Positions 1 through 64,000 of a stretch of DNA of 64,000 bases are shown here, piece after piece; within the stretch, counting starts at the first letter, position 1, and each line of letters begins with the position of its first letter. The DNA is from Sinonovacula constricta (Eukaryota > Mollusca > Bivalvia > Cardiida > Solecurtidae). Under the pieces are notes generated by a model that ran no database searches, was not told the DNA's origin, and saw nothing but the letters and a program-made list of their open reading frames with translations. The position numbers were made by a program, and so were the translations under genes. The stretch lies in contig CM017572.1 in assembly GCA_007844125.1 (NCBI GenBank), positions 43,196,632 through 43,260,631 of the forward strand. Direction: 5' to 3'.

Positions 1-2440
1 ATGAAAATAGTAGGATAAAGCAAAATGAAACATGGTACGAGGGATTTGTTCATGAAAATAGTAGGATAAAGCAGAATGAAACATGGTACGAGAGATTTGT
101 TAATGAAAATAGTAGGATAAAGCAGAATGAAACATGGTACGAGGGATTTGTTCATGAAAATAGTAGGATAAAGCAAAATGAAACATGGTACGAGGGATTT
201 GTTCATGAAAATAGTAGGATAAAGCAGAATGAAACATGGTACGAGGGATTTGTTCATGAAAATAGTAGGATAAAGCAGAATGAAACATGGTACGAGGGAT
301 TTGTTCATGAAAATAGTAGGATAAAGCAAAATGAAACAAGGTACGAGGGATTTGTTCATGAAAATAGTAGGATAAAGCAGAACGAAACATGGTACGAGGG
401 ATTTGTTCATGAAAATAGTAGGATAAAGCAAAATGAAACAAGGTACGAGGGATTTGTTCATGAAAATAGTAGGATAAAGCAAAATGAAACAAGGTACGAG
501 GGATTTGTTCATGAAAATAGTAGGATAAAGCAGAATGAAACAAGGTACGAGGGATTTGTTCATGAAAATAGTAGGATAAAGCAGAATGAAACATGGTACG
601 AGGGATTTGTTCATGAAAATAGTAGGATAAAGCAGAATGAAACATGGTACGAGGGATTTGTTCATGAAAATAGTAGGATAAAGCAGAATGAAACATGGTA
701 CGAGGGATTTGTTCATGAAAATAGTAGGATAAAGCAAAATGAAACATGGTACGAGGGATTTGTTCATGAAAATAGTAGAATAAAGCAGAATGAAACATGG
801 TACGAGGGATTTGTTCATGAAAATAGTAGGATAAAGCAGAACGAAACATGGTACGAGGGATTTGTTCATGAAAATAGTAGGATAAAGCAAAATGAAACAT
901 GGTACGAGGGATTTGTTCATGAAAATAGTAGGATAAAGTAGAATGAAACATGGTACGAGGGATTTGTTCATGAAAATAGTAGAATAAAGCAGAATGAAAC
1001 ATGGTACGTGGGATTTGTTCATGAAAATAGTAGGATAAAGCAGAATGAAACAAGGTACGAGGAATTTGTTCATGAAAATAGTAGGATAAAGCAGAATGAA
1101 ACATGGTACGAGGGATTTGTTCATGAAAATAGTAGGATAAAGCAAAATGAAACATGGTACGAGGGATTTGTTCATGAAAATAGTAGGATAAAGTAGAATG
1201 AAACATGGTACGAGGGATTTGTTCATGAAAATAGTAGGATAAAGCAGAACGAAACATGGTACGAGGGATTTGTTCATGAAAATAGTAGGATAAAGCAGAA
1301 TAAAATATGGTACGAGGGATTTGTTCATGAAAATAGTAGGATAAAGCAGAATAAAATATGGTACGAGGGATTTGTTCATGAAAATAGTAGGATAAAGCAG
1401 ACTGAAACAAGGTACGAGGAATTTGTTCATGAAAATAGTAGGATAAAGCAGAATAAAATATGGTACGAGGGATTTGTTCATGAAAATAGTAGGATAAAGC
1501 AGAATAAAATATGGTACGAGGGATTTGTTCATGAAAATAGTAGGATAAAGCAGAATGAAACATGGTACGAGGGATTTGTTCATGAAAATAGTAGGATAAA
1601 GCAGAATGAAACATGGTACGAGGGATTTGTTCATGAAAATAGTAGGATAAAGCAAAATGAAACATGGTACGAGGGATTTGTTCATGAAAATAGTAGGATA
1701 AAGTAGAATGAAACATGGTACGAGGGATTTGTTCATGAAAATAGTAGGATAAAGCAGAACGAAACATGGTACGAGGGATTTGTTCATGAAAATAGTAGGA
1801 TAAAGCAAAATGAAACATGGTACGAGGGATTTGTTCATGAAAATAGTAGGATAAAGTAGAATGAAACATGGTACGAGGGATTTGTTCATGAAAATAGTAG
1901 GATAAAGTAGAATGAAACATGGTGCGAGAGATTTGTTCATGAAAATAGTATGATAAAGCACAATGAAACATGGTACGAGGGATTTGTTCATGAAAATAGT
2001 ATGATAAAGCACAATGAAACATGGTATGAGGGATTTGTTCATGAAAATAGTAGGATAAAGTAGAATGAAACATGGTGCGAGAGATTTGTTCATGAAAATA
2101 GTATGATAAAGCACAATGAAACATGGTACGAGGGATTTGTTCATGAAAATAGTAGAATAAAGCAGAATGAAACATGGTACGAGGGATTTGTTCATGAAAA
2201 TAGTAGAATAAAGCAGAATGAAACATGGTATGAGGGATTTGTTCATGAAAATAGTAGGATAAAGTAGAATGAAACATGGTGCGAGAGATTTGTTCATGAA
2301 AATAGTATGATAAAGCACAATGAAACATGGTACGAGGGATTTGTTCATGAAAATAGTAGGATAAAGCAGAATGAAACATGGTACGAGGGATTTGTTCATG
2401 AAAATAGTAGAATAAAGCAGAATGAAACATGGTACGAGGG
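1..2440. repeat. 51-bp minisatellite array, about 47 copies
   Basis: Head-to-tail copies of a 51-bp unit containing the core 'ggtacgagggatttgttc'. The array starts before the window and ends at 'ggtacgaggg' near 2440. The unit is 17 codons long and has no minus-strand stop in one frame, so a 781-residue minus-strand reading frame (2445 to 100) runs through it with a 17-residue period. It ends only where one unit has 'gttaatg' in place of 'gttcatg'. Variant units (gcgagag plus tatgataaagcacaat) recur as a block near 1915-1975, 2065-2120 and 2275-2330, which suggests higher-order duplication. The differences between units change amino acids freely, so I treat this as non-coding satellite DNA. 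Confidence 0.95.
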
Positions 2441-4190
<1,750 letters not shown>

Positions 4191-6237
4191 GGTTCATATT
4201 GTAAATAGTTGTTGACTTATTTAATTCATTTGTGTGTGTGCCTTAGTCAAGTGGTAGTTAAAAAATAAATACATGGAAATTGACAGATGACTTTTTCACA
4301 TGTGACAAAATGTGAACTTCATGTAAAACTAGACAAAATGTTTCCGTGAGTGTCTCCTTAAATTGGCACATTTGGTCCATAGCGTGTCGAATCTATCCCT
4401 ACCGAAATGTGAAAATCGTGTTTCAACTTTAAAAATGCCTCGAGAACAACTGGTATATTTTCCGACATTGACATTTTTATGAGACTCGATTCTAAGAGAT
4501 TGTGTTATTTATGTTATCTGACTTTTATCAGAAAGGCCAGCAAGTATGAGAAGAGAGAGAGAGAGACAATTAATCCATGGCAGTCAATTCGTCTTTACAT
4601 TTTGACAAAAGATTGTGATCAACGACTAATAAAACCGTTATTAAATTGACCTAACTATTGACTTTCCTAATTGAAATCATTTTAATGAATCGGACGCACA
4701 TTATTTAAACATTGTTACTATTATACTTGGGCCAATAGATATATTTAGTTTGAATATTTGACAAGCTCGTGGCTGCTGCAAATACGTTCCAAGCGCTAGC
4801 TTCATCCGTCGTTTAAGCGTATTAAAATCATTTTTTCAACATTATTCACTTATTAATGAAGTAATGACTCTGTATATATTTGTGAGATACAAAAAGTATA
4901 TTACACCCCAACAGCAAACACCTGAATCGGGAGTTAAAATTGATAAAAGGATATCATATACAAACAAAATAACTCTACCTTATGGTTCGTGTTAAAGGGA
5001 CAAAGATAGGATTATCTAATTCTAGTAAATAATTGATTAACGGCATTGACATATTACTGACGTATTGTTATTTATTATTACAAGATCACTTTCTTGTTCC
5101 CACATTATCGGAAAAAAAATATTGCATTTGCTTTCATGATAACGGTTAGCTGATCATGCTGGTACATAAGACAAAAATGTTATTGCTTAATGTTATATGT
5201 ATAAACATCCGATAAACGTGGTTTAAGACATTCGACGTTGATATTTTTCCAGCAAACCATGACCCCATGGTTAATGTCATCAGGACATGTTATCAGTTAA
5301 TGTTATCAGTTAAGACTGGCATATGATTTTCAATATTCATAAAGTGGTATGAACCTGGTTTAAACATTAGTCTACATTTATATTACTTTTTATTCACACA
5401 AAAAAATCGAAAACATATGATCATTTAATATAATACAGTGTGTCTACAATGGAGTTACAAAATCAAATGGAAATTGAAAGGTAATCCAAACATGCTTGCT
5501 TTGAAACAGGAAGCCGTACATATATTTCTTTGTTCTTTGAAATGTTCTAATATTGCAAATCTTGTGAAAACGTATTTGTTATTTATCTAAATTGTATCAG
5601 AGATATCCTTCAGTCGTTAAAGCTAGAGGCCTCCCATGCTTAACTATAAAGAAAAAAATACTCTAGGTTTTTGTTTGTTTTTGTTGTTGTTGTTGTGTTG
5701 GGGGTTTTTTGCTGGTGAATATTAACACAAAACTATAAACATTGATATGCCAGTTTTACCAAAAGAAACTGCCTTCATCACAAAACGATGTATACCGAAA
5801 TTATTGAATTATCAGTTCTAAGATGATACCAATTGGGTTTTCTTCCTTTGTATAACACCTTATTTCAGTGTGGCTTTTGTACGTACACCTAATTTAAACT
5901 CAAATTTTGAAATATGTCGTCTCTCGGGGATGATCTTGTTATATTTTCGTTCTAAGCATGTTCATAAATAAATGATCCGTACGTATGTGTCCATCAGTTA
6001 ACACAAAATAGCACCTCTTCATGTCGGATATAAAACATAAGGCTGTTTAACAGTTTCCAAGTTTCCTAGAGCAAAGTATATAGTATAGACATAAGGTGGC
6101 TGTGTGGAAATATGACAGCGGGTAGACAGTACAATACATGTACAATAGACTTCCTTATTTCCGTATCGATGCCGACATGAAGAAGAAGTGCTATTGAGAC
6201 AGGCTAAGTGTCTTGAGTGGCATGCCTGTTGTGCAAG
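4191..6237. other. Intergenic DNA, nothing recognised
   Basis: AT-rich sequence with a short GA run near 4550 and a T/G-rich stretch near 5665-5710. No coding potential, RNA gene or transposon end could be supported. Confidence 0.45.
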
Positions 6238-6238
6238 A

Positions 6239-6281
<43 letters not shown>

Positions 6282-6299
6282 GTAGTAGTGGTGGTGGTG

Positions 6300-6353
<54 letters not shown>

Positions 6354-6356
6354 TTT
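6238..6356. repeat. Compound trinucleotide microsatellite (ATT)n-(GTG)n-(TAG)n
   Basis: About 14 ATT units, then about 8 GTG/GGT units, then about 17 TAG units, joined without gaps. The homopolymer-like reading frame across it is a by-product of the triplet period. Confidence 0.95.
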
Positions 6357-9252
6357 AAGTTATTGTAAAAACGATTTGAATTCACGTGTCTGTACCATTA
6401 TTTCTCAAAAATGAATTTAATACTGTTCAACCCAATAAAAAAAGCAAAACATTTCCCTAGAAACTATGCTTTGAAATTCTAAACTAGGTTATTTCTAGAA
6501 GTAAATGACATTTATGAGAAATGAATCCGTGTAAAGTTCGTTTTATAATTTATTATCTTATGCCATGTTTCGTTCATTTCTTTTCTATGTGTTTTTTGAA
6601 AGTGCATTCAACTCATAATGATGGTCTTTGTAAATAATTCCGGAATATTTTAAGTACTACTAGTATTTCAAAAGAACTATCCCTGTTGCTTATTCCTATT
6701 TGCAAACGTATGATGTCTTTCTTACATGATCGGTTTTATCTATAAAAACAGAATTTTTTAAATATTTAAATCATAGTCCGAATTAACATAAAACACGTTT
6801 TACCAATATTATTGAAAGTTTAATATAGCCCTACCAGTAGTCTAACACAAAGAACGATTCATTAGCTCATGTCCCGTTTATCAGGTAACTGTTGAAGCTC
6901 ATTACTTAATTCATATTGGTTCAGTATAAAACCATAACCTTATGGCAGAAATGCTTTGAACATTTCCATATAAAAGACTCCATTATCTTAATACCAAGTT
7001 TTCTTTTAAGTTAATGTGTCAGTTCAATATAAAGCAATTACGATTAAATGCGCTGATGTACTGATTTATCAGCTCGAATTGTCCAAATCAAAATCGATTT
7101 CTATCATGTAATTTACTTGCTGTATAATTACTTTTGATTTAACATAATATGACTTTCAAAGAGAATACTTTGGCAAACATGGCCAATTATTATTAAGCTC
7201 AACCAGAATATGACCGGTAACCTGATCAGAACAATAATAAGCTGATTATTTTAGTGTACAATCAAAAATCATATTAATGTCTTTAATATGGTCATAAAGT
7301 ATAAACGTGTCTTCAGCATTTTATAGTTAATATTTTATATAAGTTTATGTATGCATTGGTCTCAAAACTTATATTCCTTGGTTCTTGTTAGCTGAAATTG
7401 TGACCAAAGATACACTTATACAGCTACAACATTTTGCAAGTAATATCAGTGTTTATCGTCATTGTTGGTAGTGTTCTTTAAAAAATATTTACCATTTATA
7501 TATAAATAGTCGTTTTCAATGAATTTCTCTTTTTATGTTATCTAGAAACTTAATATAAAAGAAATACAAGATGCACTCGTTATAATTCCGTTTCAAAATT
7601 TGTAAATCTTCTTTCCTTAAGCTAGTTCAAACTAATGCACAACGATATTCCCAATGCTGTATTTCAACGCGCTTTGAATGTGATTTATTATAAGTTCGAA
7701 GTCCGTTGAGTGTTGCATATAAGAATCAAATTTACATGTAACGTGAAAAGCCTGAGAGTAAACATTTAATGTTTAATGGTTTACTGTTTCTTGATTTTAC
7801 CAGTTAGACTCTGTTTTTCGTTTTACATACTACCACGTAAATGCGCAACAAAACATTTTATCGCGCTTAAGTGACGACTTAAACTGATAGGTCGGCTGCT
7901 TCCTGTGTGAAGCATTACTCTATAACGCTTTTGTACACAGTGCGTGTATTTGGCTTTATATAATGCGTTTCTTGTTTAAATAAGTATATTGATAGAATGC
8001 GTAATTTCTACCAATGCGGGACGCTTTGATATTCATCTGGGCTGTTTTTGCGTTAATATTTCTGAGTAGGTCAAAATTGAAGTAAGACAGACTGCCAAAC
8101 GTATATCTTAGCTTGTGATAATTGAAGGTAGTTCTAAAGTGTTCTAATCATGTCAACGGTTTGGTCTTTTTGGAATAAGGGCTTATTTAGAGTAAATTCT
8201 TTTGGCAGCAATAAACACGATCGACAAATGCATATTGAAATAGTGTACTTCCAGCTCAACCAACCGAGTTGCAACCAACCAATCCGAATCTGCACTTTCT
8301 TGCATTTGGGGCTCTCTAAATATGACTTCATGTAGATTCATGTGTATGTAATTAGTATTTTTATAAAAGAACAAATAAAATTAATCTTCATGAGCTATCT
8401 TTCCAATTTTTTCCGGGACATGGACAGAGGGACATTTTACAAGATATGCAGCGGATTCCAACTTGCTTACACTAACTGAAGCCTTTCTCGTTTACTTATA
8501 GATGAAGAATTTAGAGATTTGTCTTATCAAGTCAGGTAAAATTATCGTGAAAATGTGGATTAAACTTGATCTCTGTTATTAGCTGACAAAAGTAACGTTT
8601 ATTTAACATCAAATAGAATCATACAATAAACGACATTCAAGCAGTCCCATTGTGCATGCCGGTTAGATATTTTTGTAATTGCAAGCGGCTGTGAATTACT
8701 GTTATTGCCTTCTACATTATTGACAGCTTTTTGGTTACTGTTTTTTAATTTATCATTTCTGATATTGACTTTTCTTTATAATAAACAACTTAAAAAACCA
8801 CAAACTCACACCGTATACAATAAAGAGTTTCATTTTCTTTGTCTCTTATATACTCATGTGTCTGTACCTTTATTCCTTGGTGATATTTTACAAACACATT
8901 AAACATTGCATAGAATCAACAATACAATTTAAATGTTACAAAATAATTCAGGTTAATTCCAGTTGTAAATGGCAATTTTCTGCATCACGTTTACGTATGG
9001 TTTAATTAGCCGCGTTTTTTTGTTTTATGTCCGAGTTTTGTTTAATTGTTTTCTTTCATGATTTATGAAATAACGTCCACCTTATGAAGATGCTTTGTGT
9101 TACTAAATGCGGATTCGACTACCTGTATTACAATAACCGTTACTGTTAGTACTTGTTTTAAATGAAATCGCTTTTCTGCAAAAAGTATCATCGTATGATT
9201 ATCTTCCTACAGTGAGATGTCTGCAACAAAATCAACACATTTTAGTTCAACT
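6357..9252. other. Intergenic DNA, nothing recognised
   Basis: AT-rich sequence downstream of the nucleoside hydrolase. Overlapping short frames on both strands near 8134-8374 show no family signature. No gene called. Confidence 0.45.
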
Positions 9253-9258
9253 TTTATT
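9253..9258 (-). terminator. Candidate poly(A) signal of the nucleoside hydrolase
   Basis: AATAAA on the minus strand about 250 bases past the stop codon at 9505. It is the nearest canonical hexamer I noticed. The 3' end itself cannot be proved from sequence. Confidence 0.35.
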
Positions 9259-9504
9259 CATTCATGGGTACATCATGCATACAATGTTGAAAGTAGCAAT
9301 AATGTAATTATGTTACTGGTTTAGTTTTGAACTACGTGTACTGATGATTGGTTTACGCTCCATTTTGTTTATATTGTGGTAACGTTGTGTATTGTGTATT
9401 AATGTTTTAAATTCTTCGATCTTAAATTCGCTACTATGGTAACATTTTAATCCATCAAACGTTCAAGTTGTCACTTAAATTTAGAGCTACGACACCTTAA
9501 TGCG

Positions 9505-9831
9505 TTATTGCAATGCTTGAAACATCATTGACTCAAACATTTCTTGATCCAACTCCGTTACTATCGTTATGTTTGTATCTTTCTTCAGTTGTCCTTTCCG
9601 ATCTACAATCATTTGACCTGTGGTGTGTTCCCCAACCAGCTCGACTGTGGCGAATACGTGAAAACTTTTACTGATGACGTCACTGTTAATAAGACATGCA
9701 ACCACGGTCTCGTCTGCTATTTCATATTTTGGCTGCGATTGACTCTGCGCACAAGCGACCGTTTTCTTGTCGATACATTTCATGAAATCTGATTTTGGTG
9801 TTCCGAAATCTCTTGAAGCAAAGTATTTCTC
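9505..9831 (-). CDS. Nucleoside hydrolase exon 5 with stop
   Basis: Acceptor CCTTTTCCAG. Encodes [16 protein letters not shown], then [15 protein letters not shown] and the C-terminal [16 protein letters not shown] strand pair, stopping at TAA 9505-9507. At the place where protozoal enzymes have the catalytic His-Asp pair this protein has A248-D249, so the Ca-binding Asp is kept and the His is absent. Confidence 0.92.
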   Translation of the reverse strand, partial: EKYFASRDFGTPKSDFMKCIDKKTVACAQSQSQPKYEIADETVVACLINSDVISKSFHVFATVELVGEHTTGQMIVDRKGQLKKDTNITIVTELDQEMFESMMFQALQ

Positions 9832-12800
9832 CTGGAAAAGGACACTGGCACAATTTCATAAAATGAAATATAAAGCTACGCTCTATAAAAGTAACAGTTA
9901 TGCTCATGCATGCATTAGACGTTGATTTTCATAACTTTTACATTTAACTATAATATTTTATCACAAGAATGATAAGCGAGCTGACATTACCAATGTATTA
10001 GATTAAAGATTCAGCTATTACTTTTTTTATCAAATTAATATAAATCAAAATTGGCATTTTCCTGCATTTTACAGAAATGCATTAAAAATTCCCTGCAACG
10101 GAAGATGTTCTAGTTATTCTACAAAGGCGGTGTAACCACAGAGACCAAATGCTTTCATAGCTTAAATATGTATGTAAGAGAATGTTAAAAATGAAAGATG
10201 TCAGATTCAAAGGTTAGATAGGTGAGGTTTCCTAGAAAGTGTAAAAAAAATACGTCAATACGTTTGCCTCTTATCTTGCAAAAGAATCCGCACAATCCAT
10301 CCGACCAAATAACCCAAGGGCATACGTTTCGCATTGTAATGCAACAGGGCAGATTTATGATAGCATAGATGGCTGACAATCATAAGATGAACTGTTAAGT
10401 CGACACAAACTGGTGTTATTGATATCCAATAAAAAAGTGTTGTAAATCAGTGTTGATTTATAGTAAACTGGATGTTATATTGCTTTGGCAGACATTTGAA
10501 TTTTAAAATAGTGAACTTATTTTCGAATTTGAATTTTCGAAAATAATTATTAATATGCAATAAGGATTTATGGTGTATGAGTGATAGGTCATAAAGATAA
10601 TGTACGCAGTTTCTTGTAACATGTTACCAAAAGATTATTTTAAATACAGCTGCAAATCATATATTGTTAAGTTCGAAAACGGGAACAACTTATTTGATAA
10701 ACGTCAACTCTAAAGACGCCATGACTTTTTCATCTTTGCAAACAGGCCACATCAAGCATAATTTAATATGGACTGAACGAAACCTGTGCAAAGTATTTTT
10801 TTCATTAAATATAAAATTTGTGGAATGTAAAACCTTCATAGGCTGCGATATAATCTTATTTTGTGGGGAAAATATTCATGCATGTTATATTATATGGAAT
10901 CTACAAGAGTCGGAAAATGTATGCCATTTCCTTTAAAAGGAAAACACAGCAGCACATGGGACTCTTTTATCCATTAATTTTGTGCATTTAAGATCATTGG
11001 CAAATTTTAAATCGTTCTACAAACATATGCCTAACTTGTCTCAAGTCTTAACATGCTACAACTTCCTGTCAATTTCTGGATTGTGCAAAACGAATGTCCT
11101 TGAGTATTTCATTTTTTTAAATCAATGTTACAAACGACATAACAAAATTCACATACATTACATGTATAAACAATTTACGTTCAGCTTTTACCACATATAC
11201 ATTAATGCGGAAAAGTTATTTTTTTCCGACTCATAAGTGTCATTCGCAGCTGTGACGAGTTTATCGTGAAGGTCTGACTTGCAGTTTTCAGATTTTCGGT
11301 GAAACCTGTTTTTGTCTAATTAGAGTTTACATATTGGGAAGCCAAGACAGTTTTTATGCAAGATAATTTGTCTAGGTCAATTTAATATAAGTTCTGATTT
11401 CAAAATATTAATAATGTATATTTGTAAAACTGTGGAACCTACGGATCCTTATTAAAACCATTCTTTCTCTTGTCAATTGTACAAACCATATGAGACAAGA
11501 ATCTGAAGAGCATTGGCGGTCAAAACTGTAAACAAGAAATCCCAGGTTCCAATAATACAAAAAGACAATGTTTCGTTGTTGTTTTGTGTGTCTTTGTTGT
11601 TGTTTTTATTATTGTTGTTTGTTTGTTTGTTTTGTTTGTATTTTTTGTAGTTGTTGTTTTTGATCTTTTTTTTTCCTTTTTATTATTATTGTTGTCTCTT
11701 TGTTTTATCTACTCCTAATTTACTCCTTTTAGATCCTAAAATACCGTCATACTTTGTCATGGTTAAGAAAGAACTATGTGCCTTGCAGAGCTGTTATTAA
11801 ACTAGGAACAACCATACTGTGTTGGTTTTATGACCTAAAACAGGGATTTGGGCTTATTTTAATTACCTGTTTTTGAAGACCTGATAAAAGCTATATTTAA
11901 ATGAAATATTATTTTTAAAGCCATTGAACTTCATGCACATTTTGACTATATGAACTACTTTTTATTTCTGCAGTATGATCCATGAGATAAATCTCAACGG
12001 TACACATAATTTATTAATCACATTTCTGAAGAAAAGCCTAGAATTTGAACAATTAACTTAATTAGGCATAAAAGTAAACCAGTTCTTCTTGAACAATAAA
12101 GCTGCCAAAGAACTTCTGGCTTATTTCTTGCAAGTGTAGCTTTTAAGATTTTGGCATTGCCTATTGGCAACATCCGTATTTAAAAAGGTAAAACGTATGA
12201 TATGATCAGAAAACTCTAACTTTTATGGTTTAAGCGATAATAAAGTGTCCATCACAGAGGGCCAAGCAACTCAACTTGCAGAGGCAGTCTAGTAGACCAG
12301 TGAGATCACGACAGTTTAATTACAAATGAAACATAATCGCTGACGTTTAAACTCGTATGCAAAGTTTAACCAGGTACAGTACAGCTTAGAAGAAAAGTCG
12401 TAAAAACGCGAAGTGAGTAGGGAATGTATGTGCCTAAATTTCTTCACGATGCTTTCAATATGAAATATAAACTTGGATCCCCAAGTTCAAGTTGTTAAAA
12501 TAAAAATAAACTGCATGGTAAGAAGATAAAAGCGTATGATTCACTTTAAGTAGTAATGCGAATAGTAACTGTTGTTGGATATTCTTACGTGCTTAAAAAT
12601 TATCTACGCCCATGCACTCATCTTTACATTACATTTTATTTCTAACATATCGCTGTGGCTGATCCTTCATTTAAAAAATGCGCTCGTGCTAATCTTTCTG
12701 GTTTCATGTCTGTCGACCTGAATGTCCGTCTGTTCATCCCCATCCCCTCATTGTTTCACCTACTTACCCAGGGTACACCATGTTGTGTGCACGTCTCCCA

Positions 12801-15800
12801 TGGTACAATGACCATTGGGCAGCCGAGATTATTCAGAACGATAAAGGCCGCTTCTGGATCACAGTGGAAGTTGAACTCAGCATTTGGTGTCACGTTGCCG
12901 CGGCCTGCATCAGACACAACTTTGGTCAAAGCTCTTTCTATGTTTATAAGTTTCAAAATTGAAGATAGAAAAAATATATATTTATACGGCCTAGCTGGTG
13001 CAGGACTAAATAGGCCTCTTTTGGATGACGACAGGTTAAACTCGTCATAAAGTGTCATGTTGCCTCGACCTTTGATAGAGAATACCGGCTTTGGTCAATG
13101 AGATTCTTTGTCGTACCAACAGATAAAAAATAGTATTGGATCAGTTGTTTCATGTGAATTTACGGTTTTAAGGTAGCTATGCATATAGCCTTATGTAATG
13201 CGTACACGATAATACTGCGTACTAACTTTGATCGTTCTGTGCTTCTCACAAAAACATCATTGTAAAGTAACAAGCATTATCCAGGTCGTATAATTGCAAG
13301 GCGTATTATAGTCGCCGTCCTTCAATTGCTTAATACTCGTGACATGACATAATACACTACACCATCGAGAAAACTACGCAAGAATGGATTTTATACATGA
13401 GATTGCATTTGACAGTTGTACTTGGGACGGATTTTACCATTGACCTGGCGGATGCATAGTTAACTAGCTCTATCTCTCAGTCACCTTGTGAGCTTGACTG
13501 GGTCACTATTGGTTTAAGTAATATTTTCAATATACTTATCGGAATTTTATGCTTAAGACGTTGGACTAGTGATCGGCGGATCCTAGGTTTGAAACCCGAT
13601 CGAACAAAGATGTTTATTATTGGGCAAGATTATTTACTGCACATTACTCCAGGTAGTTAATACTTCAGTACTGTTCTACCTAGGAACAGGACAGTGAAGA
13701 AGGATTAAAATAAATGTTTCCCGATCGCCTATAAATAATGACTTATTAATAAGTTTATGGAATAAACGTAGGCAGTCTTTCTAGTTTTCTGTTTAGTATC
13801 CTTTTATTTTATTAATTACATTTGTCTTTAAACTTTTCCTTACATTCTAACATTTTAAAGGTAAGTTTATTGCAAACCTTAAAAAGTAATATAACATTAC
13901 CGATATTACGTAACCTCTGCTCCGTTTATGATGCATACATTACAGTTGCACAAGAAAAGGCTTTGATGCAAACATCAAATGTGCCGCAAAAATGGAATAG
14001 GTAAACATATGAAAGTAATATTGGAGCAAGTTACACAGACATATTTGACAAGTTATGGTTTTTATTTGAAAGGTTTCAGTATACTATAATCTCTAGAAAA
14101 AATATGTATACTGGTAATTCCTGAGACTATAGAATAGATTCAAATAAAATAAAAATAAAAAACAAAAATTATTACAGTTAACTATAAAACTACGGTTTAC
14201 ACGCAGATAATGCACATGTGCAGCAGCTTCACATTAGATAAATCATTATTGTTCAGATAGTATTTTCCAGGAACATGGCATGATTTGTGTCTTTCTCAGT
14301 ATTCTTATTGCTTATTTTCAAAGTTGTTTTGTAAGGAATCAGTTTTGTATCTGGATTATGTATGCAAAGAACAATATTTACTATTTCCTTAACTTAACCT
14401 ACTTAACACATTTAAAGTAAAATGGATGGAGACAAACTGAGACAAACAGTAAAAAAAGATTGATATCGTATGTCCTTAATCCCGATGAAATTAATTTTGT
14501 AAAAAGACAATGTTATTACGTAGGTATGTGCTACGGTGGTTTATAATTACACACTGAACTGACATTAAGAATACAACGTAACAAAAGTTTCAGTCAGGTA
14601 AAAGGTTGTAATTGAACATGTACATCGTTTAATAAAGAACCGCAATAGTATAAAATATCAAACGAATTCTTAAGAAAAACAAACTTTTAACAGTATCCAA
14701 GATGGATACTGCTCTTTAGTAAATATGGGTGTAAGGAAGTAATAATTAGTCTAAGCATATTTTGTTTTTGCAAAATGTTCGTGTGGTAGAAGTCAAGGAG
14801 CAAACTCTCATATCAGATCTATGGTTTGAACACAGAACCCTCTGATCCCAAGTCCATAACCTTAACCTCTTGACCAAGAATACTTTAACCATGTTATAAA
14901 TGCTTTCTTGGTGTGTTGAACGTGTCTTTATTAAATCTTAATAAAATCTTTTTGAAAACTTGTCATAACGGGTCTAGGGTTTGATTTTAGAACCATCCGA
15001 TCCCAAGAACACTTTAAGCAAATTATAAATGTTTTCTTGGTGGTTTGCACATTTCTCTCACGGCTTGGCTTAAAATTGAAGCCCTTCAATCCAAAGTCCA
15101 AAGACAATCTCTTGACCACAAATACTCCAGAGATGCTATAAAAAGCATTCCTGCACTCTGGCAGCACTGTAAATGCTATTTTAGATTTGCGCGGACCTGA
15201 TAGGGATCATTTATTTATTAATATTGAGTATCTGTAAATGTGGCATAAACATTGCATCTAAAGTCAGATTTTACAGTGCATGCTCAATGGATAGTTCAGA
15301 GGAAAGATTTTTCAGACTATGGGCTATTTCGTTGCAAACAGATAATCTCAATGTGTTAACATGCAATCCGAACATCGAAGGACGTATCGAAGAGCATTCC
15401 TACCTACTTTCGTAAGTAAAGGTGTACAGTCTCATTGTACATTTATGTCAAAGCTTTAGCATTTTAATAACAAAAGGAAATGTACCTAAATATCTCGTTT
15501 TCTGCCATGTTTGCATGGAAGTTATAATAAACAAAATAATTTATTAAACAATGGAACCTCGTTTACCGAAATAAGACCCGTATTTCATCAGGGTTAGACA
15601 GTCCACTAAACAGACTTTCCTCATGAACAATTTTCCGTGAGTATTCTATAAATAGGCGTAGGGCTCCAGCTCGCGCCAATAATTATGTTATTTCACAAAA
15701 CAATTTGAAATGAAATGAAAAATGTTTACAGTCTTTAAAAAAGAATATCATACCTAAATATGTCCCGCCCATTATATTACAGGACGCCAGACGTTTTCCG

Positions 15801-18800
15801 AAGCCGGGGTCCAATCTTGTAGCCATAGCAACATTAGTAAGGGGTCCAATGGCAATCACGTGCAGTTGTCCTGAAAAAAAAGGTTTGTAAGTTGTATCAG
15901 TTATAATATTTATTGCTCAAAAATACCTTATAAATGTCAACACTGTTGAAATGATAAAAATAACAACTTTGAACTTACAAAAATACTGTTTTGGGTCCAT
16001 CTCCGAAACCATATGTGGGGTAGAATATTGACGTTGGTGAAAAACGTAAATATGTATGCTTACAATGGTGTCATCACAGTGGATCAAGCTTGAATGTTTG
16101 GGCAAAAATACTTCGTCAACCAACACTGAATGACTGTTTAAAACATTAGCTCCGATTGCTTAATAAGAATATATGACAAAATCCTATGAGTATTGCAACA
16201 TATACCAAACTCCGAAAAGGCTCAGAACAAAGGTATTTCACATGCAAGCCAAGCGAAAAGTAAGAACAAATTTGTGATGAGTCATTTAAGGAAAAGAGCA
16301 AACCCGACAGTTACCGCCTTGGAACGGTCAGTCGGCAATATGGACCGACTGGGGTGCTTAAACCGGTTTTACAGAGCTCTAACCTCGCACTTCCTGACGA
16401 GTTTCTCAAATGCAAGCAACGAAAAGAAAAAACGGTCTATTTGAAAACAAAATGTTCATGCGCTGATATTTTCTATACGTCATGACGAAAGTAGTGACGT
16501 CATCGAAAAATAATGTCAACATAGTGTTTAGAAAAGAATATGGTATTATTTCGATTTGAAAAACAACACAAAAATTGTTGACCACAAATAAATTAACTTT
16601 CTGAACCATGAACAAACATGACCAGAGACGAATAAATGGTTGTAGCATCCTGTTCATGTGAAGATGGAATTGAAGAACCCAAGTTCAATGTCCATCAAAG
16701 GAAATACACGTAACAATCCTTATAGGATGAATTAAATGACAACATAGATTACATGCACGGGAAGATTTTTTACGACCGCCACACTGCACAAGTAACATTG
16801 TTGTGATCATGAATAAGAATATATGACAAAGTTCTATGGGTATTGCAAGTACACGTTCTCCTTTAAAATACTGTTTAATATTTAGTTTGGGAAAATCAGC
16901 CACGTAGGTGGAGAGTTATTGGATAGCTTCGAACCTTGTGTCCCGGAATATACACCATGTGTATACGTTAGTTATCGTTAATATGCTACATTAATTAATT
17001 GGCTCATTAATGACAATACAATAGGTAATTGGCTCTGTGCTTCATTTACATACGCTAAACTTTTATCAAACTGCTTTAAACTTAATTCAATTAACACTTT
17101 TATATCATAGCGACTTGGTCACTGGTGGTCAAATTGGCATTTATATTTGTTATATTTGGACCAGAATATTGCTGCTTATCAGGAGATTTTATTTGAACAT
17201 TTCTCTCCTTTCAAACATTTATTTTCTTTATGTCGGGAGCAGCAAAAGCCTTGCGACTCATTTTAATTATTTTAGAATGTTCTAGTTCATCAACCTACTA
17301 TAACACAGAACTGAACAAGTAGCAATATACGTCATTATGTTCACGTCATTAATAAGCATACTGTACATGCATATCAATACTGTACATGCATATCAAGTTC
17401 GGATCGTGTGGTTTCTGTTTGTCTTGCGGCTTCACTAAAATGTGATCCAATCACTTTAACATAATACACTTACCTGCGTATTGCTTTGACAACCGTATGA
17501 GCGCTTGTACGGCATGTTCCGTCCGTAGGCTCTCTTCAGTGGGACTAGCTGGGTCGGGAACATCGCCGAGGCCGTCATTACCATGGTAACTAGAACTCGG
17601 GTCATCCGTCCGGTACCTGCCGAGTAGAGATGAACTGCATCCAAGAAATACCGGAATCTGTCGAAATATAATAAAGTGTTAGATGACACATTTGAAAGGA
17701 AGAATTCAGGTAACATCAAGTAAATGAAAGTTCTATCACTATACCCTCGTCAGTATAACAGCTCATTTGTGTATACATAAAATACGTAAACATCACTCTT
17801 GTCAATGTAATGAATGTGTTCTTATGTTTACATGTACATATTATATCAGACATGAATTTAACACTTTTCTTCGCTTGTTTTGTATGTTCTTTTTATTTGC
17901 GATGTTTAAGCAAAGCACTTTTGAACAAATTGTAATCGTTCCTGGAAAAGACCTATAGATGGCGCCAAAAGTGTTCTTTACAGAAGTGAAGTGCGGCGTT
18001 TTCATGCATTGAATTTCGGTTATTATTCATTTATGGTTAATATCATAGTTTAATTAGATTGTGCTTTAACATGTTGCATCATCATTACATAACACTTATA
18101 ATTGTTTATGTTCTATATGTGTATGTATAATTTGTTTGACATAAATTGCGTTTGTTATGACGATGTACTATGTAGAAGTCAAATGTTATGCGCTATTCTG
18201 TTGTTTGTATTCGGTCCTTTTCCCATGAGTTCAAATTCAAATAGTATGAAAATCTGAAGGTATTTCAAATCTTTTAAATAACAACAAGGTTTTGCTGTTT
18301 CTGTTACTGTTTGTTGTAAGGCTAAAGCGTTCCATTGTTGAATGGGACCTTGATGGCGGCCTTTGATGCTCTGCATCAATGCTGTCTTGTTTTTCTATTA
18401 GAATATGTCTAAAAGGATTCTCATACATGCGAATGTATGTGACCAAAGTACACTGAGTTTAAAATTAACTCCTAGTTATTTATTTCGCCAACACTACAAC
18501 CCTGTGCTCTGGTTCTGAAAATCCCGAGTGCGTGCGGCAACTTTCGACTGAGATGTTTAGATGATAGGAATGACCTCTGGCATACATGTACACAACTTGG
18601 TACAGACCGAGCCACAGACGGCAGTGCGGCTCCGCGTGGGATATCGCAAATATCTCGGCCTAGTAAATAAGGCAAAATCAGTGGAACACTCGTTATAAAA
18701 ATGTCCCACCTTTTCCTCTCGTCACTAAGTGATATTCTTGTGCGGCATTATTCATTTATAAATCTGCATTTCGTGTTTATCTGTATTGTATACGATAATC

Positions 18801-19596
18801 ACAACTAGTTTAAAAACAGATAACATTAATTATTAATATGAGCATTTGAAGCCAGCCGGGACACACTTGTCGCGCCTAGTCTCCTTCGACATACATATTA
18901 GTTTCTGTACACACACTTCTCTTCCCTAAGCATTTACTGATCACGACTACGCAAGGTCATGCTGGGTAAATCCTGCTTTCGAAATTCAGCTTTCACGAAA
19001 TAAATGAGCTTGAACTCATAGAGGATTAAAATAAAAAGAAATGTTAAGTTAATATCGGGCAACAAAAGCTCGATCTTAACTTATGCATGTGACATAAATT
19101 TACAGTTTTGGTCACGTTATATTCCATATATCCCATTCATTTAGGCTTTGACCAAATACGGTAAATTCTTGCTTTAAATTGAATAATTTACATTTCAAAT
19201 GGAAAGTGTAAAAGGATTGTATTTTCCATTGATGAAAGACACGAAAGAAGAAAATGGAATTCAAATAGTACTTCTTTTACTCCAAAGAATCGTTCCCTGT
19301 TACATAAAGTTCCTACATAATAAATGCAAAACAGAAACAAGTTTCCTCTGACAAGAATGCAAAATGGAAAAAGTAATGTTAATGTATATGAACAACGAAA
19401 TACTTACATCCAGTCGATTAGCGGCATTGAGTGCTCTTAAAGTGTTCAATCCAGTCTGCTTTAGGTTAGTGTTTCCTTCTACGCATGTTATTGCTATGAC
19501 GTCAACATCCGGAGCACTAAGTGCCATGAATATTGCCATGACGTCATCATTTCCGGGATCACAGTCGATGAGTATTTTTCTCGTCATTCCGCTCAT
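9505..19596 (-). CDS. Inosine/uridine-preferring nucleoside hydrolase, five exons, complete
   Basis: Predicted to hydrolyse the N-glycosidic bond of ribonucleosides, giving ribose and free base, in purine/pyrimidine salvage in the cytosol (known for the family; mammals lack it). Exons: 19408-19596, 17474-17657, 15754-15870, 12768-12904, 9505-9831, all with GT-AG introns. Their phases join exactly into 317 residues, the usual family length. Visible motifs: Ca/ribose-binding DCDPGNDD (residues 11-18), [10 protein letters not shown] (88-97), IGPLTN (132-137), MGG (158-160), NVTPNAEFN (167-175) and a late Asp (D249). No signal peptide. The start was chosen at MSGMTRK, just before the family's N-terminal strand; the frame is open further upstream to an ATG at 19803, but that part is Phe/Tyr-rich and unlike the family. 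The neighbouring sequence gives no functional partner. Confidence 0.93.
12768..12904 (-). CDS. Nucleoside hydrolase exon 4
   Basis: Acceptor GATGCAG, donor GTAAGT. Encodes [19 protein letters not shown] and a segment ending [13 protein letters not shown]. The antisense plus-strand frame at 12655-13050 is a shadow. Confidence 0.92.
13550..13738 (+). mobile_element. SINE-like element, copy 1 (intron 3 of nucleoside hydrolase)
   Basis: A degenerate tRNA-like head (B-box-like 'ggtttgaaacc' near 13585) is followed by a body with 'gggcaag', 'ttactgcacattactcc' and 'tcagtactgttctacc', ending 'atgtttcccgatcgcct'. The same order of blocks recurs at 55600-55805, which supports a mobile family. Confidence 0.7.
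14760..15160 (-). repeat. Cluster of degenerate tRNA-like repeats
   Basis: Read on the minus strand, 'ttggtcaagaggttaagg' resembles an A box and 'tgttcaaacc' a B box. Variants of the same roughly 130-bp stretch, including 'gatcccaag' and 'aaatgctttcttgg', recur two to three times in tandem. Decayed SINE heads are the simplest reading. The 78-residue frame here is a by-product. Confidence 0.45.
15754..15870 (-). CDS. Nucleoside hydrolase exon 3
   Basis: Acceptor after a T-rich tract ending CAG, donor GTATGA. Encodes [17 protein letters not shown] and ends near MGGTYLG, the central beta strands of the family fold. Confidence 0.92.
17474..17657 (-). CDS. Nucleoside hydrolase exon 2
   Basis: Acceptor after CGACAG, start [13 protein letters not shown], donor GTAAGT, leaving phase 1. 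Contains [10 protein letters not shown], the loop that closes over the active site in this family, and a His-containing helix ([10 protein letters not shown]). Confidence 0.92.
19408..19596 (-). CDS. Nucleoside hydrolase exon 1
   Basis: 63 codons from ATG at 19594-19596 to a GTAAGT donor, phase 0. Encodes the diagnostic N-terminal motif DCDPGNDD and the following helix, ending NAANRLD. 5' UTR probably lies just above 19596; its start is not determinable. Confidence 0.92.
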
Positions 19597-19803
19597 CTTT
19601 ATTGTACGAACTTGTTCCAAAAAAATAAAGTTTGCTAAACAATAAATATAAAATTTATTATATTCGAAACGATCAAAAGTTTCGCCTAGATACACCCAAT
19701 GAACCCAAATCAGAACACACCGCCTGTTCTGTAGCGAAAACACAAAATGGCCGACGTGATGCGAGTACCAAAATTCTTTAAATGGCCTCCTTGCTCTTTT
19801 CAT

Positions 19804-20959
19804 ATTTTAACGTTACATGATTGTATTTGGGCGTATATATTTTACATTTTCAGTTGTTGTTGTTTTCCCAAAAGGCATAAACTATAAATAAAAGCAACAC
19901 TTTCTTGGACAACAATGAAAATCTATTTCTTTCTAAACACTAGGTTATATGTGAAAATGCTGCTTTTTTAAAAAATGTGTTGCCTTAAGGCAAGCACAAA
20001 TAACGCTTTTCAACTATGCAAGTCCTTTTAACTAATTTACCTAATTTATCTTGGAACTGTGCAATCGGTATTAAATGTTAATGTGTATGTTTAGTCATAA
20101 ACAATATGTTGGTTGGCTCGATGGTGACGCAATCATTTAATACACGTATATGTGAAGTGTACATGTAGCAGGTACTTACATGTACGCCAAAATGTGACCA
20201 TTGACCTTTACCTGGTAGATTTACTTTGTCTAAATTTATGATGGTGTAGATTGTGCAGTAACTTGTACAACTGGCAAAATTCAATTAATTCACTGTTTAA
20301 TGGAATTTGAAATGAGAATTGTATATGCTTTATAAAAGATAAATTGAGAATATCTATGCTTGTATGGAATATATATGATATGATATGATATATATATGAT
20401 ATGATATATGATATGATATGATATGATAATAAAAATTATATGTAGGCCTATTGCACAAGTTTTATGGAATGTATACAGTAGCATTACTGTCCACAACCAA
20501 CACACCTGTCTATAATATCCACTATCGAATGGTTTTGTTTATAGAACTAAAATATACTCGCCTTTCACCTTTAGACATATTGCGAGCAAACGACAGTATG
20601 ATCGAACATCTCTATAAACAATAAAAAGGTGAAGCAGAGCATCAAAGTCGCCGGAAATAATATATCACACAGCTAGTCTACCCATATTTAGCATAGTAGC
20701 ATTTAGCACAACTTCATTTGCTATTGTGGACTAAAAATGTTTCAAAAAGCTTGTGTTGTTAACTTAGTAAATTTGTAAGTGTGAATAACACGTTTTACCT
20801 CCCATGGCAACACAACAAGATCGGTGAACAACTCCTACCCAATAAATGCCGTGCGAAGTGTCCAAACAATTGTGATTTTTGAAATGTTCCGAAGTCACTA
20901 ACATCTGCTTTAGCGCGAGAAATCCTAACAGCACGCAACATTTATATTACCTATTTATT
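19804..20959. other. Upstream flank of nucleoside hydrolase, no further gene seen
   Basis: AT-rich DNA 5' of the hydrolase with a short 'gatat' pentanucleotide tract near 20370-20425. No promoter element could be called with confidence. Confidence 0.4.
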
Positions 20960-21470
20960 TCTTCGCAATATGTCTACAAAAGTAATATTCTTTAAGACAA
21001 AAGTAAAACCATGAAGTTTAAATATTAACAAATCTTGAATACCGAGCAAATATTACACATATGTCTATCAAATAATTGTTGTAATATTCACCGAGCAGTT
21101 ATTGCTAGATAAGTCCCCAAAAACTTTTGTTGGCTGTAAAAAACGACTAGAACTGGGATTACTGATTATTAAAAAGAAAACAATATTTTATTAGAAGAAA
21201 TGCTAAACCATAAATATGGCACCGAAGAGATTGCGGTTGAATTAATGCAGTCCTGCATTTTGAGAACAATATTTTGAGAATCGATATGTGTAAAAGTTTA
21301 CTTGTTACTTTTTCCTAGTTTCTACTTTAGAAGACAAAACAAAAGAACAGAACACTTTATATAAATGTCACAATTTGTCCTTTAACAGATGAAACAGAAT
21401 AACAATTTTCGTTTAAAAAATACGATCCCTTCTTTCTTCAAAGCAGTGACGTCACCCCATAGGCATTTCC
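20960..21470. repeat. Diverged direct duplication, copy A
   Basis: Shares an ordered set of blocks with 22095-22665: 'tatgtct.caaaa', 'gaagtttaaat', 'gaaatattacacat' type, 'gaagagattgcg', 'aacttgtta' type and a closing 'acgtcacccca'. Divergence is substantial (roughly one quarter by eye). Either an old segmental duplication or two copies of an undescribed dispersed repeat. Confidence 0.6.
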
Positions 21471-22094
21471 AAAATCAATTATAAACAAGAAAGAGCCAGG
21501 ATGTGTGACTTCCAAGGACGCCGTAGAGAGCATGCTATTTAAACAAGAAGATGACAATCCTTAGAACTAAACACTCTCTTACACTGTGGATTTAATACAT
21601 AAGCATTTGACAGAGTAACAAACCATAAATCTGATGGAAGTATAGAATTTGCTACTTTGTTTTTCTTGTTCTCTGCTACTTCTGTATTTACCAGTTGTAT
21701 TGCTATCATCGGTATACTCGGATTCTTTTGTTCAATAATACTTCGCCAAGCAGAAGCTACACATTATTGTTGCAAGCTACAATGTTAAAAAATGAATACT
21801 CCGTTCTTTTTCTCTGAAAAAGACCTCACCGCATAGCCATCGATTTCCTATTTTTTCCAGCTACACTATCGTCCTCATAAAATAGCATTACATAAAAGGC
21901 GCCGCTCTCCAGGGTCAATACCAGAGTCGCCGTTCGACCCAAAAAGTACCGATGGTCAATGAGTTCTATAAATAGATTGCCTTAACCCATTTTATCGACA
22001 TAGGACACCCAAGGCGTGTAGAAAAAAGCAAACACACCACACTTAAATAAGACCAGAAAACGTTAACATTGAAGCATTTAGTTTTCCTTTTTAC

Positions 22095-22665
22095 TCAGTT
22101 CTCAGTATGTCTCAAAAAGCAATATTCGTTGATACAAAAGTAGGACATAAAGTTTAAATCCTAACAAAGCTTCAAACCCGAGGAAATATTACACATGTAT
22201 CTATTAAACTGAAGTATGTCCAAATATATGCTCAACACACTACTAATATTAGTTATATTTGCCCAGCTTCCATAGCGCCATACGTCCCCACACAATAAAG
22301 CTTCCAACTTGGATGTAAACAAAATACCAAAACTACGAATACTTATTATTAGCAAAGAAAATAATATTATTTCTACACTAAGAAGTGTTTAATATGAATA
22401 TGACATAGAAGAGATTGCGCTCGAGTTAAAACAGTTCCTTTATCATGAAAACAAGACTTTGACTTGAATTGATTTGTGTAATAGTTAACTTGTTAATTTT
22501 TCATAGTGCTCACGTTCATTTTTATCGTTTACGTAATATTTCTAGAAACAAAAGAAACAGAACACTGAAATATATAACAGTGTCTTCTTTTACTGCTGAA
22601 ATAGAATGACAATTTTCTGTTTAAAACTAAGATCGCTTCTTAAAGTTAAGACGTCACCCCACTGG
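22095..22665. repeat. Diverged direct duplication, copy B
   Basis: Partner of 20960-21470 in the same orientation, about 1.1 kb away. It contains an insertion around 'gcccagcttccatagcg' relative to copy A and ends at the shared 'gacgtcacccca'. Confidence 0.6.
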
Positions 22666-23204
22666 CCAACTGTAAGTATAGAATCGCTTCGGTGACCCAA
22701 AGACACATTGTAACCTGTCACTTTCTGAGGGCTGTACACAATGCATATCTACAGGTATATGACATGAAACAAAACAAAATAATATGTAATTTCTGACATT
22801 GTTTACCTTAAAAACGAAGTGTGTCAAATGTTGCTTTATTGGTTAAAACTCCGATTGTGAATGGCAAGGTAAGATGAAAATACACTTGGGGTGTGGGTCG
22901 ACGGCACGTTCTGTGTGTAGTTTAATTAAATTGATACTGTTTACAAATATCAGACAACCCCTAATTTCTAAATGTCTGATATAAATTACTTACTCAGTCG
23001 CTCAATTAATAAGCAGCCATATTATGTGTGATTGTGTGTGCTTTTTATCTTCAATCAATGTTTGGTCACAAATATCGTTCTAATCAGTCGTTGGTCGAAG
23101 CCATTCTCTACTCAAGCAGCTTGGCGCAGTTTGAGCATTGAGTAGTACTATACTCAATACAATCGTATGCCATGAAATAATGTGTGATCTCCTTTGATTT
23201 AACT

Positions 23205-23445
23205 GAGATGTAAATTCTGCTTCATGCTTTGACTTTGATAAAATAAAATGAAATGAAGCTAAGTTTTCAATATATAATAAAAGATTAAAATATTGCATGC
23301 TTTGACTTTGATAAAATAAAATAAAATGAAGCCAAGTTTTCAATATATTATAAAAGATTAATGTATTGCATGCTTTGACTTTGATAAAATAAAATGAAAT
23401 GAAGCTCAGTTTTCAATATATTATAAAAGAAATATATATTGCATG
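23205..23445. repeat. Tandem repeat of about 75 bp, three copies
   Basis: The block 'catgctttgactttgataaa' followed by 'gaagc.aagttttcaatata' occurs at about 23222, 23295 and 23368. Adjacent copies are nearly identical, so the expansion is recent. Confidence 0.85.
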
Positions 23446-24259
23446 TTAATAAATATTTACATTGTTGATAAAACCTACCATTTTCTATTCTGCTATAAAT
23501 TTATTAAAACCTCAGTTATCCATCTTTAGTTTTACATTTAATTATTTTATTTTGTTAATTTATATGTGAAAAATATATGAAAAAAATATTTTGAAATGCA
23601 CGTGCTTCTTCTTTTACCGAATTTCATACCATGATAGGCATTTATTATTTAATTCTGTGACTGTGTTTTTATTTATTTATTCGACATACAGAAAGTACAA
23701 TTACCTAAACGGCAAACCGTGAACATGTTCGTATTGGTTGAACAGGCTGTCAAAAACTATCTAATATCCCTAATACTTTCTGTTTGCGAGTTCAAAAATT
23801 AACGGTATTTTAAAGCAAATATGCCAACTGTTACAAACGGTCCATTCGCCAAGATAATGAGCGTCAGTTGTCTTGTTTTTAATGCGTTGGACTCCGATTC
23901 GGATGTTCCCAAGTTTGAACCCGACATCAATCACCAGATATCTGTCCGTGGGCAACACGTAATGCAGTTACTACAGAACATATTAAATATTTATTCCTTC
24001 CAGGTATACAAAGTATACTAGATGGAGATCTATATGCAATAAAGAGGTAGGAAAAGTAACAAGAGGTTCCTGTCATATTGTTTATCATCATTGTTAGCTT
24101 TTCTAAGCTTTCCCCACCAAATTAACAGTGACACGGAGTTAGGCGTAGTAAGTAGGTAGATGAAAGCTATTATTACGAGTTGACATCAGGGATACTTGTT
24201 TCATCAACCGACCTTTAACACAGTGGTAACTCAACACAGGACTAAATGTAGAAAGTTAT

Positions 24260-24355
24260 TGCAGTTGACCTGTGGTGCCCGGTGCTTCTATCCAGACATT
24301 TGTCTGAGGTCTTCTTCCACCAAAATATCTGGACGTCGCAAAAATGACTGTAACT
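24260..24355 (+). mobile_element. Fragment of a recurring SINE-like element
   Basis: Contains 'ccagacatttgtctgaggt' and 'cttcttccaccaaaat', the same core seen at 31112-31330, 37995-38205, 42870-43095 and 62130-62345. No tRNA-like head remains. Confidence 0.55.
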
Positions 24356-24746
24356 CTATTTCTACAAACAAACCGAAAAGAAACATGGCCAAGTTGATTC
24401 AACTGAATATCTTTGAGTCCATTCAATCAAAGGTTACATTTGAGTAAAATCACTGCAGCAGCATTATAACATCTGATTAATGTATTTTATCTCCGAAACA
24501 ATAAAGGAATGTCAGAATTTTGAGAATTTGTTCTTGATGCTGAGGCCAGTTACACGTGCTTCGATTCTATTACTCCACAAGTAAATACGGTAGCTTCGTA
24601 ATACGCCAGCGATGAAATAAATGTATATGTTCATCGTAAATAGTCTTGATTGGATTGGCTTTATACTTAAAATTAATATAAAATACGGAATGCGTGGTAT
24701 TATGATAAGCCCACCAATTATAGGTAAATAGAACCGATATCTATAC

Positions 24747-25425
24747 GCTGGTATTATTAGCGCATGACGGTATCATTAGTTTATGACGGTATCAGTTTAT
24801 AACGGTATCAGTTTATGGTGGTATCAGTTTATAACGGTATCAGTTTATAACGGTATCAGTTTATAACGGTATCAGTTATGGCGGTATCAGTTTATAACGG
24901 GATCAGTTTATAACGGTATCAGTTTATGGTGGTATCAGTTTATGGTGGTATCAGTTTATAACGGTATCAGTTTATAACGGTATCAGTTATGGCGGTATCA
25001 GTTTATAACGGTATCATTTTATAACGGTATCAGTTTATGGCGGTATCAGTTTATAACGGTATCAGTTTATGGCGGTATCAGTTTATGGCGGTATCAGTTT
25101 ATAACGGTATCAGTTTATAAAGGTATCAGTTTATGACGGTATCAGTTTATAATTGTATCAGTTTATAACGGTATTATTTTATAACGGTATCAGTAGTGTC
25201 AGTTTATAATGGTATCAGTTTATGACGTATGACGCTATTAGTTTATAACGGTATCAGTTTATGGTGGTATCATTTTTTGACGGTATCAGTTTATAACAGT
25301 TTCAGTTTATGACAGTATCAGTTTATGACGTATGACGGTATCAGTTTATAACAATATCAGTTTACGACAGTATCAGTTTATGAAGTATGATGGTATTTGT
25401 TTATAATGGTATCAGTTTACTAAAT
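24747..25425. repeat. 16-bp minisatellite 'ggtatcagtttataac'
   Basis: About 40 degenerate copies with three main variants at the end of the unit (ataac, atggc, atggt). Copy quality falls towards the right end, where units become irregular. Confidence 0.93.
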
Positions 25426-25429
25426 ATGT

Positions 25430-26026
25430 ATATTGATTAATTATATTTCAATATAAATATATTAAAAATTACTTTATGTTGATGCATATGCAATTTAGGA
25501 TAACGACATAAAGTATTTTTTCATACATTTATGTTTAAATATAATTAACCAATATACATATTTAATCGACCATAAGCCCAACTGCAAAAATAACAGAGGC
25601 CTTATCCATATACACGTCAAATCGTTTCTATGTATCGGTCCAAAATCGGGTAAATATCAAAACTTACCCAAGACGTACCTGCAACACATACAAGAGAAGT
25701 CATTTAAACTGTCTGCCCTTTAACAGGTCTGTGGTGTGGTTCTCTTTTCAAATTCAAAATCACAAAGGACAAAAATAAGTTACATTCAAAAAGGCGACCT
25801 AAATATTGTGCGTCAGGTATTTCTAGAGAATAGATAGTAGAAGAAAGCCATGGCATCTCACACCTAGCTGATTTGTTGTGGACAAACAGCTATAGGAAGA
25901 CCCAGTTAACCTTGATCATGGGGTGTGATGAAAAGATCTGTGGTATTTGTTTCAGCAAAATTGTGTGATTATTCCAAGGATGGAAAGTGTTTACGCCAAA
26001 ACATGTATGCAAAAACATTTTATCTC
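25430..26026. other. Unique spacer, nothing recognised
   Basis: AT-rich sequence between two minisatellites. No gene, RNA or element signature seen. Confidence 0.4.
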
Positions 26027-27066
26027 CACTGGTGGTGGTGTGCGCCAACTGTCGTTATGCTGGTGTGTGCTGTTGTTTTGCTGGTCTGTGCTTACTGTTG
26101 TTACGCTGGTGTGTGTGCTGTTGTTTTGATGGTCTGTGCTTACTGCTGTTATGCTGGTGGGTGCTTACTGTTGTTTTGCTAGTCTGTGCTTACTGTCGTT
26201 ATGCTGGTGTGTGCTGTTCTTTTGCTGGTCTGTGCTTACTGTTGTTATGCTGGTGTGTGCTGTTGTTTTGCTGGTCTGTGCCAACTGTTGTTATGCTGAT
26301 GTGTGCTAACTGTTGTTATGCTGGTGTGTGCTAACTGTTGTTATGGTGGTGTGTGCCGACTGTTGTTATGCTGGTCTGTGCTAATTGTTGTTATGCTTGT
26401 GTGTGCCAACGGTTGTTATGGTGGTGTGTCAACTGTCGTAATGGTGGTGTGTGCTAACTGTTGTTGTACTGGTGTGTGCCAACTGTTGTTATACTGGTGT
26501 GTGCTAACTGTTGTTATGCTGGTGTGTGCCAACTGTTGTTATGCTGGTGTGTTCCAACTGTTGTTATGCTGGTGTGTTCCAACTGTTGTTATGCTGGTGT
26601 GTGCTAACTGTTGTTATGCTGGTGTGTGCCAACTGTTGTTATGGTGGTGTGTGCCAACTGTTGTTATGCTGGTGTGTTCCAACTGTTGTTATGCTGGTGT
26701 GTGCCAACTGTTGTTATGCTGGTGTGTGCTAACTGTTGTTATGCTGGTGTGTGCTAACTGTTGTTATGCTGGTGTGTGCCAACTGTTGTTATACTGGTGT
26801 GTGCCAACTGTTGTTATACTGGTGTGTGCTAACTGTTGTTATGCTGGTGTGTGCCAACTGTTGTTATGCTGGTGTGTTCCAACTGTTGTTATGCTGGTGT
26901 GTTCCAACTGTTGTTATGCTGGTGTGTGCTAACTGTTGTTATGCTGGTGTGTGCCAACTGTTGTTACGCTGGTGTGTGCCAACTGTTGTTATGCTGGTGT
27001 GTTCCAACTGTTGTTATGCTGGTGTGTGCCAACTGTCATTATGCTGGTGTGTGCTAACTGCCATTT
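26027..27066. repeat. 25-bp minisatellite, about 41 copies
   Basis: Unit 'ctggtgtgtgccaactgttg' plus 'ttatg', with gtgcc/gtgct/gttcc variants; the first 270 bp are less regular. Because 25 leaves remainder 1 on division by 3, one reading frame passes through all three phases every 75 bp. All three plus-strand frames stay open for long stretches and give Cys/Val-rich 25-residue periods. Nothing suggests that these are translated. Confidence 0.95.
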
Positions 27067-27398
27067 TATGTATTATTTATCATGTTTGTATACGTTTTTT
27101 ATTTAGTTCTGCGTATATTACCATTATTTTGTTTTGTCCACAATAACGTAGGAAATATATCACATTAAATTTAATTACATTTCAACTTGTTTGCTGTTGC
27201 ATTGATTAAAATACATACATTTATAGTTTAATTTTCGGATGTACCACTGGGATGCAGGGGCCCATAGTCCGATCTATTTGTTTCCCTGTAAAATTCAGTA
27301 AAATTTCAATTTGTCATGGCTTCAAAATTAAATTATCCAATTTTAACTTACCCAGCTGACAAACGAAGCCATTGTTTACATTTTATGCGAACAACATT

Positions 27399-27554
27399 TT
27401 AGGCATATTCTTCTTCCGACTTCCGGCGAACAAAACTATCGTGATTTCTGTAAGTTCTCATTGTACCAGATACATTCGAGGGATGACTGAACCCGAAGAC
27501 GGAATTATCCGAGGAGTTCCGATTGTGACCAAGCGCTGACGTTTCCATATTGGT
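27399..27554 (-). CDS. Orphan candidate coding exon (terminal), unrecognised protein
   Basis: Read on the minus strand, an acceptor-like 'ttttatgtcag' is followed by 51 sense codons and TAA. The segment is richer in G+C than its surroundings and its translation is hydrophilic, Ser/Asn/Arg-rich, ending RRKSEEEYA, which looks like a cytosolic C-terminal tail. I do not recognise the protein and found no upstream exons, so it could be the last exon of a gene whose other exons I missed, or chance. The open frame continues upstream into a MITE (27603-27936), which argues against using the long frame as the gene. Confidence 0.3.
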   Translation of the reverse strand, partial: TNMETSALGHNRNSSDNSVFGFSHPSNVSGTMRTYRNHDSFVRRKSEEEYA

Positions 27555-27602
27555 CTGACATAAAATGCTTGCTGACAGGTTGATCTGTTTTATTCTTATT
27601 AA

Positions 27603-27936
27603 CAGGCGCGTATCTGGGCCGTTTTTGAAGTTACGCACAATAACAAGGGAAATAACCTTTGTAGTAATACTTTTGAATATATTCGGTTCTTTTCTAATGA
27701 AAAACGGGTAAAATGCGGACATGCGAGGAACTTAACGCAAAATATGAACGACCTTTTCAACTTGAATGGCGTGGTAATAAGATTTTATAACATAGAAACT
27801 AGGGAAATAAAATATATCATTCCTAACCCTGGAAAGGTATCGATATTCTTAATGTTTTTGGTACTTTTAGATTTTCCGAATTTTCGAACGGAGGTTACGC
27901 ACGTGCTTTAAGTGCGTAACGGCAGAAACGCGCCTG
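27603..27936. mobile_element. Non-autonomous DNA transposon (MITE), hAT-like features
   Basis: 334 bp bounded by imperfect inverted termini, CAGGCGCGTATCTGGGCCG on the left and the complement of CAGGCGCGTTTCTGCCG on the right. Both ends then carry GTTACGCAC a little further in. Flanks are cttattaa and attattaa (7 of 8 matching), as expected for the 8-bp target duplication of hAT elements. The interior has no transposase-like coding. A 9-bp-arm hairpin (gttacgcac/gtgcgtaac, 27894-27920) sits next to the right terminus. Confidence 0.7.
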
Positions 27937-27944
27937 ATTATTAA

Positions 27945-28785
27945 CATAATCTTTTCATCGTAGAGTTTAATCCATTGTATGTTTGTTTAAATTGTTTATA
28001 TTATGTACGTATGTAATCTTCTATCAGAAGAAAAAAGACGTTGTTTTTTTTAACACAAAGTCTACAAAATATCGAATTATAGTTCATAAATATGACACGG
28101 AACATGCCCAAAATGGGTGAAAACGAATTTCTAATTCCAAAAAATAAAAGCGTAATAAAATTTTTACTGAGGCATGTTTATTTATTTATACATGCACAAA
28201 GTCAAAACGTGTCATCACGGTATCATCATCATCATTTACAAAGTAAAACCTGACAGTCTCTTTAAAACATAATATAGTCGAAATCTAAACAACGCTTCAA
28301 CTTATTGTTATGGGGTCGCTCAGCGTTGCATGTAACAGTAATGTTGCTTTTTTAATGGATCTGTCAGTAACAAAGGCAAAGTAATCAGTAAGTTCTGTCG
28401 GTATTCTGCAAACAAAAATTAGTTTAACGTTTGTACTGATTGTGGGACATAAATATTTGGTTCGATGCGGCGCGATTTTCAGTGATTTTCCTTCAACGAA
28501 ACACGCCGCTGTTGTTTAAGTCAGTTCAGTGTTTGATTAATTTAGATGCCACAAGGAAATTCAGCTTACAATACTAAGTTTACCTATCTGACACAAAGAT
28601 ACATTTTATGGGATTCAATTCAATCTAAAAACAATTCCAGTTCCCTACATAAATATCTCAACGTCTCGAGTGTACATATAAAGTACGTCTGGTCGATATA
28701 TGATAGATATTTAAATATGAACAGAAAATATTGTTATTCGCAAGGTTTGATTAAACTGCAATGTATGTATAATATATAATGTACG
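27945..28785. other. Intergenic DNA, nothing recognised
   Basis: No coding exon, RNA gene or element could be supported. A 77-residue frame at 28546-28779 lacks any family resemblance. Confidence 0.4.
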
Positions 28786-29045
28786 GATGGATAAAAGTGT
28801 ACGATGTAAGCGAGTACTTGTGCGAGAATAGCATGTGCGTACATCTAATTGAACGGGTGTGTGAGACTCTTGTGCGAGTATTGTGTGTGTCTACAACGAA
28901 CTGAAGAAGTGTGTTTAACGGTGTGAGACATTTGTGTGTGCATACATCGAATTGAAGGGCCGGACTGGTAGGTGTGAGGTTATTGTACGAGTATTTTATG
29001 TGCGTACATTGAATTGAATGGGTGGGCTTGTCGGTGTGAGACTCC
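28786..29045. repeat. Degenerate 60-70-bp tandem repeat, about four copies
   Basis: Blocks of the type 'gtgcgagtattgtgtgtg', 'cgtacat' and 'gaattgaa.gggtg' repeat with heavy divergence. An old, decaying array. Confidence 0.6.
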
Positions 29046-30725
29046 CGCTTTCAGATCCTCAAATCACGCCCTCTTGTAAATCTGGAAAGTTCTCTCGCTA
29101 ATCATAAATTGGTAAACGCTCCGTCACATTTCAGCAATGAGTTACATGAGTTACAGTTCAAATGAATTTTATTTCCTATTTCTTTTCATAAACAGTCAGC
29201 ATAGTATAACTAAACCGTTCAGCATCAACTGGATTCCACGATTGACAACGAAAACGCCCAATGAAACACAATCACTTTTATTCAAATCTAGTCATTGCCA
29301 GTTTTAGCGTTTATGTTGCTGTAACGTGCGTCGATCTATGCGCACACAGACTAATACTGGGATCTATCTATACATATATGAAATATATACAAACTTCCGA
29401 GCTATATAAAAAATATATTACATGCAGTTATTTACACGGTCTCGGTCCAACACCCAGTTTTACTTTGACCCATACACACAAACCTGACATAAACACGGAC
29501 CCGTTCACCAACACGCAGTACTGACTGCTGCTGTTACCGACGCAAACAGTCATTCCTATATACAAATTATAACGCGCGGTCGTCACTACCGACTAATTCA
29601 TTACTAAGTCTTAACGCTTGAGGCAACAATCACCAGATCCAACTGAGTAATGACCCAGTACAACGAAAATGGGTTAAATCGACTGGCTTCGTATTATTTA
29701 TAACTACTGCGACCCGGTACTATGTATATATAATGGGGGTTCAGAGAAGCTGCACGTCTGAACGAGGATTACATGTATGTCTGAATCCAAGTTGCAGGTT
29801 TGAGTTTCTCCTAATAGCCCTTTCGGTTAGACGCTACTAAATAAGTTTGTTCTATAATCTATAATAAATCGCGAAAAGATGCAAACAAATTGGACCATGA
29901 CCAAGTTATGATGGACCCCCATAACCATACATAGGTGAAACGAGCTATTTATTGTCTATCAGAAGACCCAAAAATAAGGCAACTTTTGCAACTTGTAAGA
30001 AGGTTCAGCTTCATTTTAATTCTACATAGTTTCAGCTTCCTTTTGATAGCAAAAGGTTCAGATTACCTTTAAAATAGGAAATTTAATGCCAAAACATAGC
30101 AACAGACTGTTACTAAAGAGAAAAAGTTCTACTTCCGGTAGGTGTTTAGTGTAACCACCCCTTTTCTAACTAAAAGTCCCATTAAGCAACCAATATATAG
30201 CAGTTTTCACTGTTAGTGTGATCAATTTGTCGGTCAGCACCATTCTGACACTCACCAGTAATGCACGCTCTTTTATACACAGCCGCTGGTACCCGTTCTA
30301 CAAAATCTACTGCTTCCATCACGAACATATTTAATTATGCGGCAAGAGTCAACTCTCAATACGGTGCTTTACATTGAATCATACAAACCAGCGATATAAC
30401 AACAAGACAAACATTCTAACGTTTGCATTATTTGCCAGTTAAAGAACTGCTTTAATAACTTACATTACTGTCATTTAAGTTCCTGTCTATTTCCCACGTC
30501 TTACTTCGTAGTGATGTTGGAGAAACGAAAGTAAATATTGACAATGTATTATTTATCTAGCCGAACTACAAGCAATTAGCGGAATGGCATCAAATAAGTA
30601 AAACTGTCATTTATGCACACTTGTTTCGTCACATTACCTATTTCCTAGAATTACTGACAGCCCAGAATAACTGACAGAGCAAGCAAGACAGAGACGACAC
30701 AGCTATTGCCCGAACAGATATCAGG
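29046..30725. other. Intergenic DNA, nothing recognised
   Basis: Mixed-composition DNA without a convincing exon, RNA gene or transposon end. The 87-residue frame at 29261-29524 has no recognisable features. Confidence 0.4.
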
Positions 30726-30727
30726 TA

Positions 30728-31095
30728 AAGGTAAGGTCACGTGACTTTTCAATGCCAGCCATTTAGATATTTCTGTCAATGAAATTTGATCCGGAATTAC
30801 CCAGATGATACTGCTGCAACTTTCAGTCTGGTTTGGTTTTATTAGCGGATTTCATGGCTTCGGAAATTAGCAAGAGGCATGATAAAAACGGGATTTATCT
30901 AGTTTTGTGGGGCAAAGTTTATTAATTTTTTAAAATATATGATGTGGATAAAGTCACCCGACTTGTCAATGCTAGCCATTTTTGATATTTCTGTCAATGA
31001 AATTTGCAACAGTCTGGTTTGGTTTTATTAGCGGAGTTCATGGCTTCCAAAAGTAGCAAGAGGCATTGGTATATCTAGTTTTGTCTAGTTTATTA
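30728..31095. repeat. Two-copy direct duplication of about 150-200 bp
   Basis: Copy 1 (30728-30930) and copy 2 (30945-31095) share 'atatttctgtcaatgaaatt', 'cagtctggtttggtttta' and 'agcaagaggcat' in the same order. Copy 2 lacks a segment of about 40 bp present in copy 1 ('gatccggaattacccagatg' region). Confidence 0.8.
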
Positions 31096-31111
31096 ACTTA
31101 TAACATATGTA

Positions 31112-31330
31112 TGGCAGCCGTGGCCAAGTCTTTGATTTGTAAATTCTCAGCATCTCACCGCTTGGGTTCGAGTCCAGGTTGGGGCCGTAACATTCATGTG
31201 GGGAGGTTTTCCAGCTAACCTGCCATACGCCAAATGTTCCACCCAGACATATGTCTGGGGTCTTCTTCCATCCATAATTAGCTGGACATCGCCAATATGA
31301 CCATAATTGGATTGGTAGATGAAACAGAAG
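31112..31330 (+). mobile_element. tRNA-headed SINE-like element
   Basis: The head 'ggcagccgtggccaagtctt' with a B box 'gggttcgagtcc' resembles a class II (Ser/Leu-type) tRNA. The body has 'catgtggggaggttttccag', 'acccagacatatgtctgggg' and 'cttcttccatccataatt'. The body matches the other copies listed at 37995, 38890, 42870 and 62130. Confidence 0.75.
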
Positions 31331-31394
31331 ACAAAAACAATACATTGATTTGCACTGTTATATCTCACCATGAGTCAGTTGCAAATTGCCTCCA

Positions 31395-31560
31395 ATATGA
31401 ATTATGTTGAGTACTGGTCGCATTATGAATTGGGTTGAGTACTGGTCCCATTATGAATTAGGTTGAGTACTGGTCCCATTATGAATTAGTTTGAGTACTT
31501 GTCCCATTACGAATTAGGCTGAGTACTTGTCCCATTTTGAGTTGGATTGAGTGTTCCCTC
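31395..31560. repeat. 28-bp tandem repeat, about six copies
   Basis: Unit 'gaattaggttgagtactggt' plus 'cccattat', decaying to the right. Confidence 0.9.
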
Positions 31561-31793
31561 CATTTCAAAAATAGTTTAGCATTAGGAAAACAAAGGCAGA
31601 TATTTTAGTATGAACACAGATATACTAAAATAAAATTAGCATTTTACAGTGTTCTGCAAGTGATACTTAAAAATAACAAAGTAAAAAATATTACTTTTTA
31701 AAGACTTCAAATGACAAATTATATTAAATAGAAATGTCAAAATGACAAGAAATGCTGAACAAAAAACTACTATTAAAGGTTTTTTTAACTTAT

Positions 31794-31799
31794 TTTATT
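31794..31799 (-). terminator. Candidate poly(A) signal of the DDX31-like gene
   Basis: AATAAA on the minus strand 19 bases after the stop codon at 31818-31820. This would make a very short 3' UTR; a more distal signal is possible. Confidence 0.45.
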
Positions 31800-31817
31800 G
31801 TAAAGAATTGACAATAA

Positions 31818-31911
31818 TCATTTCTTGTTCTTCTTTTTCTTTTTCTTGCCACTTGAAAAAACAAGGGGGCTGCTAAACTCGGACATTCTTTTTTTCTTGT
31901 TAGGCCTAAAG
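31818..31911 (-). CDS. DDX31-like exon 17 with stop
   Basis: Acceptor CTTTTGTAG. Encodes [18 protein letters not shown] then [12 protein letters not shown] and TGA (31818-31820). The Lys-rich end fits a nucleolar targeting tail. The frame follows exon 16's second frame. Confidence 0.8.
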
Positions 31912-34900
31912 CTACAAAAGAAATTAGTTTGATGATAAAATCAAATAGATTTACTAATATTTTATATAAAATATAACAATAATGATGACATTATAAATAG
32001 TTCATAAGGATCATTATTGCCACCATCATCACCATAGCGGCCTTTACCACCATCATCACTATAGCCACCTTTACCACTATCATCACTATAGCAACCTTTA
32101 CCACCATCATCACCATAGCCACCTTTACTACCATAGCCACCTTTACCACTATCATCACCATAGCCACCTTTACCACCATCATCAACATAGCCACCTTTAC
32201 CACCATCATCAACATAGCAACCTGTAACACCATTATCACCATGGCCACATTTACCACCATCATCACCATAGCCAGCTTTACCACCATTCATCACCATAGC
32301 CACAATTACCTCACCATAGCCAGCTTTACCACCATCATCACCATAGCCACATTTACCACCATCATCACCATAGCCAGCTTTACCACCATCATCACCATAG
32401 CCACATTTACCACCATCATCACCATAGCCACATTTACCACCATTTTCACCATAACTACCAGCATCACTGCTTTCATCTGGCCTAGCATTACTGTCACCAA
32501 CAGTATCACCCCTGCCACACCCTCAACCATAACAACCAGCACCACCACTACCACCCCTTTCCACATCTATAATTGACCTACCTCCTTGAATCACCATCAT
32601 CATGCTTATGTTTACGTTTCCCCTGGAGAGTTTTCTTGTTCAAGCCTGCCACCCCTGCCACATCAGGATGGAGCAGTCCGCAGGCCAAATGCCTTGGCTA
32701 CGTGCCCAAGGTGAAGGTGTTTTACATGAAAGATTGACTTCAGGTCATGGGGGTAGGTAGCATAGCCTCGAATGTAGGATTGGTAAGCTAGAAATATAAA
32801 AATTACAAAGATTCATTATCAAACATATTCTGTAAGAAAATACTAGGTGTTAAAATGCAAACACAGAATGAATTTATCAATTTAGAATTGGAAAGAATGC
32901 CTTTGGCACATCAACGACTTGCATGATTAAATGTTGTTTTAAAACTATACTGACCAAGGATAGAAAACATATAAAATATACTAACAACCTGTTACAAAGT
33001 GATATAAAATTCCTGAACAAAATGAACTGGGCAGCAGAAATAAAAAAAAAATTAGATACTCAAGAATTAAGCCATGTATGGTACACCCAAGGAGTAGCTA
33101 ATCAAAACATGTTTATACCACTATTTATATAGACACAGGTATAAAGACAGATTTTAGACAATGACTAGATCATTTATAGGTAAAAACTTTCAACGCATAT
33201 GAATTATTTACCACTAAAGGCTTTAATATTTAGAAAATAATTCAGTAATTATAAAACAAACATGCTGGTTATTTTTTCCTTGTAAAGATGGATGAAAGTT
33301 CCAAGGTTGGCCTGGGAGCATGAGTTGAGGCCTGAGAGCATGAGTTTGCTTCAAGGTCATGCTGTGACCTTGACCTTCAAGGTAGAGACCCAAATGTTGC
33401 GCCTGCATATTGTACACACTGCTACCTATTAACTAACCGAGTTTCATGCGCCTAGCTTTAATTGTTTTTAAGTTATCAAAGGATCCAGATTTTTAGCGGA
33501 CAGACAGACAGACAGACAGACGAACTGACGGACTGTCGGACGGAGGGTAAACCTATAGTCCCCTCCTATGTAAACACCGGAAGGGGACTAATTATCGATA
33601 ACAGCATCTTTTAAAATAGAAGAGAACATAATGTACTGTACTGTAAAAGCAGAAAAAGGAAAATAGGTCAAATTAATTGGTCTCAAAAATTAACTTCAAA
33701 GGAGAAATATGTAATGAAAGAAAAAATATATCTAATGAAAGGAAAAAAGAAAATATTAGAAGAATGAAAGTGCTAGAAGCCCCTGTGTCATTTCCTGCTT
33801 CTGGAAAGTAATTAGAACTTGTATGTATGAGTAACCCCTCAAGGTTATAGATAGCAAACATAATTTCTGAGTGATGAACCAACATTTCTTAAACTATACA
33901 CGTTAGATTAAATTCCACTTTGAATGGAAGATGACAAAGAAGAGGTTAACAGTTGCAAAGTTAGAATGAATGACCAACATAACCATGTGGGAGTTCATCG
34001 TTATCATCCCATGCTAGTTATGTCACATAATAGTCTAGATACTGTGCATATATATATATATATACTTAAACGCTCTGGTGGGGCTTTATTTACATATTTA
34101 TACTTTATTGAGCATTCCGTTTGGTAACAGTATATGCATCTTGTTTAAGCAGGCTGGAAATATTATTGTTAATATTTGTTGACTTTTATGCTATAGAATT
34201 TGAACTGGGTGACTTTGTCTTTAATTTTACACCAGACGTGAAAAAAACATTTTGTCACACTGGAGATGGGAATAGTCTTAAATTGATAGGCTTTCTGTGT
34301 GAGGCAGTTTTCTCTTTATTCATTTCCTATAAGCAGTTAAGCAAAGCTGGAAATACTCTACCCACAAGCATGCACTATTACTGATACGCATTTAACAGAA
34401 CAACTAATTACATAAGAAAATCTAATTTGAAAAGAGATCAGAATTATTACACAATGGCATCTGTCAGCATGGATTTTGCAAAATCTTCTTCTGACTTCAA
34501 ACATTACCATCTGGTGTAGAACATCATGTGTTATTATACATCACATGAATTTGTTTTATGAAAGTGCCATATACATGCCAATCCACTAATGTCCCATGTG
34601 ACATTATCATGTTGTAGCTAAAAACAGAGTGCTTGTGATTCATGTAATCAAGGGAACTAACTGCATAATGAATACAGTTCCACAATTATAAGACAAGTAA
34701 AAATTTATTAAATGTACCAGCTAACACCTTGGTTGTTATTACTTGTCTCAGTGTGAACGGTACTTTCTATCACCCTCTGTGGAATGAGATATTAATATAT
34801 TATGCACACAGTTTTGTTGTGTACCTAGAGAAAGATCTACAGTGAAACTCTGTATATTATTATTATAAAAAGTGTGCACTATATATGGTCTTTTATGATA

Positions 34901-37900
34901 ACTGCTTTTAAATTAAGCTCTTATGCAAATAACTTTAAACATGAAAGAGCCTATTACAAATGCACAGGCCGAAGGATAATGAACTGTTTTACCTTTATGT
35001 GCTAGTTCTGCCATTTTCTTATCATTTTTCACATAGTTTTCACAGCAGTTCTGCAGATAGGTAGCTGTTTCTTCAGTAGTACGAGGAAGTTGTCTCTGTT
35101 GGATAAAATACAGATATCAGTAGATCAATAGAATATATGGGAAAAATATGTTTTGTTTTGTTTTTGAAATACATTGCAGTGACCAATTATGATCATTTTA
35201 GCGATGTCCAGCTATTTTGGTGGAGGAATACACCCAAAAACAAATGTCTGAGTAGAACCACCTAGCGTACCGCAGGTCAGCTAGAAGGACCTTCCCAAAT
35301 TACGTCCTTCTCCATGAAAGGAAATACTTAGGGTCAAAAGAATACAAGGGAAACTATAGAGGTAAACATATATGGACAATTGGGAGTCAATAAAAATCAA
35401 TCCATTTATGGATCATTGAAAAACTTACACAGGATGAAGTATGAAGAAAATTATGGATCAATAAATCATAGAGTGGGAAAGGGTTAATAAAAATTACAAG
35501 AGGACCATGATGGCCTTATATTGCTCACCTGAGTGCCATGGACATTTAGCCCTTGTGGCTATGCCTTTTGACAGATGAAAATTCTTTGAACAATCTTCAT
35601 ACAAGGCTGCCAAAGGAATACACTAAACTAAATATCAAAGCTCTAGTTCTTGTGATTTCTGACAAGACAATTTTCTAATTTTTCCTCTATAGCCATATAT
35701 CATAAATGGCCACGATCCTGACAGCCATGTTCCTTTGACAGATCTGAATTTTTTAACAATCTTGATACAGAGCCACCCAAGAACATGTATACCAAATATC
35801 AAGGCTCTAGCTCTTGCAGTTTCTTACAAGGGATTTTCTATGTTTTCCTAGCCATATATGGAAAATGGACACACCCCTGGTGTCCATGTTTTAAATGGAT
35901 CAAAATTATTTGGGCTTTTTCTTTCCCGCTGCTTACTTAAGCTTCTGAGAAAGCTTGGCTCATCGGTTTCAGAGGAGATGTTGTTTAAAAAAGTTGACGG
36001 ACTCAGGTGAGCTAAAACTACAATGTGTTGATAGAGAATACATATGGATCAATAAAATAAATAGGTGAAGAGGAGTCAATAATAATATAGCAAATTTTGA
36101 GGTAAATGAAAGATACATTGTTTTGATTTATGCTATATAGAGAAATCAAAGAGCAATAAATAAAGGAATATAGGAGTCAATAAAAATGTACACAAAATAA
36201 TGTTGATGAAAGAGAAAATATGTAATAATCTATAATAAATATATAACAGGAAAATATGTTAATGTAAAAACAAGAGACTCCAAACTGGTGCCAAGAATTT
36301 TCCAACCTATGCCATGTTATGGCTGCTGGTTGTAAGACAGCTATTTTGGTTAATGAAATATGAGAAATAAAATATTAAAACATTATCTCAATGCCAAAAT
36401 GCCACTACTGATCAAGGAACTGAAGATGGAATGTCTGTGTCTAAGAAATATATAGAAAATGCCTACATTGTGTAGATCTATGAAATATAGCAAAAAACGG
36501 AAGGTTGGATATAAAAAAAAACAAGGTATTTTGGAAGGAAAACTGCCTCTACTAGCTTATATACATTTATGACTTTTATTGTTTTTTCTTCTGACTGATG
36601 CCATGAGTAATAAAAAATTCTGCCATGAGTCAAATGTAAAATAGACCCCCCATCTACTCCCCTACCCCCAGCTGTGGAAATATTAATGTAAAATAGACCC
36701 CCCACATCTAACACCCCCAACCCACCACCACCACCACCACCACCATTCCCTGAAGGTTACTTCCAACTTTCTATACCCTATCATTTTCACAGAATGGAGA
36801 TACTGCATAATAAATTGGTAATAAAAGACTGATATCATATGTTCATATGTACAGATTGGCATTGCATTTGTTCATCTATAAGTACTTCCCAAAGCAGTAT
36901 CAGAAAGGAAGGCAGTTCACGGATTACACTATATATTTATACATATCATGCATCGATGACAAAAACCGTTTAAAGTTTTCAGTTTTGTTTATAACAGTGG
37001 AATATTTTGACCCAACCAAATTATATTTACAGCACAGACTGGTGTAAAGTATAATGCTGAGATAATAAATTGTCAGTGACCAAAATTTAAGACATAAAGT
37101 TAATATCCAAGCCTTTTATTTCGAAAGTCTTTGATAAGAAGTGTAACCAATGGTTGGTTACTTTGGTGAAGTTTAACATTTTGTTTAATTAGATGTCAAA
37201 TATTACTCCAATGTTAATCCCACATTTTATTAAATAACTGTTTGAAAACGTGTAAGTGTAATAAATAAAAAAAGTAAGTCATTAGTAAGCATGAGTCATA
37301 GTCAGAACAAATTCTTAATTGCTTTTCCTTACTTTAACTATGGAATTTCCTTAAATATGGAACAGTTCTAAGTCTTTGATTCAATAGTTTTATGAAATGA
37401 AATTTTAGTAATTTTTTTAAAGGAAATTTCTTAGTTTAAATCAGAAAAAATAACAAAGTTTCTTTATGAAGACAACCTGAGTTTCACACAAGTGTTCCTT
37501 GGGCTTCTTGTTTTACCTGGCTTCTAGCAGAAAACTTTATTTCTTGTACAAAATCAACTAAGGTGTATAATGTTAGAAAAAGATGAGCTAGTGTTACAGT
37601 TCACTTGCAGTGGACTTCTGCACCATAGAAGATATTCATGTTTTACAATTGGAGTGAATCCAGGCAGTAGTGCTGTGCATGTAGTTATGTCCTTGACAAG
37701 AAAACATGACACCATCAATACTTATGACCCCAGGTCACCACAGGTAAAATGATCTCTGTGAGTCTGCCCTGCAATGCAGATAAAAATAATTCTTTTTCCC
37801 TAGGCTAAGTTCTCTACTCCACCTGTGTTTACCTGTGTGTCATCTGCCCCTGGTAAGATGGGAACCAGTTTGATTGTATCCTGTAGGATGGACCCCAGCT

Positions 37901-40900
37901 TCATTTCTTCTATACTGGAAACATAATAATAGTATATTATCTTGAAACTGGATAATCATTCTTTTTATTTTCTTTATTTGGTCTTTTTTGTTACATTGCT
38001 CTGACAAAATTTTGGACATATTGGTGACATCCAGCTATTATTGGTGGAGAAGACCCCCAGAAAAGTGTCTGGGTAGAACCACTGGTGCAGCACAGGTTAC
38101 CTGGAAGACCTCCCAAATCAAACTTCTCACCCATACTAGGACTCCAACACATGCAGTGCAGGGCTGAGAAGACATTACTCTTTCCACTCGGCTATGGGTG
38201 CCTTTATTTCTTTAATTAGGCTTTACAACACTGTATAAGGTGAAATGACATTAGAATTAAAATTAATATACATGTATAAAGAAAAAAAAAAGTAATATTT
38301 AATATTTTAAAACCATGAAAATGATGATTAAGTAGTTCTAAATTTACAGTAAACATAAGGGCTACCATGGTTTTCTCTAAAGGTAGAGTTGATCGAGGAT
38401 TGTTCTGTTACGACAGACACAACTTTACAATCTTTATATACATACAGTTTATTTAAAACAACCTTTAATTTATGAAGTTATTTAGAGAAAGTTATCAACT
38501 CCAAACATAACCTATAATGTACTTTTTTACCTAAATGCCCTAAATTTTCACAATTATGTTCTCTTTATTTAAAAAGGTACATTTGGCCTACTAAGCAAAA
38601 GTTTGTTTCATTAATGAAAATTCAACTCAAAAGAAATTTACAAAAAACATTTCAAGGTACATATACTTTGCTAATAAGATGAGATTCAGTTAATTCCATG
38701 TCTTTTGCATTTTGTCACTTTATTTATGCATGTATTTTAATGCAATAAACTGTTAAATTGAATTGAAATTTGTCATGTCAAATATAGCCATCTAGAAATA
38801 GTATAAAACGTTAGAGGACACAGTCTTTACTACTGATCAGCTAAGCAGGAATTGATCATGACTAGGAAAATACTGTTCTCTGCGCAAGGATTCAGCCGTG
38901 GCCATGCAGAAAGAGTAACATCTTATAACTCCTTAGACCTTCAGTGCATAGGTTGGATTCCTGATATGAGTGATAACTTTCATGTGGGGAGGTCTTGCAG
39001 CTGACCGCCGGTGTGCCAGTGGTACACTTATCAGGGGTCTTCGTCCACCAATAAGTAACTGGATGTTGCCAATGATCAAAATTGTATCTGAGCAAAAGAC
39101 TGTTCACTGCAAACAGATTCAACATTGTTATGCTAACCTGGACATTTTAAAAAGCACATTGCTCACCTGATTGTCATTGACATTTAGCCCTTGTGGCTAA
39201 GCTTTTTGACAGATTAAAATTCTTTAAACAATCTTGATACAAGGCCAGCAATGGAATACATAAACCAAATATCAAAGCTCCAGCTCTTGTGGTTTCTGAC
39301 AAAATTTTCCTATATAGCCATATACGAAAAATGGCCATGCCCCTGACTACCATGTTTTTTGATACCGGTAGATCAAAATTATTTGAACAACTTTTCATCC
39401 CCCCCTGCCTTCTTAAGCTTTTGAGAAAGTTTGGCTGAATTTAGCCTAGTAGTTTCAGAGGCAATGTTATTTGAAAATGTTGACAGACACATGATGCAGG
39501 ACGCTTGACACGTGATGCCAGACAGTGGGCGATCACAATAGCTAAAATAGCTAAAACGAGAGCTTTATATTTCCGGTAACCACAAATCAATAAAAATAAA
39601 AGAACTGTTTTTGACAACAAACAAAAAGTGTTTTCTTGACCTGTTATTTTAGAGAGAGTATTTGACCTTGATAGTGGACATGTCTGTGGCTAGAAGTGTA
39701 TGTAAGCCAGGAAATTATTATTCTGCAAGTGACAAGGTTAAAGTAACTTAAAGATACCATAGAGGAAGGTCTCAAATAAATATACCAGTTGTTGCTTGTT
39801 ATGCCAGTACCAGAACTGTGTTTACTGGCAGACACATGATCAAAACAACCAAGCCTCAACATGATTATGATAGATAATACCATCCTCTTAGTCAGCATAT
39901 AATAAAATAGCCTTCATCATGCTACAAATATTTTGTTTATTAGGTTTATCATCCCATCAACAATATTTCAGTTACTTGGAGATGGTGTCCATATGAAGCA
40001 GATAAAGTGCTGCCTTCACTGTGTATAGTATGCCATTAACACCTTGCCTGAAACCATACCAAGTCACATTTTCCTGACACTGGGCTGACCAGTCGTGGAA
40101 CTACCATTACAAAGCATTAACAAAGGAGCTTTAACATCCCTATTTTTCTTTCAACTTCAATCCAAGGGTCTCCAGTAGTGGTACACATGTAAAGATTTAC
40201 TGTGGTATAAATAACAAAGCTGTATGGCCTATATTTTATTCTGTGTGTAGAAAAGTTCATTTCTGTTATTGTACTGCATGAAATTCAATCTTATAGTTTA
40301 TATAGCTAATGTGATATATTTCTACAATTGTTATATTATAGTATTTACAACATTGCACAACCGGGAAATTGGGAGTTTACTAGACTGCACAGACCTAACC
40401 TTTCTCCATTGCTAAATTTCAATTAGAGTTAACCCATGTGATGGTACAACTTGTTAATAAACTTTACTTATTCCAAGTCATCTTTTTACATCTACATGGA
40501 AGCAAAGATTCTAGAGACAATTAAAGGGTTCTACATTACAAGTGTATACATGTACTTGTAGTCCAAGAATTAATAATTTAATTAATACTGTCAAAAATGA
40601 TATCCATTTGTTTTAATACTGGTAATAATTTGAATCGTCTTAACAACCATTTCTAAACATGTCAAAAATCGACAAAGTGCCTTTTTCCCCAAGATAGATA
40701 TGTGTACACACATGGTCTTTTTCCCCAAGATAGATATGTGTACACACAGGGTCTTTTTCCCCAAGATAGATATGTGTACACACAGAGTCTTTTTCCCCAA
40801 GATAGATATGTGTACACACAGGGTCTTTTTCCCCAAGATAGATATGTGTACACACAGGGTCTTTTTCCCCAAGATAGATATGTGTACACACAGGGTCTTT

Positions 40901-43900
40901 TTCCCCAAGATAGATATGTGTACACACAGGGTCCTTTTCCTCTAGATAGATATGTGTACACACAGGGTCTTTTTCCCCAAGATAGATATGTATATGACAA
41001 GGGATTTTCCATAATATAAGGCATGACAGGGGTATGCAACTGTGTGAAAAATGCTAACCAGTGAATGAAAGACCTTATTAGACCTAAACTTTCAGCAGTA
41101 AATTTCAACAGTGTTAATCAAATGTATCGTTTTACTGACCTGGGTGTGTTTTCATTTTATGACTATTTTTGTCATGGAAACAACAATAGCAGTAACAACA
41201 TGACATTACATGCCTTGCTGAAGGCCACTGAAGCCAGTCCCATGTAGCCTTGTGTGGCAGAATGTTGCTAATATGATCATCTTCATTTGCTGCCTGCTTA
41301 GCTGGAATTGGCCACACTTAAGCAAATTGTCTAAATCCAGCCAGCTCTCACTGACAGCACACTTTCTAAGGATTTACACTATTTGCTAGGGAAACTCCAG
41401 AAATGAATTTAGATAACATTTAATATAGTTGTTAGTAAATAGCTAAAAATTTAGTTGGGTTCTGGATCTATACTATGTATTTATGTATACCAGATTAATT
41501 TGTTGTAAGCCAGTCGCTGGTACATTTCTTATCTAGATCTACACTATTTGCCAAAGCCTGATTTATTTGTTCTAAGCAGGATCTGTTTGATCTGGAACCA
41601 CATTATTTGCCTGACTGATCAGATTCTGGTAAGCAGCAAGTAAAAACCAGCAATAACAGGCTGCATGTTCTATCAAAGTCATGCACCTGTTTATGACATG
41701 CTTCCCACTCACCCCTTATCCAGCTTTAACTGCCAAGTTAGACAGCCTAAAGTAATCTGGCTTGGACATCAGTCAACATGGCATGTGCTTGTCAACTTCT
41801 GCCAACCCCAGATGGCTGGGCCTGTAGGTTATGTTTACAATTGAACTACATACCACGGATTGCCAGAATACTTTATTTTAGACATCGATTACTGTTAGCT
41901 GGTAGGGCTAGCTATGAATGGTAGCTATAGCCCATTTATTTTAAATCATCTAACTTATTACAATTATCAGTTAATTTGTTGGGTTGATAGTCACACCAGT
42001 AATACTGAGATAAGTAACTACACTATATCCACTAGAAGCAGATAAAGTGCTGCATTCACTGTAAACAGCAGGCCATAAACACCTGGCATGATAACACACA
42101 ATTTCTAATTTTTCAAAATATAAGAAATGTATTTTTAGTCTATCTTGATATCGACCTTACTTGATTTTGTGCTGGTTACATAATCCAACCTTACCTGACT
42201 GTGCTGGTTACATAATCAACTTTACTTGATTTTGTGCTGGTTACATAATCAACCTTATTGATTTTGTGCTGGTTAGATAATCAACCTTATTGATTTTGTG
42301 CTGGTTACATAACAGACCTTACTTGATTTTGTGCTGGTTACATAGCAGACCTTACCTGATTTTGTGCTGGTTACATAATTAACCTTACCTGACTGTGCTG
42401 GTTACATAATCAACCTTACTTGATTTTGTGTTGGTTACATAACAGACCTTACCTGATTTTGTGCTGGTTACGTAACAGACCTTACCTGACTGTGCTGGTT
42501 ACATAATCAACCTTACCTGATTTTGTGCTGGTTAAGGTATTGTATGAAGTCGAGCTCTGAGGGCATCAGAAACATGATGGTGTTGCCTCTGGTCCCTGCA
42601 CGGGCTGTGCGGCCAACTCTGGAAATAAAATGATACCATAAAGTATATATTAAGAATAGGACTAAGTCTTAACCAAGAGAAAATTGTTTACGTTGAGACA
42701 TTATCTAAATGACCTGCAATTAGTAAACAGATTAAAACACATATTTGTCTGGGGTCTTCCTACAACCATTTTACATGTAGAATGAGGTCACCATTATGAC
42801 CATTATGTTAGTGATTGAAAGTCACATATAGTGATTGTTTTGTTACAGTGTTTGTTTTGGTTTTGTTTTTTAGATACATCACAGTGACCAATTATGATCA
42901 TCACAGCTGTTTTGGTGGAGGAAGACCTCAGACAAATGTCTGGGTAGAACCATCGGCACACCGCAGCTCAGCTGGAAGACTTCCCACACTAAGTCCATTG
43001 CCCCGAATGGGACTCGTATCTATGCAGACAAAGGCTAAGCAGTTAGAGGAGTAACAAAGTAGCTACTCTACCACTATGCCAAGGGCGCCCCTTGCACAGT
43101 GTTTCTTTATCTCTCTCATAACAGGAAGACCACTAGCAAGCTGCTATATATCTATATATATGACAGCAAAGGTCATATCTGAATTGTCCTGACATTATGA
43201 TAAGATATTATCTAAAGCAGCATTATCCAGAATGTGGTTTTGATGACTAGTAAGATGAAAGCTGGTCATGGTGATTTAATATGTTTGCACACTTCTTAAT
43301 AAACAAAACTTGATCAATGGTTGGCGCAACTTAGCTTAAACCTATTTATTTATAGTCAATTGGGAAATATATTCTTTTATAATCTCAATTTATACTAATC
43401 CCTCTAGACTGCCACAGATACTGAGTACCTAGAAAAGTGTGCAGTAAATGGTCCTGCTCATAGATAAACACCATATGGCCAGTATTGGGGTTTTATCCCA
43501 GGACCTTCTGATCCTTAAGGTCTTAAGTCACTAGACCACTGAAGTCCGTTGGCGCATCTTAACTGAATAAGCTGTCAATGACAATATAAAGCTGCCTGCC
43601 ATGATGGCAGAGATGGCCCAAATTGTGGAACATGCAAGACCTCCATTAATTGTCCAACATTGATCTGTCATATACATAAAAATAAAAAAGAAGAAACTTG
43701 CCTGTGCACATAGCTGGGGGTACCTGCTGCACAACTGTACTGGACAACCCATTGAACAGAAGGCAGATGGAGCCCTCGTGCTGCAACATCTGTACACAGT
43801 AACACCCCAGACTTCACGCTGCAAAACTCATGGAAAGCCATAGTGCGGTCCTAAAGTCAGAAATGTATGCATACTTTGAGAAATGGACAAAAAAGATTTG

Positions 43901-46900
43901 TGCAAGAACTAGGTCTTACTTTGAAAATGATGGTATAATTGAACAACTAGTATTCCTAAAACTATGTTCATCTGACCAAGTATATTAAATAACTCAAAAA
44001 AGCACCAAAATGAACTCATAAAGAATGAGATTACTGAAAACACTTTGAGACAATCCTACCCGGTGGCAGATTATATAATGTCCAACCAAAACAAGATTAG
44101 CATGGGTCAGATCAAAATCCTGTAAAGAACAGTCTTGAACAAAAAATGTCACTGAACTTGATATAAGTACATATTTAATAGATTTGTCATTAATTGTAAA
44201 TTATTGGTGATATGGTTAATGAGGTAAGAAGACTAACTTTTTGAAGCATTTCGCCATGGAGACGGAATGCATCTAGATTGCTTTTCTGTTTATTTGTCAT
44301 CTTCTTCTCCTCTTCATCATCACCTTCATCATCATCATCATCTTCAGGGTCACTGGAAGATTTCTTGTCTAAGGCAAGATACTGGACCAATTTATAATGA
44401 AATTCTACTGAGTCCTGGGTCGAAAGAAACACAATCATTTTGGTATGGCTCCCTTTCTGAAAAAAAAAAACTGCATATTATCAAAAGCTATGAAATCGCT
44501 TAAATGAGTACAGGTATCATCACCATCATCAAAATCATCCTCATGAGCGTAATTAATCACCATCACAATCATCATCAGCAGCATCAGAAGCAATATTGCA
44601 CTAAAAGAACAGATGGGGATAAGACCCATTTTGATATTCATCACTATCATATTTCATCATCATAATGATCATCATTTACCACCACCATAGTCATCATTAT
44701 CACGATCTTTTCCTTCTTTTTCATTTTTTTTTTATTCGTAATCACCATTATTTCCATCACCCACACCATCAAACTGCATCTAAATATGTACAAAATTTTA
44801 ACATTCCATTCAGCTTATACATATATATGAGCCACATTTTTAATCTTACCCTACTTAGCATAAATTGATCAACCTTTAGCAAATTGAACACACCCAGGTC
44901 TGCCAGTTTCCTGCTTGCATTGATTATTCACAAACATGGCAGGCTTAAGTAGTGACATGCATATTAGAAAAAAATAAAATATTATTATTCATTGGAGTTA
45001 TTTGTTCCTGTTGTCCTATAATTATGATTTGTAATTTGAAGATTACATATTTGAATGGTTACAGTGCAAATATGCTAATATGGCATTATAAGACATAATG
45101 AAAATATGATTCATAAATGCTTATAACAATGGTATTCATATTCATGAAGCTGTTAGAAAATACATTTTATGTTTCTTTATAAACAATAACTGTTCTGATA
45201 AACAAACCTCATCCAATGCTATACACATCAAATTTTACATTCTAATTAAGAATTTGTGTTGTTCTTTTTCATTGCATTATAATTCCAGCATCAATCATTT
45301 TGAAGTGTTTTTATTAATAAAAAGTAACAATCTAGATAGTGGTGACTTTTAACTTCTAACAAACCTGAAACAATAAATCATCACAAACTTTACAAATAAT
45401 CAGACCTGAATCAACACAGTGTGCTTAAAAGTATTTTTTATAATCAAACTATTATAAAATGAAATACCAAAGCATTTTGTGGTGCATTTTTTAACTAAGA
45501 TGTACATAAAGCAAGTTTATTCTTTATCCATTTATTTCATCCTCTGACATTATTCTGACAGATGCTAGTTTTTGTTTACACTGGAATGCTGACTAACACT
45601 TCCGTTATTCGATCCTCTTGAATTATACTATCTTATTATAAACCATATGTAGTGTAAAGGCGCTTGAATACATCAATTTCATCCTCTTGAATTGTACTAT
45701 CTTATTATAAGCCATATGTAGTGTAAAGGGCTTGGATACTTCAATTTCATCCTCTTGAATTGTACTATCTTATTATAAACCATATGTAGTGTAAAGGGCT
45801 TGGATACTTCAATTTCATCCTCTTGAATTGTACTATCTTATTATAAGCCATATGTAGTGTAAAAGGCTTGGATACTTCAATTTCATCCTCTTGAATTATA
45901 CTATCTTATTATAAGCCATATGTAATGTAAAGCGCTTGAATACACTGATTTCATCCTCTTGAATTATACTATCTTATTATAAACCATATGTAGTGTAAAG
46001 CGCTTGAATACACTGATTTCATCCTCTTGAATTATACTATCTTATTATAAACCATATGTAGTGTAAAGCGCTTGAATACACTGATTTCATCCAGATTCTT
46101 ATTCATCAATGACTTTTATCATATACTGTGTCCTAGATGTTAAGATTACTGTCCAGTCACAATATATTTGGATGATGTACTGTCTAGTACAGTTATGTAC
46201 AGGATGATCACATGGTGCAAATCAACTGCTTGGATTGGTTAAAACAATAGGATATAGAATAATTGCATATACATGTATCAAGTTTTAAGACAAAAAAAAA
46301 ACTCTTTCAAACCATTTCTACCAATTTAAAAAAAAAAAAAAAGATTTTCTCAGTTCTTGCAGCTGTTTGAAACTCAATATCTTATTGCTATTTTTGTTCT
46401 TTACGTAAGTAAGTTTTCATTTTCTTGATGCCTTAAAATACACTAATGTTTAACTGATCATCCAAATGTGATAATAGCGGGAGCATTGCCAATTATTCCA
46501 AATAAATTTAACCATGACTGTTACATAAGTGTTAAATAAAACCTTGAGAGAGCAACTAACAACTAAGGACTGGCCAAAGGTTTGCCCTTGAAATGAATAA
46601 GAACAAACTTAACAAACCATATGCCAGCCCTTATCATGGTACTTTTATTTATAAGAAATTCAAAATCTGAGTTATCTATTAACAACTATATAAATGTTTA
46701 TATGTGTCAAGATGTATATAATATGACAAAACATGAATTGTGAGTGGATGTGATTTCACCTTCTATGATATTACAGTAAAAACAAAAGGTTTAGTGTCGG
46801 CCCAGAATCAGGACACTGAACATGCTTAGCTGGCTAAAGGATATCTGTGCACTCCCATTTCATTTCCATTTTGAGTGTATTTGTTACATTGTCCATTGAA

Positions 46901-49900
46901 GGCCAATTATATAAATAAGGCATATGAACGAAGTAGAAATATATAAACAGAATTAGAAATAGAACAACATTTATACCAGATAAAAGGCAGAGAATGGGTG
47001 TTCTATTATCACTGATTTTTATAGTTTGCTAATTTCAAACTTAAATAAATGAGATACCTATTTCAGCATATACTAATGTAAAATGTCTCTGAAAAAAGAA
47101 AAATTCAGATATAAAAACTGCATTATAAAGTGAATAGGACTCTTATTTATTCATTCTATTAACTTGATTTTTTTTAAAATTAACCTTTCTTTTAGCATGC
47201 AGTGTTTAAGATTTTGCAAGCAAAATAAAAAAAACATGAAATAAACATAGTACATGTAAAAGGAGTTCCCCCTTTGAACTTAACAAATATTAATTAAATA
47301 TTTATAAATGTTAATACCTTTATCTACTGGAATAGTATCCTATTTCTGGACTTATAGAAAGAAGGCCTTACAATTCTGTCTTCACAAATCTGATCTGTAA
47401 GCATCTTGGCCAGTATTCATCAACTATTTTTAAGTAAGAATTGCTAAATTCATGAATCTCAATCCACAATTTCTTTATCATGCATTTAGCTACATGCCTA
47501 TACTTTTGCATGACATTATAACTTTGCTGCTTTCAGCTTCAAGTCACAAACTTCATAAATAAGCTTAGTTTTGTTGGGATGAAAATGTGACTTCGGGCTT
47601 AAGTCATGATTTAGGTTTAAGAATGGTTGGTGAATATGGGCCCTAGTTTGTAGAAACCTTATTGACATACAGGTCTACAAAATGTAACCTTGTGAATATC
47701 AATTTAACCTTGACGAGCACACTGAGCGACCCACCTGTTTTTCAGCACTAAGTGTTCATGAACAAACATTTAGCATAAATGATAAATTATATTATCATAA
47801 ACTTAACATTTACCTGGCACTTGGAAAATATTAAAGTCAGCAATGAGACCAATCTCAACTTGCAAGGTGTGATCACAAAATATTGCTTCAAACTGTCTGG
47901 AATAGCATAAGCAGTTGATTCTGATTGGCTGTCTGCTTGTGTTCTGTCTTCTGGTTGGTTATTTAGCAACTTCTTATCCATGGACTTGCTCCCAGAATCC
48001 TTCAGTGCTTTTGACTGGTTCTGACCAATGGCAACTCTCTGGGGATTCTTTAATGACATTCCTGCCAGTCTTTCAACTCCTGTAATGTTTTTAAAAGGCA
48101 AAATCTTTACGTAAAAAAATTAAAGTAAACAGCTAAAAAGAAAAACAATAGTGACCATGGCCTACCAGTCATGGTTGAATGATGAATCCTTAATAGTTAG
48201 GCCTCCTGGTGCAAATTTAAGACCTGTCACAAGCTGAATGTATTTGAACAACATTATTTACTATGCTTTGCTAAATGTACATGTAGATATCACCTGAGTA
48301 CTGGTTCTATTCAAAACGTAGACTATATGGACCACAGGGGACATTACGAGAAGATACTTATAAATCAATGGCAATGTTACATACTTATGGCAGCACATTA
48401 TCTGCTTTAAGTGCACAACTGTAAGATTTTGATTAAGAGGTGAAATCCAACAAAGAAAACTCTTAGTTAAGATATATTTCCATAAGAAAACAATACAAAA
48501 TACATGAAACACATGAATAAATTATATGGTAAATTAAACTCTTACCGTCAGACAATGTGGCTGACAGCAGAACAGTCTGTCGTTGCTTGCGACTGTTTGT
48601 CCACGGCTTTCACAATATTCAGCACTTTCTCCTCAAACCCAAGGTCCAACAACCTGAAAAGATAACCATGATTCTTGTACTTATACAGAAATACACTGTC
48701 AAAAGGGCCATGTTCCACTACTTTTTATATCTGCTCTCAAATCTTTCCTAATGCTACCTGTATAACTACTACTATAGCTACTACTACTTCTACTTCTTCT
48801 ACTACTACTAATACTATTACCTAATACTCCTACCTTAGCTACTACTTCTACTTCTTCTACTGCTACTATTACATCTACTACATCTACATCAGTTACTACT
48901 ACTACATCAACTACTGCTACTTTTATTACATTCTACTCCTACCTCAGCTACTACTACTGCAATTACTGCTACTGCTGCTACTCCTCCTCCTCCTCTTACA
49001 ACAACTACTTCTTACGCTACTATATTTTCTCCTGCTTCTGCAACTACTGGTAATACAACTAATGCTGCTACTACTTCTGCTACTGTACTGTACTTCTACT
49101 TCTGTTTCTAGTACATTTTACTACACATTGACAAACCATATATGTTTTTCTTTAAGTGGAAGTCTTATAGGGTATCAAATGTGTTTTTGAAAGCATCAAT
49201 GACTACCAATCTATCAAAGTTGGTGTGATGTTAAACCCAACAAACATTTTTACTGAAACATTTGTATCTATTTGTAAGAGACAAAATCTTTAGTCTGCCT
49301 TCAGATTTCGAAATAATTTAAGGTGTTCTAATGTATGATAGAAGTTTTATTTCTACTACTAAAGGTATATATCTAATTGGGGGAACAACTTTTGCTTGAA
49401 AATGGACAAAGCATTATATACAACAACAAATAGATACAGTATATACATGATCAGAAAAGAGAGAGCAATGACTCATACAATATGAGCAATTCATTTGTAA
49501 CATTGTATTTATTGACCAATCAAATTATTTCCTGATCAACTGGCAAATAAGGCAATATGTATGGTATAGTTTATGACAGACTCTTGAATAAAATGTGGAG
49601 GTGTTGTAAAAATGCACAAAACTCTCATCCAGCAGCAAGCTTTTCCCATATAAGTAAGACAAACAGTTTAAACAGATATACATGTATCCGGCAGCCCTGG
49701 TGGTCAAGTGAACTAAGGTGCTGGACTGCTAACACACAGAGTACTATTTCTATCCATCATATTAGCAAGCTATATTGTTAATAATCTGCTAATAAAAGAA
49801 CCATGAAAAATGTAACATAACATACTGCCTGAGCCTTTAAAGATAATATAGTAGATCCTGATTCATGCTTTAAGAGGTTATTAAAGCTATATGTGATTTC

Positions 49901-52900
49901 AGACTTTCAATAAAATTGATCAAGCAAATGAAAAAAAAAGTCTAAATACATTTACCACCTTTGGAAAACTATTCTGATAAAGTGGTATTATGAAATTATA
50001 ACTTGCTCACCAAAAATGTATAAATAAAAAATCGCTTCTTTTTTACTCCAATGAAATAAATCTATTATTTTCTGTGCAAACACTGATCTGAAATTGACAA
50101 ATTTTAAGAAAAATGTGAATCAGCCTCGATATTTGAAAAACAAAACATAGCTAACATATTTCATGTCAGATGCAGCTACAAAATCATACTTATGGACTAC
50201 AATTTTACTTTTCTCGTACTAATTCAAATACAGTATATATCGATATCGATCTTTGTTTCCAAAAATAAAAGTTTACATATATTTATTTATGATACAAATA
50301 AGCACATAGTACATGTTACAAACTCATATTCTTTCTCTGTGTTTGTTTTAATGCTGAAATTAAATACTGAGAAATAAATACTGTATACCGAGAAATAAAA
50401 TAACCATAAATTGTAACACTCAGAACTTATTGCTCAAAGCATGTGCACTCATTCTTTAACTTTTTCATTGTTTCAATTTAACCATATAAGCTTTGTTTTG
50501 TAGAATTTATAAACTTATTCTGAATGTTCGAACGTTCTGATAAAAAATTATCCAAACATTCGAGTGCTTTAATGACTGAATTGTGCTATTCATAACAAAA
50601 ACTAATACCATTCTTTTCTAGAAAGTTATACAAACAGTTGGAGATTTATTCTAAGGGGTGCTTTACAGCTGTAAATAGTAATATGATAGTTTATTTCAAT
50701 GTCCAACCCTACTATACACTGGCAAAGTACATTTGCATTATTAAACTACCATAATTATTAAACTTGACTTTGAACATGACACAAATTTATAGGTTGATTA
50801 TTATAACTACATTTTTTGGGTACAGATTTTTGGATTTTTCAAAATATTTCTTGGTATAAAAGTGTTGTTATTTACTGAATATGACATATTATTGTGCATT
50901 TATATAACTATTTTATGTAACATAATAAATAACAAAATTATTTTTTTAATTACTTTTGTTATAAAAATATTGTTTTGAGATGCATTTTAGGTCTCAATAA
51001 TGTTCTTATGCCTTACTTTGGAATTTTCCTGTAGTTACTGGGAAAAGTCTATTTTCAGACTGGTTATATGACCCCAAAAAGAAGAAATAATGAGAGAAAA
51101 AAACTGTATCTTCACTTTTGAAAACCTTCATGAACTAGACATCCTGCCACACCATGATCTACATTATACAAACTAATCACCAATGCCGATCAGACATTTC
51201 TCCCTGAAATTATTGATCACTGGGATATACATGTACAGGGGAGAGTGCAACTGACAGAAAAATATTGCTGACAAAAAATCGAAGTACAAAAACAGATGTC
51301 TTGAAATCAGAGTGGACTTCCTGAAAGTTGTTTGGACAAAATGTTTCGTGACAAACAAATTATCATAACTTTAACAGGTCAGGTTTTCTGTGACCATGGT
51401 GTCAAGTTTTCTGTGACCCAATGGATTGGATTTGCCGGCATTTATGCCAATACTGTGCAGTGACATTTCTATCATTATAGCACAGAGGCACTTATGAGGT
51501 GTTTAGGGACTGAACTCGGCCGGTTCAATATACTGACACCGACGAGTCAGGCGTCCCCTTAGCCCCGAGTGTTAGGAGGGAAGCCCCTACTGCCAATTTT
51601 AAAGTCTTTGGTTTGACCTAGCCGGGGCTTGAACCTGCACCTCCCGTTCCGCAAACCAACGCTCTACCAAATGAGCTATTGCGTCTTGTCTCTATTAATT
51701 TAATAAAGATTTAAATGTACTTATATATGAATATGTGAGGAATCAATCAGGAATACACATTTGCTCCCATTTCTTATTCATTAAAATGCAGAGAACATAA
51801 GACTTGTCTCAATTACACACAATTTAAATGGATACAATAAGAAACAAGTTGGATGGAGTTCTGGGGAAAACAACCAGCTTATACATATAGGGAAGTGTGG
51901 AAACTTACTCTCCTACTTTGTTTCTCTAAACCTTATTCATGATTTATTTACATAATTTAGTATTTCCTTTACATAATCATCTCAATGCAATTGCTGAAAC
52001 ACGTGCATCTTGTTGACAACACTTCAAGAGTGCATAATCATTAACAACAATAACTGAACAACAATTGCAATGTCTTAATTATCATACCAGAATACTTTTC
52101 ATTACCTAATCCACACTCCTACAAGATCACTGACAAACCTGCCAATCCTTTGCCCTCTTAGCAATTCTCTTCAATATATAGTATTCCTATAGTCTATTTC
52201 TTCATTCTAAAACCCATTAAAACATCAAGCCCAGATTTTTCAAGGCTGCCACAAAGCTATGGAATGAATTTCCCACTGAAGTAAGGAATGCAGGCACTCT
52301 TAGTGAACTACTTGAAAGCTACTACATAAAGATAACTTGTGAATGTGAAACCTTTGCTACAGACATTTATTCAGTGTAAGTTGTAATTAAACTTCAAACT
52401 TAATACATGTGTGCATTTAAGTGAGCTCGATGTTTAATATCTTACCTTTGCCATTTTGTTGCATTTTGTAACTTTGTTTAACTATTTTCCATGTTTTATA
52501 ACTGAACATGTTGTTTTCTATTTTAGTTAATTTGTGTTCTTTATCTTTTAGACTGAATAGTTATCTAAATTGTTAACTTCTTACTTTTGTCTGTTGAGTA
52601 TTCATAAAAAAAGGTATGTAAAGCACTTTTAAATATAATTCTCTATGAAATGGGTTCTATATAAATGTCTTATTATTAATTAATTATTATAGTTATATAC
52701 CGTTTTTGAAAAGACCTTTTTCCATGGCCAAATACCGTGTGTTAGCCAATATGATCTTGTAGTGTGAATGTTTAACATTTATTCTTCTCACTAACTGAAA
52801 AATATATATATAACTAAAACATTACTTTTGCTTTCGCTCCCATATTCAGTCATTGCAAATAATTTCATCAGGAATTTCTGTTAAACATGCCAATAGTTAG

Positions 52901-55900
52901 CAGTGTTGTAAAGATCAGTGTTTTTTCAACCTGAGGTGAATTTTTGATTTTTGCTGTTCCATCCTATGAGTTAATGATACTCTTTTTTCTTTCCCGATTA
53001 AGACAAAGCTGGCTTTCATCTCTTTCAAGTCAGCTTCCTTCATCCGCCATTGTTACATATTAATTAAGGGTCACGGATAAAAGTGAGTGAGGGTCATTGG
53101 ATAATACTATTGCTTGAGTAATTGATTGGAACATTTTGGGATTAGACTGAAGTAATTTCAAATCTTTTATGACTCCCTAGTGCTAAAAGATTTTATTAGT
53201 TTTATGACTTTTTTTATTGACCCATTTGAAATAATGTTAACAACTACGGACAAACAACCATTATATATGTCATATAATGAATCTGAAACATTGCTTACAC
53301 CAAATTTTTGATGAAATTATAAACCATATATAACATTTATTAATTATTCATAGTGTTCAAATATGATCAGTATTTCTTCACAGTTCTTAGTTAATCTTAC
53401 TAATCTTAGTTAATCTTACTAAATCTTTACTTGGCAACTGGTTTGATTGGCAGCCTGATGTGTATGGAGTTCTGTTTGTCCAGAAAGCCAATGTACTCAC
53501 CTTAATGTATTCTTGATTAAAGGATTTCTTTCTTTTAAAAAAATCCTCTGTTTAATTTCCAAGCCTTATATTTCTAGTGCTTATCTGAATTTTTCAAAAT
53601 CTGACAATTTCAATTAGCACTCTTAAATTGATGTTTGTTAAAGAATCACAAAAAACAAATTATTAATGGTTATGAGTTATGAAATATTAAGCTCAAACTG
53701 TTATGTTCCTTATTTATTTATATGAATTCAAAGATGTATTTATGCCTTCATTGTACAGTACATGGCACCAAATGACATTAAAGCAAACATTATGGCAAGA
53801 TAAACCAGCAACCTGATAGTAAGCAAGAATGTTTATCACTGGCACTGATTTTAACTCTTTATTTCCTATCAAGGAAAGGGGTGTGCTTTTCATTGGGTTT
53901 ATCTTCCTTCTAATAAACATATAGAGAGAGTGTGCATTCAGTGTGCTTATTGCATGAACACCTGACCAGACGCCACAACCAGACACCCGGCTGACCAGAT
54001 GAGGACTAAACCTTTATAAGCTGAGTGTAAGCAAAGACATGTATGGCCCTGCCCTTTGTTATGCCTTTGGTATAGACCTAGGATAAAATATAAACCATGA
54101 ATTGACATTGTACCTACTGTGATACCCAGGATACAAACACAGGTAGAAGCATACAAGTCATTAAAACTGGTAGTAGTTCTGCTCCCTTGCTTATGCTCAA
54201 GAAAATATAAGGGTAGTTGTTTGAATGATTTGCCCTGCATCTGAATAATGTGACTGAGTTTGGTATAATGCTATTTGTTTATGGCATGCTATACACAGGG
54301 AAGACAGCACTTTATCTGCTTTATATACTTATCATCCCCAAAAAACCAGAAAGATTGTTTGTGGGATGATAACTGCCGGCTTGCCGATTCTACTTACAGG
54401 GTTAGCAGGGCTAGGCAGCAGGCTGCTTGGGATAGAACTCTGAAACCAATAGCCCTGCACACCTAGAGATTTATTACAACCCTTATACATCACCATTATA
54501 ATTCTCATCCTTTATTACCATGGCAATCTCACTAGCTAACACTTAAATTTGTCACTTTTCTGAGTTCAAATCTTATGTGTGCCGAGTATTTTTCAAACTT
54601 GCTTGCTTTGCGGATTAAAAGCTATTTCTAGCCCATTATCACCTTTACTATTACTATTCATTACCACCACAAAAATTTCTATAATTGATCACTAAATCCT
54701 TTACAGATCTAAAGAGTTCAAAACAATTTACACTGAGAATGTTTTTATCATGCAATGCTCTTTATATGTCTGCCAATGCAAAGTAAATCTAAATCCTGTT
54801 TCAATATTGGAAATTGGTAAAAGGTAATATCAAGCTAGTGCTCAATCAGTTAACTTTACAGATTATCCCCTGGTCATTGGGTGTATTCATCAATCCTTAA
54901 CTTTGGGAGCCGTCACAGGGTGCTGGGAAGTTACGTTACTAGCCCAAATAACCCTCACAGGTACTCATTTATACACCTTGATGGAGGGGAACAATTTGAG
55001 GTACATTTCTTGCTCAAGGAAATTAGCGACGACCTCACCAGGGTTCAAACCACTGACCCCATGATCTTGAGTCATGTGTTCTACCGCTGGACAATTCCAC
55101 TTCTCAAATTGAAACAAAGAAAATCATAATTTTGTGAATGTAATTACAATAATTCAATAACATAAATGCAAAAACTTAAAAGGTTTAAGGAACAGCTTAG
55201 CACACAAGTTCCTATTGAGCTTTCCTTTGTCAACTGCTGGGTAAGTACTGTGATGAAGCAACTTTAGTAAACACTAATTGAGACTACCTTTGTTTACATA
55301 AAAGATTACTGGCAGCAGTCCTGAGGACGTAAAAAACAGAAACAGATGGAGAGCTGCTGGCTTACATTGGAATTGTCAACTAAAGGTGATGATATTTATA
55401 TTAATTAATAAGTGACACATAGCAAATATACAAACTCAAATATCAACCACTTGAGAAGGCAAGCCCACACGTAGACCACACACTCAGGATGACATGACTT
55501 ATGATTCAATTTCTGGCCAGGTTGCTGCTAACTTTCTTGAGCAAAAAATTTTACATCAAATTGTTCCAGTCCACCCAGACATATTAATTTTACCTTTTTG
55601 GGTGGCCATGGTCTAGTGGTTAAGAAGATCAAAGGGTTCCAGGTTTGAACCCTAAATTGACCATGTGATGTCAGTCCTTGAGCAAGACTATTTATTGCAC
55701 ATTGCTCCAGTTACTAATTACCTGAGTACTGGTACTACCCAGGATGTGGGCAGTCGAGAGAGATTAATATAAGGTGAAAGAACATGTTTCCTAATCGCCT
55801 TTTAAAAAAATAGATTTAAACAAACAAATACCTATAAGGGTCATTCATGTCAGGTTCATAGCTACCTAGCACCACATATTTCACCAGTTCTTATTGGATA

Positions 55901-58900
55901 TATGCATATAATAAACATTTTTATTCTTTCCTTTTCTAGACTCACCTGTCTGCCTCATCAAGCACCAGCCATTTGATGCTAGAGAGACTGAGACTCTCAG
56001 TGTTCTCTATATGGTCTAACATTCGCCCTGGAGTGGCCACTAGTATGTTCACACCTTTCCTTAGCCTGCAATGGATAAAACACTTCTCAACAACACATTA
56101 TATCCAGGGAAGGGTGGGTATGAGTACAAAGTATGATACTGATTTTTAAATAAGTCCAATTCCTTCTACTTACAAATTATATTTTTAGTCAAATCCCATA
56201 TTTCAAAGAAGAAATGTATGTGTTTCGGCCCTTATCGTAGGTATTTTTATATCCCTTTATAAGAAATGTCGTAGGTATTTTTATATCCCTTTATAAGAAA
56301 TATGACTCATTTTAGTTTATATTTGATTTTTTTTATCAAGGAATTTAAGTTGTTCTATTCTTATTAAGCAACACAATTTTATGTGCTGTCTGTGACATCT
56401 TGACAGTTGAAAATGTATAAAAACTAAAAAGTATATTTTCATACAGTAAATTTTTATCAAATACCTATCCACAAGGCAGATAACACATGCAACTTGAGTA
56501 ATGTCCCTTAGTGTAGAAAAATATAGATAGGTTATATCAAGCTATACTCCAGCCCACACAGAAGAAAATCGCTTTTTAAAAAAGTGGTCTACAATGTTTT
56601 TAAATAATCAAAGATAAATGTTAGCTACAAGGAAACAGAGCAAACATACTTCATTGTATTTTAAACAACATCAAAGCCACACATAAATGGTCAAGGTATT
56701 GATGATTAAGTTTTACTGCTGGAATAAACCCAACAACAAATAAGCCCATAGATCAGTTAATAAATGAACACAAAAGATTGAAATAAGGGTCCATTATTAA
56801 GCAAAAGATGAAGGGGAGAGCACCCAACTGGAATTTAATGCATTTGGTTTCAAATATGTACTTATAAACCAAATATGAGTTGAATCTTTTGAATCCCCAA
56901 AAGGTTATTGATTGGAATCTACAAACTGACAGCAAAAGTTACTCCTGTAGTATTTTAGTATACAGCAACAAAAATCAAATTTGAACTGTATTTTGATACC
57001 ACAAGACTTTAAAATTTATATAAATTAATTCTGCTGAAACTGTTTGTATACCTTATGCTTGTTTGATTTGTTTAAAGTGCATTTTTTTAATGACAATGTT
57101 CTATGTACAATAAATAAAAAAAAATAAAAAAAAATGCTGGAGACTAATAAATTAAAGCTGAAATAAATGACTTGGCAAAGCTACAACAAACAAGCCACAA
57201 AACAAACCTTGCTTTCTCTGCTTTCCTTTTTTCCCCACCCATGATACATCCTGGAACCAACCATGTGAAAGGCTGAAAAAAGGGTCAACATAGCTGTATA
57301 TCTATGGTAATAAACATGAAAAAGACATGGACCAGTAAGGTATTTATGTCATGTACAAAATCACATGTTTTTATAAATGTTAGCATATTATCTGGTATCA
57401 TGTTTCATACTCTCTAACCCAAACATAATCATATATACAAATCTCTAACCCAAACATAATAATATAAACAAATCTCTAATCCAGGTTTAATAATATAAAC
57501 AAATCTCTAACCCAAACATAATAAAATAAACAAATATCTAACCCAAACATAATAATATAAACAAATCTCTAATCCAGGTTTAATAATATAAACAAATCTC
57601 TAACCCAAACATAATAATATAAACAAATATCTAACCCAGGTTTAATAATATAAACAAATCTCTAACCCAAACATAATAATATAAACAAATCTCTATCCCA
57701 AACATAATAATATAAACAAATCTCTAACCCAAACATAATAATATAAACAAATCTCTAATCCAGGTTTAATAATATAAACAAATCTCTAACCCAAACATAA
57801 TAATATAAACAAATTTCTATCCCAAACATAATAATATAAACAAATCTCTAACCCAAACATAATAATATAAACAAATCTCTAACCCAAACATAATAATATA
57901 AACAAATCTCTAACCCAAGTTTAATAATATAAACAAATCTCTATCCCAAACATAATAATATAAACAAATCTCTATCCCAAACATAATATTATAAACAAAT
58001 CTCTAACCCAAACATAATAATATAAACAAATCTCTAACCCAAGTTTAATAATATAAACAAATCTCTAACCCAAACATAATAATATAAACAAATCTCTAAT
58101 CCAGGTTTAATAATACAAACAAATCTCTAACCCAAACAAAATAATATAAACAAATCTCTAACCCAAACATAATAATATAAACAAATATCTAATCCAGGTT
58201 TAATAATATAAACAAATCTCTAACCCAAACATAATAATAAAAACAAATCTCTAATCCAGGTTTAATAATACAAACAAATCTCTAACCCAAACAAAATAAT
58301 ATAAACAAATCTCTAACCCAAACATAATAATATAAACAAATCTCTAATCCAGGTTTAATAATATAAACAAATCTCTAACCCAAACATAATAATATAAACA
58401 AATCTCTAACCCAAACATAATAATATAAACAAATCTCTAACCCAAACATAATAATATAAACAAATCTCTAACCCAAACATAATAATACAAACAAATCTCT
58501 ATCCCAAACAAAATAATATAAACAAATCTCTAACCCAAACATAATAATATAAACAAATCTCTAATCCAGGTTTAATAATATAAACAAATCTCTAACCCAA
58601 ACATAATAATAAAAACAAATCTCTAACCCAAGTTTAATAATATAAACAAATCTATAACCCAAACATAATAATAAAAACAAATCTCTAACCCAAGTTTAAT
58701 AATATAAACAAATCTCTAACCCAGGTTTAGGAATATAAACAAATCTTTAACCCAGGTTTAATAATACAAACAAATCTCTAACCCAGGTTTAATAATATAA
58801 ACAAATCTCTAACCCAAACATAATAATATAAACAAATCTCTAACCCAGGTTTAATAATCTAAACAAATCTCTAACCCAGGTTTAGGAATATAAACAAATC

Positions 58901-61900
58901 TTTAACCCAGGTTTAATAATACAAACAAATCTCTAACCCAGGTTTAATAATATAAACAAATCTCTAACCCAAACATAATAATATAAACAAATCTCTAACC
59001 CAGGTTTAATAATCTAAACAAATCTTTTACACAGGTTTAATAATACAAATAAATCTCTAACCCAAGTTAAATAATATAAACAAATCTATAACCCAGGTTT
59101 AATAATACAAACAAATCTCTAACCCAGGTTTAATAATATAAACAAATCTTTAACCCAAGTTTAAAAATATAAACTAATTTCTAACCAAGTTTCATAATAA
59201 CAAGGTCCTTAGTGGAATAAGGATTTTATATCAGCATTCAAACAGAAAATCAAGTTCCTTAAAAGAAAAATCATAAGTTCATCAAAGCAAAAGCTGTTTT
59301 ATGTTAGAAACAAATCAATTTTAATTACATGATCTGCTAACTCCATGACAAGAACTAAAATTTAAATAATCTCAAAACATAATATATATGTTCTTTTAAA
59401 TTTTCCTATTTGCGTCTGAATATAAATAAAAAATTAACATATGATAGGTTTTTTAATAGCAAAACTGTTTTAAAATTATCAAATGAACTCACCTTTAACA
59501 GTTTCAAGAAAACTTCGTAACTTTGTATTGCAAGCTGAAAAATTTCAAAGTACATGTTTTATTCATTAAAGAATCATACAGCTTTTGGGATGGCTATTCA
59601 CCATAGATGAATGCCTGGGTATAACCACTGGCTCACTTGAGATCAGATGGAAAACCTCTGCACATTAAACTTCTTCCCCTGATAATTGATAAGCTTATTG
59701 ACAAATGTGTGAGGATAATATAATTAAAAAAGGTTACATGTTTATGTCATGTAATCATGGTACTCATTACATACTATAACAGGTTACATGTTTATGTCAT
59801 GTAATCATGGTACTCATTACATACTATAACAGGTTACATGTTTATGTCATGTAATCATGGTACTCATTACATACTATAACAGGTTACATGTTTATGTCAT
59901 GTAATCATGGTACTCATTACATACTATAACAGGTTACATGTTTATGTCATGGAATCATGGTACTCATTACATACTATCATGGTTAAAGCTGCTTTATTTC
60001 TTTCAGCCTATATTTATTTATTACACTGTGTTCACTACTTCTTTGGACAAAGTTACTGGGAGGCCAAACTGTCTCCTACACCAGCACAGATGTAATATTG
60101 TAAGTGTACTGTACCTCTCTTGTAGGGACCAGAATGATGGCCAACGTCCCATCTCCACGCTTCAGTTTTGGCTCATATCTACACAGATCCTCTATAATAG
60201 GTATAGCATAAGCCATCGTCTTACCTAAAAAAACATGCAGCTCTCGGTACAAAAAAATACGGAGAAAGTGTTAGTTTTTCTATAAGAGTGAAATTTACCA
60301 AGCAACCTTCCTGGCTGATTATTTTTTAGAAAAATGAAACAATGGACAGGTATTAAAAAACATGATGGAATATTCCCAAAAATATGACAATTTAAAAATA
60401 GTTTTTAAATTAATCTGAATTATATCTGCAGAAAATTGTCAAGCTTTCCCAACAACTTATCTTATTCCTCTTTATTTAGGCAAAAGGCCCCTTCCTTAAG
60501 TTAGCATGTATCATTAAAACGATAAACAGCACATACCTTTAACTTTATTTAGACTGATTTACTTATATTTCAATAAGGTTAATACAACCTGATAAAATAA
60601 TGTAAAATTTGAAAGAAATATTGCATGATGATTATTACTACAGACCTTTGAAGTCTGTGGTTTTGCATTTTATAAACCATAAGGGCTTAAAAAAGAAAAA
60701 CTCTCTACTCCAATGTCAAGTTTTATACTTTAGGCAAAAAATATGATAAAATCGTAATAAATTAGATAAAGCTAGTAATAAAGTGCATCTTACAAGAGAG
60801 CTGCACATTTGAAGTATTTTTTTTTTTCACTTTTTAACAAATAACAGAACATAGATGCATAGAAAATAAAATCATTTATTATTTAAACTTGATAAGTTTT
60901 CCATTTAAATTCTCAAAACATTCTCTGTGTTTTTATATTGTCTGTTGAAAAGCTATACAAAGTTTTTCGTTTAATGTTAAGACATATTTCTGACAATAAA
61001 AAGCATTTTATCTGAAAGCAACTTACCAGAACCAGTCTGAGATTTGACAAGAACATCATGACCCCCGACCAACTTGGGGATGGTTTCCTGCTGTACAGAG
61101 GTCATTGTGCTGTAGCCCAGCTTCTCTAGGTTTGATACCTACACCATAATCAAACAAATAAAATCGTTGTAAGAATAGGTGGAACCTCGGCTATTTCCCA
61201 GTTACATGGAAAATATTAAAAGAAATCTGGTAATAACACAGAAAAAGATCTATCCATTTAGTTAATGGGATACATTTCTTTAAAATAAATCACTGATACA
61301 AAAACATATTATTCAATTTGGGACATCTTTTTTAAATCTTTGTAAGAATAGGTGGAACCTGGGCTATTTCCCAGTTACATGGGAAATATTAATAATATCC
61401 ATTTAGTTAATAGGAAACATTTCTTCAAATATATCACTGATACAAAAACATATTATTCAATTTGTGACATCGTTTTTAAGGATTCTTAGGCTAAAAAACG
61501 TTGAACAAAGAACAAGAATACTAAGAATTAAAAAAGTGAAAATATTTGTGTTGCATATTCTAGAAATAGCATTATTTCAAAGTGATTAATTTAAATGCAA
61601 GATATTAACATAGCTGGATATATTTAGCTATTTAAGGAACTTTTCCTAGCATTTTTCCGATAAGGAATACAAAATGAAGATCCTTAATACTGCATCTAGT
61701 GTATAGGAAATGGACCTGTAAACAAGCCTCAACTTTTTAGCATAAGAATTATTCCACATCTTTTCTATGTTCATGTACACTGATGATAATTTTGTTTGTT
61801 TTAGTTGTTCATTAAATAATAAATAAATGTTTGACTTGTCTAAAAGTTAGGTGAACCTACCATGTACGGATGTAAAGATGTGTCTTTAAAACTGTCTGAT

Positions 61901-64000
61901 GCAAACACCTGTTCATGTATTGCATTAACTTTGGCTCTGCAATTTTGTAACTTAAAGATTAACATTCAAAGAAATATAATACAAGAAAGATCAAGCAAAT
62001 TGGAGTTGTGTATGGAAAAGGAGTATAACAGATGAATTTCTATTCAGTTAAATTAAATATACATCATATCAAGGCATCTTTCTAATGGAACTGTTTTGTT
62101 TGGTTTTTGTAATACCAGTACATCACATCAACAAATTATTATCGTTAAAGGGAGGACAGACTATTTCGGTGTGGCAAGACCCTAGACATGTGTCTGGGTA
62201 GAACTGAGAAACTGCAGGTCAGCTGGATGACCTTTCTACATTAAGTCCTTCACTCCAATAGGGACTTGAACACATGCCATGTGGGTGGCTAAGCAGTAAG
62301 AGAAGTTACAAGGTGGCGACTCTACCACTTGGCCAAGGGCACCAACCCAAGGAAATAAAGTTTGCTCATACATTACTAAATCATGCACTAAAAACGTTTT
62401 TTAATGCATTATTTTTAAACAGTAGAAATTGTCAATTTTTACCTATTAAGATATGGGAGTATGGATTGTCTAGAAACGCATATACAGATAACCTAAGTGT
62501 CAACTCGTAAGAGGAACATACTCAAGTCTTTAACCTTCCTTGCTTAAGCTCAAATAAATTTAAGGTTGCTCCAGCATTAGCAGAAAGTGACTTGAATTGA
62601 AAATTAAGTTCTCTATAAACAAACAAAAACACCTACTTCATATACAGGTTAAAAAAGTGTGTTGTATATTATATAGCATAAGCTATTATATTTATTTGCT
62701 AACTAAAAGACATCATACTTCTGAAACTGTGGGATCTCTGGATTATGTCTGAAAAGAGAAGATATAACTTCCCCACTCTTCTTCCTCTCCTCATCTCCCT
62801 TTTCATGATGTTCTTTCCTGGTATTTGGTGACTTTGACTTTATTATGGCATTGTCATTAGTTGGAGTTGTTTCTACTTCTGCTACTTCAGTTCTTTCTTC
62901 AGCAGAACCAAACTTTTCTTTGAATCTCTTAATGCTTTTCCGGGCACGGATTCGTTGTTTCTACAAAAGTGTGCATCAAATTTATACTACTATTTTGATG
63001 AAGGTTTAAAGGTAGTATCTGACAGTTTACATACACCATATGCATGTAACAATATTATTCAATCGTTTCAGGGAACTTCTGCATAATTTCTGCAAGAACT
63101 CATATTCAGTCTGTGTAAAGACGATTTTGAACACGTGCTACATGTGAGACAGTACACACTGTGCATGAATAACACAAAATGTTCATTCAATTCAAATCTA
63201 TAAATAAGCACGGAAGTGATCTCTGCTGAACAATGATGCCAATGTCAGCGCAGACTACCCAGATGAGAATATGCCGCAATCTCAAAAGTAAGTTGATACA
63301 TGGTTTTCTCAGTTTAAAAATAGCTATCTTAGTAGCATGAATCAGATAGGAAATACCTGTCTGAAATGATGACTGAGGTGTAATGCTTCACTTTTCACAG
63401 ACCTGGGGCATAAATGAACAGCATGTTACAGGGCCTTTTCAGGTAACAATGAATTATTTGGTTATTTGAGAAGAAAATATTTGGTCTAGACTGTTTGATA
63501 CCACCATCAAAGACTTAACAAATTGGAACATATAAATACATCTGTTTAAGGACAAAACAGTTTGAAACATATAAATGCATGTGTGCTTGTGTAAAAAGAT
63601 CTTTGCAACCAAATTAAAAGGTAACTGGATTTCACCCAAAGATAATTAACTCTACATTGCCTATTTAAGATGGACTGAATTAAGATTACTGGAATGACTA
63701 GGCTATACTTAGCTAACCCGCCACACCGCAACCACCAGAAGTATAGTGCCTACTACTAGAACTCATCTAAGGTAATCAAGGTATCGGTTAGTAGTGGCAT
63801 CGTATCCCAGTCCAGAAGGTTATGATGCTTCTCGTTTACACAACCCCAGAATGAAAGAAACTGTTGGCTGGACGTCAAATCATATAAATAAATAATTTTG
63901 ACAAACATGAAGTCGCGAAAATGCCTTACAAAAGTTAAAATATTACCCTGTCGCCAACAATTTTTCTTTTTTTCTTTCCCAATTCATCTAAACCTCCTGC
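31818..64000 (-). CDS. DDX31/Dbp7-type DEAD-box RNA helicase, 17 exons, 5' partial
   Basis: Predicted nucleolar ATP-dependent RNA helicase of ribosome assembly (known for human DDX31 and yeast Dbp7). Exons (minus): 63947-64000, 62719-62960, 61861-61936, 61027-61138, 60115-60224, 59493-59534, 57208-57272, 55946-56065, 48546-48653, 47814-48079, 44238-44456, 43702-43850, 42517-42618, 37833-37914, 34993-35095, 32582-32787, 31818-31911. About 715 residues if two one-base excesses are discounted. Motifs: [10 protein letters not shown] (Q), SQTGSGKT (I), PTREL (Ia), TPGR (Ib), DEAD (II), SAT (III), VFLST (IV), RGLHLP (V, usually RGLD), [10 protein letters not shown] (VI), then the DUF4217-type [20 protein letters not shown] and a Lys-rich nuclear tail. 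The [24 protein letters not shown] and TVLLSATL stretches single out DDX31 among DEAD-box proteins. Frameshifts in exons 9 and 16 break the frame as written. Confidence 0.93.
32005..32455. repeat. 27-bp minisatellite in the last intron of the DDX31-like gene
   Basis: On the minus strand, units read as GGKGGYGDD (9 codons) for over 100 residues; on the plus strand they are 'accaccatcatcaccatagc' type. Units are interspersed with shorter 18-bp ones. The array lies wholly inside the intron 31912-32581, and exon 16's frame meets a stop before reaching it. Confidence 0.92.
32582..32787 (-). CDS. DDX31-like exon 16 (DUF4217 region) with frameshift
   Basis: Encodes [20 protein letters not shown] then [20 protein letters not shown] and, in the incoming frame, hits TGA at 32663-32665. 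A basic tail ([19 protein letters not shown]) continues one base out of register and leaves through donor AAGGAG|GTAGGT in the phase needed by the last exon. One excess base near 32663-32673 explains this. Confidence 0.87.
33290..33595. mobile_element. Mollusc-type interspersed repeat with (GACA)n
   Basis: 'ggtcatgctgtgaccttgac', then 'gagtttcatgcgcctagctt', a GACA/GACG run (33498-33540), and the terminal 'aacctatagtcccctcc' with 'ggaaggggacta'. I recognise this style from bivalve genomes as a non-autonomous element, but cannot assign a named family. Confidence 0.55.
34034..34992. other. Intron 15 remainder, nothing recognised
   Basis: Intron sequence of the DDX31-like gene with a short TA run near 34048-34063. 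No element signature seen. Confidence 0.4.
34993..35095 (-). CDS. DDX31-like exon 15
   Basis: Encodes [19 protein letters not shown] and [15 protein letters not shown], the helical linker into the C-terminal domain. Donor AAAG|GTAAAA, phase 1. Confidence 0.88.
35170..35340 (-). mobile_element. SINE-like copy, decayed
   Basis: Contains 'cagtgaccaattatgatcat', 'gatgtccagctattttggtg' and 'aaatgtctgagtagaaccac', the same order as at 42870-43095. The tRNA-like head is lost. Confidence 0.6.
35498..36020. mobile_element. Mollusc-type interspersed repeat, copy 1
   Basis: Starts 'agaggaccatgatggcctta' with 'gctcacctga', contains two internal repeats of 'ccatatat...aaatgg...cacgat/cccctg' and ends 'gactcaggtgagctaaaa'. 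A second copy lies at 39150-39560. This pattern, common in molluscan genomes, suggests a non-autonomous mobile element; the family name is not certain. Confidence 0.6.
36440..37832. other. Intron 14 remainder, only a (ACC)n tract
   Basis: A short ACC run at about 36721-36745 and otherwise AT-rich intron. Frames such as 36478-36720 and 37570-37752 have no family resemblance. Confidence 0.4.
37833..37914 (-). CDS. DDX31-like exon 14
   Basis: Encodes [19 protein letters not shown] and ILPGADDTQ, corresponding to the post-motif-VI HKI...EIKMEDIL segment of DDX31. Donor CAG|GTAAAC, phase 0. Confidence 0.88.
37995..38205 (-). mobile_element. tRNA-headed SINE-like element
   Basis: Minus-strand order: tRNA-like head from 'ggcacccatagccgagtgga' at 38205, then the body with 'tctacccagacacttttctg' and 'ggtcttctccaccaataata'. 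Same family as 42870-43095. Confidence 0.7.
38890..39115 (+). mobile_element. SINE-like element
   Basis: Head 'ttcagccgtggccatgcaga' with B-box-like 'ggttggattcc', then 'catgtggggaggtcttgcag' and 'tatcaggggtcttcgtccac'. Opposite orientation to 37995-38205, same body. Confidence 0.65.
39150..39560. mobile_element. Mollusc-type interspersed repeat, copy 2
   Basis: Begins 'attgctcacctgattgtcat' and shares 'catttagcccttgtggctaa', 'gacagatt.aaattcttt' and 'tcaaagctc.agctcttg' with copy 1 at 35498-36020. Ends with 'acgtgatgccagacagtggg' followed by 'cgatcacaatagct'. Located in intron 13. Confidence 0.6.
40000..40056 (+). repeat. Dispersed repeat block 'gcagataaagtgctgc', copy 1
   Basis: Reads 'gcagataaagtgctgccttc' then 'actgtgtatagtatgccatt'. 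Related copies lie at 42037-42095 (same strand) and 54275-54335 (opposite strand). Confidence 0.6.
40681..40992. repeat. 36-bp minisatellite, about 8.5 copies
   Basis: Units contain 'ctttttccccaagata' and 'gatatgtgtacacaca' with only a few variants (acatgg, agagtc, tcctct). 36 is a multiple of 3 and several frames on both strands stay open, giving spurious overlapping frames. Each unit carries the palindrome GTGTACAC. In intron 13. Confidence 0.96.
42037..42095 (+). repeat. Dispersed repeat block, copy 2
   Basis: 'gcagataaagtgctgcattc' then 'actgtaaacagcaggccata', matching 40000-40056 at most positions. Confidence 0.55.
42154..42540 (-). repeat. 33-bp array carrying copies of the exon 13 splice donor
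   Basis: About 12 units. On the minus strand each has AACCAGCACAAAATCAG (the end of exon 13) followed by GTAAGG or a variant and about ten more bases. The unit nearest the gene (42511-42540) is the real exon end. Perfect CAG|GTAAGG copies in the intron lie at 42189-42197, 42350-42358, 42383-42391, 42447-42455 and 42480-42488 (plus-strand coordinates). Other units have CAA|GTAAG or have lost the GT. Translation past the real donor meets TAA at once. Confidence 0.95.
42517..42618 (-). CDS. DDX31-like exon 13 (motif VI)
   Basis: Encodes [19 protein letters not shown] and ends [10 protein letters not shown] with donor CAG|GTAAGG. The exon end and its donor are the apparent source of the tandem array immediately downstream (42154-42540). 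Confidence 0.94.
42735..42830 (+). mobile_element. SINE-like fragment
   Basis: 'catatttgtctggggtcttc' and 'caccattatgaccattatgt' match the body of the elements at 31112 and 42870. Confidence 0.5.
42870..43095 (-). mobile_element. tRNA-headed SINE-like element
   Basis: Minus-strand head 'ggcgcccttggcatagtggt' (A-box-like) and 'gatacgagtccca' (B-box-like), then 'ctacccagacatttgtctga', 'ggtcttcctccaccaaaaca' and 'catcacagtg' complement. The best-preserved copy of the family in this window; it lies in the GC-AG intron 12. Confidence 0.75.
43702..43850 (-). CDS. DDX31-like exon 12 (motif V), GC donor
   Basis: Encodes [36 protein letters not shown] and TPSYVHR. The next exon joins in phase only if this one ends CACAG|GCAAGT, a GC-AG intron with an otherwise perfect donor. 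Motif V has His (codon 43767-43769) in place of the usual Asp. Confidence 0.92.
44238..44456 (-). CDS. DDX31-like exon 11 (motif IV) with acidic insert
   Basis: Encodes [20 protein letters not shown], then an Asp/Glu stretch ([16 protein letters not shown]) written mostly as GAT/GAA repeats, then [11 protein letters not shown]. The acidic insert sits where DDX31 proteins have a variable loop. Donor AAA|GTTAGT, phase 0. Confidence 0.93.
44515..44780. repeat. CAT/ATC-rich degenerate microsatellite
   Basis: Interrupted runs of catcat/atcacc type over about 250 bp in intron 10, next to exon 11, whose acidic insert is written in the same triplet. Confidence 0.75.
44940..45600. other. Intron 10 sequence, nothing recognised
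   Basis: AT-rich intron with no element signature or conserved exon. Confidence 0.4.
45608..46092. repeat. 69-bp tandem repeat, seven copies
   Basis: Units contain 'catcctcttgaattgtacta', 'tcttattataagccatatg' and 'tagtgtaaag', with two alternating end types (ggcttggatacttcaattt and gcgcttgaatacactgattt), the second confined to the last three copies. In intron 10. Confidence 0.95.
46100..47813. other. Intron 10 remainder, nothing recognised
   Basis: AT-rich intron with A-runs near 46290 and 46330. No gene or element called. Confidence 0.4.
47814..48079 (-). CDS. DDX31-like exon 10
   Basis: Encodes [18 protein letters not shown], a variable Ser/Gln/Asp-rich linker, and [20 protein letters not shown], the start of the second RecA-like domain. 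Donor CAG|GTAAAT, phase 0. Confidence 0.92.
48546..48653 (-). CDS. DDX31-like exon 9 (motif III) with frameshift
   Basis: Enters in frame as [20 protein letters not shown] and leaves in frame as [13 protein letters not shown], but the two halves differ by one base; the excess lies near 48580-48592. Removing one base restores an alignment to human DDX31 of exactly equal length. Read literally, the frame ends at TGA just before the donor, after the DEAD box. Donor G|GTAAGA. Confidence 0.88.
48745..49110. repeat. CTA/CTT-rich degenerate microsatellite
   Basis: Interrupted 'ctactactactt' runs for about 350 bp in intron 8. Confidence 0.85.
49690..49745 (+). repeat. tRNA-like SINE head fragment
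   Basis: 'ggcagccctggtggtcaagt' with 'gctggactgctaacac' resembles a tRNA/SINE head without a body. Confidence 0.35.
49800..51470. other. Intron 8 sequence, nothing recognised
   Basis: AT-rich intron of the DDX31-like gene, no conserved exon or element signature seen. Confidence 0.4.
51475..51690 (-). mobile_element. tRNA-derived SINE with well-preserved tRNA head
   Basis: On the minus strand the first about 75 bases look like a tRNA: A box 'tagctcatttggtagagcg', anticodon-arm region 'ttggtttgcggaac', B box 'ggttcaagccc'. A G+C-rich body follows ('ccccgagtgttaggaggg' region on the plus strand). The body and the loss of a clean acceptor-stem pairing argue for a SINE rather than a working tRNA gene. 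Confidence 0.65.
52080..52692 (+). mobile_element. 3' remnant of an L2/CR1-like non-LTR retrotransposon
   Basis: A short frame near 52233-52325 reads [20 protein letters not shown], the typical last segment of CR1/L2/jockey-type ORF2 (AAPxLWNxLP...). The downstream sequence ends 'ggtatgtaaagcacttttaa' and 'gggttctatataaatgtctt' followed by attatt-type repeats, the classic 3' terminus of L2-like elements. 5' truncated, no complete reverse transcriptase. Confidence 0.75.
52700..54270. other. Intron 8 sequence, nothing recognised
   Basis: AT-rich intron with a small tandem duplication ('cttagttaatcttactaa') near 53385-53425. The minus-strand frames at 53714-54240 lack recognisable domains. Confidence 0.4.
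54275..54335 (-). repeat. Dispersed repeat block, copy 3 (inverted)
   Basis: On the minus strand reads 'gcagataaagtgctgtcttc' then 'cctgtgtatagcatgccata', matching 40000-40056. Confidence 0.55.
54885..55110 (-). mobile_element. tRNA-headed SINE-like element
   Basis: Minus-strand head 'gtccagcggtagaacacatg' and B box 'ggtttgaaccc', then 'ccttgagcaagaaatgtacc' and 'attgttcccctccatcaagg', the widespread metazoan SINE body signature (TTGAGCAAG...TTGCTCC), and 'aagttacgttactagccc' region. The 82-residue plus-strand frame is a by-product. Confidence 0.65.
55600..55810 (+). mobile_element. SINE-like element, copy 2
   Basis: Head 'ggtggccatggtctagtggt' with B box 'aggtttgaaccc', body 'ttgagcaagactatttattg', 'cacattgctccag', 'ctgagtactggtactaccca' and end 'catgtttcctaatcgcct' plus A-run. 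Matches the element at 13550-13738 block by block. Confidence 0.75.
55946..56065 (-). CDS. DDX31-like exon 8 (motifs Ib and II)
   Basis: Encodes [19 protein letters not shown] and [11 protein letters not shown], giving TPGR and the ATPase DEAD box. Donor CAG|GTGAGT, phase 2. Confidence 0.94.
56228..56306. repeat. Two-copy tandem repeat of about 36 bp
   Basis: 'cgtaggtatttttatatccc' plus 'tttataagaaat' occurs twice in a row with no mismatch in the core. Confidence 0.9.
57208..57272 (-). CDS. DDX31-like exon 7
   Basis: Encodes [20 protein letters not shown], the segment most specific to DDX31/Dbp7. Donor AAG|GTTTGT is weak at position +3 onwards; phase 2. Confidence 0.92.
57410..59205. repeat. 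31-bp minisatellite, about 57 copies, two unit types
   Basis: Fills most of intron 6. Each unit ends 'aataatataaacaaat' and begins 'ctctaa', but the middle is either 'cccaaacat' (type A) or 'tccaggttt/cccaggttt' (type B). Types are interspersed non-randomly: A dominates on the left, B on the right. Confidence 0.96.
59493..59534 (-). CDS. DDX31-like exon 6 (42 bp)
   Basis: Exactly 14 codons, [14 protein letters not shown], between TTTTTCAG and GTGAGT. It completes motif Ia, and losing it would keep the frame. Confidence 0.92.
59585..59695 (-). mobile_element. SINE-like fragment
   Basis: 'gatgaatgcctgggtataac', 'cactggctcacttgagatca' and 'acattaaacttcttcccctg' resemble the body of the family at 62130-62345, heavily diverged. 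Confidence 0.4.
59731..59984. repeat. 50-bp tandem repeat, five almost identical copies
   Basis: Units start 'aggttacatgtttatgtcat' and end 'cattacatactataac'. Only the last differs (ggaatc, then catcatgg). In intron 5. Confidence 0.97.
60115..60224 (-). CDS. DDX31-like exon 5 (rest of motif I, motif Ia)
   Basis: Begins with the GKT of motif I and ends ILVPTRE, with motif Ia PTREL completed by the next exon. Confidence 0.93.
60300..61020. other. Intron 4, nothing recognised
   Basis: AT-rich intron with a T-run near 60815. No element called. Confidence 0.4.
61027..61138 (-). CDS. DDX31-like exon 4 (Q motif, motif I)
   Basis: Encodes [18 protein letters not shown], then [11 protein letters not shown]. 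The Walker A motif GSGKT is split by the intron. Donor G|GTAAGT, phase 1. Confidence 0.93.
61163..61475. repeat. Direct duplication of about 150 bp in intron 3
   Basis: 'tgtaagaataggtggaacct' with 'ggctatttcccagttacatg', then 'atcactgatacaaaaacata' and 'ttattcaatttg', occurs at 61168-61320 and again at 61340-61470, with a short deletion in the second copy. Confidence 0.9.
61861..61936 (-). CDS. DDX31-like exon 3
   Basis: Encodes [16 protein letters not shown] and SLHPYM, matching the pre-Q-motif region of DDX31 (EKVFTSDAF...LHPHL type). Donor ATG|GTAGGT, phase 0. Confidence 0.88.
62130..62345 (-). mobile_element. tRNA-headed SINE-like element
   Basis: Minus-strand head 'ggtgcccttggccaagtggt' with 'ttcaagtccctattgg' (B-box-like), body 'ttctacccagacacatgtct' and 'agggtcttgccacacc'. 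Same family as 42870-43095. In intron 2. Confidence 0.7.
62719..62960 (-). CDS. DDX31-like exon 2
   Basis: Acceptor CTTTTGTAG. Encodes a basic/acidic low-complexity region ([18 protein letters not shown] at the start, [11 protein letters not shown] later) ending in [14 protein letters not shown], the conserved segment just before the helicase core. Donor AA|GTATGA, phase 2. Confidence 0.88.
62970..63946. other. Intron 1 of the visible DDX31-like gene, nothing recognised
   Basis: No conserved exon or element seen. Overlapping minus-strand frames at 63454-63731 lack family features. Confidence 0.4.
63947..64000 (-). CDS. DDX31-like exon 1 of window (partial)
   Basis: Open from the window edge, encoding [16 protein letters not shown], with donor AGG|GTAATA in phase 0, which fits the next exon. 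The basic sequence suits the nucleolar N-terminal extension. The true start lies beyond the window. Confidence 0.75.

What the first reader, a model, noticed from the sequence alone, without database searches (positions are those of the whole stretch)
42154..42540. Tandem array seeded from a gene's own exon-intron junction, laying down a ladder of extra 5' splice sites
About 12 units of 33 bp follow exon 13 of the DDX31-like helicase. Each unit copies the last 17 exon bases (AACCAGCACAAAATCAG) plus the donor. Five intronic units keep a perfect CAG|GTAAGG, some have CAA|GTAAG and two have lost the GT. Use of any distal donor would retain sequence that meets TAA directly after the real exon end, removing the DUF4217 region or triggering decay. 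The array could serve as a copy-number-dependent splicing brake, or be neutral slippage that selection is disabling donor by donor.
Basis: partly seen in the sequence, partly recalled or inferred. Interest (0 to 1): 0.8.

Follow-up and report, generated by a model that had tools for sequence, protein, structure and literature searches.

The report
Tandem repeat copied from splice junction
In a bivalve helicase gene, the last bases of one exon together with its splice signal have been copied about a dozen times in a row into the following intron; this is a known kind of repeat, described before in amphioxus genes, and similar cases turn up at other genes of the same genome.

Summary
On the minus strand, 12 units of 31-33 bp (42150-42534) start in the DDX31 exon 42618-42517. 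Unit 0 spans the real junction; 11 lie in the intron. Five intronic units keep CAG|GTAAGG, four have CAA|GTAA, two have lost the GT. Any downstream donor would add a TAA right after the exon (Arg-stop), before the C-terminal exons.

Donor columns vary no more than the others (3 of 9 against 11 of 25), so nothing shows selection disabling donors. No RNA was available to test a splicing brake. Tandem repeats fill 14% of this window, so an array over some donor is expected by chance.

It is not a one-off. Of 17 other donor-word arrays of this genome whose 5' end I could judge, four begin at an exon end. Junction-spanning minisatellites are already known: amphioxus 'mirages', where RT-PCR suggested normal splicing, and human IFI6, whose extra donors are used. 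Best reading: a near-neutral mirage, mostly spliced from the authentic donor, with minor leak into transcripts with an immediate stop.

The parts
42517..42618 (-). DDX31 exon (VGRTARAG...LNQHKI), 102 nt, ends in codon phase 2; number 13 if one unlocated first exon is assumed
   Evidence: tblastn with six bivalve DDX31 proteins; AG/GT borders
42501..42533 (-). unit 0: last 17 exon bases plus authentic donor plus 16 intron bases
42150..42500 (-). units 1-11, intronic copies
   Evidence: TRF; parsed units
42511..42519 (-). authentic donor CAG|GTAAGG
   Evidence: U1 pairing -11.5 kcal/mol
42480..42488 (-). intact intronic donor, unit 1
42447..42455 (-). intact intronic donor, unit 2
42383..42391 (-). 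intact intronic donor, unit 4
42350..42358 (-). intact intronic donor, unit 5
42189..42197 (-). intact intronic donor, unit 10
37833..37914 (-). next DDX31 exon (IEEMKLGSILQD...), acceptor TTTCCAG|T; intron of 4.6 kb between
32599..35098 (-). span holding the last two exons, which encode the C-terminal extension (PF13959, formerly DUF4217)
   Evidence: tblastn; Pfam on joined exons, E 1.3e-19

Best explanation
It works like, and I file it as, a 'mirage': a minisatellite born by tandem duplication of a 33-bp stretch that straddles the 3' end of a DDX31 exon and its donor, then expanded into the intron by slippage or unequal exchange. I think it is close to neutral. U1 can pair equally well with six donors, but the authentic one is used in most transcripts; the others cost at most a minor share of transcripts that end at an immediate stop and decay. 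Shown: anatomy, junction, immediate stop, equal predicted donor strength, recurrence at other genes. Inferred: birth mechanism, donor choice, decay, neutrality.
For: Unit 0 is the real junction and is coding. Units vary alike in donor and other exon-derived columns (0.123 and 0.114 mean pairwise differences per column; 0.246 in the intronic tail). The window is 14% tandem repeat, and random placement of the gene's 11 arrays puts one over an exon 3' end in 81% of trials. Four of 17 judged donor-word arrays elsewhere in the genome also begin at an exon end, with differing effects on frame, which argues against one shared purpose. Amphioxus mirages reportedly do not disturb regular splicing (passages of PMC3087553).
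Against: No RNA was seen. A review-type passage says the intron-proximal of two comparable donors tends to be favoured (PMC6002489), and in IFI6 the extra donors are used, so leak could be large. Intact donors lean towards the exon (P = 0.089). CAGGTAAG ladders exceed the reversed word at periods 31-35 (127 against 56 matches), though not over the wider range (985 against 944). No matched control for the 4 of 17 was run.
Confidence: 0.7

Rival explanations
1. Splicing brake: the donor ladder diverts a regulated share of DDX31 transcripts to an immediate stop and decay, so that the number of intact units sets gene dose.
For: Five intact intronic donors as strong by U1 pairing as the authentic one; every distal donor gives Arg-stop; used extra donors are known in IFI6; an intronic VNTR is needed for one alternative splice of hTERT (PMC8150890, passages).
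Against: No excess conservation of the donor columns; other junction arrays in the genome have different frame effects; amphioxus mirages reportedly splice normally.
Confidence: 0.07
2. Mildly harmful load: the intronic donors are used often and without regulation, lowering DDX31 output; the array persists by drift.
For: Reported preference for the intron-proximal of comparable donors (PMC6002489); six equal donors here.
Against: Normal splicing reported for amphioxus mirages; no more change in donor columns than elsewhere, though power is low.
Confidence: 0.15
3. The units came from a dispersed repeat that happens to resemble the exon end, rather than from the junction itself.
For: An array on C19 (L002) has a 30-bp unit sharing TGTTATGTAACCAGCA (82 bits).
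Against: The DNA search reported 7 matches, one of them the window; the 5 besides L002 score 56-57 bits with unlike units. Against shuffled units the L002 likeness has P about 3e-6 for one comparison; at the window's array density some 3e5 arrays are expected in the genome (extrapolation), so about one such match is expected. The exon end is coding and aligns with relatives. The search for the exact unit elsewhere did not complete.
Confidence: 0.04
4. Assembly artefact or decaying gene: unit number or the gene itself is not represented faithfully.
For: Two apparent frame changes in the gene's exons.
Against: It is the only place in the genome whose matches span the DDX31 protein (60 of 90 candidates scored); exons are well kept over 30 kb; units are diverged rather than identical.
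Confidence: 0.04

Closest known systems
'Mirages' of amphioxus: Adh3, globins BflGb6 and BflGb9 (PMC3087553, passages read)
   Same: [quoted passage not shown] many units keep AG/GT; short units (10-72 bp in Adh3).
   Different: Another phylum and gene; the BflGb6 case duplicates the acceptor side with 150-160 bp units. Length and somatic instability, reported there, and splicing, tested there by RT-PCR, are untested here.
Human IFI6 (6-16) minisatellite (seen as a passage and reference in PMC4526556; the 1995 paper is not held)
   Same: A minisatellite that provides several splice donors at an exon end.
   Different: There downstream repeat units are used and give three mRNA species; here every distal donor leads to an immediate stop. 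The 12-bp unit of IFI6 is recalled, not seen.
Human internal tandem repeats at exon-intron boundaries in segmental duplications (PMC2812944, passages)
   Same: Minisatellite expansion at exon-intron boundaries, about 30-bp units on average.
   Different: Reported there as changing intron structure and transcripts of recent paralogues; here a single-copy gene, transcripts unknown.
Intron gain by tandem duplication of an AGGT segment (PMC4974935, passages)
   Same: Tandem duplication of a segment holding AG|GT, including multiple 24-bp duplicates in fission yeasts.
   Different: There an exonic segment yields a new intron; here the junction of an existing intron is duplicated and no new exon is evident.

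Membership tests
Mirage (junction-spanning minisatellite) | Tandem repeat whose unit spans an exon-intron boundary | tested here: met
   Unit 0 holds 17 exon bases and the donor; array continues in the intron
Mirage (junction-spanning minisatellite) | Many but not all units keep the splice signal | tested here: met
   9 of 11 intronic units keep a GT at the donor, 5 of 11 the full CAG|GTAAGG
Mirage (junction-spanning minisatellite) | Length instability between alleles | not testable with these tools
   One assembly only
Mirage (junction-spanning minisatellite) | Regular splicing retained | not testable with these tools
   No RNA data
IFI6-type multi-donor minisatellite | Repeat units act as used donors in mRNA | not testable with these tools
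   No RNA data; donors of equal predicted strength exist
Intron gain by AGGT tandem duplication | A new intron that relatives lack | not tested
   Intron positions of relatives were not examined; only their proteins were aligned

The most novel reading that the evidence does not exclude
A copy-number-tunable poison-donor ladder: the number of intact units sets how often DDX31 pre-mRNA is spliced into a decay-prone form, and in minisatellite-rich bivalves such junction ladders are a common, heritable and fast-mutating layer of gene dosage control.
Probability: 0.06. Interest if true: 0.8.

Novelty: new member of a known kind. Interest (0 to 1): 0.4.

Why it matters
The array is a natural experiment in donor choice: six donors of equal predicted strength at 0, 31, 64, 128, 161 and 322 bases from the exon end, with an unambiguous outcome for every wrong choice. 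Several junction arrays in one genome, differing in frame effect, would let ordinary RNA-seq ask whether exon-proximal or intron-proximal donors win and whether such arrays are tolerated or purged. It also extends a structure that I found described for amphioxus and human genes to a mollusc.

Tried and rejected
Considered and set aside. (1) Pseudogene: no second DDX31 locus was found, but two apparent frame changes remain unexplained. (2) Recursive splice sites: the stretch before CAG|GTAAGG is A-rich without a pyrimidine tract, so use as acceptors is unlikely; judged by eye only. (3) Dispersed repeat family: see rivals. (4) Pfam on single short exon peptides gave nothing for two of four and only a sub-threshold unrelated match for the DUF4062-type exon alone; PDB sequence searches gave no usable match.

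Not done. The pattern search for the unit elsewhere in the genome, the reversed-word arrays and their flanks, and a reversed-array control did not complete or not sent, so the 4 of 17 has no matched control. Three papers are not held. Literature searches on minisatellites or tandem repeats with splice sites or introns; only named bivalves. It listed three papers; of these I looked at passages of one (PMC6905558), an abalone gene with an intronic minisatellite that is not said to span a junction. Only open-licence papers are searched.

Full report
What is there. The minus strand of the window carries a DDX31-type helicase gene. tblastn with six bivalve DDX31 proteins (Mactra, Mya, Ruditapes, Mercenaria, Dreissena, Mytilus) places its exons from about 62960 down to about 32600; borders were read. 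The exon with VGRTARAG runs 42618-42517, 102 nt, phase 2 at its end. The next exon starts at 37914 after TTTCCAG, so the intron is 4.6 kb; five of the six proteins align there, the Mytilus one does not. At the start of that intron lies the array, 42150-42534.

Units. There are 12: unit 0 with the real exon end and donor, units 1-11 intronic. Five of 11 intronic units have CAG|GTAAGG, three CAA|GTAAGG, one CAA|GTAAAG, two have lost the GT.

Consequence. Reading on from the exon gives ...LNQHKIR*: the donor's G completes Arg and TAA follows, so every distal donor gives the same end, before the C-terminal extension (PF13959, E 1.3e-19 on joined exons). Decay of such transcripts is inferred from general knowledge.

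Selection. Over units 0-10, 3 of 9 donor columns vary against 11 of 25 others (Fisher p = 0.70). Among units 1-10 the mean pairwise difference per column is 0.123 (donor), 0.114 (other exon-derived) and 0.246 (intronic tail). Intact donors lean towards the exon (rank-sum 22, P = 0.089 over all 462 arrangements of 5 in 11). Units are not independent and power is low; neither disabling nor upkeep of donors is shown.

Position. TRF rows, merged by hand, give 23 arrays over 9,185 of 64,000 bases (14%), 11 of them in the gene span. Placing those 11 at random, at least one spans the 3' end of an exon in 81% of 20,000 trials; a single 385-bp array does so in 17%. The exon table there was typed by hand and includes the last exon's end, which is no donor; the largest array, 1.8 kb, adds much to the 81%.

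The genome. The window lies in G000 (1.22 Gb, 177 contigs, unnamed). Its DDX31 is 52-57% identical to the six best listed relatives, from Mactra, Mya, Ruditapes, Mercenaria, Dreissena and one unnamed source, so I take it for a bivalve of that wider group (inference). No second DDX31 locus was found (60 of 90 candidates scored).

Recurrence. Three CAGGTAAG words in a row, gaps 15-45: 985 matches against 944 for the reversed word; gaps 23-27: 127 against 56. Matches overlap within arrays, so these are not array counts, and only the first hundred or so places of each are listed. From I looked at 9 arrays of contig C1 (two more on C1 and three on C2 in that list were not looked at). The 5' end could be judged in 7 and one begins at an exon; in 2 the array fills the locus. 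Three of the 7 share one unit. From I took 16 flanks; five could not be judged, four being filled by the array and one having only some 70 bases before it. The other 11 include two copies of one locus, so 10 distinct; three begin at an exon, and one more (L085) is possible. So 4 of 17 judged arrays begin at an exon end, DDX31 not counted. Judging was by eye (open frame between AG and the first donor) with family matches where found.

The four. (a) C1:40237162 (L048, L068): exon ...YPKLKSDLRERYGLEFQ, with neighbouring exons giving a DUF4062-type peptide (PF13271, E 3.6e-4, 21.1 bits, below the curated 24.7); 52-bp unit, about 28 exon bases. (b) L077 and its copy L078 on C8: exon of a UAA-family transporter (PF08449, E 8.3e-31 on joined exons); 33-bp unit, only the last six or so exon bases resembling it, so copying from the exon is weakest here. 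(c) L083, C11: PHD-finger exon (PF20826, E 2.8e-10); units of 32-39 bp, about 19 exon bases. (d) L080, C8: exon-like open frame with acceptor and donor, 34-bp unit, about 24 exon bases with two differences, no family match. Frame effects differ (where the DDX31 block failed and is replaced): in (d) the stop is immediate as in DDX31; in (a) the first distal donor shifts the frame and further ones add stops; in (b) the three distal donors read keep the frame open; in (c) four of five listed shift the frame and the fifth runs through a stop.

Known kinds. [quoted passage not shown] Both features that I could test are met. A passage of PMC4526556 reports that human IFI6 uses downstream repeat units as donors. 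Passages of PMC2812944 report human tandem repeats at exon-intron boundaries. PMC6002489 (passages) says that why the intron-proximal of two comparable donors is favoured is not known; that is the main reason to expect leak here.

Verdict. A clean example of a known kind, recurrent in its genome, probably near-neutral, and a ready-made test of donor choice. The splicing brake is possible and untested.

Noticed in passing
48544-48655 and about 32660-32670, minus strand: Two DDX31 exons each show an apparent change of reading frame relative to relatives; assembly error, polymorphism or decay not told apart.
   Followed up: partly
about 43699, minus strand: The preceding DDX31 exon ends CAG|GCAAGT, a GC donor.
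   Followed up: no
40681-40991: A second, purer tandem array (36-bp unit, 8.6 copies, 96% matches) lies in the same DDX31 intron.
   Followed up: no
1-2440 and 57411-59199: Long minisatellites (51-bp unit, 47.8 copies; 31-bp-based unit with higher-order periods).
   Followed up: no
L077, L078 (G000 C8 near 8.097 Mb and 10.515 Mb): Two copies of a transporter gene junction array; units read TCTTTCCAG CAG GTAAGC, an acceptor-like tract directly before a donor, and stay open in frame.
   Followed up: partly
L002 (G000 C19): A 30-bp array sharing 16 bases with the DDX31 unit; consistent with chance given the number of arrays.
   Followed up: yes
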